From contig OX637625.1 of assembly GCA_951802195.1 (NCBI GenBank), positions 1,240,001 to 1,304,000 of the forward strand: DNA of 64,000 nucleotides, in the 5' to 3' direction. The notes beneath the pieces are model-generated. The model had not been told where the DNA came from and made no database searches. It saw nothing but the letters and a program-made list of their open reading frames with translations. Below are positions 1-64,000 of the stretch, piece by piece. The position numbers and the translations under genes were made by a program. The stretch comes from Tausonia pullulans (taxonomy: Eukaryota; Basidiomycota; Tremellomycetes; Cystofilobasidiales; Mrakiaceae). The number at the start of each line of letters is the position of its first letter. Position 1 is the first letter of the stretch.

Positions 1-1527
1 AGGTTTCAACGCACTACACCAGCAGCCGCTCCAGCGACTGCAACCGCCCACCACCCATCGGACGGGTCTGCGCTCGGTGAGTCTGGGTTCATCGGGTCGT
101 TGCGTCTTGCCGGGGCAAGAGTCCTCAATAGGAGCTCATACCTGAAAGCGCGCGTGAATCAGCTTCCCCATGGAGACCAGAGTGGCGATGTACTGCATTG
201 ACTCACGTCAAGAAGTACGGCCCGTATCCGAGATCCCGAAGCAGACACGACGTGTACCCACGATAGATCCCTCGAGGCCCTTCTGTCCGGTAGATACTCC
301 GAGCAAGCTCGAGTGTCCCTGGGGCGCGGTCGATGTGGCTCTGCTGGCGGACTTTGAGAAGTTCCGTGGGTGTGTCGATGATTCTGTTGCTCGTGCGCGC
401 CAAAGAGAAGAAAAAGGACGACGTCAGGCTCAGCTTCTCACCGAGAAACAGAGGAGAAGACATAAAAAAGGGGCACGCACGACCCAACGACACCCGAAGC
501 GCAGCCTGCGAGGAAGACAAGCGAGAGCTTTGGCTCATGGCCTTCGGGTGTTTCGGCCAGTGGGGAAAGGTAGTCCAGCGACTTTTTAAATGCCGAGAAG
601 ACGAGGCCATTGACAATGCCGATCCCTGCCAGAGGGGAAACAATGCCTTTGTAGAGGCCTGCGAGCTGTTCAAAGAAAAAGAGACGGTCAGTAGCGTGTA
701 GGACAAGGACGCGTCGAGGTCGAGCTGCTGTAGCATCACTGACCCGCTCCTCCTTCATGATAGTGCCTGCGTGCGCGTCGTTCAGGTCCAGTCAGGGAGG
801 GTTGGCAACTTCAGACGTCAGTTCATACGCTCCGACTCACGGAAAGTCGCAAAAGTGGACGAAGAAGAGTAGTGCCCGGCGAGCTCGGGCTGTTGGAAAC
901 GCGTCTTGACTGAAGATAAAGAGGATTGGAGATAGCATGACGCGGTCTTGGATGATAAGTTCGTCGTCCTCGCGTGTCGCCGCCCTTTCAAGGATTTTAT
1001 GCTACTGACCAGTGTCAAACGGGTGGCCTGGTCGGTATGAGGAGAGTGCAAGATCAGGCTTCTGACCGTCGTCCGGCAGGAAAGAGGCAACGTACCGACA
1101 AGGACTCCGGCCATGCCTGTGTCGTCGATCCGTTCACGTCTCATATCAGTATGTCAGCCTGGTCAATGTCCAGGAGAGACTCCTCCCTCTCACCAGAGAC
1201 AACCCCAGCCGCAAAATCCAGCCCAGGTCTCGGCGGAGCTGTATATCATGATCATCCTCCTTGTCAGCGGGCTGTCAGGACACGTCACGTCTGGAGTCTG
1301 AACGCACGCTTGACGACCTCTGACGGCGTGCCAAAAGGGTGATGTTCATGAAGGATCACGGGCTTGTGCTCGGCATGGTGAACGGAGTGCGGATGTCCTC
1401 GATGGACGGGGTCGGGGACCATCGACGGTGCGTTTGGATGAAGAAAGTGGAGGTTGGGCGAGCAGAAGGGTTCGGCGAGAAGCGCCGGTTGGTTTCCTCG
1501 AGACACGAGCTTATGACGCGCCTCCAT
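1..1527 (-). CDS. Mitochondrial carrier (SLC25 family), 3' end beyond the left edge
   Basis: Inner-membrane solute carrier. Nine exons read out with consistent phase: 1308-1527, 1194-1238, 1096-1116, 1010-1027, 841-909, 744-766, 481-665, 207-383, 15-141 (885 nt, 295 codons so far). Spliced, they give two carrier repeats. The first has signature HPFDTVKTRFQ followed by the glycine-rich GLYKG; the second has DTPTELLKVRQQ and GIYRGY. A GMAGVLVG helix precedes the first signature. The sequence is closest in feel to the carnitine/acylcarnitine and SLC25A45/47/48-like branch, but the substrate cannot be assigned. An intron donor at 14 suggests the third repeat lies off the window. Three exons are only 18, 21 and 23 nt long, so gene finders may miss them. 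The ATG at 1527 has an A at -3; an in-frame ATG at 1422 is the alternative start. The 3' neighbour PAB2 lies upstream on the same strand. Confidence 0.85.
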
Positions 1528-1757
1528 CGTCAAGCAAGGAGATCTCTTACTGCGGAAAGTTCTATAACGATTCCTTCAACAAGCATAGAGGGAGCTGGGT
1601 TTCTCAATGATGGAGAGCGAGCATTTAGGGCGAGGGGCGAAGAGAGCGAGCTAGATACACAGAGACCGACGGCTTCTTCGGTTGGCATAAACGTTTGGGT
1701 AGAGAGGAGAGGGTGCAAACAAAGGAGAGAAAACAAGAGAAGGGGAAGACTGATATA

Positions 1758-3046
1758 TCAACCAGAGTAGCCCCGACCGCGACCGCTACAACAAAGATTC
1801 GCAAGGAAAGCGAGAGCGGGGGCGTCGTCAGCGCGCCAACTCTGCAAACTCTTGGTTTCTTCCCCAAGAACATCAAAATGAGAGACTCACCGGTAGCCCC
1901 GACCCCGAGGCTGTTGGAAACCATAGCCTCCCCGTTGTCCCCGACCCCGTCCACGGCCGCGACCCCGCGCATTGTAGCCGGGAATGTTGGTGCGTTTCGG
2001 CGTGACCTAGGAGCGAGAGGGCGATAAACTCAGTCAGCCAGGGAGGCAAGAAGGCACTGCGAGCAGAAGAGACAGAGCGACCAAAATCGCACGCCAGCCC
2101 AAGCTCTGCGCGTGTGCGCGCGGGTGGGTCGTTCGGCACCGCACGGCATCGCACGACAGTCACGTCGAGCCAGCAGTAGCCCTTCTATGGATTGACAGAC
2201 AAAGACTCACCTTAAGCAGCCGTCCGCGGAAAAGTGACTCATCGAGAACCATAGCGTTCGTGACGAACGCAGGCTCAGCGAACTCTACATACGCGAAGCT
2301 GGACGAGAGGCACAACATACGCGTCAGACAAATTCCCGTTCCTTGATCTTGGACCAACACGCGTGCAATCCACATACCCCTTAGGGTGACCCGTGAACTT
2401 GTCGCAGAGGATGGTGACACGGTTGATTTGGCCACAAGCAGCGAAGTGGCTCTGGATTTCCTCGGGCGTCGAGCCGTAATCGACCTGGAAGCCCAAGAAA
2501 GCCATATTGTTGTCAGCAGGCTCCTCCTGCACCGCAGAAATCTCGCGACAGCTAGAACCCACGTTGCCGATGTACACGCTCCGGGCGTCGACGTCCTCCT
2601 GCGGCTCCTGCATCGCCGTGTCGGCCTCATCCTCCCCGCCAGCAGCGGGCGTCGAGCTGCCTGCCCGGCCATTGGAAGCCGACCCAGATTCTGCGGCATC
2701 AGCGTTCGCCTGAAGCTCTCGTAGCTGTGCAAGAAAGGGAAGATGGAGTGTCATTCGAACACGTTGGAGCGGTCAGAGACAGTCTTGCCGGGCGGATGAA
2801 TCCGGTGAGCTAGCTGACGGACCTTGGCAGCCTCAGCCTCCATCTCCTTGACGCGGGCCTTCATCGCTTCAAGCTCCTGAGCGGATTGCGCGTGGAAGAA
2901 CCAATATCAGCGATGGAGAGCGCGACGATGGGTCCTGTTTGCGGCGAGGCGAGAGAAAGAGGCGAACGACGCACGGCATCGTCGTCGCCGTCGTCAGCTC
3001 CGTCGTCGATGTGGTCCTCAACGGGATCGATGGAAGCGTCGGCCAT
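1758..3046 (-). CDS. PAB2: Nuclear poly(A)-binding protein 2 (PABPN1/Pab2-like)
   Basis: Binds nuclear poly(A) tails and acts in polyadenylation and RNA decay in the nucleus. Seven exons: 2975-3046, 2823-2876, 2563-2724, 2378-2484, 2211-2298, 1891-2006, 1758-1785; together 209 codons, 208 aa. Residues 1-24 are acidic. Residues about 25-50 form the family's coiled coil ([18 protein letters not shown]). One RRM runs about 90-165, with RNP2 VYIGNV and RNP1 KGFAYVEF. The linker [10 protein letters not shown] follows, and residues about 175-208 are an RG-rich tail that ends GRGRGYSG. This domain order and length are those of PABPN1. The last exon is only 28 nt but finishes the RG tail in frame with a TGA. 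The start codon is the first ATG before the acidic region. It is divergent from the WW/FF splicing-factor gene. Confidence 0.93.
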
Positions 3047-3376
3047 GGGGAGAACTGTTGAGAAGAGGAAAGGAGGGCGAGTTGGTGGTGGTTGGTTGGT
3101 TGACAGAAATACGCGAGAGAGCTCGGCGGGGAAGCCTTGAGAGGAAGGGGGAAAGAGCGCATTCAAGGGTCTCTGACGTCCTCGACGGCCTCGTTCATCC
3201 AGCAACGTCCAGCAACCATCATCAACCCGTCCGCCCGTCATGTCCGGAGTGCCCCCACCCCCTCCTCCGACGCTCACAGGTCCCGTGTTCGTCTCCCTCG
3301 ACATGCTCTCTCTGCCTTGCCCCCTCAGCTGACGGCTCTTTCTCCTTGTAGTGGCTCGTCCTTCCCTCCCCCGCCA
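3047..3376. promoter_or_regulatory. Divergent intergenic region between PAB2 and the WW/FF gene
   Basis: About 330 bp separate the two start codons, so both RNA-processing genes probably share this promoter. An ATG at 3240 opens a short proline-rich frame on the plus strand (MSGVPPPPPPTLT...). It is either an upstream ORF or an alternative first exon of the downstream gene; I found no clean donor that joins it in frame to 3377. Confidence 0.4.
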
Positions 3377-6315
3377 ATGAACTTCCCCCCTCCACCGTTC
3401 CTTCCGCCCCTCCCTCCCGGCTGGACCGAACACCGAGGTGAGTCGCGCCATCGTTCACGCGGGTCCTGGGTGGCGGTGACGAGTGGGTGCACCCCGCGCC
3501 CACATCACCTGTCTCCGCCGCGTCGTCGCGCTCTTTCGACTCGCTTGACTCCCTACGGACAACAGCCCAGCCGACCGACCGCTTCTTCCCTCGCTGACTC
3601 CTTTGTTCTCACCTTCACCAGCCGCTGGAGGGGTCCTCTACTGGCACAACGCCGCCACGGGCGCCTCAACCTACACCCGCCCCGCGCCCGTCGTCCCGCC
3701 TCCCGGGTTCGTCTCCCTTCCTCCTCCTGCTCCGGAAAAGAAGAAGAAGAAGGAGAAGCCCAAAGACAAGACACCGATCCCTGGGACGACGTGGATTCGC
3801 GTCAAGACGACGGAAGGAAATGTATTCTACATGGACAAGGAGTCGAAGAAAAGCGAGTGGACGATACCGGAGGCGATCAAGGTCGGTCGTCCTTCCATCA
3901 AGTCTCATTCATAGACCCAAGAGACGGTAGCTGAAATATGTGACACAAGACCGAGGTTGAATCCCTCGAAGCCGCCGAACGCGCCGCCCAAGCTGAGCAG
4001 GAGGAGGCCGAACGCGTCGCGCTCGCCCAGCAGAAGGCCGAGGAGGAGGCTTCCGCCCGCGTCGAGGTCGAGCGACTTCGTGCGGAGCTCTCCGCTGCCT
4101 CTGCTGCGTCGTCAAAGAAGCGGAGGTCTGTGTCACCCCAAGCGGGAGATCAGGCTTCTAAGAAGGCGCGACACGAGGACGAGGAGGAGGCCCCTTCGAA
4201 AGACGAGGAGCCCGAGGACGAGCTCCCCGAACAGGCTGGTCCCGATGGGGAGGACGATGAGGAGGCCTGGCAGCGAGCCGTCGCTGCGGAGATGGCGATC
4301 GAGTACGTCGACCCGAAGGAACGACCTCGGCTCGAGAAGGAGCAGAAGGAGCGGGAGAAGCAGGAGGAGCAGGAGCGAGTCGCTAAGGAGGAGGAGGAGG
4401 CCAAGCGGAAGCTGTTCAACCTTGCCCCCGCTGGGTACGCTCTGCCGCCGGGTGGAAAGGTGGAGATGACCGTCGAGGAGGGTCGGGCGCTTTTCAAGGT
4501 GAGAAAGAGAGGGGCATGGCGAGAGTTATGCTCGACTGACGAGCGATCCCCTCTAGAGCCTACTCTTCGAGAAGAACATCTCCCCCGTTGCCCCCTGGGA
4601 GATGTCGCTCCCTCTGTTCATCAACGATCCACGTTACATCCTTCTCTCTTCCATCAAGGACCGGCGCGAGGTCTTCGACGAGTACTGTCGCGAAAAGTCG
4701 CGCGAGCTCCGGCTTGCGAAGGCCGCCGCCGCTGCGTCCAAGGCGCCCGTCGACCCGGAGCGAGAGTACCGAGACTTGCTGAGGATCGAGGTGACGAGCA
4801 CGAGGACGAGGTGGGAAGACTTCAAGCGGACGTGGAAGAAGGACAGGCGGTTCTTTGGTTGGGGAAGGGACGATCGCGAGAGGGAGAAGGCGTTCAAGAC
4901 GCACCTCAAGGACCTCGGCGAAAGTTAGTCCCTGCGTGTGTAAGCGCCCCTCTTTTTGCGTATTGTTGTCTGACCACGCACTCCAACGAAACGCAGGGAA
5001 ACGCGCCGATGCGAAACGCGCCGAGACTGACTTCCTCCAGCTGCTCTCTGAGTCAACCAAAATCAAGCCGGATTCTGTCTGGAAGGAGGTGCGACCTTCC
5101 CTGTTCTCCCCTTGCTATCTCCGTTTTGACATGGCATTCTCCAGGTCAAGCGCAACTTTGAGCGCGACCCGCGCTACGACGCCGTTGGCTCGTCCTCCCT
5201 CCGCGAAGAACTCTTCCTCACCCAGCTTCGTCGTCTTGCCAGCGCCACGTCCTCCTCCGCGAACGCAGAAGCAGATGCGGCCCCCTCTGCGGAAGATGGA
5301 GCCGCCCACAAGACGCGGGAGAAGAAAGAGCGAGCTGAGGCAGCCCTCCGGGAGAGACAGGGCCAGGTCCAGGCTCAGCAGGGGCGGGTCCAGTCCGAGA
5401 TGGCTAGGAGTCGTGGGCTCGTCGGAAGAGAGGAGGCCGAGCGGGAGTTTGGGACGCTGCTGGTCGATCAGGTCCGCGAACACGACGTGAGTCTCCTCTG
5501 AGCGGTTGCTTTCGCAGGCAGGCCCACGCTGATCCCATCGGCCCACAGGCGAGCTGGTCGGACTACCTCCCGCGACTCGAGAAGGACCCTCGGTTCAACT
5601 CACCCTCGCTCAACCCATCCGACAAGCATCGCCTCTTCTCGGCCCACCTCTCCCGTCTCCAGCAGAAGCGGCTCGCGGCTCTGCACGATGCCTTCTCGCA
5701 GCATGCCCCCGCCCTCCAGACGTCGTTCGAGGAGATCCACTCGTCGATCGTTGGCCTTCCGGCGGTCGTCCACATCCGCCTGCCTCTCCCGGAGCTCGAG
5801 GATGAGTTTGCCCGCTGGCAGCGGAGTCGGAACGAGCGGGCGAGGGTGGAGTTCGCCGAGATGCTCGGGGAGAACTCGTTCGTCAAGTTCTGGGGCGGGC
5901 TCCAGAAGAAGCGGACCGAGACGGAGGAGGAGAGGAGGAAGCGCAAGGGTGGGGGTGTTGGGGGCAACGAGAGCAGCGATAGCGAAGAGGACGAGGGCGA
6001 GGAGGGGGGAGGCAAGGCTGATCTGGCGGGCATGGCGAAGCAGATTGACCTGGAGCAGATCGAGCGGGTGCTGAGCGTGAGCAGACCTCGTCCCTCGGTC
6101 CCCGTTCGCGCCGCTGACCCGCGCCGCGCCCCCTTCCCAGCAGGACAAGAGGTACATCGTCTGGGACCACATGCCGGACGAGAGGGAGCAGTGGCTCAGG
6201 GTGAGTCTGGTGGTCGTGCGAGGGAGCCCCGCCTCCGCCCTGCTGACAGCCTGGCCGCCGCCAGGACTACCTTGCGACCCTCGAGGCGCCCAAGGCCTCG
6301 GTGCATGTGGGCTAG
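3377..6315 (+). CDS. WW/FF-domain pre-mRNA splicing or transcription factor (TCERG1/Dre4-like)
   Basis: Likely couples RNA polymerase II transcription to splicing in the nucleus, by family. Nine exons: 3377-3437, 3622-3881, 3950-4498, 4557-4923, 4997-5088, 5145-5486, 5549-6076, 6141-6200, 6265-6315; 770 codons. The N-terminus is proline-rich. Two WW domains follow: PPGWTEHRAAGGVLYWHN with YTRP, and TTWIRVKTTEGNVFYMDKES with SEWTIP. Next come a long acidic Glu/Lys coiled coil and then FF-type repeats (WEMSLPLFINDPRYILLSS, FDEYCREKSRELR, WEDFKRTWKKDRRF, WSDYLPRLEKDPRF). The C-terminus has KRYIVWDHMPDEREQWLRDYL. This WW-WW-FF order matches TCERG1/CA150 and fission-yeast Dre4 better than Prp40. 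The acceptor at 6140 or 6143 (CAGCAG) changes one Gln. The true start could lie upstream if the 3240 ATG is used. Confidence 0.85.
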
Positions 6316-6517
6316 ATTTCTGTGCTCTATACATGCCCCCTTGCCTGCGAGTTCCGGAAAGACCCTGGCCACGGAGAGATGGAGAGAAAAGAAGTCGCCG
6401 GCGCCCTGACCACCCTGGCGGCGGCGCCAGGCTGGCTTGCGCTGGCTCGAGGCGGGCGAGCGAGCTTCGCCGACCTCGCCCGTCTTCTCTCACCTCGTCA
6501 ACCACCCTCGCTGCATC

Positions 6518-8301
6518 ATGTCGTCCCGGATCGTCGCTCGTTCTCTCCTGGCCGGTATGTCCTCGCGCGGACACACCCATCGCCAGACGGGCCTTCTACG
6601 CCCCTCCGCCCTGCCCAGCCGTTGACGAGCTGCCCCCCCCCTGGTCTCTTCGCTTCTCCCTCTCTCCCCTTCTCCCCGCCAAAACCAGCTCGGCCTGCTG
6701 CTCGGGTCGCCCCCTCTGTCTCGGTCGCTGCCAGGTCAGTCGCCCGCGAGCCGGCACCCCAGGCGATGCTCGGAGCCGGCATGCTGACCCGTGCTTGCGT
6801 CCTGTCCTCTTCGCAGGGCTTACGCCTCGAGTTCGTCTTCCTCCCTCCCCTGTTCCCTCGCGCGGCGCGGCGGCGGCGGCGCCCTCGCCCGCCCGGTCGT
6901 GCTCGCCGTGCTCTCATCAGCCGAGGGCGTCTCCTCTGACGCTCGTCCTGGTCCGCTCCGTGTCTTCTGCAGAGCCCTCGCCGGAGGACAAGGCCGCGTC
7001 CATCCTCGCTGCCGTCCCCGACAACAGCATCCTCACCAAGACCGGCACCGTTCTCGCCGGAACTGGTGTCGCCGCTGCCCTCATCAGCAACGAGATCTAC
7101 GTGAGGAGTGCTTCCTCTCTCGTCGCCCCGCCCGGCAGCCGGGCCTGCCCTGGAGCTCGTCCCGCGCCCCGTGGACGGCGATGCTCTCTCCAGGGCACAT
7201 GCCGTCCTGGATGGACTGGCTCGGGCGAGGCGGTCTGCGAGGCGGGCGGGCGAGACCTGCTCGCTCTCGCTTGGATGGGGCACTGACGCGAAGCGACCTC
7301 CTCTCTTTCCGCCTCTTCCCCCCCCTCTCATCACAGATCGTCAACGACGAGACCGTCGTTCTCGCGGCGTCGCTCATCCTCTTCACTCTCATCGGCAAGA
7401 TGGCTTCTGGTCCCTACACCAGCTGGGCTGACAAGCAGATCGCTGTGCGTGCCTGTCTCGTCGCTGGCTCACTCCGACCGAGAGACGCCGACTGAACTCT
7501 CGCGCGCTCGCTCTGTTTCGGCCCCGTCTCTCTGCGTCTGGTGCCCGTTCCAACAGCACGTCAAGAACACCCTCGTCGACGCCCGTCAGCGCCACTACGA
7601 CGCCGTCAAGGAGAAGATTGACAAGATCGGCCAGATGAACGACTCTGTCGAGCTCACCCAGTCGCTCTTTGCCCTCTCCAAGGTCCGTCCGCCAGCGCCC
7701 TTCTTGCTTTTGCGCTGGACAGAGCGAGCTCGCATCCTGACCACGAGTGCTCGCTCTCCTTCTCTTCTCCCCCTCTGCCATCGTCGTCGTCTTTCTCAAC
7801 ACAACATCACCCTGACACCCGCCCGCGGCCGCTCTCTCTCGGCGCGACCTGACTTGACGCGCGCGCTTCCCCTCCTCCTTCTCACCCCCCCCCCCCCCCC
7901 CCCCTTGCTTCGTTCCCTCTCGACGCGTCTGTCGCTACCTCTCCCTCCGCCATTCCACCCTCCAACAGGAGACCGCCAAGCTCGAGGCCGAGAACTTCGT
8001 CCTCAAGCAGGAGACGGCCCTCTCCGCCGAGGCCAAGGCTGTCCTCGACTCGTGGGTCCGCTTCGAGCAGCAGCAGCGCGAGTCGGAGCAGTCGGACCTC
8101 GTCAAGACCGTCCAGGCCAACGTCCTCAAGCAGCTCGCGGACCCCAAGTTCAAGAAGGACCTTCTCTCGTCCGCTGTTGCTGACATTGAGGGTGAGTTAC
8201 AGCAATGCGCGCGTGCGAGGATGGCCTTCCATTCCGGTCATGGCTGACCACGGATCTTTGCTGTTCGTTCGCCAGCTCTTGTCAAGAACAAGGCCGTTTA
8301 A
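6518..8301 (+). CDS. ATP4: ATP synthase subunit b (subunit 4), mitochondrial
   Basis: Peripheral-stalk subunit of the mitochondrial F1Fo ATP synthase. Eight exons: 6518-6554, 6689-6734, 6817-6830, 6973-7100, 7337-7444, 7557-7682, 7969-8191, 8276-8301; 708 nt, 235 aa, close to the yeast protein's usual length. The first 35 or so residues are an Arg/Ser/Ala-rich presequence ending near RAYAS. Mature-type sequence follows: ILAAVPDNSILTKTGTVLAG, then the ISNEIYIVNDETVVLAA membrane segments, then a long charged helix ending ALVKNKAV. The 14-nt exon 3 and its GTTCGT donor at 6831 are my best phase-consistent solution. The same unusual donor class is used in ILV6, which supports it. The intron at 7683-7968 carries a run of 20 C. 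Confidence 0.9.
7885..7904 (+). repeat. Run of 20 C inside an ATP4 intron
   Basis: An uninterrupted cytosine homopolymer lies about 65 nt before the intron's 3' splice site. The intron is 286 nt, among the longest here. The exact length of such runs is prone to sequencing error. Confidence 0.9.
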
Positions 8302-8861
8302 GTGGGAGGCCGGAGGAAAGCAGCCTGGTGGGAAGGATGCTTCAAAGGAAAGAGAAGGAAGGATGGCCGCCGTCGTCGTATAAACTTGGTTGGAAAGGGA
8401 AGTTGCGTAGATCTAGGAGCGATCAAATGCGCTGTCTAGGAAAGGAAACAGAGAGAGAGAGACCGAGAGAGAGAGCCTTCCAATCTTTGGGGGGGGGGGG
8501 GTAGAGTGGCAGACGATGGGAGATGCGACTCAAGTCGAAAAGCCAAAGTTCACATCTCGCTGCGTCGTGTCCTGCGCGCCACACCAGTACCTGCCTTCTC
8601 CGGCTACGCCTCAGTCTTTCTGTCATACAAGCCGTGAGCCTTCATCTACAGCAGGGGAATGCCCGAATGACATCCTAGAAGGCACGCGGACGGGGTATGT
8701 TGGTCTCCCTGTCCGCCCGCCGCATGGCCCGCCCAGAATTTGGCGAGCCTTCTCAACCGCCCCCTCACCTTCGCCCTCCATCAACCACCTCTTTCCCACC
8801 CTCCCTCCCTCCTCCCCCCCTTCCTCTTGCCTGCCTGCCCGCGATCACCACCGCCGGCACC
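8302..8861. other. Intergenic region ATP4-MAK21
   Basis: This 560-bp gap contains the ATP4 3' flank with a GA-rich stretch (8449-8475) and a run of 13 G at 8489-8501. A CT-rich promoter-like tract (8750-8850) lies directly before the MAK21 start. No further gene is evident. Confidence 0.5.
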
Positions 8862-11800
8862 ATGGCTCGTTCGAAACCCTCTCAGAAGACCAACAAGGGC
8901 GCCGCCACAGCCGCTGCTGTTGCCCCTGCGAAGAAGGCGGCCGCGCCTTCCGCCGACGGGTCGAAGACCGACTCGTTCCGACAGGACATCAAGGACCTCG
9001 GGGGCGACGACGAAGACTGGAAGATGCTTCAAGGGATCGATGACAGTGGGGATGAGGGGGAAGAGGCCTCTGCTGCCCTTACGGGAGTTGATGATGGCGT
9101 CTCCGAGGTGAGTGACACGACGGCCCCCAGAGACGCGCGCGGCCGCTCTTGCACGATACGCGACGCCGATATTGGACAGATCCTGGTGGAGGGAGACTCA
9201 ACCCCTTCATCTTCTCCTGCTGTCTCGAACCGAGCTTCGTTGGAATCGTCGCTTGCTTGCGTCCAGTCCAGAACTTGAAGCTCTACTCTCGAGCAAGGCT
9301 TCCCCTTTCTGACGCGTCTCTCGCTCGACCTGCCTGTCTTCCTCCTCTTCCAACCCGACCGCCCCACCAGGCCAAGCTCTCCAAGGAGCTCGCCTCCTTC
9401 CTCAAGGGTCTCGACTTCAAGGCCACCGCAGCCCCCGTCGACGAGTCCGACGACGAGGAGGACGCCGGCGACGCCTCGGACGACGCCGAGGAGTCTGACG
9501 AGGGCGAGATGCCTCTCGATGTGCCCATGAAGGTCAAGGAGCCCGTCGCTGCCCCGGCTGCGGCGGAGGCTGAGGCTGCTGGTCCTTCGCTCAAGGAGAA
9601 GCGGGACAAGCTCGCTGAGGCGACGAAGGCTGCGAAGGAGAAGGCCGCGGCGGCCCCTGTCGCTCCGGTCAAGGGCAAGAAGGGCGAGGTTGTAAGTCTT
9701 TGGACACTCCTCCCGCCTTCTTCATTCCGTATGGAACGACACACTCTGACGCGTCTCTCCTTCAACCCCTCCCCCTCCCCCCTCCCCTCAGATCTTCCCA
9801 CCCATCCCCCAGTGGTACTTCCACGCTGTCCCCGAGCTCGCGGCAAAGCCTCTCCCGACCCTCACCGCCGAGAAGCTTGCCTTCCTCGGCCAAAGGTCGA
9901 ACGCCCTCCTCGCGGCCGTCCCCTCTGCTCCATCATCGAGCCTGGCGTCCAAGTCGGACGCCAACTTCATGGCCCAGATTCTCAAGTCTGGAACGCAGGC
10001 CGATAAGCTCTCGGCGCTCATTCTCCAGGTCCAGGGTGACCCGCTGCGCAACATCAGCGCGCTCGAGAGCCTGAGGGCGATGACGGGCTGGAAAGAGGGC
10101 GGCGCTGTGGGTCGAATGGGTGGTCGTGAGGAGAGAATTAGCGTCGTCCGGGCTGTGGCGGATTGGTGGAACGGAGGTGGAGCGCCCAACCGGAAGCTGA
10201 GGTGGGTGATGAGACGAGAGTTTCAAAGAAGGGGGGCGAGACTGACAAACCGAATCTCTCCCTCAGGTACCTTCGCGACCAGCCGAACCTCTTGCACCCG
10301 GACGCCACGGACGCGCACCTCACGCTCTGGGCGTTCGAGGACTGGCTCAAGAAGTACTTCTTCTCACTTCTTCAGGTCCTCGAGGTACGTCTCAAAGCTT
10401 TCAAGGGTGTGTGACTCCATCCAATGCTGACGCTGTCAATCCCTCGCAGACCCTCTCCCACGATACCCTTCCCTTCGTCCGGACTCAAACCCTTACGATC
10501 GTCTTCCAACTTCTCAAGGAGAAGCCCGAGCAGGAGCAGAACCTCCTCCGGCTGCTCGTCAACAAACTCGTGCGTACAGCCAGCCACTCCCCGCTTCTCG
10601 CGACCGACGTCACTCAGCTGACCATCATAACCTATCGTCACTCCCAGGGTGATACCGACAAGAACGTCGCCTCCCGGGCCTCGTATCACATCCTTCAACT
10701 CCTCCAGTCGCATCCGGCGATGAAGTCGGTTGTCGTCCGCGAGATCTCGTCGCTTGTTCTCGTCCCTCCCCCGCCCAAGGTCGTCGCTCCCTCCAAGCAG
10801 ACCAAGAAGCAGAAGAAAAAGGGCAAGCAGCAGCCGATGGCCAAGAAAACGACCACGTTCGACAAGGCCGTTGACGACTCGGGCAACCTCCACGCCCGGT
10901 ACTACGGTGTCATCACGCTCAATCAAACGACGCTCACCCAGCGGGACGGCGAGGTCGCGGGAAAGCTCGTCGAGGTTTACTTCGAGGTCTTCCGCGGTAT
11001 TCTCGGCGATGGCAAGTACGCGAAAGAGGAACTCACCGGGACCGAGAAGGTTGAGGTCAAGGAGCCTGAAGTGGCTGAGGGCAGCGACAAGGGCAAGGGC
11101 AAGGAGCACAAGGGCAAGGGTGCCTGGAAAGGCAAGGGCAAGAAGACGGACGCTAAGGAGGACGAGGTCGAGGACTCAGACGCCAAGATGATCGCCGCCG
11201 TCCTCAGCGGTGTCAATCGCGCGCTCCCCTTCGCCAAGATCGAGGACAGCGTGTGAGTGTTGTCCTCCTCTCCGCTTGACTAATTGCCGTTGACCCGTAG
11301 CTCTTACTTGCTTGCGCAGCTTTGAAAAGCACATGGACACCCTCTTCCGCATCACTCACTCGGGCACCTTCAACATCTCCATCCAGGCCCTCAACCTCAT
11401 CTACCAGGTTACCGCCGCGAAGGAGTCCGTCTCCAGTCGGTTCTACCGCACGCTGTACGAGTCGCTCCTCGACCCTCGGCTGGCGGCATCGTCGAAGCAG
11501 GCGATGTACCTCAACCTACTCTTCAAGGCGATCAAGACAGATGTCAACACGGCTCGCGCCGCCGCCTTCGTCAAGCGGACGATGCAGATCCTCGGCACGC
11601 ACCAGCCGCCGTTCATCTGCGGAGCCTTCTTCCTTTTCGGCGAGCTCTTCTCCTCACTGCCGGGTCTTCGCCGGATGCTCTCCGAGCCGGAGGAAGACGA
11701 TGAGGAGGAGCACTTTGTCGACGCGCCCGACCCGGACGAGGAGCCCAAGAAGGTGGAGAAGAAGGCCGCTGCGGCCGTTGCTGCTGCCGCTGCCGCTGCC

Positions 11801-13128
11801 GTGAACCTGCCGCCGGCAGAGAAGAAGTGGGACACCAACTACGACGGCAAGAAGCGCGACCCGCAGTATGCGCACGCCGAGGGCAGCTGTCTCTGGGAGA
11901 TCGTCCCCTTCCTCCACCACTTCCACCCGTCCGTCGCACTCCATGCGTCGCAGCTGCTCAACAATGAGCCGATCTCGACGTCCTCGGACCTCAACCTCAA
12001 CACGCTCTCCCATTTCCTCGACCGGTTCGTCTACCGCAACGCCAAGAAGCCCAAGGCCAAGGGCGCGTCCATCATGCAGCCTGCTGCGGCGAGCGACAAG
12101 AGCGGCGTGGTTCTCATGATGAAGGGCAGCAATGGGGCTGACCAGGAGGTCAACTCGGCTGCGTTCTGGAGGCAGAAGGAGGAGGATGTCCCCGCCGACC
12201 AGGTACGTCGTCGTCTGCTCGATCCAGAGAGATGACCGCTCAGTGACTGACACGTTGCTTGCATTTCTTCTGCAGCTCTTCTTCCACAAGTTCTTCTCCC
12301 AGAAGCTCAAGAGCGAGAACGCCCGCAAGAACAAGGCCGCCAAGCGCAAGGGTGGCAACGACGACGACGACGCTCTCTCGGACGGCACGGTCGAGGGGGA
12401 CGACGACGACGAGGTTCTGCCTCGGAACACCGCCGGTGGTGAGGTTGCCGAAGACGCGGAGGAGGGGGACAGCTCGGACGACGAGGAGGAGAAGGCGATC
12501 TGGAAGGTCAGTCTTGAAGTTTTGAGACCTATGGTAAGCCGGATGCTGATCCTGGCTCCTTGGCCCCACTACAGGCTATGCAGCAGTCGATGCCGGAGCT
12601 CGAGGGCGGAAACGACGGCATGATTGGCGACAGCGACGGCGACGATCAGTCGGACGAGGAACTCGTCGGCCTCAGCGACGAGGACGATGATGCCGATGAT
12701 GCCGATGATGCCGAGGAAGACGACGACGACGATGACGACGACGACGATTCGGATGGCGGCATCAACGACGCTGGTGGGTTCTACATTCATTCACTTCATC
12801 CGTTGAGAAGCGCAATATATTGACTCTACCTCCCTTTCCCCCTTCTCCAGAATTTGACTCTGCTGACGAGGAGGTCTTCGACATGGATGAGGACGAGGAC
12901 GACCTCATCGAAGTCGACGACGAGGATGCCTTCGTGTCGGCCTTCCCGCCCGAAGCTGACGAGGAAGAGGACGCCGCCGAGGAGGAGACCGCTGGGGATG
13001 GCAAGCGGAAGCGCAACAATGCCGAGGACCGCAAGGAGCGCAAGAAGAAGCGGAAGCTCCCGATGTTCGGCTCGTATGAGGACTGGCAGAAGATTATCGA
13101 CGACGGCGGGCCGGAGGACAACATTTAA
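8862..13128 (+). CDS. MAK21: Ribosome biogenesis protein Noc1/Mak21 (CBF/Mak21 family)
   Basis: Nucleolar pre-60S assembly and export factor. Ten exons: 8862-9107, 9371-9691, 9792-10201, 10267-10384, 10450-10569, 10648-11252, 11320-12202, 12276-12506, 12575-12773, 12851-13128; 1136 aa, similar to the yeast protein. The N-terminus is Lys/Ala-rich and acidic. Around residues 190-330 a conserved block begins IFPPIPQWYFHAVPEL and continues with HEAT-like helices (DPLRNISALESL, WAFEDWLKKYFFSLLQVLE). The CBF/Mak21 core contains HARYYGVITLNQTTL, SGTFNISIQALNLIYQV and FICGAFFLFGELF, then the diagnostic PLYAHAEGSCLWEI-type block, here read as KRDPQYAHAEGSCLWEIVPFL. It ends in very acidic tracts and a KRK-rich tail. 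The ATG is in a good context (caccATGG). Confidence 0.93.
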
Positions 13129-13286
13129 AGGTCTCATGGGTCAACTTCTCTTCTCATTGTCTGTTTTTGCATGTTATCATGTGTTGGCTTTCCTATGTTC
13201 GTGTCAGAAAGACAAACGCGCCGGTTAAACAAATTTACAAGGTATAAGAAGGGCAAAGTTCCTTCTCAACTTCACTAACATTAATC

Positions 13287-13359
13287 GGCCCGGTTAGCTC
13301 AGTAAGATCATTCGTCCTTTCGACAATTGTGATGTGAGGTTCAAGTCCTCAACGGGCCA
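13287..13359 (+). tRNA. tRNA-like sequence with non-canonical arms (possible decayed tRNA)
   Basis: Seventy-three nt with a pairing acceptor (GGCCCGG with ACGGGCC, one mismatch), a T arm TGAGG-TTCAAGT-CCTCA and a B-box match. A run of 12 T at 13367-13378 looks like a polymerase III terminator. The D arm is short (GCTC-AGTAA-GATC, one mismatch) and the anticodon arm does not fold with a 7-nt loop. The anticodon is unclear (TTC or TCG if forced). It may be a decayed tRNA, or another polymerase III transcript derived from one. Confidence 0.4.
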
Positions 13360-13715
13360 AGCTTAATTTTTTTTTTTTGCCAACCTTGAAAATGAAGCTT
13401 ATGTCTCCGTGGCGAATGAGAGAGAGGAGTAGTTCCTGGCACGCATCGGATTCGAAGTGGCGTGACATTAAGGAGTAGAACGATAAAAAGGGACGTACCA
13501 AGGAGCGACAAGAAGCGCGGCTACGTCCTTTCCTCCTCTGCCATGTATGTCACGGGACCGAGGGAGAAGAAAGGGGAGAAAGGCACGATCGCTCGAGGCT
13601 TGACCCACGCTGACGCGAATCCGCGTCCTCGCTTCGCGCTCTCGCCTCGCTTAACGCCGCCACAGACACACCTGCACGTGTCTCTCCCCCCAACTCTTAC
13701 CCAGGTCTTCTCATC

Positions 13716-16486
13716 ATGAACGCAGGAGAACTCTCCCTCGATGAGCTTCAGCGGCTGACCGTGTCGCTACCCTCGACCGCTGGCCACACCATGTCCGTCG
13801 CGTGGCCATACGCGAATGTGGACCCGAAACAAGGCGAGCTCGACAACGACAGCCCCGCTTCCAGCTCGACCTCTCAAGATGTGGAGACGGTGGATAAGTC
13901 CTCGCATCCCTTCATCACTGCTCTCAAGCGGCCATCTTCTCCCTGGCAGCACGACACCGGGGCCCTTGCCATCGCCAACCTCAGCCTCACGGACAACTCT
14001 GCCGTCGCACACCTCTCGACCCTGTCCCCGCTTGTAGACCTCTTCCACTCGCTCTCGTCGCCCATCACCACCTCCTCTTCCTACGACGAGTTCGAAGCCG
14101 CCTGGCAAGCTGACCCGCTCGGTACCGTCCGGATCATCGTTCATGCGCGGTCGATCCCGCAGGGCAAGGGGGACCGAGTAGCGAGCTACCACGGGTTGCT
14201 TTGGCTTTGGGAAAAGAGCCCAAGGACACTTTTGGGCTTGCTAGAGGAGCTGGTCGAGCCGAGGGCAAGGAAGCCTGTGAAGGGGGAAAACAAGAGCAAG
14301 TTGGCCAGCGAGGAGGACGGAAAAAACGTGGTCACAACAGCGACGACCGAGGACAACGGCTTCGAGATCGTCTCTCCAGAGGACAACTTGGTCGGCGACG
14401 GAGAAGAAAAGGAGGATGAGGAGAAGCCCTTAGACCCAGCTAACGCTCGCTCGCACGGCTACTGTAAGTTCATTATATGTTTGGCGGTGGAGCTGAGCTG
14501 ACAAGTGAGTGCATCATCGCAGACGAGGACCTATCGAACCTTCTCCTGCTTGTCACCAACTTCTCGCGCCGATCTGAGTACTCAGGGCCTGTCGAGTTCA
14601 TCTCGAGCGTGATCAAGTCCGACCACCGCCTGGACAAGGCCACTCGAGCCGAGGCTCGTCGGAAACGCGGGCACAAGAGTCTCGCCAAGTGGAAGGCAGA
14701 TATAGCGCTCAAGGAGAAGAACCCTGAGCTATTCGAGACCACCAAGAGCGAGCGAGTGGCTGCAGATAAGCAGAGAGGAAAGGTTGAGATGGACCAGGCG
14801 ACGATAGCAAGGAGGAGTAGGCGCGCGGATCGGGCCAGGACGGTTCAAGATCTCCTGAAGACAAACGACTCGTGAGCCGTTATTCTCTCAATATAAACTA
14901 CGCAAAATTGTTCTAACCTCATTCTGTTAGATACCGGGCTCTCCACATTCGCATTGCCCGCCTTTTTGCCGACCGGATCGCCGCCGACCGAGTCGTCCTC
15001 GATGCAAGTGCATCTTCGCGCTCTCGTCCCGTCATCTCCACTGCCGCCAAGTGGGCTCCCTCTCAGGGGAAATCCATCGACCTTCAGACCCTCCTCTTCC
15101 ACTCCATTGCCGTCCTCCTCTCCCCTTCGCTCCCACTCTCGCGCGCTGCCTCGACGCTCCAGAAGGACTACCTTGCCCCGCTCCGTGCGGCCAACGACAT
15201 CGTTGAGCGCCACCTCGCCTCCAACCCGCCGGACTTCTCCTCGATCAAATACCAAGGGGTACCCTCCCACGCCATGCGGCGGAACAAGGCGCTCTTCATC
15301 CGAAAGGACCCCGCCGGATTCCGTGAATTCCTGAGTAATGTGATGGCGGGCAAGCTGGCGATCTCGGGTGCAACACTCACGCCTGCGACGCTCGTGGCTG
15401 AGGCTCGTAGGGTGAATGAGCACGGGATGTTGGCCGAGGTGCTCGACGCACAGTGGCAGACCCTCTCAAAGTCGATTGCAGAATCGGGCGATCTCGGCGA
15501 GGCCCTTGCGGTCGCAGACGTCTCTGGCTCGATGAACTTCCCACTGTGTGTCTGGATGTGCCTGATCCGACGGCTTTTTTCCTGCGACTGACTTACCACT
15601 ATCGCTCAGCTTCAAGGATCACTCGTCTCCGATGGACAGTTCCATCGGCCTCTCCCTGCTCCTCAGTCAGATCGCCCCTCCGCCCTTCAATTCGACTTTC
15701 CTCACCTTCAGCAGCGAGCCCCAGCTGGTCGAACTCGACTCGGCCGACGGCTTCGTCGCCAATGTCTGCAAGATGGGGAGAGCCGACTGGGGCCAGAGCA
15801 CCAATATCCTCGCTACCTTCCGCCTTATCCTTCAACGCTCCGTCGAGGCTAAACTTGAGCCATCATTCATGATCAAGCGGCTCTTTATTTTCTCAGACAT
15901 GCAATTTGACGTGCGTTTCCTATTAATCGCTGTTTGGGAGAGTTTCTCCGGGACTGACTTTCTCTCCGGTCTATTGCTTGCCAGATGGCTGACGACCCGT
16001 ACGAGTCGTCTCCTTCGTCTGACCTAGAGAAGAAGACCCCATTTGAGATTGCCAAGCGAGAGTTTGAGGAGCAAGGCTACCAGCTCCCCGAGTTGGTCCG
16101 TCCATAGTTCCTCGATACCGGTTTTGTAATCTTCTGAGCCCTACCGCCGTTCACTAGGTCTTCTGGAATCTCGCAGGCCGATCAGACACCAAGCCTGCCA
16201 CGGCCAAGACGCCTGGGGTGGCACTCGTCTCTGGCTACTCGGCGGCCTTGCTCAAAGTCTTCCTCGAGGTCAGTCAATTGCAAGGGACATCTTGGAGTTA
16301 ACTTAGCGTTGAACCTACTTCCCGACACAGGGGGGTGACTACCCGGATCAAGAGGAAGGGTTCTCTGAGGTCATTGATGGGGTTAAGGGAGTGGTCGTCG
16401 AACATGAGAAGGAGATCGACCCGGTTTCGGTAATGAACAAGGCGCTCGGGCACGCCTCGTTTGCGGGAATCAAGGTGGTGGATTGA
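13716..16486 (+). CDS. DUF2828 family protein with von Willebrand-like metal site
   Basis: Function unknown; the family joins a helical N-terminal region to a vWA-like domain and resembles TROVE/Ro60-type architectures. Seven exons: 13716-14463, 14523-14871, 14931-15545, 15610-15910, 15985-16095, 16158-16268, 16331-16486; 796 aa. The N-terminal half has WQADPLGTVRIIVHARSIPQGKGD, a family hallmark. The middle has MRRNKALFIRKDPAGFREFL. The C-terminal domain holds the MIDAS motif DVSGSM, then GLSLLLSQIAPPPF, FLTFSSEP, GRADWGQSTNI and KRLFIFSDMQFD, and ends VFWNLAGRS...VSGYSAALLKVFLEG. All MIDAS-type residues look present, so the metal site is probably functional. Related proteins occur in plants, fungi and giant viruses. 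The start is the first ATG after a CT-rich tract. Confidence 0.88.
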
Positions 16487-16712
16487 TCTTCTTTATTATA
16501 TGCACATTAGCATGGTGTTGTGAGGTTCTCATGGTTACAGGTTCAGGGGAAAGTGTTGATTCGTCAGTAGCGACCAATTTAACGCCTGACCGCACTTGAC
16601 CGCCGGACGCGCGTGCACTCGCGTCTCGCCTCCAACTCTCACCAGCCCCTCTCCTTCTCCATCCATCCAGCCCCAAAGCGGCTTCGTACCGGCGCGCCTT
16701 ATCCTCCACAGC

Positions 16713-17793
16713 ATGTCCTACTCCCGCTCTCCCTCCTTCTCCCCAGAAGCGGCCTCTTCCCCTGCTGCCGGTCCCTCGTCCCATGCGGGTCGTCGCCCGA
16801 CCTCGCGCCGTCCATCAGCAGCGATGAAGGACCCCGGGTTTACGCTCTCGGACGACGAAGACGATGAGTCAGACGAGTTCACCTTCGCTGGCACAGTGCT
16901 GTCCAGCCGAGGAGGGCGTGGCAGGGGGAGGGGCGGAGGGAGAGGGAGCCGAGGGGGGAGCGGCAAGAGGAAGTCTACGGGCCGGGTCAGTCGCAGCTGG
17001 TCACATGCGATGAGGCCCGGGGCAATCCTGATATTGAGAATGCGTCCACGCAGGCTGTGGAGGAGTTTGAGCCTCAGAACAAGTACAAGGACAAGTGAGT
17101 CGCGACAACTACGAAGAGGACGCGACGCAGCTATCGCGTCTCGGGCGCGTCCCCATTGACGCTCCGTCTCGCTAGGTTCATGGCTCTCAAAGACAAGTAC
17201 GACGAAGTCAACACGGTAAGTCGTAGTTTCCGTCTTTTCCTCGTGCTTCTCGGTTCACGATATTGACGTGCCGAGTCGTTGCGCCGCGTCCATTCGCCCT
17301 CCCTCATCTTGATGCAGCTCAACCACGAACGATCTGCCGCTCTCGCCGAAGCTCGCGCTCAAATCAACAAAGTCCAGCTGGAGAATGAGTTGAGTGTCCT
17401 TGGACGGCATTTATCTCTTCAGGCTTCTCTTGTTAACTTTTTCTGCCAATCAGCGTCTACCTGGAGCACTTCTTGAACAACCTTCACGACCACCCGACAC
17501 TCGCTTACTTCCTCGAGCGTACTCGTACACCCCCACCGGAAGACGGACGCAGCGGTTCAACGTCTCAGAACGGCAAGGGAGGCGGTCAGGATCCGGCCGT
17601 GGGCTTGCTTCTCGGGCTGTCGACAAACGGGGCATCGGCAAGAGTTCGGCCGTCAAATGGGTCTCATCAGCAAGGGCACGAGGACTCGGAGGACGAGGAC
17701 GAGCATGAGGAGCGCCCACCGGTGGTAATGGAGCAGCATCCGGCCAAGCGGAGAAAGTTGGACGAGGTGGCTGAGAGGGCGCAGCTGTCGTGA
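16713..17793 (+). CDS. Coiled-coil nuclear protein, possibly an INO80-complex subunit
   Basis: Five exons: 16713-16985, 17054-17094, 17176-17215, 17318-17388, 17454-17793; 254 aa. The N-terminus is Ser/Pro-rich with an acidic patch (LSDDEDDESDEFTF), then an RGG-rich basic stretch (residues about 70-85). Residues about 100-150 form a coiled coil, NKYKDKFMALKDKYDEVN...QINKVQLENDVYLEHFLN. That pattern recalls the small coiled-coil subunits (E/F type) of the INO80 remodeller, but the match is from memory and weak. The C-terminus is low-complexity with a basic KRRKLDE near the end, a plausible nuclear localisation signal. The function is therefore open. It is convergent with the small stress-type gene, whose stop is about 100 bp away. 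Confidence 0.7.
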
Positions 17794-17891
17794 CTTTCGA
17801 GCGATGCGATCTGACATGCGAGAGTGCGAGAAGAAACGATGGCAAACGTCATAAAACAGTTCTTCATAGTTCAAATTTATTGGGGTTCACA

Positions 17892-18656
17892 TTAGTTCTT
17901 GTCGGCGATGGGGAAATCTGAGCCGGTCATCTTTTTGTAGTTATCCCGGATGGCGTCCGAGATAGCCTGGCGGAAAGAGAAGTAGGGGAAAGAGGTCAAG
18001 GCATAATACAGGACCGAGGGCGAGAAGACAAGCGAAATACCTCATCCTTGGCTTGCTCAACGGCGCTCTCGCTGATGAACCGTAGTCAAGAGGAAAGCGT
18101 CAGCTGTCTGGAGGAGCATAGACGACAACTACAGAACGAAATTGAGGGTGATCTGACGCATTGCTGGCCATCTCTTACGCACTTGGACTGGTCACCGGCA
18201 CCCATGTACTTCTCCTGAGCGTAGTCGACCGCCTTGTCAAGGTAATCTGTTTTGGGGAGGCGTTTCAGCACATTGTTCGTAGCGACACATCGACTCTGGT
18301 TGGTGGCGGAGGCGAAGGGGTGTGGGATGGCCGGAGGTGGGGAGATGGTCGAGAGACATCGACTCCGCAACCCGGGGCATCAATCCCTCGCTCCCTCCGC
18401 CCCTCGCTCCGCCCCCGCCTCCCCCTCACTCCGCCCCGGCTCCCCTCAGCCGATAGCATCAGAACTCACCCTCTCTAGCCTCGCCCTGGGCTCCTCCACC
18501 AGCGAGCCCGTTGAGCGAGTTGAGGAGCCCTCCCGAGCCTCCCTGCTGCTGTTGTTGCTGGCCGTCGACCGAGGCGGAACCCTGCTGTTGCTGGTTGGTG
18601 CCGGCGTTGTTGAAGGCCGAGGAGGCCTGGTTAGCGGCGTTCTTGAGGAAGTCCAT
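17892..18656 (-). CDS. Small conserved fungal stress-type protein (118 aa)
   Basis: Four exons: 18470-18656, 18183-18246, 18041-18071, 17966-17892; 357 nt including stop. The N-terminus MDFLKNAANQASSAF is followed by Gln-rich and Gly-rich segments. The conserved half is DYLDKAVDYAQEKYMGAGDQSNESAVEQAKDE and then ISDAIRDNYKKMTGSDFPIADKN, a highly conserved tail in many ascomycetes and basidiomycetes. The family has no firmly known function. It is small, hydrophilic and helix-prone, like other fungal stress-accumulated proteins; that role is inference. The 31-nt third exon is supported by exact phase. Confidence 0.85.
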
Positions 18657-19460
18657 GGTGAAAGTGTGGGGGCGAGGATGAGAGGGTGGAAGAGTAAGGG
18701 ATGCGAGTTGGAGGCAAGACACAGGCGAGGGAAAAGGGGTTCTTTATTATGGCCTCCCCCAACCAAGGTCGGTCTAGCGACCTTGCTCTCTTCACCCTGG
18801 TGACGGCCTGTAGGGAAGAGCCTTCATTTCATGACGTGTGGCGCCTGATGACGTTGCGCTCGCCCGCCAAGCTCTTCATCAGGAAGGCTGCAAAGGAGAA
18901 GCTTCTCCTGTCAGTCATCCAGGCTCCCATGCTCACACTACACACTACCTTGAGGAGAGCCCTTCCTACGAGGGGGAAGAGCGAGGCGGGGGACGGTGAG
19001 GGGACTAGAAGCCAGGAGCAATAGCCACGTCGAGTCGCACTAGATCGATGGATGGCATCTCTGTCCGTCCCATCTCCTCACTCCCACTCAATGAGAAAAC
19101 CCATGTCCTGTCGTGACCAGACCACGTCAATTTGGAGCCATGTAGCCAAGATGTTTGGTCTTGATTTAGAAGCAGAGAACCGTAAGAGGGAGTACAGACC
19201 TTGCGCGCTTGGCGACACCGGGCAGGAAGCACGCTTCGGTAAATGCCTCTCTCTGGATCTCATCCCCCCCACCCCACGCTCTCCGTCGTTGTAAATATAT
19301 GTCCTCAGCTCAAGTTGTATTTCCGACTGCTACGATACCTCCTTAGCCTCGATCTCGCCTATAGCGGGTCTCGTAAAGGCATCTAGCTCGACTCTCTGAT
19401 CCTTTTCTCCCTCATCCTTCCTTGCGAGGCACACCTGGTGGTACATCCATAGAGTTACTC
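18657..19460. other. Intergenic region, no gene recognised
   Basis: About 800 bp between the start of the small stress-type gene and the stop of AP-3 delta. Open frames on both strands lack family motifs and consistent splice signals. It probably holds the promoter of the former and the 3' flank of the latter. Confidence 0.5.
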
Positions 19461-22400
19461 CTAAGAAATCTCCGCCGCCGGAGTCTTAGCCTTCTTCTTC
19501 TTGGCCTTCTTCTCCTCCCCAGGAAGGCCGCCTCCCTCGTCGGGTACAGTGGCCTTCTTCTTCTTCGTCTTCTTGACGACTCTGACGACCTCCACATCCG
19601 CCTCGGTCGCCACGGGGGTCGGCGCTGGCGTTGGGGCTGGAGGAATAGGCGACATGGCGCCACTCCCCGAGCCATCGACGGGTGTCCTTGTCCTCGGGAT
19701 GTCGACATCACCGTCCTCGTACTCTTCGTACCGACCGCCCCTGAGGCCGCTACCGCCGACGCGGATGGACGACGTCCGGCTGCTGCTTTCAGTGGCGCCA
19801 GATCGGCCACCGGCTCTGAGGCCAAAGTCGAGCTGGACATTGGCGAGCGAGGGCTCTTCGTTGTCGACGTCGACGGCAGTTGTGCCAGTCTTCTTCTTGG
19901 TTGTCTTTGAAGTCTTCCCACCTCCGGCCTTACGTCTGTTGACTGGTGGTAAAGATGACGCGGGCGCGATGACAACAGTGACGCCCTCGGGCATCACTCC
20001 CTCCCGGTCGATCTCCGGCACAAACTCCGTAGGAGGCGGAGGCGTTTGCGAGCGCGCGCTGCCGCCCGACCGCTTGCCCGTCGTTGTCGACTTCGTCGTC
20101 CTCTGACTGCGAAGTCTAGGCGTAGAGGACGATGTATGAGGGAGGTGTGAAGACGCCCCGGAGCCATTGCCAGCGTCGCTCAAGTCAAGCTTAACGATTG
20201 AGATTGAGTCGACGTCGTCCGAGTCGGCGCCCTTGTTGTCGCCGATGTAGTACGGGTTGTCCTTCTGGCGAGCGAGTCGAGCGGCTTTCCGCTGTTCCAA
20301 GGAGAGTCAGCGAAAGATGTTCACGAGTCTGTCTCCATCTGCGAGAGAGACACAACTCACCCTCCGACGCTCCTCTGCGTCCTCAGCGCTCTCCTTCCCC
20401 TTACCCTTCGTCTTCTTCTTGCCGCCCCTCCCTCCAGCCGCCACGACCCTCCTCAGCTCTTCCTCCTCGGCCGTCCTGAACCGTCCGCCCCCATTTTTGA
20501 GCTTGACGATCGCCCGATCGACAGGTGCATCGCTGTCGCTTCCACTGCCACTACTGCTCGCGCCGATTTGGAGACTACCTCCTCCATCGTCGGACCAGGT
20601 GTAGAGCGGCGTATCGAGGTCGAGCCCAGTTGGGACCGCGATGGATGCTTGAGCGCGAGAAGAAACAGGCGGGAGGGCATGCGCGGAGAAGAGAGGGTGG
20701 AGGAGGAGGAGCGACTTGGGGTGGTGCGGCGTCGACGTTGTCTTTGGAGTGAGGTCGGAGGAGGAAGGAGGAGGTGCCTCGTCCGATGCGAAGGGGTTGG
20801 TTTCTTCTTCGCCAGCAGACACAACAGCGGAGGGCGATCCAAAGGAAGGCTGGGGTGTTGCAGGCCTCGATGTAGGCTTGTACGCCTTGAGATCCGCCTG
20901 AATGAACGAGAACAGATGGAGGATACCAACAGCCCTCTCCTGTACTTCTCCATCCCTCGAGAACCTGAACACTTCAAGCGCAGGAACGACCTTCTCGACG
21001 ATCCTCTGAATCTCCAGCAGGTCGCCGGCCGACTCGTCCGGGTCCCAGTGATCAGCCTTTTGAGCGGCCCATCGGCCGAAGACCTTGGCGGCCGCGTGGA
21101 CGCAGATGGCTTGGATCGAGCCTGGTAGGCGCGCGATGGGCGGCGAGAGGAGGAGGAGAGCAATTTGGGGGGGGGAAGAGAGCCATCTGGGCGGCAGGGA
21201 CAAAGTCGTTATCAGTCAGGACGAGGAAAACGGGAAGGACGCGGGATCAATAGACAACACCCACTCGCTGTACTCTCCGCAGACCCAAGCCGCCGCAGCC
21301 ACAATGTCGGCCCACCCCTCCTGGCCGTCCGTAGGCGAGATACTTCCAGCTCCTTCGAGGAAATCGTCGTCCGCGAGAAGCGCGCTCATGAGCTCAACAG
21401 CCTTACGTTGAACTCCGCGGACGCGGCCGACAATATCGGCGATCTGCCGGCGGATCTCGGCGCCGACGTCGACGCGTGAGACATATGTGAGGTCGACGAG
21501 AACGGAGAGGTACCAGTCGAAGGACGTCACGGATGAGTAAGTGTCATGCGCACCGATGCTGAGGATCCGGTTCGTGAGCTCAAGACGGTAGGACGGCGTG
21601 AGGAGCGTCGGCGAGGTGGAGACCTCGAGGGATCCGCGCGAAGGCTGAGAGGTGCCCGAGAGGGAGGAGAGAAGGGCTTCGGCAGCCGAGGGGAGGGAGG
21701 AAGCCTCCGGAGAAGGGACGAGCGCCGAGAGGAGCTGGTCGACGATGGGCTGAATATTGCGCCGGGTGACCTAAAGGGTCAGTGGGGTGTTCCGTGGTCA
21801 GCCAATGCGTTTCTTTGTCATTTCGGGGGGGTGAGGACAAACCATAGCTCCAACGAGGTCGAGGGCGCGCAGTCGGATACTGAGGTCGGCATCGTCGACG
21901 CTCTTGAGGATCTCGTCCTGGTAGTCCTCAAGAAGATGAGGGTGTGTCGGGATGATCTCCACCATCGCCAGAAGGGCGATATATTTGACTATCATAGGCA
22001 TCAATGACCGCAGGCAGGGTATACAGGGTGAGGGAGAGAGCAGCCACCCACGGTTCTGGTCCTCGTCCTCGAGGAAGGCGCTGAGCTTGCCGATGCAGAC
22101 GCGGGCAAGCGCCTCGCCAGCGTCGCTGTCGTCCAGCATGCCGCCGGTGATGCAGGTCCGAACGCACTCATACAGAAGCGAGACGGCCGAGGTCGTCGTA
22201 ATGAGGTTGGTGATGGGCGGAAGAAGCTTGCGGATGAGCCGCGGCTCATGAGGGGTGAGGAGCGCGAACTGAAGCCCAAGTCAACGAGGCCCAACAAGGT
22301 GCACAAGCAAGTGAAGAAGACGCACGCATTTCACGATCTTGATGAGCATCCAGTTGTTGGTCGAGGATGAAAGAATTGCAAAAAGTTGGGGAGCGAGCGG

Positions 22401-23405
22401 AAGATAGTTCTTGGGGTTCTTGCGCGCGAGCTCGGTGAGGACGTTAACCGTGGCAGAGACGACACCTGCAAGTAGTATTGAGTCAACCAAGGCATCCAGT
22501 GAAGGGAGTGAGGAAGGCAAGGATGCTCACCGATATCGGTATCCTCGAGCCGCTCGCGGAGCCGGCCGAAGTTGTCTTTCAGGGCCTCGGGGTACTTTTC
22601 AAAGATCTTGTACATGCAGAGAACGGCGCGTTTGCGGACCTGTTGTGCAATCGAGATGAGTTAGGGCTCCGTCTCAACACGGGGGTAAGTAGACGAAAGC
22701 GGACTTGAGGCTTGCTGTGGGTGAGAAGCGACGAGACGTCATGGGAAAGATCGCGTGCGAGAGGCCCGTTGACGATGGAGGAGAGGCAGACAAGCGCGAG
22801 CTGAGGGAGGACGACGGAGGGCGAGAGAAGATCCTGGAGTTCAAACGAGGGTTGGGGCGTGAGAGGACTGGCCTATAACAGGAGAGGAGGATGAAGGAGG
22901 AGTGGGGAGGGACGAGATACCAACGCACCTTCTTGATGCCATTGACCGTGAGGACGACCTCCTCCGTGCCCTCGGGGAAAGCACCCTCGGCCGCGAGGTA
23001 GCCGACTTCCTTAAGATGGTATTTTGGGCTGCTCATAACCTCCACAACGTGAAAAGCGAACGATGGCGGAGGCGTGACTGGGTAGAGCATCATGAGCTGG
23101 AAGGAGGGGGCGCTCGTGCATCGCCGCGCTGTCGTTAGCGAGCGCTCAGAAGCAGTAGACCAAGTAACTGGGACCCACGTAGACCATCTTGAGGACAGCA
23201 CCACCCTTAAGATCCATGTCTCCGCCACGAAGCTCAGTCCGGATCTCGCCGATGGCCTCGACAAGGAAGGCATCGAGCTGGGCCTGGGACTTGCCCGTAG
23301 TTGCACGGAGGCCCTGGGGTGGGGATTGTCAGAGGGACATCTCCAGCTCAAACATCTGAGGCTCGAGCTCACTCTAATGAGGTCCTGGAGGGTGCGCTCC
23401 CACAT
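19461..23405 (-). CDS. APL5: AP-3 complex subunit delta
   Basis: Large adaptin of the AP-3 coat, which sorts cargo from Golgi/endosome to vacuole. The spliced product starts MWERTLQDLIRGLRATTGKSQAQLDAF and continues VVEVMSSPKYHLKEVGYLAA, NGIKKDLLSPSVVLPQLALVCLSSI, RKRAVLCMYKIFEKYPEAL and TNNWMLIKIVKCFALLTPHEPRLIRKLLPPI. These are armadillo-like trunk blocks diagnostic of delta adaptins. The hinge is Ser/Pro-rich. The C-terminal part has the delta signature RLARQKDNPYYIGD, then a long low-complexity ear-linker ending in Lys-rich KKKKAKTPAAEIS. About ten exons are interrupted by short introns, some at 23330-23380, 22870-22930 and 20290-20360. The first ATG (23405) matches fungal orthologues. 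It is divergent from ILV6. Confidence 0.92.
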
Positions 23406-23971
23406 GATAAGCGAGATGAAGGGAGGCGGATGTGTGTAGGTTGGGATAGAGGTCGTGTTCCCGGCGCGATGCCAGTCCGAGCTCTCGTCCCCGCCGGCGT
23501 GGGCCGTGCTTCGACGCCGATCGTCCGTCCCTGACGACGGTGATGGCTGCATCGATGGGGAGATTTCTTGCCTGGCATGCCAATCAAAATGGTTTTTATC
23601 TGTCTAAAGCTAGTATAATCATTGCTCACCCGCTTCGTCGCGAGGTAGCCTCGACAGAAAATGGAGATCTCGACCGCGCATCGCGCGCAAAGTTACCTAG
23701 ATCTCCTTGACCAGCCCGGCTCTCGCTCATTCTCACATCAAACACCTCGAGCGGCTGAAGACGACGGTGCGAGTTGCCGAATCAGCTTCTGAGGGAAGGG
23801 CGGCTGCCTGTCTGTCTATCTGCGGGAGGATCGGGGACCAGGCCCGAAATTAGGAAACACAGGTGGAGCCCGAGTCATCCTTGAGCATTCCGCCCAAGTT
23901 AAGTCGACGACTTCTCTCTCCCTTCCTTCTTACCATCATCTTCCCCTCCCCTTCCCCCCCTGTTCCCGCCC
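23406..23971. promoter_or_regulatory. Divergent promoter region APL5-ILV6
   Basis: A 566-bp gap between two opposite start codons, ending in a CT-rich tract (23905-23970) typical of fungal transcription start regions. I see no gene in it. Confidence 0.4.
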
Positions 23972-25630
23972 ATGTCGTCCCTCCTCCTCCGTCCGCTTGC
24001 ACGAGCCAGGGCGGCGCCCTCGCTCGTCTTGTCCTCCCTCCGCTCCGTCTCGGCCGCTGCTGGAGGCAAAACGCTCTCTGAGGTCACTGGCGGCAACCCG
24101 GACACCTCGAGCGAGATCGTCCCCGAACGGCAGTCTGCCCAGGCTGCCGCTGAGGCCGCTGGCAAGCCCCGCTCTATTGGGGACAGCACCTCGGCCCTCG
24201 ACTGTGAGCTCCTGCTTTGGAGACGGTTGAGGCGTCCTGCGGTCGCTGACGACGAAAGCCCGAACATCGAAACGAAACAGACAAGCTACACCAGCGTGGA
24301 GGATCCAGGCCCCCTCCCCTCCCCGTCTTTCACCCGTCACAGCGGTCCGCTGAGGATCATGTCCTCAGCATCCTCTACAACACGCCTCCTCCGAGCGCCG
24401 AGCCTTACAAGCGGTGAGTCCAGGCGTTTCCTGCTTTTTGGCCTTCCACTTCGCATCGACTGGCTTTTGCCCTCGCTCGTCGTCATTGTTTCGGTCCGTG
24501 TCGCCCGGAGATAGGGCTGAGCAGACATGTTTGATCTTCATACAGCCACATCCTCAATTGTCTCGTCCAGAACGAACCTGGAGTCCTCTCGCGGGTCTCA
24601 GGTATCCTCGCTGCTCGTGGCTTTAATATCGGTGTGTATTGTTTCTCTGAACGTGTCAACCCGTCCCCTCGCCCGCGAGACTGACGAGCAGCTGGCCACT
24701 CCTTCCCCTCCAGATTCGCTCGTCGTCTGCCGGACCGAGGTCAGGGATCTCTCGCGGATGTGCATTGTTCTCAAGGGTCAGGACGGCGTCGTCGAGCAGG
24801 CCCGGAGACAGCTCGAAGACCTCGTGAGCCCATCCGCTCCCTGTTCATCTCTTTGTTCTCGTTCTGACATTGTATGCGTCTACCCCACCTTCCTCCAGGT
24901 CCCTGTCTGGGCCGTCCTCGACTACACGCAGACCAGCGTGATCCAGCGCGAGCTCCTTCTTGTCAAGATCTCAACTCTTGGGTTCGTCGTCCTCCTACGT
25001 TCGCCAACGTGACACCCAGGTTTACGCTGTTGCTCTCTCTCTCTCCCAGACCCGAGTACTTTGAGGACCAGATGTCATCCGGCCCCTCGCTCCACCCGAC
25101 GACGACCTCTTCCTCCCTCCCTCCCCTCCCGACGGCTGAAGGTCACCTAACTTCGGCCCAGCAGGCCACCCCCCCCTCCGCGCACGACGACCCCTCGACG
25201 ACGCTCGCCCGGCACTTTGAGCACCCGAATCCCCCGCCGGCGTATCAGGGTCTCAACCACTCTGAGGCGCTCATTCGCAAGGGTCAGCACCTCGCGGCGA
25301 TCCAGGCACTCGCGACGCAGTTCGGGGGTCGGACCGTCGACGTCTCGCTCGGAAGCGTCATCGTTGAGATCACGGGCAAGACCAACAGACTCGATGCATT
25401 CCTGAGCCTCGTTCGGCCCTATGGTATTCTCGAGGCTGTCAGGAGTGGTACGTCACTGGTGACTTCCGTTGGCCTTATGGACGTCCTACTGACGCCTTTG
25501 CTCTCTCGTTTTGTCCCGCACAGGTGCCATGGTCATGCCCCGGACGCCGATTCCCCGGAACCCAGAGGACGACGAGGAAGTCTCCTCGGAGGACTACGTG
25601 ATGGACGCCTCACTCCTCCCTCCCGGTTAA
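23972..25630 (+). CDS. ILV6: Acetolactate synthase regulatory (small) subunit, mitochondrial
   Basis: Regulates the branched-chain amino acid enzyme Ilv2 and confers valine feedback, in mitochondria. Seven exons: 23972-24203, 24281-24413, 24546-24631, 24714-24823, 24899-24981, 25050-25447, 25524-25630; 382 aa. Residues 1-40 form an Arg/Ser/Leu-rich presequence. The ACT domain is HILNCLVQNEPGVLSRVSGILAARGFNIDSLVV followed by EVRDLSRMCIVLKGQDGVVEQA. Then come VPVWAVLDYTQTSVIQRELLLVKIS and a second conserved domain (EALIRKGQHLAAIQALATQFGGRTVDVS, EITGKTNRLDAFLSLVRPYGILEAVRSG). The insert between the domains is Ser/Thr/Pro-rich, as usual in fungi. The fifth intron uses a GTTCGT donor. Confidence 0.95.
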
Positions 25631-26558
25631 AACGGCAGCACGCCCCCGAGTGTCACGTCTTTCCTCTATGGCCAGTCAGCTCCCTTGTTGTTCTTAAAAC
25701 GCGCGTGCTTCGTGCCTCTCCCTCTATATGCCTTGTTTTTTTCTTGCATGACGACAGAGACGAGACGGAGGTCCGTTTTTGAGAGCTTAGAATGATCACT
25801 CGCTAGATCGCAAGAGGGCTAGTGGCGTGCACGTCGAGGTTGAGGGGTAGCATGCTCTTTCACATTCCCTCCCGTTCATGGCTTGGTTAGAAGGGCATGA
25901 TGGATGTCGTTGGCTCTGCCGCTTACCTGAAACATGCGCGCTCAGACGAAGGAGAGCGCGCGCAGCTCCTATTCTCACTGTCCCTCACTGTCTGCCACAT
26001 TGCTCTGCTCCCTCGTCAGCATGAGCAGCGAGGGAGGGGTCACATATGATAGATGCTAGCTCTCGCGGGTCCAGCCTTAAAGCGTGAACGGGCCTCGACC
26101 TTTGCCACCCCTCCTCTCTCGATCATCGGCGGCGCCCGTGGGTGAAAGTCGCTCAAGTCCGAGCCTGGAAATAGAGGCCGCCGTCGATGTCGTCGAGAGA
26201 AAACGGGAAACCAGGGGGCAGGAGGAGAGAAAGCAGCCGCGCGGAGCTCTCTCAGTTGCGCCTCATCGTCTCCTTATTCTGGACCCCTTTGCTTTGTCTC
26301 TCCTCTCGACCAAACCACAACCCGATTCTTCCCTTCTCTCTCTCGTCTCTTATCTCTCGCCTCGGAACCCCCACGCTCTCTTTCCCTCTTCCCCCTTCCT
26401 CCTCTCCCTCTACTACACCCGTCCTTCGCTCGCTCACTCCCAAAAGCAAAGGCGGCCCACGCTCGTTTCACATTTCAACGCGCAACGCTCGACCCTTTTT
26501 CCCTCCCTTCCCAGCTTCTTCTTTCCACCCGCTCCCCCCTCCTTCAACAACATCAACG
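25631..26558. other. Intergenic region with long pyrimidine-rich tract
   Basis: About 930 bp with no supportable gene. The last 300 bp (26270-26550) of the plus strand are strongly CT-rich, a common feature upstream of well-expressed fungal genes. They lead directly into the ATG of the membrane-protein gene. Confidence 0.45.
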
Positions 26559-28771
26559 ATGCACGGCCACGGACGCATGAGAAACGCTCGCAAGCGGCTT
26601 GTCCCGAAGGGATTTCAGTACTACTATACTCCCAGTGAGTAGGTGGCACAAGAGCGCGCTCGTAGGCGAGCAGAAGGCTCTCGATCGGGGGGAGGGGAGA
26701 GAGGGAAGAGAAGGGGGGAAGAGGGCAAGCGAAAACGTCACGCGCTGAGGAGCATCAGTAGGCACAAAAGGTTTCCGAGAGAAGCGGCAAACGACTCTTA
26801 GGAAGAAGCTTTTGCAAGGGGAGGAGCAGGATTGCAGCGGCCTAAGAGGATCGAGAGAGGAGGGCAAGATGAGAGACGAGACGCGTAGTGCCTGACGCCC
26901 GCCCCTCGCGAGCGGAGCGCGCGCTTGCGTTCCCTCCTTCCAGCTCCTTGACGATTTGAACCCTTAGCTTGCCTGGACAATACTTGCTCAGATGTCTAAC
27001 CGTCGTCTCTGCTATCTTATCCAGGTTCGACCCACTCCGAATCACAGTCGGAGACCGCCAAGGCCAGCGTGCGCCCCTCTCACCTTCAATCTGGATCTCA
27101 CCCCTGTTGAAACTAATACATGCCCCCTGACGTTATTCAAGGTTACTATCTCTGTCTCTTCGACGACGCCTTCCACTTCTTCGACATCGAGCGCCTCGCC
27201 TACGACGACGGCCAAGGCCGATGTGTCGTCGACGTCTTCGGCGGCAGCTGAGAAGTCGGCGACCTCATCGACCCCCACGTTCGCCAACGTCCCTCCCGTC
27301 GGAAGTGACACGAGCAGTCAGTCGCAATCTCTCTCGCCCGGCTGGAAGCGCACACTCGACTGACTTGTATTCGTTACCAGCCTCCTCCAAAGTGGCCGTT
27401 ACTGCCCCCTACGTTCCGCCTCAGGCCTCCACCGCGACGAGCTCGACCCCTGAGGAGACGACGACGTCCAAGAAGATCGTCACCGTCACTGCAAGCGCGA
27501 GCAACGTCCGGGCCCTGTCCTCTTCCAAGGTCTCCAGCTCGGCTCCATCCGCTTCGGCTGCCCTTGCCAATTCCAACGGGTCTGAGTCGTCCGGGTAAGC
27601 AAATGCGCATCGCATCTTCTTTTGAGTGTAACGAATGCTTTTAGCTGATTCCGCGCGCTCCTTGTCAATCTTTCCTTCCTCTCTGCTCTTTACCTCCGCC
27701 TCTGTCAGCATGAGCGGCGGCTCCATCGCCGGTATCATCGCCGCACTCGTCATCTTCGCCGGCTGCATTCTTGGCCTCATGGTTTGGCGCCGGAAAGCCC
27801 GTCAGTCGCGCCGCGAGCGCGCCGAGACTGCCATCGGGCACATGGGGCCTAGCGCCGGTGGACCCGGAGGCTACGGCTCAAGGGACAGCGCGTACGAACT
27901 TGGAGACGCCGATGTTATGGGCGGCGTCGGAATGGTTGAAAGGTCAAGGTCATTCGTGACGAGGGCCGAGGGGGGGCCGAGGCCGCCAACGATGATTGAG
28001 AGCGGTCGCGCAGGTATCGGACGGGGTGGAGGAGCGTAAGTCGGGCCCTCTTGTTGTGTCCTTCGATGCGCCAGATCACTAATCCTCTGAGCCACTCTCA
28101 GCGCCTCCCCCGTCCCTCCTATGCCCACAATTTACTCCTCCGGCGAACCGGATTCCTCAGCTTACTCGACTGGTGCCGGAGGTCCGACCGCCACGCACTT
28201 CGATGACCAGATCAACGGCTACCCGGACATCAACAGCCACTCAAGCACGGTTGCTCCCCCCAGCGCCGAGGTCTATGCCGTGGGCTCGGTCCTCCCCTCA
28301 CCTGGAGGAACTACTCTCTCCTCTCCTGCCGTCCCCGGCTCGGCGCAGCACCTCATCTCGCCGTACGATAACCCCGGGTTCCAACAGCAGCAACAGTTCT
28401 CGCCCCACCCGTACAACAACCAACAGGCCTATTACCCCCAGCCACAAGGGCCTCATGGATCGGCATATCTCTCTGGGCCGCCTCCTCCTCAACCTTTTGA
28501 TCAGATGCAGCCCCAGCAGCCCCAGGGGCATGAATACCCGATGATGTTCCCGAACGGCCACTATGCGCCTCAGCAGCCGATGCCATTCGCTGCGCCGTTG
28601 CCTCAGCTCCCGATGGGTGACGCACCACCAGCTGTTGCTCCCCAACAGGCGTACCCGGTGCAGCAACAGCCCCATCAGCCAATGCAGTCCCAGCAACAGA
28701 TGGCTGGCCAGCCGCCTCGGACCCAGCAACGGGATGACCTCGATGACGCCTACGGCGGACTCGGGTACTAA
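26559..28771 (+). CDS. Single-pass membrane protein with Ser/Thr-rich ectodomain and Gln/Pro-rich tail
   Basis: Six exons: 26559-26634, 27025-27068, 27142-27316, 27381-27594, 27709-28035, 28102-28771; 501 aa. Residues about 40-168 are almost all Ser/Thr/Ala, likely O-mannosylated if extracellular. One membrane segment at about 173-196 (SIAGIIAALVIFAGCILGLMVW) is followed at once by RRKARQSRRER, a positive stop-transfer. The remaining 290 residues are Gly-, Pro- and Gln-rich with PPPPQPFDQMQPQQPQ-like stretches, and end LDDAYGGLGY. The architecture resembles fungal wall-stress or axial-type sensors (Mid2/Skg6-like), but no domain is recognised. No classical signal peptide is visible; the basic N-terminus MHGHGRMRNARKRL is unusual. 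The first intron is about 390 nt, the longest in this block. Confidence 0.8.
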
Positions 28772-29602
28772 GATGCCCAATGGCGCACGCGACTTAGGGG
28801 CTGGACCCCTCCTTGGCCTGCTTTTGCTTTCTAGTATTCTCATTTTACTTTGTGGCTTTCTTCGCGTATGACTCGTAGGAAAGGTCGATGGACTTTCGTT
28901 TCGTTCTCCACTCCTCCCATCGTGCCCCTTATTCAGATGCACGCGTCGATCCTTCCTTGCTTCCCTCTATCCCCCCTTCCGCTGCTGGTCGCTTGCAACG
29001 CTACTCTAGACCACTGCTCGCTTCTTTGCCTTGCATGACTCCTCTTGCTTTCTCTCCTCACCTCCTTGTCTGCCTCCCACACTCCCAGCTTGTGGGCCCT
29101 CTTTCTCTCCTATTTCAATCCCAATCGATTTGACTCTCTTCGCCTGCCTGCTGAGGGGTCTGAATCCTCGCGGGCTGTGGAAGTGGGAGGGACATGCGAT
29201 GGAAAGGCCATGCTCATCGATCAACAGAAGACACGCCTTGTAAGCCAGACCAATCATGGGAGTGAAGGGAAGGAGAGATGGATCTAGGTAAACTGCAGCT
29301 CCGAGCAGGCAGCCGTCCAGGGCATGGAGACATCGTTCAGCTCGCCCAGACAAGAAAGACCGCTGTTGCTACTCTCGCTACCCTACCTTCTTGAAGCCAT
29401 TCTGTCGGCCTCTTTCGCTTGCGCCCGTGTGCCCGTTCACGGGGTACTTGAAAGCGACACTCGTCACCCGGCGAAATTCGCCCATGTCATGTGGCGATCA
29501 AGCAAAAGGCCGACCGGCCAAGCTGGGCATTCCGAGTAGAAACGTCTACGTATACATGAAAAGGTTACAGCCTCTCAGTTTGAGACATTAGAGAGAAAAT
29601 TA
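28772..29602. other. Intergenic region, no gene recognised
   Basis: About 830 bp between the membrane-protein gene and the first tRNA. Short open frames on both strands show no motifs. It marks the start of the looser accessory block. Confidence 0.45.
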
Positions 29603-29674
29603 TTCCCTTGCCGGGAGTCGAACCCGGGCCTTGACGGTGAGAGCGTCATATCATAGCCGTTAGACAACAAAGGA
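29603..29674 (-). tRNA. tRNA-Glu(CTC)
   Basis: Seventy-two nt; acceptor TCCTTTG pairs with CAAGGGA, discriminator A. The anticodon loop CTCTCAC is closed by TGACG/CGTCA, giving anticodon CTC. The T arm is CCGGG-TTCGACT-CCCGG. An A4 run just outside (T4 on the transcript) serves as terminator. It is identical to the copy at 47558-47629. Confidence 0.95.
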
Positions 29675-30200
29675 TAAAGCTCAGAAGGAGCCTTGTGTTG
29701 CTACCAATATCCACCCGCCCATCAGGCTTCACGCCCTGTTCATGTGTCTCCCTCTTGTCGTCTTCAGCCGCCATCCGGATACTGGATCCACAGACGTCCC
29801 TGCAGGTTGGCAGTTTACAGCCTAGGACTGCGTGCGTGTTACGCAGGTGTGGAAAAGGCAATCGTGGGACCAGCAAGGTGCGTGCGTGACAACAGCCCAG
29901 CCCATCTCCACCCGCCCCCAAGGCTTGGTCCACCACCGCTTCCTACGGCCTTTCCCTCCATGCAGCCAGCAAATGGAGATTCCAAAACTCCTCACCTCGT
30001 GAGGTTGAATCGCGTGCCTTGAGAGCGCGGTTTCGATCGTTGCTGTCTCAAGCTCTTCCAGATGAGCTAAGCGGTGGCGCGCGGAATTCTCTGAGGCATC
30101 CGCCACCACTTCACCGCTCCATCGCTCACCGCCCCACCGTCCGACTCGCACTGCTCTCGAGGGCACGAAGCACGGGGACCGAGGGAGGCCAAAAAGAACA
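29675..30200. other. Spacer within the left tRNA cluster
   Basis: About 525 bp with no protein gene seen. A stretch at about 29996-30085, read on the minus strand, has A-box- and B-box-like sequences but no acceptable tRNA fold; it may be a decayed tRNA. Confidence 0.4.
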
Positions 30201-30274
30201 TGATCAATGAGGGGGTCGAACCCGCGACCTTGGCGTTATTAGCACCACGCTCTAACCAACTGAGCTAATCGATC
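30201..30274 (-). tRNA. tRNA-Ile(AAT)
   Basis: Seventy-four nt; acceptor GATCGAT with ATTGATC (one G-T pair). D arm GCTC-AGTTGGTTA-GAGC; anticodon loop CTAATAA, anticodon AAT. The T stem has one mismatch. An A5 run flanks the 3' side as terminator. Confidence 0.9.
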
Positions 30275-30492
30275 AAGCTGCTTGTGCAGTTGTTGTCAAC
30301 TACGCAGTCAGACCCTCGTTTGCACTCCGTGCCCGACGGTCTGTCTTCCCGCCCCGTCCGCACCCCCCGATAAGCACTGTGGGGCCGTGAGCGCGTGCCG
30401 TGGCGTGGCGAGGCGCGCGAGCAAAGACCGGGCGAGGATGAGAGAGTGGGCTGCTGTCGAGCGCGTGCACGGCTGGGATATCCAAGTGACCT

Positions 30493-30565
30493 GGGGGTTT
30501 AGCTCAGTTGGTAGAGCGTTCGCTTCGCATGTAAAAGGTCATGAGTTCAACTCTTATAGCCTCCA
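30493..30565 (+). tRNA. tRNA-Ala(CGC)
   Basis: Seventy-three nt; D arm GCTC-AGTTGGTA-GAGC, anticodon loop TTCGCAT, T arm GAGTTCAACTC. A T5 run follows. It closely resembles the two Ala(AGC) genes here but the anticodon reads CGC and the anticodon stem has one mismatch. Confidence 0.85.
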
Positions 30566-30955
30566 GACAGTTCCTTTTTGCAGCCTCAAGGAGGAAAGCC
30601 GGTGGTAGTAAGAGGGTGTCGGTGGCAGTGAAGGTGCAGAGGTGGTGATGGTAGGCGTGCGGCGGGGGAAACGGCGTCGGGGGGAATCGACGTTATTATC
30701 ACCACGACGACCGGGCGACGAGTTGTGACGGCGTTTGACGAGCGGCGCCTTCCCTTCTGCGGCTCTGGATCTTCTGATCTGCGGTCAATTGGGGATAGAC
30801 CCTCGTCCGAGGGATGGAGCCCAGAGAGATGGCAGGGAATGCGAGTCCTGTCCCAGAGGAGAGATTGAAGGAGCGAAAAGGTGAGCGCGCTCTCGCTCGA
30901 GCGCCGCCGACATGGGCAAAAGTATTGGCTCCTCGGCGAAGAGGAGAGATTTTCT

Positions 30956-31028
30956 TGGAGACTATAAGAGTTGAACTCATGACCTTACACATGCTAAGCG
31001 TACGCTCTACCAACTGAGCTAAATCCCC
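30956..31028 (-). tRNA. tRNA-Ala(AGC)
   Basis: Seventy-three nt; acceptor GGGGATT, D arm GCTC-AGTTGGTA-GAGC, anticodon loop TTAGCAT with anticodon AGC. Identical in sequence to the gene at 43970-44042. A retroelement 3' end lies in its 5' flank at about 125 bp. Confidence 0.93.
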
Positions 31029-31152
31029 AAGTGGTTTGCTTGATGGAGCAGGCCCTCCCATTGGATATTGACTGATTTTTCATCAACGCCCTGTTTTTCG
31101 CCATCAGGGTGGTTCGACCATCACCCTTCCCTCTGCGCCCGACGTTCTCACG

Positions 31153-31240
31153 CTCGTTCGTGTTCGCTCTCCCTCTCCCTAGCTACGACTCCATATCGCT
31201 CTTAGGGGTACCTCGTCCTCTACATATCACTCATGACTGA
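31153..31240 (+). mobile_element. 3' end of a tRNA-associated LINE-like retroelement, copy 1 (5'-truncated)
   Basis: About 85 bp match the 3' end of the element at 45354-47093 and the copy at 43790-43900. Shared landmarks, in order, are TTCGCTCTCCCTCT, CTAGCTACGA, TACCTCG and ATGACT. It lies upstream of tRNA-Ala(AGC) on the opposite strand. Only a short A-rich end remains. Confidence 0.65.
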
Positions 31241-31838
31241 ATTGAAATGGTCAATTTGGCGGTCTTTGCCCCCAGCCGCTCTGCCACGCACGCACACGAG
31301 CTTGAGGTTGTGGAACGACGGAGGCCCCGACCCATTAGCAGCTGCTCATGCCGGAGGCATCGCGCGCGCCCACTGGTGGCAATCCTCCCTCTCCATTTCC
31401 TTCACCATGGACCGGCTTAACGTTAACACACGGGCGAGTCCCCGTGACAAGGTTCTTCCTCCAGTGGGTGGTTAAATGGGCGGGGCGCTGCTCAGACTCG
31501 CTCCGCCCTTTGTCGGTCTCGGCTCGGAGGCGTCCGTCCCTGCCAGGTTCGGAGGAGGTGGGGAGGAGGAGGACTGAGGGAGCTCCTCCCTCCCAGTTTC
31601 TTATCTCGACAGCGATATCGACTGTTGCGGCCATCATCGGCTTCAAGACACGAGGACTTTTTGAAGTGGCATTAAGATTATCTGAGGTGGTGCTCCGCCG
31701 TTGTGAGGAGCTCGCTACCCAGCTTTGTCTCCAACCGTGGCACTGCTTCATTCCTTACCCACCCACGACACATTCATAAGCCAGCGTAGACACCTACTCA
31801 ACCCAATCTTGTACTCCCAAGTTCATCCAAACCACACA
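31241..31838. other. Intergenic region before the dioxygenase gene
   Basis: About 600 bp; no gene recognised. The last 100 bp form a promoter-like stretch before the ATG at 31839. Confidence 0.4.
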
Positions 31839-33334
31839 ATGCCGCCTGCTAGTCTCTTCAACCCCCCTTCACCCACTGTCCAGGGCAAGCCCCATGTCCC
31901 TGCCTGGATTCCCCCTCCCGTCACTAAGGAGACGCACAACTTTGCCGAACTCAAGTCTATCGATTTGAGTAAGATGGACTCGGATGACCCCGCGGTTGTC
32001 GAAGAGCTTGTCGAGGAGATCAAGATCGCTATCCGCGATGACGGCTTCATCTTCCTCGAGAACTATGGCATTTCCTACGAACAGGTGAGTACCTCCAGTC
32101 AACTCCAGTCAACCTCATACCTCTCGCTGGCCCAGCCACCCACATACATTTGCTAAGTTTTCACCTTGGCACTGTCTCAGCTCAACCGTCAGTTCTCGCT
32201 CGCGCAATACCTTTACAACAACATCAGCGACGAGGACAAGGCCCGCCTCTTGTTCGACCCCGAGACCGGTCGCTGGTCTGGCTACAAGCACCCTTACGGT
32301 TTCAAGCGCTTCCGTGGCGCTCCCGATGGAATTGAGCAATTCAACTGGTACCCCCGCGAGTGGAAGGACCCTAGTTTCATCCCCTCTTGCATTCACCCAT
32401 TCATGGACGAGATTGAGGCGTTCTGCAACGTGAGTCCGAGTCTAGGAAATTGCCTTTGATAATGTGCTCATCGTCGTGTGCTGTCCAGTACCTCACCAAA
32501 TCTGTCAACCGTCGCTTGCTGGCCCTGTTCTCGCGTGTCCTCGAGCTTCCAGACGACTACCTCTGGGACAAGGTACAATCCCACGGCACCCCCACCGGCG
32601 AGGGCTACTTCCGCCACGCCCTATTTCGTCCCGTCGAGAAAAAAACCCAGGAATCGTCCAAGGGTCTCCGTATGCACGGCCACACCGACTTCGGCCTCAC
32701 CACTCTGCTCTTCTCTGTGCCCATCTCGTGCCTGCAGATCTGGGGCCACGATGAGGAATGGCACTACGTCCCTTACAAGCCTGGAGCGCTCGTCGTCAAT
32801 ATTGGAGAGACCCTTGAGATTGTGTCTGGAGGACACTTCAAGGCAACCCGTCACCGCGTTTTCAAACCCCCTGTGGACCAGCTTCACGAGGAGCGTCTGT
32901 CTCTCGTTCTCTTCAACTCGTCTGTTGGTGAACTCCGCATGACCCCGGCTGCCGGTAAGTGGACACTTTTTCTATCTCACGTTTCGAAATGAACTGCGGG
33001 ATTGACTTTGCAGCGATACTCTTAGAGTCGCCTCTGATTCAGCGCGAGGGTTGTATCGAGGAGCAGGGTGTTTACAAAGAGTTTAAGGCGATCATCGATC
33101 AGGGAGTGCCAGTGAGTATGACTCTCAAGAACCCACCGTATCGAGCCATATCTGACGCGAGATCCTTGTTCGTAGATCCCCACCAACCAGCAATGGCGCG
33201 AGATCCAGATCGCTGAGGCGACCGACCCGACCGACACCGAGCGCAACAAGCTCGGCGCCGACCAGGTTCTGATTAACGGCAAGCTCATGCAGCACCGCGA
33301 ATACCTGGGTGTCAAGGTGTTGTTGCCCGTTTGA
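31839..33334 (+). CDS. 2-oxoglutarate/Fe(II)-dependent dioxygenase (isopenicillin-N-synthase-like)
   Basis: Oxidises an unknown small substrate using 2-oxoglutarate and Fe(II), probably in the cytosol. Five exons: 31839-32084, 32181-32429, 32489-32954, 33014-33111, 33176-33334; 405 aa. The N-terminal DIOX_N region is IDLSKMDSDDP...IRDDGFIFLENYGIS. The 2OG-Fe(II) core has HGHTDFG, giving iron ligands H230 and D232, then ATRHRVF with distal H287. ERLSLVLF supplies the Arg301-x-Ser303 that binds 2-oxoglutarate. All catalytic residues are present. The C-terminal extension to about residue 400 is normal for fungal members. Neighbours are an allantoate-permease-type transporter and an aldolase, so it may act in the same catabolic pathway; this is inference. 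Confidence 0.92.
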
Positions 33335-33939
33335 ACGGGCGAGCTGGAGTTCTCCAGGCAGGTGTTGCTTTCAGGATCTGTCTAATAGTTTTGAATAGGT
33401 CGCTTCAGCGTTGTGTATTGGACCGCCCAGGTCAAAGATGCAGTGAACCCCCACACCCCTTCTCTTCCCTTCCCATTTTCTTTCCCTTTCGAGTCGTAGA
33501 CAGTCCGTCATCGTTTATTGATGACAACTGTCGCCATTGAGAAGTCTTCGCAGGACTTAGGGTCGTGCTGCTCGGCGGCCCGCCACCGCTCCAGCGGCTC
33601 ATTTATACCCAGGTCGTCACAGAAGACTGACCAGCGCGGAACGTCATTTCAGTACTGGCTTGTACGGATGATAGGGGAAGCGAGGCGAACCCTTGTTTGT
33701 ACCGCATCACCAGCACCCGCTGGAGCTCCTGAGTCGAGACATGGTCAATGTGAAACTCGGGGGATATCTTGAAAGGCTTGCTCATGACTGGTTGAATGAA
33801 AGCTGGTGATAGAGATTGATGGCTGAGGTTCATAGAGAATCTATCAGTACGGATGAAGCAATCCCCCATCTTGGCCCGACGCAGGCGATGTGGATTCTGA
33901 AATTGATTAGGACGCCGAGGGGCCCAAGACCGCAGAGCA

Positions 33940-34340
33940 AGTTAACAACCCCAGCAACCGTATTGACTCGGCAAATCGGCGCAGCGTTGTTCGTGTTGAC
34001 CACGAGACCACTCCGGCACAAAACTCACATCAAGGTCAGGAAGGGAGGCACAGGATTGATTTCTCGTCTGCCTTACACCGTTTCTTGGGAGAAGCCTGAC
34101 AGTACTGGTGCACAAGTTAAATGATGGCTTGCGGCGGGCGCCATCGAGCCCTCTAACTCTCCCTATGGCTTGCTCCCCAGTCATTGTCGTGCGCAAGATG
34201 TGGAAGTTCCGTGGGTGTATTGAATACTGTCGATTGAAAGCAGCCACTGTGAATGATCCGTACCCCTCCCTTGTCAAGCAGACATCTTTCACTTTCCCAC
34301 AGGCGCTCAATGCGTATACGAAGCATCTTTCATAATAAAT
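33940..34340 (+). mobile_element. Ty3/Gypsy LTR retrotransposon fossil (reverse transcriptase fragment)
   Basis: A short plus-strand stretch around 34140-34330 retains recognisable reverse transcriptase sequence of the Ty3/Gypsy type (SPVIVVRK..., YCRLKAATVNDPYPS). Flanking sequence to about 33940 may belong to the same pol fragment. No LTRs, integrase or Gag were seen. It is a broken, old remnant. Confidence 0.6.
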
Positions 34341-34383
34341 AGTAGTCCCATACAAACGTTAAGTTGTACAATTCCCGTCGCCC

Positions 34384-36295
34384 TCAATACATCTCGTAGC
34401 GCCATCCCAAGTCCACCATCTCCTGTGTGACACCGCGGCGGATGACACGGGCAATCTGATCGGGGTCGCCAGAGTCGAGTTTCTTGTTCTCGTTGAGGAT
34501 GTGCCAACGGTAGACCGTGAGCGTGGCGGCGAAGAGGGCGGCGCAAGCAAGAACTATGTAAAAGTACTATGATTAGCATTCAGATACGTATGCCCAAGAG
34601 CACACCCTTTTACTCACGGGTTCCAAACGCCGTGAAATAGTGCGGGGGGTGGATGTAGACGTAGCTCATCCAGATATTGGAGGTACCACCAATAGCGTTG
34701 ACGAGGGCCGAGGCGGCAGCACGCTTGGAGGTGGGCCGGGCAAGGTGCAGATTGATGGTCTTGTAAAGCAGGATCTGGGGGCCGACCGAGCTGAAAGGCA
34801 GCATCATCATGGCAAAGTAGCGCGCGCCGACGCTAGTGGTAGTCATGGGGATGATGTACATGATGGAGGCGGTGCCGATGAGCACGAGGATGACGGGATA
34901 GATGGTGTTCTTGCGCTGTTTCCGCGGGCAGCGAATCAGCGGAAGCACCTTCTAGGACATCCGGAAGATACTCACGTCTGAGTACCAACTGATGAGGTAG
35001 TACATGAACGCCGCAAAGATGTACGGGGGCGCAGTAAGCACCAAGGTGAGGGTTCGGTTGTAGCCAAGCGATTCGACGATGCTAGGGAAGAAGTTGGCGA
35101 TTGATCCCTGACACTGCGACATCATGTTCATGAAGATGAGCATGTAAAGCTTGGGGTCGGTGAAGGCGTGGGCGAAAGCGCGCAGGGTGGAGACGTCCTC
35201 GGTTCCCTCGGCGGCACCGGACTCGGATTCGATACGCCAGACGGCGAGGTCGCGCTGGATTGGAGTGAGGATCTTGGCATTGTGTGGGTACTCGGGCATG
35301 AAGAAGGCACTGATGGAGCCGATCCCGACGGTGGCGGAGCCCTCACTGTAGAGAGTGCTGGATTAGATACAGTGACTCATGCTGGAATGATTGCATACGG
35401 CCACTCACATGATGAACAACCACTGCCAGCCTTTGAGCCCGTGCAGTCCGTCGAGTTTGAGGACGGCTGCAGCGAAGAGGCCGCCGAAGGCATTACCAAA
35501 CTGCTGGGCAATGTAAAGCCCAGCAAGGCGCTTTCCGAGTTCGGCCTTGGTATACCAGGCAGACAAGTAGTAGACGGCTCCGGGGAAAAAGACGGCCTCG
35601 ACAACACCGAGGCAGGCACGAATGGCAACCAACTGGCTGTAGTTCTTCACGGCGGCGTTGGCGGCAGAGATACAGCCCCAGACAACGACGGCGCAACAAA
35701 TGTCTGGCAGGCACATGGGGAAAGTTAGCGGGTAAGTTGCAGATCGTCAGACTGAGGGGCCTGGCCTACTCACACATTCCGGGGCGGGGGATCTTGGTAA
35801 TGATCAAGTTGGACGGGATCTGGAAGGGCAGGTACCCAACTGGACATAGCAGTAGGCCATTAGCTTTCTAGTCTTGCGTCTGTACCGATACGTCTGTGTC
35901 GACCAAACACATTGACTGACCGAAAAGAATGGACACGGCAGTGGCGAACTGCTGAGTGGTAAGGTTCAGGTCGGTCATGATGCCCTGAACCTTGGCCGCG
36001 CTCAAGTTTTGACGGTCGATGTAATTGAGGATGTAGAGGATTCCAATGACAGGTCTGAAGCCCCGAACTTTCAGTTCTTTGCCTTACGCTGGCGAGATCA
36101 AGTGCACAGTACTCACAAGATGATCGCATCCATCTTGCGGACCAGCGTCCTCGTCATCTTGTCGATCTCTTCTTGGCTGAGATTGCACAAGCTCTCAGGC
36201 TCACGACTCTCTGGGACGGCGGCGACGCTGACATCGAGGATCGGGCCCTTGTCTTCCACGTCCGTGGCAGACTCGTTCTTGACCTCCGAGCTCAT
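34384..36295 (-). CDS. MFS transporter, allantoate permease (Dal5/ACS) family
   Basis: Twelve-helix plasma-membrane importer of organic anions, vitamins or ureides by family. The first exon is 36117-36295; several short introns follow (near 36000-36060, 35720-35840, 35350-35410, 34930-34975, 34560-34615). Early sequence VIGILYILNYIDRQNLSAAKVQGI is the family motif after helix 1. Later blocks are LVAIRACLGVVEAVFFPGAVYYLSAWY, RLAGLYIAQQFGNAFGGLFAA, GWQWLFIIEGSATVGIG and ALVNAIGGTSNIW. The C-terminus is NKKLDSGDPDQIARVIRRG...GWRYEMY, hydrophilic and cytosolic. The stop is at 34384-34386. It diverges from the HpcH/HpaI aldolase across a GATA-rich promoter. The exact substrate cannot be read from sequence. 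Confidence 0.92.
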
Positions 36296-36856
36296 AGTAG
36301 TGTAGATGAATTGAGGGTGAGGCTGGTTATTGCAGGTGTTGAGCACAGTTGTGGTGTTTGGAATTGAACCTCAACTGCTGAGATGCGTTCTGGGCTTTAT
36401 ATGTTTGCTCCTTTGTCCAATGGCGACGCTATCATCTCGTGACTTGATGGTGATAACATGGACATTCAGGTCTGTGCCCAGTGAACAGTGGTCTCGCCAG
36501 CTCTCCAGAGGAGCTCCTCCTCCGGCCTTCCGGTCCGATAACGGCGCGACGCGGCGGAACGCGGTGACTCCGGGTTTAACTCTGAAGTGCGATAACTCCA
36601 TCCCTACTCTGCGATCGAAGCCTGCTCCTCCCTGAGTGCAAATCCTGGATCTGTTCTGAGTCCTGGTGAGGGAGGAGCAGGTGTAAAGGCAAGGCTTGTC
36701 GCCACGAGGCTGCCGAGAATGGATATCTCAACATGATGGAGTAGAGCACAATTCTCAACATCGTTCTTAAAAGAGCTATACTCACGACGATCTTGACGTC
36801 CTTGCTCCAACCTATCACACACACCCCACAACTTGCACGCCTCGCCACACGCCAGC
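36296..36856. promoter_or_regulatory. Bidirectional promoter with three GATAAC motifs
   Basis: 561 bp between the transporter and aldolase start codons. GATAAC occurs at 36452, 36537 and 36591, all on the plus strand within 140 bp. Such clusters are typical targets of GATA factors that relieve nitrogen repression. CGG/CCG-containing stretches at 36521-36572 could bind a zinc-cluster regulator. Both inferences need binding or expression data. Confidence 0.45.
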
Positions 36857-37850
36857 ATGTCCTTCCCTACCGCCCACACCACGACCATCTCCAACCCTCG
36901 TCTCAAGGTTCTCAACAAGCTCAAAGCGGGAGAGTTTCCCTTGATGACCTTTATGGCCATCCCCTCGGTCCGCCACGCCCAGATCGTCGCCCTGACCGGA
37001 CTCGATGTGAGTGAAGCGCTTGGGGGTAACATATGTCGCATTTGAGCTGAACCTCTACACCATACAGGGAATCATCATTGACTGTGAACATGGTCATATT
37101 GGCGACGACTCGATGCACAACTCCGTCGCTGCCATTTCTGCCCTCGGCGTCAGCCCCATCATCCGTATCCGCGGAACTGCTCCAGATATCATAAAGCGCG
37201 CCCTAGACACCGGTGCACAGTGAGTACAGCCCGTGTGTAGGGCTCGGAAACTTGAACTAACGTGTCGTTTCTTCCCAGCGGCATCATGATCCCCCAGATC
37301 AACACCGCCGAAGAGGCCGAGCAGGTCGTACGGTACTCGAAATTCCCCCCTCAAGGTCTGCGTGGTCAGGGTTCCGCGTTCCCCGCCATCGGTCACGGCC
37401 TCACGACTCCCGAATACATGCTTTCCGGAAACCAAACTATCCTCACCATGGTCCAGATTGAGACTGTTGCCGGTCTGGAGAACGTTGAGGCAATCTGCGC
37501 TGTGCCTGGTGTAGGTGAGTAAAGTCCGCTCGAACTTCCTTGGATCTCAGCCCAGTGTGCTCATTCCTCAGCGCTACTCATTAGATCTCGTATTCATCGG
37601 CCCCAACGACCTCGCACAATCGCTACTTGGCTATGTTCCTGCTCGCGGCGATGAGCCTGAGTTTGTGGCCGCAATCGACAAGATTGCAGCAGCAGCTAAG
37701 AAGCATGGCAAGTGGTCCGGCCGGCTGGTCAACAACGGAGGCCTGGCCAAGGACGCAAAAGCGACATTCGACACGGTCGCTATCACGGGTGACACCAAGG
37801 CGATTCAAAACTGGTACATTGCCGAGCTCGACGTGGCCCGCTCAACATGA
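36857..37850 (+). CDS. HpcH/HpaI-type aldolase
   Basis: Class II metal-dependent retro-aldol enzyme that usually releases pyruvate or a related 2-oxo acid from hydroxy-oxo-diacids. Four exons: 36857-37006, 37068-37219, 37279-37514, 37585-37850; 267 aa, the usual length. Motifs: FMAIPSVRHAQIVALTGLDGIIIDCEHG (family D-x-E-H block), PIIRIRG, GAHGIMIPQINTAEEAE, MVQIETVAGLENVEAI with the metal-binding Glu, and VDLVFIGPNDLAQSLG with the metal-binding Asp. All key residues appear intact. It shares a promoter with the transporter, which suggests it acts on the imported compound or its oxidation product. Confidence 0.93.
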
Positions 37851-38079
37851 TGATATATAGCGGATATTATAGCATGGATTATAGCATGAACGTGGCGATA
37901 TAAATTCATGACCAATACTGACCAAACTACATGATGTCCGACTAAAGCGAGGCAACCAGAGCTTCTCCGTCCGAAGCATACTGTTCCAAAGACATCCACT
38001 GATGGAGAGTCGTGGAACAGGAGACCACAACACACCTAAAAGAGTTCCTTGAGCGGCCTTAAAATTGGGAAATAGTGAG

Positions 38080-38710
38080 AAATGGTCAGGTCCAGCTCAT
38101 TGTCAGATGCTGAAAGGATGAGAGGGGAATGAGCGAGAGGAAACGTGACGGACCTCTGCACTGGCGTCGGGAGACTTCGGATGTACTCGACGAGCTGAAC
38201 ATGACTTGTTGGGAGACGATGGTTGAACCTGGTGGTAGTCATCCGTTCGATCTCAGGAGTAATTGTCCCTGTGAGTGGAGAATAGAGGACAGCATGAGGA
38301 GCGTAGGCGAGAAGCGTGATCGACGGCAAGGAGAAACGATAGAAGCGGGAGAGAGACGCAAAATAATAATGGATCAAGAGACAGAAGGACGTACTCTTCC
38401 AAGGTCAAGAAGCCATGATCCAGTAGCAAGCTGATAGTCGGTCGATCCCTCTCGTCCCTTCCGTGACAAGCTCTCACGACATCTGTAGCTAACAGATCAA
38501 CCATACTCTCCAGCTCCCGCTCTTCCACTTTTCTCGGAGTTTCTCCCGGTTTAGGAGGAGGTAAACGGGGCGTCAAAATAAGTAGATTGTCGACTTGGTG
38601 GGAAGGGAAGCAGATATCTTTCAGTTTGGCGAGGTGGGTGGTGATACGGGAGAAAGGGAAGTGACCGTAGATCATTCGGTACATGGTACAGCGAAAGACT
38701 TGCAAGACAT
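38080..38710 (-). pseudogene. Mps1/TTK-like kinase C-lobe fragment, probably decayed
   Basis: On the minus strand, about 38380-38705 translates to CTMYRMIYGHFPFSRITTHLAKLKDI, then VVRACHGRDERDRPTISLLLDHGFL. These match the end of Mps1/TTK-type kinase domains (subdomain IX to XI). The expected upstream W-S-L-G of subdomain IX is replaced by unrelated residues. I found no ATP-binding loop, HRD or DFG block in the 1.3 kb upstream. A second open stretch (38040-38290) may be its C-terminus. It is either a dead partial copy or a very diverged gene. Confidence 0.45.
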
Positions 38711-40093
38711 TTTATCAGAGGCTGAAAGAGTCTTATTTGTTTTAGAAGTAGATAGATGATGACCGTTTGAAAGTCGAGCGAAATGAGCTTGGTGATCAAT
38801 CCAAATCAAATTAAGAAGTCCGGACCTCGCCAACAACGACAGTCGCACCTCATTCACAGGATTCGATGGCTAATTAGACCACAAAATGCATTTCCTATAC
38901 CTGTGCGCTTTTCAAGATACATCCTTCAGCTTTCCGGCCGCCCACATGAACATTCGCCAAGCTACCGATCGTTGAAATTAGATATCTACAGCTCCCTCGC
39001 AACTCGCCCAAGCGATTGACTTCTCTCGATCCCCAAAGCAGGGAGATGATTTGTTTGTATAAGCTTCAAGTTGCTGTATGCTTGAAGGTGGTGGGATTAT
39101 CAAAGATCCCCTTTCTGGCTTCGTATGATAGTCATGCAGAACGCAAACATCTTCAACTTGCCTGAGAATTACATCATGAAGTACTGTACGTCTTCTGGCC
39201 CCTCCCAATGACCTCATTAGCTTCTTGGAAGTTCTTCTTGTTGACAATTATCAGTTTGGAAGATGCGCAGCAGATCTCTATCATTCATTGACGTGCAAGT
39301 ATCGTCTGTCGCTGAGGAGACTTCATCGGGCAAGATCATTGGCTACGTATGAGCGAAGATGTCCGGCTTCCCTTCCCTTGGTCTACTCTCCCTCTTAGAT
39401 TCAAGTCGGAAACTGTTATTTTACATTCAAAGGCTGACCAAATTCCATCTTTTCATCTTCAGGGACGAAGACTCAGCTGAACCTCACGGGCACGTCACCT
39501 CAAATTCCGTTTTTCGAGCCCATCGTCGTCTAGGTCTCGCCAATGAACTGATGCGTCAATCTCAGATTGATGCGGCGTTAGTTTATCGAGCCGAGCACTG
39601 CAATCTTCCTGTCAGAAAGACGAACAGAGCAGCTATCAGACTTCACAGGAAGAGTCTATGATACAAAGTTCACGAAGTCGAGGTGGGATACTGTAAGTCC
39701 ATTTCAGTTTTCGTCAAGTTATTGGGTTCTGGAGCAAGTTAATGAATTCGGTAGAGGACGAAGAGAAGCAAAAACCTTGATCCTAGAGTGCAGGCCCCAT
39801 GAAATGCTGAGCTCGCTTGGTCTTCCATTTTACCATTGATACTGACAAGGAAGATGCGCACGGGATGCGACTTGAGTTGACACTTGACGACAGTTGATGA
39901 TCTTTCCTCACGATTATCAAGGGACCATCGATATTCGCTGATCTGCAACAAAATTTAAACAATACTGATGAATAATCCAAGGAACAAACCCCTACTGAGA
40001 CCTTTCCAATCTGAGACTGGGGTACCCTTTTCGATCAGACAGTAAGTCTATGGGTAGTTGAACACTCTACACCAGAACTCCAGAAACACTCGT
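38711..40093. other. AT-richer region, no gene recognised
   Basis: About 1.4 kb with short frames only. Base composition is visibly more AT-rich than the flanking blocks. No motif, tRNA or repeat was identified. Parts may be decayed sequence linked to the kinase fragment. Confidence 0.4.
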
Positions 40094-42021
<1,928 letters not shown>

Positions 42022-42700
42022 GACAGCTGATTCTGGAGGGGTAGCGAGGGAGAAGATGACTCTATTGTCACAGGCTGAAGCGCTAGCTGATGGCGGGTGA
42101 AAAGAGATGGGGAGAGAGTTGGTTGAAAAGGTCCTAGGTGTTGGATACTCAGATCAGCCCCGGGTTTACTCCCGATGGGTGGGGGACTCGGCCTCACAAA
42201 TTAGACGCTGGACCGCTAGAGGCAGATAAGGGAAGACATGACATTTGTCTATGCTCTATATATTGGATCTTGGGGAAGTCAGGAGGAGTTCTACCGCCAG
42301 CGAATGAAAGGCCATGTTCTGAGACAAGGAGAAGCTAGGATAAATAATCAGTAAGAAAGCTTGAATAATGGAAGAGAACCGTAACATTACTCATGCTGAG
42401 GAGTACTCTGAGCCTCTTCCCTATGAGTGAAACTCCAAGGAGGGGAGGAGAGATAAGGGAAAGCCCCAGTTGAAATGGACGATGGTCCGTTGATCGGCCG
42501 CAGTTGAGCGAGAGCCAAGAAATATGAGAGAGATAAGAGGGATGGGATGTTGATGCTCGAGTAGGGAAGAGAATGACATTGATAACTGAAATGTGAGGGA
42601 AACAAGGAGGTAGGAGATGTTTGTTACCGATAAAGCGGGAGGAAGAGGAGCAAAGACGCAACCGAGCAGCTCCTTCAATATCAAATCTTGATCACAACTT
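42022..42700. promoter_or_regulatory. Asparaginase 5' region with several GATAA motifs
   Basis: The plus strand shows GATAAG near 42224, 42448 and 42532, with GATAA also near 42338 and 42629. Spacing is irregular over 400 bp. This density is suggestive of GATA-factor control of the asparaginase gene, but is not proof. The rest, to 43400, holds no supportable gene. Confidence 0.4.
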
Positions 42701-43400
42701 CCCTTTCCTGTCTTGCCATTGACATCAACCCGCCATCTTGAAAGACGTGATCTCCTACGCTGGCCCAAGCTCATGTTTCTTTTTACCGTACCTGTGGTTC
42801 TAAATGGTCTAATAACGATCACAATATCTAAAGTTGGCTGATCGTTCCTGGATCAGCACGAGAACGGGCCGTCCCTGACTTCCTCGATCTCTCGTCCCGC
42901 TTCCAGAATGTCCGCATCGCGCTACACCTCCCGCTGAACTACCACTGCCCTCACCTTAGCCAAGACTGCCACTCTTCCAAGAACTCCCGAATTCCTTCCT
43001 TTTCGCAAAATCTTTCTCCTCCTCTCTAACAGCTCCATCCGCTCTTTCTCCGGCTCTCTCTTCTAAGATTACGACGAAAGCTAAACGCGACATGCTCCCC
43101 TGTATCCCAGATTCCCTTTTATTCAGCATACTATCAACAGACATAATACAAAGAGCAACAGTTCCCGAGCAGGCTGAGGGGCATTGGGATTGAGCGGAGA
43201 TCTCGGACTGGACGAGTTTGAAGAGTTCCGGGCAATAGATTTTCCAAGAAATAGATATTCCGACAGCATCGGCAGGTATTACTGTGTACGCCACTGCATT
43301 GCATGACCTCGCCCAGCGTTGGAGGTGGCAAAAGGGAATGAACAACTCGCAGACAAGTTGTTCAAAGGCTTCGGTGTCACGTCTCGGGATGAAGACCTGA

Positions 43401-43484
43401 TGCCTCGACCCAGATTCGAACTGGGGTCGCAAGATCGCATAGGTCATATGAGACTTGAGTCATAACCAACTAAACTATCGAGGC
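43401..43484 (-). tRNA. tRNA-Met(CAT), elongator type, with 11-nt intron
   Basis: Eighty-four nt; acceptor GCCTCGA with TCGAGGC, discriminator A. The loop contains CTCATA with anticodon CAT, interrupted after position 37 by about 11 nt. T arm CCCAG-TTCGAAT-CTGGG. The G1-C72 pair favours elongator over initiator. Confidence 0.88.
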
Positions 43485-43789
43485 ATGCCGTCGTCCAACA
43501 GACAGAGAGACACCAACAGGTGACATCCACGCGCCTGCCGCCCAACCCATCCCAGCCTCTCTTTCCCGCCACACGTTTGTATTTTCATTTCGCGCTTGTC
43601 TTCGTCACGTCCAAGGGACAGTCCCCTGGCAGTACACTTCGTCTCCGAGTCAACATCGCGTGTTGTCTCCGACTCGAGACCTCTTACCGTCTCCGACCCA
43701 AGATCGCTTGTTGTCTCTGACTCTCCGATACCTCGGACGAGGGCGCTGACGGCGAGAGAGGCATCCGCCGGCTGCTCGCGCGGCGCACC

Positions 43790-43900
43790 TTTTTCTTTGT
43801 ATTTAAGTCATGAGTTACGTATAGAACGAGGTAACCCTATGAGAGATGGTGGTTCATAGCTAGATAGAAGGAGAGCGAGAATGAAAGTAGGGGTGAAAGG
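43790..43900 (-). mobile_element. 3' end of the tRNA-associated LINE-like retroelement, copy 3
   Basis: Read on the minus strand, this segment matches the 3' end of the element ending at 47093: TTTCATTCTCGCTCTCC, CTATCTAGCTA, ATCTCTCATAG, TACCTCG and CATGACTTAA, then an A-rich tail (T-run at 43790-43794 on the plus strand). It lies about 70 bp upstream of tRNA-Ala(AGC), with its tail pointing away. Confidence 0.75.
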
Positions 43901-43969
43901 AAACGGCGCGCCCCTGACGGACGATGAACGACCTCCTCCCACGGCGCAGACTGCACATAAAAACCACTT

Positions 43970-44042
43970 GGGGATTTAGCTCAGTTGGTAGAGCGTACGC
44001 TTAGCATGTGTAAGGTCATGAGTTCAACTCTTATAGTCTCCA
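43970..44042 (+). tRNA. tRNA-Ala(AGC), second copy
   Basis: Seventy-three nt, identical to 30956-31028. Followed by a T7 run at about 44078-44084. A retroelement tail lies in its 5' flank. Confidence 0.95.
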
Positions 44043-44532
44043 AGACAGTGTCACTTCTTCGTTGAGGAACGCAATCCTTTTTTTGCCCCGCTGCCTTCTG
44101 CTCTGCCCTTGGCAGGCCTGCAACGCCTCATCTCCACGGACAGTGCGAGCTTGGCCCGGCCAGCAGCGGGCGTGCAGTCGGCCGGGAAGCAGGGCGCGAC
44201 TGACCCATGCTTGGGGTGCCGACGGGACTTCGAGCAGAGCTCGTGTCGGCTGATCGATCGACCAGCTTGCAGTGGATCGACCAGCTTGGGACTAGCCAGC
44301 TCGCAGTAGACTGGATCCTCGCTTCGGTCTGCGGGCACCCGTGCGGGTCCCGGGTCAAGCAGACTGCTTCCTGCGCAGGGAACGTGGGTGCTGGGCCACG
44401 GTCAGACGGACACATTCTTGATGAGGTGCAGAGAAGCGGGCGGGACGAGGGCGCGCCGATGATAGATATGGACGATCACATCTGCCCACGTCCAGCAAAA
44501 GGTGAGGCGGACTTCAGGCTTGAAGTCTGAGG

Positions 44533-44600
44533 TCACACCAAACACACACCAAACACACACCAAACACACACCAAACACACACCAAACACACACCAAAAAA
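44533..44600 (+). repeat. 11-bp tandem repeat (ACCAAACACAC)n
   Basis: About six tandem units of an 11-bp motif, ending in a run of six A that may serve as the terminator of the adjacent tRNA-Val on the minus strand. Confidence 0.9.
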
Positions 44601-44602
44601 CA

Positions 44603-44674
44603 TATCAGGACCGGGAATTGAACCCGGGTCTAGGCGGTGTTAACACCTTGTACTAACCATTATACGATCCCGAC
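44603..44674 (-). tRNA. tRNA-Val(AAC)
   Basis: Seventy-two nt; acceptor GTCGGGA with TCCTGAT (two G-T pairs). Anticodon loop TTAACAC closed by AGGTG/CGCCT, anticodon AAC. T arm CCGGG-TTCAATT-CCCGG. Confidence 0.9.
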
Positions 44675-44877
44675 GAGTGCTTTTAGTGACAGCCTTGCTT
44701 GCACGCGCACCCAGAACGGCACAACTCTTCTCCGCCCCGCCGTTCATCGACGCCGCCCCTAGTGACCGACCGCCTGCAAGAACCGGAGCCATCCAGACAG
44801 CCTGCAGATCACACTGCATGTCCCGACCAGCCACGAGATCCCTCACAGCATCGAGGATCCCGGCAAAAGGAAACATT

Positions 44878-44977
44878 AGCCCCACGGGGGGGTCGAACCC
44901 CCAACCTTCAGATCACCAGTGACGATGATAGCATCCTGCCTAAGAGTCTGACGCTCTACCGATTGAGCTAGCAGGGC
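44878..44977 (-). tRNA. tRNA-Lys(CTT) with about 27-nt intron
   Basis: One hundred nt; acceptor GCCCTGC with GTGGGGC, D arm GCTC-AATCGGTA-GAGC. Anticodon loop begins CTCTTA (anticodon CTT), then an intron of about 27 nt. Anticodon stem TCAGA/TCTGA. A4 run outside as terminator. Confidence 0.9.
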
Positions 44978-45259
44978 GCGCTCAGACGAAGCAGCCGAAG
45001 CATCCCTCGTTCCATGGACGCTCGTCGCCCAGGCCACCCCAAACCTGACGATGCTGTCGCTCTCCTGTTTTTGAAAACATTTGAAGACAAAACAAAAGCT
45101 CTAGCATCGGCTCTCGCAGCCCCTTCAGCCGTAGTGGACTGGACGGACCCTTCCTGCGTTCGTCCTGCATTTGTCTGACGCCCCGACGCCATTGAGCGGT
45201 CGGTCCTCCAGCTGACGCTGGCCACGCCGGGAGAACCGCAGGACGGAGCAAAAGAGACA

Positions 45260-45353
45260 TGATCGGAATGGGATTCGAACCCATGCCCGTGAAGACTAGC
45301 GAGTTCATAGAAGAACCTTAAGCTAGCGCCTTAGACCGCTCGGCCATCCGACC
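45260..45353 (-). tRNA. tRNA-Leu(AAG) with short intron
   Basis: Ninety-four nt; acceptor GGTCGGA with TCCGATC, discriminator A. Anticodon stem CTAGC/GCTAG; anticodon AAG followed by a short intron. Variable arm TCTTCACGGGC. The retroelement with ORF1 begins within about 130 bp of its 5' end. Confidence 0.9.
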
Positions 45354-47093
45354 GTGTGCTGTATGGATGGCAGGGCGAGCCCGCCAGCAGGTCGTTCGGT
45401 CTTCCTCCTCCTCCCCCGCACCACAACCCACCACAACCACCACCACAACCACCACCAGGTCAACCCAGATCACCCTACCATATGCCTAGTGACTCAGCCC
45501 TCAAGCGACCCCATGGAGCTCTCAGGGCTCCCGAGGATCCCCTAGACCCTCCCTCTCCAGCACAGCGAAAGAGTGGATCGGACGAGGCGGCCATCGCCGT
45601 CCAAGACACGGCGACCAACACGCCCTCTCGCATCGACGAACGTCCCAACACGCCCGTCAACAAACCCACCCTCGGCTCTCCTTCTCATCCGACCAGTCCT
45701 AGTGACCCTAGCTCCCCTGCCCATCCCAGTAACCCTGTCAAGCCTACAGAAGCTACCGAGGCTACCGATAGCACCCACCTTACTACTTCTACTCCCGACC
45801 CTACCACGCCCCACAACCACATCAGCCCCACGGCCCCCCTCTCTTCTCCCTCCCCTCTCCGCCGTACCCCTGCAACCACCTCGACTGGCCGTGTCACTCT
45901 GTCGAGCTCAGCCATTAGCGACCTCAATGCCGCTCCATCCCTCACGTCTGAAGGGGCGCATCTCACACCGTCTCGCTTCACAGGCGAGACTTTCTCTCAA
46001 CAACCTCTCTTCGTCCTCGGCGCCGCGTCGCCCGCGCCGGCGACCTCGGCCAACACCCGCGCCGCCGCGAAGTCGCAGCCGAACGCCATCGGCCGCTCAC
46101 ATGCGAAAACCGCCAGACAGGCTTTTCCTACAACTTCAGCTGCGACGCAACGTGACTCGTCTGGCACCCAGCCCCGGTTCGCCTTCGTCTTCGGAGCCGC
46201 TCAACAACCTCCGCAGGCTACTACCCCAATCGCCCCAGCCTTGGCTGTCAATCGCGGGAACTGTCTAGCCATCTCCGTCCCTCGAGATACCACCCCCCTC
46301 GAGATCGCGATCGCAATTGCCAAGTGCGACGAACGGCTGCCTGGCCTGACCCGTCCTTTCAGAGACCCTAGAGGCAGAATGCTCATCCAAGTCGACCCTC
46401 GAGAAAACGCTCAAGATATCCTGATCCAACTACAGTCCCTCCCGCTGAATGTGAGAGGCGTGAAGCCTCAGATCCACGCGTGCTACAATACCCAAACCCC
46501 AAACAAGCTCCTGCAGGAAGGCCTGCTGGAGAACTTCGAACACGCCGACGGAGTGGAGGAGGAGTTTCGCAAACAAGTAGAAGCCTCCGGAGACAGTGTC
46601 ATCATTTTCCAGCGTCAATTTCATCCCCGCTTACCCGGCGTCCCAACTGACCGGGTCAGAGTCCTGCTCGATATTTCTGGCTCCAAGACGATGCCAAGGG
46701 CAAATGCCTTCTATCAACAGTTACCCGACTGGGTCAACCGCTATGTTATCTTCAAACCTGTCCAGGCTGGCTCTGCTGCGACAAGCTTGATGTAGCTGGT
46801 CACCTTGATATGTCCTTTTAGATCTCCCTTACCCCCTTTCCCCTCTTACCCCTCATACCTTTTACATAATTCACCTTTCATCTTTCATCATTCATATTTC
46901 AACTTTCATCTCCACTCAACGCTCTTTCCCATGGACATATCACCTTTTCTAATGGGCCTATGTCCATACCCGTCTTTGCCTTCCTTCCACCTCTACTTTC
47001 GTTTTCGCTCTCCCTCTATCTAGCTACGATCGCCATCTCTCATAGAACTACCTCGCCACATACGCATAACTTATGACTTAACACAAAAAAAAA
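45354..47093 (+). mobile_element. LINE-like retroelement copy with ORF1-like gene and A-rich tail (non-autonomous)
   Basis: The segment runs from the tRNA-Leu 5' flank to a run of nine A at 47085-47093. It contains one long ORF and about 290 bp of 3' sequence shared with two other copies in the window. No reverse transcriptase or endonuclease ORF follows, so this copy cannot move unaided. The 5' boundary is uncertain (45354-45481). A Tad-like non-LTR family is the best guess. Confidence 0.6.
45482..46795 (+). CDS. Retroelement ORF1-like protein (437 aa, single exon)
   Basis: The only long intronless ORF in the window. The first 230 residues are Pro/Ser/Thr-rich and disordered. Residues about 270-430 form a compact region: NCLAISVPRDTTPLEIAIAI, RPFRDPRGRMLIQVDP, EEEFRKQVEASGD, IIFQRQFHPRL, DRVRVLLDISGSKTMPRANAF, WVNRYVIFKP. 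This layout recalls ORF1 of Tad-type fungal LINEs, where a nucleic-acid-binding domain precedes CCHC zinc knuckles. No CCHC knuckle is present before the stop. The frame is open further upstream to 45356, but the ATG at 45482 is preferred because upstream residues are a simple ACC/CAC repeat. It sits in the retroelement that abuts tRNA-Leu. Confidence 0.6.
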   Translation: MPSDSALKRPHGALRAPEDPLDPPSPAQRKSGSDEAAIAVQDTATNTPSRIDERPNTPVNKPTLGSPSHPTSPSDPSSPAHPSNPVKPTEATEATDSTHLTTSTPDPTTPHNHISPTAPLSSPSPLRRTPATTSTGRVTLSSSAISDLNAAPSLTSEGAHLTPSRFTGETFSQQPLFVLGAASPAPATSANTRAAAKSQPNAIGRSHAKTARQAFPTTSAATQRDSSGTQPRFAFVFGAAQQPPQATTPIAPALAVNRGNCLAISVPRDTTPLEIAIAIAKCDERLPGLTRPFRDPRGRMLIQVDPRENAQDILIQLQSLPLNVRGVKPQIHACYNTQTPNKLLQEGLLENFEHADGVEEEFRKQVEASGDSVIIFQRQFHPRLPGVPTDRVRVLLDISGSKTMPRANAFYQQLPDWVNRYVIFKPVQAGSAATSLM

Positions 47094-47557
47094 CTCCTTC
47101 CACAACAACAGTCACCCTCCCCGTCTTCTTCCCCCCTTTCCCCGTCCTCCTTCTCTCCCCGTCCCCCCTCTCGCGGGCTCTCACAGGGTCATGCCGTTTT
47201 CTGCTTTCGACTCACACCTTAACCACAAGAAAGCATCGTCTTCAGCCTGGCTCAGCAGCATCCCAGTCCTCCAGCTGGTACTGAGATGAGAGCGGATGCA
47301 TTGTCCATGGACGACCCCCCTCGGTCCGTGACTCCTGCCTGGCTCTAGAGACGCCAGGACGGGACAGGCCTCTGCAGGAGACGCCGATGGGACCACCGCA
47401 GGGACACAAAGTGCAAGGACGACGCGCGGCGGTCAAGACAGGGAAGCTTTGTGTGTTGTGTTGCTCGTGTCCGCGATCGTCTCCTTCCCCGCACAACAGA
47501 GGGTTCCCCTCCCGCAGACGTCGGAACATCTCAAGGATGTGCAAAGCAAAAGTGATA

Positions 47558-47629
47558 TTCCCTTGCCGGGAGTCGAACCCGGGCCTTGACGGTGAGAGCG
47601 TCATATCATAGCCGTTAGACAACAAAGGA
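47558..47629 (-). tRNA. tRNA-Glu(CTC), second copy
   Basis: Seventy-two nt, identical to 29603-29674; flanks differ. A4 run outside as terminator. Confidence 0.95.
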
Positions 47630-48109
47630 GATGGTGATCATAAGACCAGGAGGTGTTGGACAAAGCGCGCCATCATCTCCAACTGACGGCAGTTATCAAT
47701 CGTGTCCTCGCATCCACCATTCGTGCCCTCGCATTGGCCTATGAACAAGATGGAGGGAAGGTCAACACACTGGCCCTGGAGGTGATGGTGGTGGTGGTGA
47801 AGGAGATGATGAGAGTGATGGTAGTCCGTCGTCCAGACGTTCGGCATGTTACTTTGGTCTTTTCTTTGCTCCCTTCCTCCCTTTCGCTGTCCCTCGTTGC
47901 TCAATCTTAAAAATCAACGTTCTTGCTTTCAAAGAACACAATGATTCAGGCAAGGGGGTAAAAGCCGGCTGGTTTGCTTGAGGTAGACGCAGAGGACGGT
48001 ACACAAAACCATCGAGAGTCACGAGAGCACACAAGCACACTATTGAAACAATCGAATTTCGAGACGTCTACTACAAGAAAGGGAAGGAAGAACAACTCAC
48101 ACCAAACAC
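47630..48109. other. Spacer between tRNA-Glu and the MADS gene
   Basis: About 480 bp, no gene recognised. It marks the return to the GC-rich, gene-dense block. Confidence 0.4.
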
Positions 48110-50598
48110 TCAGTACTCGCCGTGCTCTTCGTCATCCTCGTCGTCAACTCTCCGCCGCTTCCCGCCCTCGTCGCCCCCCTCGTCGCCATCGAAGCTTCCG
48201 CTCCGCTTAACACCTGTCCCACCTCCTCCAGGTCCATCCTCGTCGTTGTTGTCCTCAAGCTCGTCCAGCTCGTCCACCTCTTCTCCTCCGGCTTCATCGT
48301 GACCTCCTGGGCCGTCCTGGACGTCGCCATCGTTGTCGTCGTTCCCTCCAGGGCCCAGCGTAGTGGCCGGCCCCTGCCCGCCGCCCCCGATTTGAGGGCC
48401 GCTGCCGGGTCCACTTCCTCCGTTCCACCCTCCCCCTCCTCCTCCACCATCATTGGACCCCCTAGCACTGCTCGTCACAGGCCACTGAAACCCGCCCCCA
48501 CCGCCACCAGTCCCAGAGCTCACCCCCTGCCCTCCGCCACCACCAAGACCCATCAGCATCGGATGGTTGTATAGCGGATGCTGCTGCTGATGAGCTTGCG
48601 CCTGTAGCTGCTGCTGGAGGAACTGCCCGGCGTCCCCACCGAAGAGCCCTCCTCCAAGGCCGCCACCCAGAGCGCCTAGAGCGCCGGCGTTCCCGAAGAG
48701 GAAAGAGAGTGCCGATGGCGAGCCGAGAGGGTCATACCCTCCGATACCTCCCCCAGGTCCACCGAGGCCAGCGAGACCGAGGCCAAGATGCTGCTGCTGA
48801 GAAGTCGAGCCGCTGCTGTTGCCGATGGGGTTGGTTTGGTGACCAATAGCACCATAGAGGGATTGCGGGGAGGCCTGGAAGGACAGGGGAGGTGGCTGTT
48901 GTTGTTGCTGTTGCGTGGACGACTGGTTCCGGTAGAGAGGGTTCATGAAGCCGCCGACGTTCTGGAGGGAGCCAATTGTCAGCTCTGAACTGGGCCTCGC
49001 GGTAGAACGTAAATACAGTCAGAACGCACAGCTGCCCCAAGATCCAACCTCAAGTCCGGCGCACCGAACCCTCCACTACTGCCACCAGACCCATTTGTCC
49101 CGCCCGGAGCGAGGTACCCTTGGCCTCCCCCGCCACCACCGTACGGCCCATTGTTGTTGAACTGCTGTTGGGGCTGAGGCTGGCCGTACCCGTTGCCCAT
49201 GGGCTGGAGGTGCGAGATGGGCGGTTGAGGCTGGTACTGCTGCTGCTGGTTGTACATCGACTGCTGCTGCTGCTGCTGTTGCTGTTGCTGCTGTTGCTGC
49301 TGCTGTTGAAAGTGCTGCTGCTGCTGCTGCGGCTGGTGGCCCCGCCGACCGCCGTGCTGTTGCGAAGACGAGGAGGTGGAGGAGGGAGGTTGCGAGGTCG
49401 TGATGATCTGAGGGACGACACTGCCTCCGGGGCCGCGACGAGAGGGGGAGACCTTGTCCGCGCCAGTAGCCTGGGTCGTCGAGGAGGAGACGGAGGGCTG
49501 GCGCTAAGGACGAGTCAAGTCAGCGACAAGTTCAGGGATTAGGAGAGAGAGCATGCGAGAGCGATCAGCCACTCACACCTTTCGCCACAGGCGTCGTCTT
49601 CTTCGCTTCCTTCACACTGCCACTATTCGCCGCTGTCGCCGGTACCGACGTAGTTCCTGCCTTCTTCGCAGCCGTCGTTGTAGCTGTCGCACCCCGCTTC
49701 GTCGTCGCCACTCCAACGGACGCCTCGTCGTCGTCCCCGTCACCCGGAAGAGCATCCGAATCGCCGTCTGCCGTCTGCTGCGAATCGGCTGCCGCAGCGA
49801 TGGCGAACTCTTGTGGATCTTTGTGGTCGATCGTGCCTTGGTACTGAAGAGGGAAAAGAGGGCGTCAAGACGATGACGATGAGTATAGGTGGATGAGGGG
49901 ACGGACCTCAGTGTACCGAACGAGAATATCGTCGATGTTGGATGAGGAGAACTCGAAGCATCTGTCGTTGTGGCCGAAGACGATGACGGCGACCTGAGGG
50001 ATCGGGGAAGTCATTCAGCGAGAAGTTCATCGATTCCTTCCTCCTGGGATCGGGACGAGCGAGAATGAGAACTCACATCGGCAGAACAAAGAACGCTTAA
50101 CTCCCAGGCCTTTGTTTTGCGAAAACAGACAAGATCGTCAGCTCCTACTTGTGTGCAAGGGACAAAGAGCGCGAGAAGTTGCGTCCGCGTTGGCCGGGGT
50201 GAAACGCGTGTGGTTCCGTCGGCTTGCGCGGCCGGCCGGCCAGGCTGATGTGTGTGGAGTTCGCGGTCGCGGTGGACGGAGGAGGAAAGGGAAGGAGACG
50301 ATAGTGATGAGACAGACGGGCGCCTCTCACCTTCTTCATGAGACCGGCTGGCAGGATGAATCCGAGGGAGAGAGTGGGAAACAAGCGAGAAATAGAGGTA
50401 AGCAAAGGGGAAGGGCAAGCCAGATGAAGGATACAGGTCATCTCTCGTTCGCTCTCAGCCCAGCACGGGTCAAGGCCGACGGAGCGTCAGCGAGGGGAAG
50501 GGGAGGGACGATGACGACGCACCCTTGCGCTTGAGGAACGTCACAGAGCGGTTCCGGTCGTCAACGAGACGCTTGATCTCGATCTTCTTGCGGCCCAT
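48110..50598 (-). CDS. MADS-box transcription factor, Rlm1/MEF2 type
   Basis: DNA-binding regulator, in fungi usually downstream of the cell-wall-integrity kinase. Exon 1 gives MGRKKIEIKRLVDDRNRSVTF. A 17-nt exon (50334-50350) gives AGLMKK. Then come AWELSVLCSAD and VAVIVFGHNDRCFEFSSSNIDDILVRYTE, completing a full MEF2-type MADS box (MGRKKIEI, not the SRF-type start). The rest is low-complexity: a Thr/Ala linker, a long polyglutamine tract, Gly-rich and Gln-rich activation-like segments, and an acidic C-terminus with basic GGKRRRVDDEDDEE, a likely nuclear signal. The stop is at 48110-48112. The 17-nt exon is essential; without it the MADS helix is broken. Confidence 0.93.
49256..49335 (-). 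repeat. CAG/CAA trinucleotide repeat encoding polyglutamine
   Basis: A near-continuous run of CAG and CAA codons in the MADS-factor coding strand gives about 20 glutamines, a likely length-variable site. Confidence 0.85.
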
Positions 50599-51174
50599 GG
50601 TAGCGAGAGATAGAAGAGAAGGAGGGAGGTTGAGGACGGGGTGGTCGAGAGCAGGAGACCAGCGGCGGCGGGCGAGTCCGAGGGAGAAGAAAGGAGACGA
50701 CGACGACCGAGGAAGGAAGAGACCGCTGAGAGAGAATGACAAGCGGCGTCGGTATTGATGAGTCTGTTCTTTCGCGCTGCTTTCCACGAGCGAGCAGGGC
50801 TAGGTCGGGAGGGGGAACAAGGACGGGAGTGGTGAGAAGATAGCTCTCTGAGACGAAAAGGGAGAGGATGGGCGAGAGAAGGAAGGGAGAGAGGCTAAGA
50901 AAAGCCGCCCCCGCCGGCTGCTGGCCGTTCGTTTTCGTCTCGCAGTCGCGAAGACCAAACTCGGCCCGCGAATAATAGCTCACACCCACTTCGGCCCGCC
51001 AACGAGAGGACGCCTCATGCACCTCAGTCCGGTGACGACCGAGGGCCAATGCTGGCTGATTCCGCTTTCATTCAAGTCAAACAAAGTAGGGAAGCAACGT
51101 TCATCGGTCGTCTAGAGCGTAAAAGACAAAACAAGGGAAATTGAGTTTAGAGTACGAGGACAAGCGCTATTCGC
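50599..51174. promoter_or_regulatory. Upstream region of the MADS gene
   Basis: 576 bp between the MADS start and the SYLF gene stop, with CT-rich sequence on the minus strand near the start. No other gene seen. Confidence 0.4.
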
Positions 51175-53313
51175 TCATACCGCCACCGTCTCCATCCGCT
51201 CGTGCAGCTCCTCCTTTTCGTTACCCGCGCTCGTGCCGGCTGGGGGCGCTGCCTCTTCAGCACTATACGACGGAAGAGCCTCGTCGTGGTTGACGTGCGC
51301 CTCGTCGTTCGACACACCGGCAACTCGGGCGGACGCAGCAGCAGAAGCAGGAGGAGCAGCATCGGCGGCGGCAGCAGCAGCGGTAGTCGGCGGAGGAGGC
51401 GCCTCGAACGGCGAGACATCCTCGTACACTGACCCGGGCGATTGGTCAAAGTCCAAGGGAGTGACAGCAGGGGCAGCGACGGCAGAGACAGCGGCGGCGA
51501 CGGGGACAGCGATAGCAGCTACGGGAGGGGCCGCCTGCTCTTGAGGCGGTGATGGCGAAGACGAGGAAGAGGCGGCGGAAGTGGGCGTTGACGAAGGGGG
51601 GGGAGGGGGGATGGCCCTCCGAGCCGGGAGGAGAGGAGGAGCCGGTCGTGACGGGTGCTGAGGGGGTGGCGGGAGGCGGTTCATCGACGAGGACGAAGAA
51701 GATGAAGACGACTTCGGCACGGGCGGGACAGTACGGTGGTGTTTGGGAGGAGGAGGCAACGGCGCACGGAGTTCCCTTTCCGTCTCCTCCCCGAGTCCCA
51801 GCCCTGCTTCCGAGCCCTGAAGGCTCCTTGCGAACGGTGAGCTACTCCTCGAGACCTCCCTCGAAGCACGGCGGGCTTCCTCGAGGCTCTCTCGCCGCTC
51901 CTCCTCGAGGCTCATGGTCGGCGTCGGTGGCAGCTTGAGCACTTCGCCGTCCGCGAGGACAAGCGAGTCCGGAACCTCGGGCACAACCATATCGAGAGAG
52001 CCCTCTCCCTTGAGCTGCTGGGCGACACCGGATTCGGCGTCCCGGAGTGCAGTGTGCAGGCTCGCTGCCTCGTGAGGGACGCGGACCTTGCCGGAGAGCT
52101 GCCGATGGGAAGGCCGTCAGCCCGTCAGGAGAGCCACACAAGTCAAAAGAGCGAGCCAGTGTACTTACGATATCGCCGGCCTTGACTCCGGGCCAGTGGT
52201 ACATCTGCAAGTCGTCGCTCGAAAGGTCAGCGGCGCCGGCGTGTACAGGGAGAAAGGAAAGACCCACCTTTGCGTTCTCATCGAACCGATCTACGAAGAT
52301 TTGTCCTACCAGCTGTATACCGGCGTAGAGTCCTCGGGTCCGAACGTAGCTCAGAACAGGTGCCTTTTCAAGGCCCATCTCGGCTGCGGCTCCAGCTCCG
52401 AACGGCCCCGCAGCCACCCCGATGTCGGTTCCGAGCGTCGCTTTGTGCGTCGCGAAGGACGCGAGGGCAGCAGGTGTCCGAATTACTAGCACAGCATCGT
52501 AGATATCAATCCCGAGCATGAGACCCGCCGAGAGGTTATTGGGACTCATGGCGCTTGGCGCGGACCACGAGCCGTCCTCCAGTCGGGCGACGACGATACC
52601 TGCTCCTCCTGAGCCGCCGAAGGGGGCGATACCCGAGCGCATCGAGGTGAAGATTGCGAGGCCGCCTGGAAGGATGGGAATGAACTTAGTCGAGACAGAC
52701 AATTACAGGCCTGGAGGACAACGTACATGCACTGCGGATGACACTCGGCGGGATCTTCCGCAAGACCTTCTTCCTTGACTTATCCTTGCCCTCGATGGTT
52801 GTCTCGAGGCCGTCAACAGTGAAGGCACGAAGGATACGGGCGGCCTTGTCCATCTCCTGAAGGGAGGGAGAGGGAGAGAGGGAGGCGACCGGTGATACGC
52901 GTCAGTCCGAAGTAACAAGAGGCACGCTCGATCTAGGGCCCACGACAAAGGACGTACTTGCGGGAAGTCGCCGGTAACAGGATAGAATCGCTCATTTCCC
53001 TATGGGGAAGCAGTGTACCAATCGAGCCGCAGCCGAGACAAAGGACGTCAGCATGCCCAGCCCGACGGACGGACATTCAGGCTCAACGTAGCGGGGAGCA
53101 ACCAAGACAGCGCTTTCAGTGCCCTGCCGTTCCCCTGCTCTCCCCGCTAGCCTGTGCCCGTAACACTAGCGATAGACTCACCAGCTTCTCCGAAACATTG
53201 TTGAGCCTAAGGCCAGCCCAGTCGGACCACTTCGTGCTCTTCTCGACGGCCGTCTTGCCGAATGCGTTGCGCTTCTCCTTCCAGGTCGGCTTCTTATCTT
53301 CGGCGCTTGTCAT
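51175..53313 (-). CDS. SYLF-domain protein, Ysc84/SH3YL1-like
   Basis: Binds actin and phosphoinositides at endocytic sites by family. The N-terminus is TWKEKRNAFGKTAVEKSTKWSDWAG. The SYLF domain follows: MDKAARILRAFT, then KVFRKIPPSVIRSAGLAIFTSMRSGIAPFGGSGGAGIVVARLEDGSWSAPSAM, GLMLGIDIYDAVLVIRT, GTDIGVAAGPFGAGAAAE, PVLSYVRTRGLYAGIQLVGQI. The C-terminal half is Pro/Ser/Ala-rich with many PPPP tracts. Yeast Ysc84 has a terminal SH3 domain; none is visible here, so interaction may run through the proline tracts. Five or more exons. The frame stays open to an ATG at 53439, which would add 42 residues; I chose 53313 because the upstream part looks like a CT-rich leader. Confidence 0.88.
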
Positions 53314-53794
53314 GCGGAGGGGGGCGAAAGACGTGTAAGGCAAGAGCGAAGTGTTTTTCGTGATATGGCGTGCAGCGAGCTGCTGCTGGAGTGGTGTAAG
53401 TGGTTGGGGTTGGAGGGAAGGAAAGTTGATGACAGACATAGCAGAAGGAGGCCGAGGGGGCCCGGCCGGGCGAGACGGCGGCCGCCGCCGTTTGGCCGAA
53501 GGGATGACGAAATGCATTCCCACCCTCGACTGGCCGCTGTGGCCTGTTGTCGACACTCTCATCGCAACGCCATCTAACTCATCTGCAGGCTGAGGAGCGA
53601 GGAGGACTAACTATTACGACTAGCCAGCGGACAGTCAACATAGGAGCGGCACATGTCTGCGCGGCTGCAATGCGGCGCTGGATGTTTTTATCGCCATCTT
53701 GGCGCCTCGAGCTAGGGTAGAGACAAGAGCAGGGATTTATTGCAAAGGCACAACGCATGTGATCCTACATAAAAGGAAGGGATCATCCTCCTCC

Positions 53795-56700
53795 TCAAGC
53801 GCCCCTCGCGCTTTCGCAGCTAACGCATTTGACAGCCCCAGCCGGGTTCGGCACCATGCACACTCCGCACGTCCAACCTCCAGGTGCCTGTTGCTTGGGC
53901 GCGAGCCCAGCAGCTCCCCAGTTGAACGCCTGCACGGGAGCGTTGGTGGGGGCAGCTGCAGGTGCGAGAGAAGCGACAGTTTTGCCATGCGGCACAGGCT
54001 CCTCACATGACACGCACTGCGTCACGTCGGCTTTGTTGCTGACCATGCACGTTGGGCACTCCCAACCACTCGTCGCCTGCTTCGGCGCCAAGCCGGCGGC
54101 TCCCCAGTTGAAGGTCGCCGACGCAGAAGTCGAAGGAGCAGTGGGGGCCTTCTTTTGGGGGGCGGGTTCCTCACACGAGACACACTTGACCGCGCCGTCC
54201 TGGTTTGAGACCATGCAGGTAGGGCACTCCCAGCCTCCCGAGGTAGCTTTCGGCGCGAGACCCGCTGCGTCCCAGTTGAATTTCGCCGGGGCTGAAGGTG
54301 AAGGCACCGAAGCAGGAGGCGAGGCAGCGGCCTTCTTGGGCGCCAGCTCCTCGCATGAGACGCACTTTTCGGCGCCCTCCTTGTTATTGAGCATGCACGT
54401 CGGGCACGACCACCCACCTGAAGCAGCCTTGGGCGCCATGACGCCCGCTGCGCCCCAGTTAAACGCCTGGACGGGGACGGCGTTTGCGGGTTTGGGCTTC
54501 GCGGGAGGGGCGAGCGGCGCCGACGGCAGGGAAGAGGGAGGCGCCTGGAAAGCGTTGCAGCTCTTGTTGGGGTCCGAGAGAAGTTCATCTTTCTCGAACC
54601 GTGGGAGATCCGCCTTTGGAAGAGCCGCGACGTGGCGCATCGCCTTGGAGGCATCCGAGGTCGTCGGGAGATGGGCGACGCAAGCGGAGAAAGTAAAAGC
54701 GAAGACGGGGAGGAGGCCCTTGGGGGTGGCGAGGGCAGCGGCCTTGGGGTCATAAGAAGGGGAGGCCGAGGAGAGAGGTGGGGGGATTGTAGAGGAAGAG
54801 GTAGAGGCAGTGGAGGGAAGAGGGAAGGAGAACGCAGGCTTCTTGGAAGGGGTTGACGAAGCTGAGGCGCTGCCAAAGGAGAAGCCACGAGCGGTAGAAG
54901 CGGGAGCGTCCTTCTTCGGAGTGGAGGAGAATACCGATGACGGCGGCTTGTCTTTCTGAGCGGCGTCTAGCTTGCTGTCGGTGGACTTTTGGAACATGGG
55001 ACTCTGAAGCGAGCCAAAGACGGCCTGGACCTTCTCCGGCGAGGCGCTCATCTCGGCGTCCTCCTTGTCCTTCACAGGGGCGGCCTGAGGTTTGCCAAAA
55101 AGGACGCCTCCCTCGGCATCGTGTGCGAAGAGCACCTTTGGAGGTGCCGCGCTAGCCCAGGAGGGGGAGAACGAGGAGGACGAGGGGTGAGCCGCAGTTG
55201 GCGTCGTCGATTCTGCCGCCTGGGCAGAAACTGGGGCCGGCGTCTTCTTGTTAATGAGGAAGGGGTTTGGCGAGCCATGAGCAGCGTTTCCGTTCAAAGC
55301 CGCTCTCTGCTTAGTCGCAGGAGAGGACGTGCTCCTGGCCAGCTCGTCCCGCTCCTCGCGCTCGAGCAACTCGAGCGTAGTAGGCGCTCTAGATCCCCGA
55401 CCCTTGCCCAGGCTCGAGGGAGACTCGTCCACAGCGGGTTCCGACGGCTGCTTCCGCGAGGGAGTCGCACTCGCAGCGCGGCTCCGACTGGCGGCGGCGG
55501 CGCTACGACGAGGATTCCGTCGGGGAGTCGGGCTTGCGACGCCAGCGGCAGCTTGGTAAGGGTTTTGGATGGGAGTAGGTGGGCCGGCCTTCTGCGAACG
55601 CGGAATGCATGAGTCCAAGTCAGCTCAAGGGAAGTCTCTTCGAATCCGATACTAATCGTGGAACTCGCCTTGACCTCTTCCTCCTCAATGAGACCCAGCA
55701 GGAAGCCAGCAGTCTTCGTGGCTTTCTTGGCTGAGGGGCTCGACTCATCGAATGACGCCCCTCTGGCAGCCGCCTTTCCAGCAGGGCTGGTATCCGGCGA
55801 GGCGAATGAGGTGCTCTGGCGGAGCGGGCTCGGCGCAACAAGCGAAGGGTTCCGGGCGTAGCGGGAAAGACCCGACGAGAGCGAGACTGAGGGCTTAATC
55901 GAGGACTGCGCGGCAGTAGGCTGCTTAGAAGAGGCTGCAGTAGGCGCCGTTGTCGAGGAGCGTGCAGCGAGGGACGAAGGCGCCGCCGGGGGCTGCTGAC
56001 CAGGGGAGGAGAAGGAGAAGGGTTGAGAGGGCGGAACGACGAGAGAACCACCAAAGCTCTGGCCCCACTTGCTGCTGGAGGTCGAGCGGCTGCTGCTCTC
56101 TTCGAGTCCAGAGAGGGCCATCTCAACATCGTTCTCCTCGCCCGCGCCCTCGCCAGCAGTGCTCTCAACGCGTCGCTTCTTCGGGCTGTCGACAACCGTG
56201 GGGGCCTCAGCTGCCTTTTTGAGATCAAGGCTCGAGCCCCATCCGCCGAGCGTACGGCTCCGCGTGAGACCCGTCCTAGGGCTTGACGCGCCTGGGCCCA
56301 GATAGATTGGTCGTCGCTTCGCGTGCGAACGCGGAGTGCCTGACTCTGGCCGGCCGGGGACAGCCAACGAGGAGGAAGGCGTCGAGAGGCTGGAACTTAA
56401 AGTCGACTTCCGGAGGGGGGTACCGTTCGAGATAGATGGAAAAGGGATGGTGGAGGACGACGACGAAGAGAGTGAAGCCCGCTGGACCTGAGCGCGAGAG
56501 GGCGACAGGAAGGACAGCGACGATGACCGGGTGAGAGAGTCCACCGAAGAAGTTGGGCGCGTCGACGACGTTCCGTGTGAGAAGAGCACCGGCTGCTGAG
56601 CCTTGGAGGGTGAGACGCCTGTAAGGCGAGCGAACGAATGACCAGTCAGTGAACATTGCCTTGACGTCGTAGAGCGAGGGAAATACTCACCCGACGCGAC

Positions 56701-57708
56701 AAAGCTCCTGCATTCCTCCTCCTCCTCCTCGGTAAGCTTACCCTCCTCCCTCGCCTCGGCCGCAAGCCGCTCCATGATAATCTGTGCCCTGGTCTTGGAG
56801 GATGCCGCCGGGCTCGCAACGAGTGTGGGCAACGTCTGGCTCCGTGACATTCTGCCAAGGCTGTGGTCACCCCCGCTTGAGACGAGCGACTTAGGTTGCT
56901 CAGGCGCGGCGAAGAGTGAACCCTTGTGCGCATCCCCACCAGTTATGGAGGAGGAGAAGCCAAATGACGGCGACGGGGCGGAGGGCGTCTCTGCTGTCGC
57001 GGCGTACGCGCGAGTGGAAGCGCGGGCAGCCGGAATCTGCGTCGGGAGCCAGGCTGCTGAGGACGGATGAGGGAGATCTGCACCTCGGCTCGAGATGGAA
57101 GGGTCATGCAGGAAGGACGAGGTTGCAGAACGATGCATCTGAGGATAACAGGACGGAGAGGCCTGTCAGACGTGTTCAAAGGAAGCCGGGAGGAGGGGGG
57201 GCCAGAGAGAAAGAGCAGAGGAACGCGGCTTGGGACTCACCTGCTGCTGCTTGCCGCCCTTGCCCTTGGACTCGACAAGCGCCGTATTGGCCTCCATGTC
57301 GTCGTCGTCCTGAGCGTGGTCCATCGTAATCTCATCCTGGCGGTAGTCCTCGCCATCGTCGCTCGAGTCGCAATCGTCCTCGATGGGAGCCGGGGCCGGC
57401 TTGGGCGCCGACCGGAACGGGCTTGAGACGAAGTTGAACAGAGACCGGAGAGAAGACGAATGCGGAACGGCCTGGGAGGAGAAAATGGCTGATAGTCAGC
57501 TCTGGGATTGGAATGGATCGGGCAAGGGCAACTCTGAAGAGGCAGGACGACGACGAAAGGGGGAGGAGTCAAGAGACGGCGACGACGATCGATGACTTAC
57601 GAGCTGGGCCGGCTGCCTCTTGGGCGTCGTCCTCGAGTATGGCGAATTGTTGGATCGGCGCTCTTTGCGGGAGTGCGAGTTCGTCGATCTCCGGGTGGGC
57701 GTGTCCAT
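53795..57708 (-). CDS. Nucleoporin of the Nup1/Nup60/Nup153 type with four RanBP2 zinc fingers
   Basis: Nuclear-basket component, inferred. The first exon reads MDTPTRRSTNSHSRKERR..., then SLFNFVSSPFRSAPKP, an amphipathic segment like those of Nup1/Nup60. Long Ser/Pro/Thr-rich stretches follow, with sparse FG dipeptides (FGF, FGS, VFG). The C-terminus holds four RanBP2-type zinc fingers with C-x2-C-x10-C-x2-C spacing: GGWSCPTCMLNNKEGAEKCVSC, GGWECPTCMVSNQDGAVKCVSC, SGWECPTCMVSNKADVTQCVSC and GGWTCGVCMVPNPAGAVKCVSC. They are separated by repeats containing FNWGAAGLAPK. Zinc fingers of this kind are known in animal Nup153 and Nup358 but not in yeast Nup1/Nup60. A large ORF covers 53795-55590, joined across a short intron near 55600-55670. 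The stop is at 53795-53797. Confidence 0.8.
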
Positions 57709-58067
57709 CTTGATGCAAGGCCTGATGAGGGCGCTGTCTTGGTTGGGAGGTCGAGAGCGAGAGGTTGAGGACTCGCTCGGAGGCTTACGCGCTCGTGCAA
57801 GGGCGTGGGCCGTCCTCACCAAGGCAACGACCATCCTCTCTTTGATCCTTTCGCCAGGACCCAAGATGCATAAACCATAAAGACTCAATAATGCAGACAA
57901 AAGCGTCTCCCGCTCAAGCAAAGATGCCAACACCTTTTCGTCCCGTTCACTCCCAGGCTCTGCCATCACCCCCTGGTTCTTCTTCATCTACGTTGCACTC
58001 CCCCACCCCCTCGCTCTCTACGGCGCTTTCGCTTTTCAGTACTGATGAGGCGGTACGAGAATTGAAA
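57709..58067. other. Intergenic region between nucleoporin start and ERG24 stop
   Basis: About 360 bp. A minus-strand frame extends upstream of the nucleoporin start (to 57987), but its residues do not suggest coding. Probably the nucleoporin promoter. Confidence 0.4.
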
Positions 58068-60054
58068 TCAGCTTCGAGGTTCTGTAGCTGATACCAAGCC
58101 CGGACTCACGACGTAAGGGATGATCTTCCAAGGAACGAGCTTGCAGTACGTGTCCCAGTCCTTGCCGTACTTAAGCCGGCAGGCCTCATCGTCTCGCATC
58201 TGTCGGTGGACGAGGAGGATGGCGAAGTAGACGACGTAGAAATAGGGGATCGGGGTCGAGAAGCCCGTCGGGAGGGACCAAGCCCAGCTGAGGGAGAGAG
58301 AGCGAAAGACATGCAAGTGGTCAGTCACAGCCGACGATAAGAGGGAAGGGAGATAGCTAATCACGCCATAAGCCAGTCACCAAGGTAATTCGGGTGGCGA
58401 GAGCGTCCCCACCAGCCCGAGGTGAGGAGTTTGGTGCCGCGCTCAGTCTGCATCGAGGTCAGGTCTGCCGGCGAGAGCTTCTAGTCAGCCTCGATCCTAC
58501 AAGGCTCACACTCAGTCAATCCAGACGCACTCTTCGGGTTCTTGCCGAGCCGGAACTCGTTCTTCTCCTCGTTGGCGACGCGGAAAATATAGTACCCAAT
58601 GACCTGAACGCCGAGGACCGCCGCCGTCGCGAGCTGAGAGAGTTCGGTAGGGTGGAAGGCGAGGTAGCGTGCCTGGAGCGAGTAGGTGAAGGGGACCCAG
58701 GCGAGGTCGCCGATCGAAAGCATGAAGCCAAAGCCGTCGGTGGTGATGTCCATCTGGGTGAAGATGGTGGACTAGGGAGGAAGGCTAGAGTCAATCGGGC
58801 GATTGATGCGAGCAGAAGAATGAAAGAACTCAGATTTATGGACTCACCTCGTTGTAGAGTGCATCCACGACGTAGAACGAGTGGAAGGCGACGACGAGGG
58901 CCATGGACGTAGTGATACGGCCACCGAGGCGGCAGTACTGCTCGCAGGCGGCCGAGATGTCAATGAGCATCCAGAGGATGAGCCCCGGGCGGAGCTCGTT
59001 GAAAGTTTTGATATCGAAAGAGCCGATCGAAGGGTTGAGCTCGCGGCCCATCCAGAACTGGGCGTGGGTAGATGAGTGTTCCGAGACGTCAATCAGTCGA
59101 CCGGGCTTGCGCACACATTCACTTATCCTTTGCACGCACGTCGTAGAAGAAACTTCCCGAGTTTCCAGCGATCGCAAGGAGCTTCTTCTCCTGGTCACCG
59201 GTGTAGCTGACAACTTGGACATAGAGGGCTTGGGCGATGGCCATGAGGAGGGAGGCGGTGATAAGGCCGAGGAAGTGGTCATATAGGAACGTGAAGGACT
59301 CGGCGCCAGAATGGACGATGCGTCCGACGACGAGGCCGAGCGTGAGAAGGAGCGTAGAGAAGCCTGAGAAAGAAATGGACAAGGAATCGATCGATAATCG
59401 ATGAAGCCAATAGTATACATTTAGCGGATAACGTCTAACGCTCGAGTCCACTATTCGTTCCGCATCTCACCGTCCTCTCAATACGCACCGTTGATTTTGT
59501 ACAATTTCCTCTCGCCGTTGCGCATCAGAGTTCCCTCAACCCAATCGCCAGGGAGGACCTTCCAGGCAGCGACCGTGAAGGCATACCAACCGAGGTACGC
59601 CCAGAACGCCTGAGCGTCAAAGAGGCTCGAGGCCCACTGACCGGCAAGGATGCGCGGTAACCACGTCGAGGGCGGCGGCGGGCAGCCTGAGACTTCGTCA
59701 CAGCCGAAGTAGAGGCCGTAGATAGTGAGGGGGGTCAGGAAGGTAAGGATCGTGGTCATGGTGTGGCCGCCAAACTGGGGACGAAGGAGTGGGAGAACAT
59801 CGATGGTCAACACCCGCCATCAGACCGGGCCGAGAAAAGAGAGCCATCCGATCGTTCCATAGCACTTGGGCCCTACTCGCACGCCCCCTGCCGAGGGCGT
59901 GGTGAGGTGGCTAGGCGGACCAGTCGTCGCGATAAAAGTCGGACCATCGAAGGAGACAGACGCGACCCTGCTTCCCTAACGCACGACTTACCTCGAGCGC
60001 GTGAGCCGGAGTGACAGGATTGAGGGCGGAGCCCTTAGTGGCGACGGTGGACAT
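58068..60054 (-). CDS. ERG24: Delta(14)-sterol reductase
   Basis: Reduces the C14-C15 double bond of ergosterol intermediates with NADPH, in the ER membrane. Start [13 protein letters not shown], then [21 protein letters not shown] and many hydrophobic segments. Key motifs: [140 protein letters not shown]. The RELNP and SRHPNYLGD motifs are those of the ERG24/lamin-B-receptor family rather than ERG4. Exons are separated by short introns, including one with a GTGCGT donor after FFYD. The 3' end is uncertain: the frame runs on to a TGA at 58068, but a GTGAGT after PYV could start a last intron. Confidence 0.92.
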
Positions 60055-60379
60055 AATCGGTTCCGGATAGTCTCAAGGGTCGTCGTTCGAGTGGAAAGAC
60101 GGAGGAATCGGACGGGACGAGAAGGATGCGAACGCGGACGACGCGTGAGGCGTGCGAGGGGCAGCGGTGGAAGTCGAACGATCCGGGCCGCCTGTGACTG
60201 CAATCTCGATCCACCCCACATCTCGCCTTAACGACAGATGACGAAAAGCGGACAGCTGATAAGTCCGTTCTCTTGGTACGCGGTTCCTTCCGCTTGCGAA
60301 GTGGACAGCATATTGATACAAAATCGAACGACCGCCGAAGTGCTGCGCGCGCCGCCACGCCATCGGCAACAAGTCCCTT

Positions 60380-61162
60380 CTAGTAGCCTAAGATACACGG
60401 CAAATCCGAGGTGGTTTTGGTCAGAGATATGACGATAAGACACTGAAAAGCGGTGGAGGGACGCACAGCAATCGCAGTCGAAGGGACACAGCTCGGTTCC
60501 TGAATGCGCTCAAGGTGTCAGGAACGCAGACATATGCGCGCAACCGCAGAGAATCTTACCTCCAGCCTCCGGATCAATGTCCAGGTGAGCCTCCTTGAAG
60601 ATTGTGAGGCCGTCCTCAGTCTTCCGTCCCGTCGAGACTGGTTGCGAGAGGCGTTGTCAGCAACCGGGGCGTAGCGCGTTAGCGAAACGCGTCCTCCCGC
60701 GGCGAGTTGCTCACCTCCGGTCCCTCTCGAGTCCCTGAAGGCAGCAATATCATCCGGAATGCCTCGACCGTTCTTGCCGAGGCCAGGAGGAGGGTCGACC
60801 TTCTTGCCAACACCGATGCTCGGGTCGATGACCATCTGGACAGTCGAGACAGCTGCCGGCGTCTCGGTCGTCTCCGGCGTTGTCGTCGAGGCTCCACTAG
60901 CGGCAGCGGCGGCCTTGTCCTTCTTCGCCTTCTTCTTTTTGGACTTGGCCGATGGCTCGGGGATGGGCTCAGGTGCAGGGGGCGCGCGAGAGGGACCTGA
61001 GGCGAAGATTGAGTCAATGTCGGACAGGTCGACGGCTGCCTTGGCCTTGGTTGCTGCTGGGGGCGGAGGAGCGGCCGCCTTGTTGGACGTCGTCTTGGTC
61101 TTAGATGCGGCCAGAGCTGACGGAGCCTTCTTGCTGGCCTTGATGGAGACGTCTTTGGGCAT
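60380..61162 (-). CDS. DUF1764 family protein
   Basis: Small eukaryotic protein of unknown function. The Lys/Ala/Ser-rich start [17 protein letters not shown] is followed by [12 protein letters not shown], a second basic run [13 protein letters not shown], and the conserved end: [34 protein letters not shown] and [11 protein letters not shown]. Those Cys and the F-x-D-S-R-G block are family hallmarks. The last exon appears to be only 8 nt (60380-60387): a GTGCGT donor inside the CDCC codons, a CTGAC branch site and a TCTTAG acceptor give CPFDCDCCY and a TAG stop, which fits the usual family ending. Without that splice the frame would run to 60228. It is divergent from the pseudouridine synthase, with only 135 bp between starts. 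Confidence 0.83.
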
Positions 61163-61297
61163 GGTAGAAGGTGGTGGTCGGAGAACGGAACAGCAAGGCA
61201 TTCGCTTGCTGTTCGCTGCCTGTCTCCCAAATTTCGATGCCCAGGCGGAAAGCCAGAACGCGACTCTCCACGTCTACTTCTCTCCCTTCAAACGCCC

Positions 61298-63616
61298 ATG
61301 CTCAGGAGAGGGATGACCACATCCATCAACACCGTCGAACCGGCCTTTGCCCGGCCCAAGTCTCCGACAACCATCTCTCGGACGCCGTCTAAGAAGCCCG
61401 TTTACCCGCAGGGCAAGAACCCCGGGCTCCGCTACGTTGAGCCGTACTACCACCCGTATCGGACATTCGCCAAGCAGCGCTGGTTCGGCCGTGAGCTCCT
61501 AGAAGTCGTTAGCACAGAGTTTAGGGATAGGTGAGCCGTCTGCTCCGTTTTCTCCTTCGTGGGCTGCGGTCCCTGATGCATTGCTCTCCTCCTTCTCAAG
61601 GTCGGTCGAGTACTACGTCAGTCGTCGCGTTGAACTGGTCGGACTTGCGGTCGCTCTTGCATTGACACTGCTTTGGGGGGAACATAGCGACATGCACTTG
61701 AGGCTGGGGTGACCACGCTCAACGGCAAGGTCGCCAAACCGACTGACATCATCAAGAACGGCGACGCGCTTCAGTGAGTGGTGGCGAGTCGCGTCCACGC
61801 CCAACTGGCCGATTTGCGCTGACACTAACCACCCTCATTGTCATACCTATCCCAGAAACACTGTTCACAGGCATGAGCCGCCTGTTTCAGCTCACCCAAT
61901 CCAGATCATCCATGAGGACCCGGAAGGCAAGTTTATTGTCATTGACAAGCCTGGGTCGTACCCCGTTCACCCTACGGGCCGGTATACCAAGAACACGTGT
62001 ACCGAGGTGCTCGAGAGCCCTGAGTTCGGGTACAAGAAAATTTACAGTGTGTCTTTCGACGATCATCTAGGGAAGCAGAGATGCTGACTGCTTGTTCCAC
62101 TTCAATGCACGCCAGCCGTGAACCGGCTCGACCGTCTTACTTCCGGCCTCATGTTCATGGCGCTCGACCCCAAGACGGCTACCAACATCATGAAGGACTT
62201 CACTACGGGTCAAGTCCGTAAAGAATACGTCGCCCGTGTCCGCGGAGAGTTCCCAGAGTGCGTCGAAGTATGGCACGCTTTGTCATTGATCGGACCTATC
62301 TTACTCCTTTCTTGCTTGCAGGGGCATCACCACCGTCGAGGAGCCGTTGCTAACGGTCGACAAGCAGAGTGGTCTCGTCATTGTTCACCCCGACGGCAAG
62401 GAGGCCAAGACCATCTTTGAGCGCATCTTCTATGACGCCGAGAGAGACGAGAGTGTCGTCTCGGCCAAGCCCTTGACGGGTCGCAGTGCGTCTGTCTCCT
62501 TTCCTTGACTCTAAATGAAGAGCGAGGCCTCAATTCATCCCTCTCATCCTTTATTAGCCCATCAGATTCGGGTCCACCTCCAGTACCTCGGCCATCCGAT
62601 CCCCAACGATCCGATCTACGCGCTTCAGTCAGTCTGGTCCGTCAATCCGAACCTCGCCAAGGGCGGCATCGACACCACCCCTGCAGTCGAGCCCGAGTAC
62701 AAAACCGATTACGGACCCCAGGCGGACGTGGCTGCCGCTAAAGAAGTTGAGGAGATCAAAAAGCTCGCTGGGGACCGATCGACGGTCGAAGGGGAGAGGA
62801 AGCTTATGCCGCGAGAGACGGGCCAGGACATTGGGTCCTCGAGCCCGGTGTTGCTTAGCGAGGAGGCTAGGGAGATTATTCGCCGGCTGAGGAGGATGAA
62901 GGATGAGTCAGAGGACTGGGCGAGGTGCGTGTTGCTTCAGCTCCGTCTAGCTCTCCCATTCTGACGCTTCTTGCTCCTCTGCTTCCTCATATCAAAGGTG
63001 GAAGGATGTTGTTCTTTACACGCAAGAGGCCTCCAAGTCGCCCGCAATTGCCGCTTCGCTCGCCGCCTCCTTCTCGCCAGAGGAAACTCAGAAGAACCGC
63101 CTCTCAGAGCGCACGGAGTTCGGGAGCGATCCGACGCTCGCCGCCGCAGCGACGACCTCGACGTCACCCTCGTCGTCGCTAGCCGAGAAGGCTGCGACGA
63201 CCACCGCTGCCACTGAGACTGAGCCGAGACCAGAAACAGCAGCTTCGGCCTCCGCCTCTCCCCTTGACCCCCCTGCTGCCCCCGCCGGCCCCGGCACCAC
63301 CGGCTTCATCGTTCCTAAGGGCTTCTGCCCCGTGTGCTACATCCCTCTTTCCCCTGACCCGGATCCGGACCGTTTGTTCATCTACCTCCACGCCCGGCGT
63401 TACAAGACTTCATACGGTGATTTTGAGACCGGTATGCCTGTCTGGGCAAGGGAGGGCTGGGATGGGGATGATACGTGGGAGGGACGGGCGAAGGGCCAGG
63501 GGAAGGGTGGGGCGGTAGAGAAAGCGGGGAGCGAAAAGGGGGAGGAGGAGAGACAGCAACAACCAGCTGCTGAGGTGGAATTCGAGGAGGAGAGGAGGGT
63601 AGATGATTTGATTTAG
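61298..63616 (+). CDS. RluA-family RNA pseudouridine synthase (Rib2/Pus8-Pus9-like)
   Basis: Converts uridine to pseudouridine in tRNA. Motifs: [26 protein letters not shown], then [12 protein letters not shown] (S4-like), [37 protein letters not shown], and the catalytic block [17 protein letters not shown], in which the Asp is the nucleophile. Then [43 protein letters not shown], and a C-terminal extension that includes [28 protein letters not shown]. Exons are split by short introns near 61530-61600, 61775-61855, 62050-62110, 62260-62320, 62485-62555 and 62920-63000. In yeast, Rib2 also has a deaminase domain; none is seen here. The ATG at 61313 is an alternative start. The Cys-Pro-x-Cys tail may bind metal, but is not known to. 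Confidence 0.92.
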
Positions 63617-63748
63617 ATGGCGAGTAGACTCAGCAGCCTAACGTCTCGGAGCAAAGCTAGGATCCAGCGCAAGCACCGACTATAGATCTGCGACCTGACA
63701 AGTAGCTGACGACTCTCTTGAAGTATGAAATGATCTCAATCCCATCCA

Positions 63749-64000
63749 TCAGACCGAGCCCTCGTTCTGAAGCTGGGCCTCTACCCTCTCTAGGGCAAAC
63801 TCAACGGTCAAGAAAGCGCCTTGGCTTTCCGCCTCCTCCTCATCCTCGTCGTTATCCACCTTTTCCTGGCCCTGGTTGGACTCCTGTGCCTTGCGAGCAT
63901 TCAAACGCCGCCGGAGAGGGGTGAGCCATCGATTCTGGGTAGACTCCAGGTGCTTTGGGGATCGGATGCCGCTCTGTCGGGTCAAGACGAAAGAAGAGGG
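63749..64000 (-). CDS. 3' end of an unidentified gene, truncated by the right edge
   Basis: A minus-strand frame ending at TCA 63749-63751 reads SPKHLESTQNRWLTPLRRRLNARKAQESNQ, then an acidic Glu/Asp stretch and FLTVEFALERVEAQLQNEGSV. It looks like a genuine C-terminal exon because composition and codon use fit the neighbours, and a pyrimidine/AG acceptor is plausible near 63975. I do not recognise the family. The start lies beyond the window. Confidence 0.5.
   Translation of the reverse strand, partial: PSSFVLTRQSGIRSPKHLESTQNRWLTPLRRRLNARKAQESNQGQEKVDNDEDEEEAESQGAFLTVEFALERVEAQLQNEGSV

What the first reader, a model, noticed from the sequence alone, without database searches (positions are those of the whole stretch)
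31153..47093. Retroelement 3' ends sit upstream of three tRNA genes in one fixed orientation
One 80-110 bp 3' end (CTAGCTACGA, TACCTCG, ATGACT, A-rich tail) occurs at 31153-31240 (+), 43790-43900 (-) and 46981-47093 (+). Each copy lies in the 5' flank of a tRNA gene (Ala, Ala, Leu), on the strand opposite to that tRNA, with the tail pointing away. This is seen directly. Position-specific, tRNA-targeted LINEs are established in Dictyostelium (TRE elements); an equivalent in a basidiomycete would be notable. Three cases could still be chance given many tRNAs nearby.
Basis: partly seen in the sequence, partly recalled or inferred. Interest (0 to 1): 0.85.

Follow-up and report, generated by a model that had tools for sequence, protein, structure and literature searches.

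The report
Fungal LINE homing upstream of tRNA genes
A jumping gene in what appears to be a basidiomycete fungus, together with a short hitchhiker that shares its tail, inserts itself about 60 to 120 bases in front of tRNA genes and faces the same way almost every time, a habit known from LINEs of Dictyostelium-type social amoebae.

Summary
The three window copies lie upstream of tRNA-Ala, tRNA-Ala and tRNA-Leu, opposite strand, tail away. In 284 kb of fetched DNA, 44 of 68 tails have a tRNA in reach on the element's 5' side: all 44 opposite; on the 3' side 14:14. Of 14 tRNA genes drawn without regard to the element, 12 carry it, all in that orientation, against 3.6% of random 220-bp windows. 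The junction lies 58-117 bp upstream in 34 of 37 independent sites, median 83, without a sequence motif. The element is an L1-like LINE of about 5.87 kb, plus a SINE sharing its tail. A filled/empty pair shows an 8-bp target duplication. Five ORF2 copies are identical to within rounding, so activity is recent. Coordinate-only tests leave four apparent exceptions, unresolved. It works like Dictyostelium TRE5, in a fungus. That Pol III factors guide it is inferred, not shown. The listings of ten paper searches showed no fungal tRNA-targeted LINE.

The parts
30955..31029 (-). tRNA-Ala(AGC), target of copy 1
   Evidence: ARAGORN; Rfam RF00005 59.7 bits
31109..31247 (+). Copy 1: SINE (5'-truncated) whose 3' part is shared with the LINE 3' end; 79 bp upstream of tRNA-Ala, opposite strand
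   Evidence: BLAST to a SINE copy at 31109-31241, 80% over 138 bp, E 2e-29; tail profile 31155-31247, E 2e-19
43790..43903 (-). Copy 2: 5'-truncated LINE 3' end (LINE positions 5756-5871), 65 bp upstream of tRNA-Ala, opposite strand; imperfect flanking repeat GGCGCGCC / GGTGCGCC (by eye)
   Evidence: 91% over 116 bp, E 8e-41; flanks printed
43969..44043 (+). tRNA-Ala(AGC), target of copy 2
45260..45353 (-). tRNA-Leu(AAG) with 14-bp intron, target of copy 3
   Evidence: ARAGORN with introns; Rfam 48.2 bits
45435..47093 (+). Copy 3: internally deleted LINE, 81 bp upstream of tRNA-Leu, opposite strand
   Evidence: LINE 1-1306 at 45435-46763 (82.6%) and LINE 5719-5871 at 46945-47093 (85.6%)
45482..46795 (+). 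Remnant of LINE ORF1 inside copy 3, from the ATG shared with the ORF1 of another copy (located by eye) to the stop; no ORF2
   Evidence: stop-to-stop frame 45335-46795; same N-terminal sequence as ORF1 of the copy in L041

Best explanation
This is an L1-group LINE of a basidiomycete whose integration complex is brought to the upstream side of tRNA genes by the assembled Pol III initiation machinery (most likely TFIIIB placed by TFIIIC). Its APE endonuclease then nicks DNA about 60-120 bp upstream with no sequence preference, and target-primed reverse transcription starts from the A-rich tail, on the strand that leaves the element's 5' end facing the tRNA and its tail pointing away. Many copies are cut short at the 5' end, and clear cases carry 6-8 bp target duplications. 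New copies keep landing between the tRNA and older copies, which builds head-to-tail stacks. A SINE with the LINE's 3' tail uses the same machinery and lands in the same place. Shown: position, orientation, structure, truncation, target duplication in some copies, recent activity. Inferred: recruitment by Pol III factors, the role of ORF1 protein, and the order of insertion in stacks.
For: Fixed geometry: 44 of 44 tails with a tRNA in reach on the 5' side are opposite; 3'-side control 14:14. In 51 tRNA neighbourhoods, 35 have an element in the 5' flank, 34 of 35 head-toward-tRNA; the one exception is the neighbouring tRNA's element. Sample drawn without regard to the element: 12 of 14, all 12 one orientation. 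Independent events: 45 tRNA genes with an element within 250 bp fall into 37 spacer clusters with varied 5' truncation points. Distance: 34 of 37 within 58-117 bp, median 83. No junction motif: 0.23 bits at most, shuffled 95% limit 0.30. TPRT marks: exact 8-bp duplication CTCGGACC in a filled/empty pair. Machinery: RVT_1 E 7e-25, Exo_endo_phos E 8e-5, zinc knuckles by eye in ORF1, best solved relative human L1 ORF2 E 7e-46. Activity: ten open ORF2 frames, five identical to within rounding. Fourteen amino-acid types of tRNA gene are hit.
Against: No transcription-factor, expression or transposition data exist here. The single 5S gene found has no element within 1.5 kb, though n is 1; U6 flanks could not be fetched. 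Exact duplications of 6 bp or more were seen in only 6 of 20 nearest copies, one of them ambiguous. Only 3 of 10 tRNA genes in the window carry the element. Of the 30 tRNA genes behind the 44, six were called by ARAGORN alone and are absent from the Rfam gathering lists, one of them (contig 11) with an unclear identity. One search gave 48 opposite, 1 same, 67 none. A cruder count was mixed (see Tried and rejected).
Confidence: 0.86

Rival explanations
1. The pairing arose by segmental duplication of a few tRNA-plus-element blocks, not by repeated targeting.
For: Contig 6 does hold duplicated tRNA blocks: the window's copy 3 locus recurs in three other places with a related spacer, and 28 of the 40 tRNA-Glu places listed lie on that contig.
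Against: After merging related spacers, 37 clusters remain of 45, with varied 5' truncation points. Two duplicated tRNA-Glu loci carry different LINE truncations starting 80-81 bp from the tRNA, and a third, in the window, keeps the shared flank to about the same point and has no LINE there.
Confidence: 0.04
2. The element prefers any nucleosome-poor or promoter region, and tRNA genes are just the most open sites.
For: No sequence motif at the junctions, which fits a chromatin preference.
Against: A general openness preference would not fix orientation or give a 58-117 bp window. In the 64-kb window, which holds protein-coding genes (Pfam matches in 6 of 10 frames tested), all three copies found are at tRNA genes.
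Confidence: 0.06
3. Insertion is random, and selection has removed every copy except harmless ones beside tRNA genes.
For: Compact genome; selection must remove harmful insertions (inference).
Against: Selection cannot account for a single orientation of the nearest copy at 45 of 45 tRNA genes that have one within 250 bp or for the narrow distance. Copies identical to within rounding sit at several different loci, too young for strong filtering.
Confidence: 0.03
4. A sequence-specific endonuclease recognises a motif shared by tRNA 5' flanks.
For: Sequence-specific LINEs at tRNA genes exist (NeSL-1_TV, LIN15_SM, LIN25_SM; PMC4640811 passages).
Against: 37 junctions share no motif; insertions lie at variable positions upstream, not inside the tRNA.
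Confidence: 0.03

Closest known systems
TRE5 elements (TRE5-A, Dictyostelium discoideum)
   Same: L1-clade LINE, two ORFs, APE endonuclease plus RT, upstream of tRNA genes, opposite transcriptional orientation (PMC5911963 passages and section 12); 5' deletions, tandem formation and a non-autonomous form (PMC5391098 passages).
   Different: Fungal host; insertion 58-117 bp upstream, not 44-54 bp; ORF1 has CCHC zinc knuckles (by eye); a SINE shares the tail; 12 of 14 sampled tRNA genes occupied against 61% of tRNA genes with any TRE in D. discoideum (PMC5006619 section 9).
NLTR-B (Polysphondylium pallidum) and NLTR-A (Dictyostelium purpureum)
   Same: Non-LTR elements upstream of tRNA genes (PMC5006619 section 9).
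   Different: They carry an RNase H domain; Pfam showed none here. NLTR-A sits 2-6 bp upstream.
L1-like LINEs of Microbotryum (e.g. BQ2448_1348)
   Same: Closest named ORF2 relatives, 32% identity over 96% of the query; inside one 9-row group with 100/100 support in an RT tree.
   Different: Their insertion sites could not be examined here; RT identity only 36-40%.
Candida albicans Zorro and Cryptococcus Cnl1
   Same: Fungal non-LTR elements; Zorro3 is of the L1 superfamily.
   Different: Zorro1/2 subtelomeric, Zorro3 at poly(A) sites, Cnl1 at telomeres (PMC7175516 passages).
Ty1, Ty3 and Tj1 (yeast LTR elements)
   Same: Integrate upstream of Pol III genes.
   Different: LTR elements with an integrase; an unrelated insertion chemistry (PMC5911963 passages).

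Membership tests
L1 group of LINEs | Reverse transcriptase closest to L1 ORF2 | tested here: met
   Best solved chain is human L1 ORF2, E 7e-46 over query residues 399-857; R2 proteins E 4e-15 or weaker. No full set of clade references was at hand.
L1 group of LINEs | APE-type endonuclease at the ORF2 N-terminus | tested here: met
   Weak but in the right place: Exo_endo_phos residues 28-243, E 8e-5, 23.0 bits, under the cut-off of 24.5; L1 endonuclease chains E 0.002-0.006; relatives P0005 and P0006 carry PF03372.
L1 group of LINEs | A-rich tail, 5' truncation, target site duplication | tested here: met
   exact duplications of 6 bp or more in only 6 of 20 nearest copies.
TRE5 family | Upstream of tRNA genes, opposite orientation | tested here: met
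TRE5 family | Insertion 44-54 bp upstream | tested here: not met
   58-117 bp in 34 of 37 sites, median 83.
TRE5 family | Common descent with Dictyostelium TREs | not testable with these tools
   No TRE5 sequence was at hand. In the tree the element groups with Microbotryum LINEs, which suggests a separate origin.
TRE5 family | ORF1 protein binds TFIIIB; box B needed | not testable with these tools
   Needs experiments; reported for TRE5-A in PMC5911963 section 12.
NLTR-A/B | RNase H domain after the RT | tested here: not met
   No RNase H match at E up to 1 in three ORF2 proteins.

The most novel reading that the evidence does not exclude
A tRNA-gene-targeting LINE evolved independently in fungi. 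It senses the polarity of the Pol III initiation complex from outside, so that insertion position and strand are both set by the complex rather than by DNA sequence, and it occupies most tRNA genes of its host. It carries a SINE partner that shares only its tail, which would mean that the targeting information sits in the LINE proteins and not in the element RNA's 5' part.
Probability: 0.7. Interest if true: 0.85.

Novelty: new variant of a known kind. Interest (0 to 1): 0.8.

Why it matters
In the papers that I could see, LINEs that home to tRNA-gene flanks by position come from social amoebae. A fungal case with the same strand rule but a different distance and a different ORF1 gives an independent test of how a LINE reads a Pol III promoter. 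The SINE partner separates tail recognition from targeting. Copies identical to within rounding suggest that it still moves, in what appears to be a basidiomycete yeast, where such work may be easier than in amoebae. It also points to tRNA upstream regions as a safe harbour for target-primed insertion in fungi.

Tried and rejected
Sequence motif at the junction: none. Conserved RNA fold in the 3' tail: 0 of 13 predicted pairs changed on both sides, energy -2.7 kcal/mol, so not supported. Targeting of other Pol III genes: the one 5S locus has no element; U6 places were found but their flanks could not be fetched. Relatives in viral contigs: none. ORF1 homologues: one, 73% identical, on a contig of 6,262 bases from a JGI source that I could not open. 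Age order in stacks: the nearest tail fits the tail profile better than the next one in 7 of 9 stacks, suggestive only. Host species: not named; for a window gene the best named hits are basidiomycete yeasts (Mrakia 68%, Tremella 65%, Phenoliferia 62%, each over about 60% of the query). The tRNA-centred count with exact tails only (upstream within 7 kb 14 opposite and 11 same, downstream 11 opposite and 3 same) was mixed; it counts every tail within 7 kb in dense tRNA clusters, including those that belong to neighbouring tRNA genes, so I did not use it as support.

Rows dropped: tails with E above 1e-10 (6 of 74) left out. One of the 63 tRNA places (contig 21) was left out when the list was typed into, hence 102 genes. 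One search skipped alignments on the other strand; searches show that no nearest copy within 250 bp was on that strand. One search leaves out B-box words of the SINE type in its main count; with them it is 47 opposite, 4 same, 22 none.
Full report
WHAT WAS CLAIMED.

CHECK IN THE WINDOW. All three copies are real. tRNA calling with introns gives 10 tRNA genes in the window, and Rfam gives the same 10 places. The targets are tRNA-Ala 30955-31029 (-), tRNA-Ala 43969-44043 (+) and tRNA-Leu 45260-45353 (-). The full extents are 31109-31247 (+), 43790-43903 (-) and 45435-47093 (+), at 79, 65 and 81 bp from the tRNA 5' ends. The first is a SINE, the second a short LINE end, the third a LINE with a large internal deletion that keeps part of ORF1. 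Only 3 of the 10 tRNA genes have a copy.

THE GENOME. The window lies in a 23.86-Mb genome of 21 contigs. It was not available as a file, so it was searched and read in stretches. The 113-bp query gives 48 matches at E up to 10, from 40 scored of 403 candidates. An exact tail word occurs 302 times and its reversed control 0 times. A longer tail pattern occurs 84 times, control 0. A word of the LINE 5' end occurs 37 times, control 0.

ORIENTATION. A tail profile finds 74 tails in 284 kb of non-redundant fetched DNA that also holds 51 tRNA genes by ARAGORN. This DNA was chosen by similarity to the tail, not by tRNA genes, apart from the window. Of the 68 tails with E below 1e-10, 44 have a tRNA gene in reach on the element's 5' side, and all 44 are on the opposite strand; 24 have none in reach. 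On the 3' side, an internal control in the same DNA, 14 are opposite and 14 same, 40 none. The 44 tails belong to 30 tRNA genes of 14 amino-acid types. Six of the 30 were called by ARAGORN alone and do not appear in the Rfam gathering lists, and one of these, on contig 11, has no clear identity.

DISTANCE. Of 51 tRNA genes, 35 have an element in the 5' flank (up to 2.5 kb or the next tRNA), 34 of them with the element's head toward the tRNA; the exception, at 304 bp, is copy 2, which belongs to the neighbouring tRNA. One further match, at 540 bp, is only 37 bp long. In 3' flanks there are 10, each with its tail facing the tRNA, as expected if it belongs to a tRNA beyond it. Such a tRNA was seen for 8 of the 10; for the other two (tRNA-Gly on contig 11, tRNA-Ala on contig 6) the fetched stretch ended first. 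In all, 45 tRNA genes have an element within 250 bp (33, 12). Merging related spacers leaves 37 independent sites; 34 of 37 junctions lie 58-117 bp upstream, median 83, interquartile range 71.5-104. The 5' truncation points vary widely, so these are separate insertions.

SAMPLE NOT CHOSEN BY THE ELEMENT. From 102 tRNA genes listed by family and by tRNA-Glu sequence, 89 lay outside the fetched DNA. Twelve of 14 have the element, all 12 in the same orientation, with alignments starting 62-151 bp from the tRNA. Two of the 12 are weak: L055 at 72% identity, and L061 with only 20 bp. Without them it is 10 of 14. A random 220-bp window of the 64 kb holds at least 20 bp of element in 3.6% of 10,000 draws. 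The listed tRNA genes lean to high-scoring genes and tRNA-Glu, and the window itself has 3 of 10, so 86% should not be read as a genome-wide rate.

COORDINATE-ONLY TESTS. With all listed tRNA genes, 48 tails are opposite, 1 same (6.2 kb away, contig 6), 67 have none listed within 8 kb. On contigs 1, 2 and the start of 3, with box-B words as extra markers, 40 of 73 are opposite, 3 same, 30 none within 7 kb; on the 3' side 8 opposite, 9 same, 56 none. The three exceptions come from two places on contig 3. At one, a genuine tRNA (Rfam 34.6 bits; Tyr-like by eye) lies upstream on the same strand; at the other there is a tRNA-like T-arm by eye but no Rfam tRNA match in the 101 bases read.

HOW IT INSERTS. 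A filled site (tRNA-Glu in L040) and its empty relative (L061) overlap by exactly 8 bp, the duplication CTCGGACC, 54-61 bp upstream of the tRNA. L061 itself carries an insertion of only about 20 bp between two copies of CGGGAAG (by eye). Two other duplicated tRNA-Glu loci share their flank up to 78 bp and then enter two different LINE truncations, 80 and 81 bp from the tRNA; the window's tRNA-Glu at 29603 shares the same flank (to 78 and 80 bp) and has no LINE there. Among 20 nearest copies with a readable tail, 6 show an exact duplication of 6 bp or more, one of them ambiguous; 14 do not. No motif is seen at the 37 junctions. This fits target-primed insertion set by position, not sequence.

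THE ELEMENT. A full copy is about 5,871 bp: ORF1 about 650 residues with two CCHC knuckles (read by eye; no Pfam match) and ORF2 frames of 1,231-1,233 residues overlapping it slightly. ORF2 has an APE-type endonuclease (weak match) and a reverse transcriptase, nearest in solved structures to human L1 ORF2. In a 28-row tree it joins five Microbotryum LINE proteins and three unnamed relatives with 100/100 support. Ten open ORF2 frames were seen in the 20 long loci; five agree at 100.0% to within rounding, two of these five in one array, and in the three more distant pairs that were counted the differences fall mostly at third codon positions. Copies stand head to tail; on contig 11 successive tails are 5.83-5.88 kb apart.

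THE SINE. About 0.4 kb in the copy used, made of tandem units that contain GGTTCGACC plus roughly 90 bp shared with the LINE 3' end. It occupies the same place and orientation. On contig 2 the box-B-like word recurs every 95 bp beside LINE tails. Pol III transcription of the SINE is a guess; no A box was identified.

LITERATURE. Ten searches of the open-access library were made; their listings, several of them cut at 10 to 15 titles, showed no paper that I recognised as reporting a fungal LINE that targets tRNA genes. Seen: PMC5911963 section 12 and passages; PMC5006619 outline with abstract and section 9; PMC5391098, PMC4640811 and PMC7175516 passages; the rest as listings only. Subscription journals are mostly absent from that library, so an earlier report is possible. 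TRE5 elements insert 44-54 bp upstream in the opposite orientation, and TRE5-A ORF1 protein interacts with TFIIIB (PMC5911963). Other non-LTR elements with tRNA-gene specificity are known from other eukaryotes (PMC4640811).

VERDICT. The targeting is well established; it works like TRE5. Membership of the TRE5 family is not claimed: the distance differs, and common descent could not be tested. That Pol III factors guide it is the most likely mechanism, by analogy and from the fixed position, strand and lack of motif, but nothing here shows it directly.

Noticed in passing
G000 contig 6, about 673-1310 kb (window at 1240-1304 kb): A tRNA-rich region: 28 of the 40 tRNA-Glu places listed lie here, and tRNA-Glu/tRNA-Leu blocks recur as segmental copies.
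   Followed up: partly
G000 contig 2, 364-401 kb: A head-to-tail row of LINE tails about 6.1-6.3 kb apart, with runs of a box-B-like word GGTTCGACCCC every 95 bp beside them.
   Followed up: no
L061, about 88-107 bp upstream of tRNA-Glu: An insertion reduced to about 20 bp of tail yet flanked by a 7-bp repeat, so very short target-primed events leave a trace (by eye).
   Followed up: partly
window 45435-47093: Internally deleted LINE keeping part of ORF1 and the tail; similar pieces in L026 and L027 share the joint near LINE position 5719 and the tRNA-Leu flank, so they look like duplicated copies of one event.
   Followed up: partly
G000 contig 5, 1466238-1466355 (L051): Only one 5S rRNA gene was reported above the cut-off (47 of 1,476 candidates scored), without an element in 1.5 kb on either side.
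   Followed up: partly
window 43399-43485: A tRNA gene called with an uncertain anticodon (four-base cata; Ala with an 11-bp intron); Rfam supports a tRNA.
   Followed up: no
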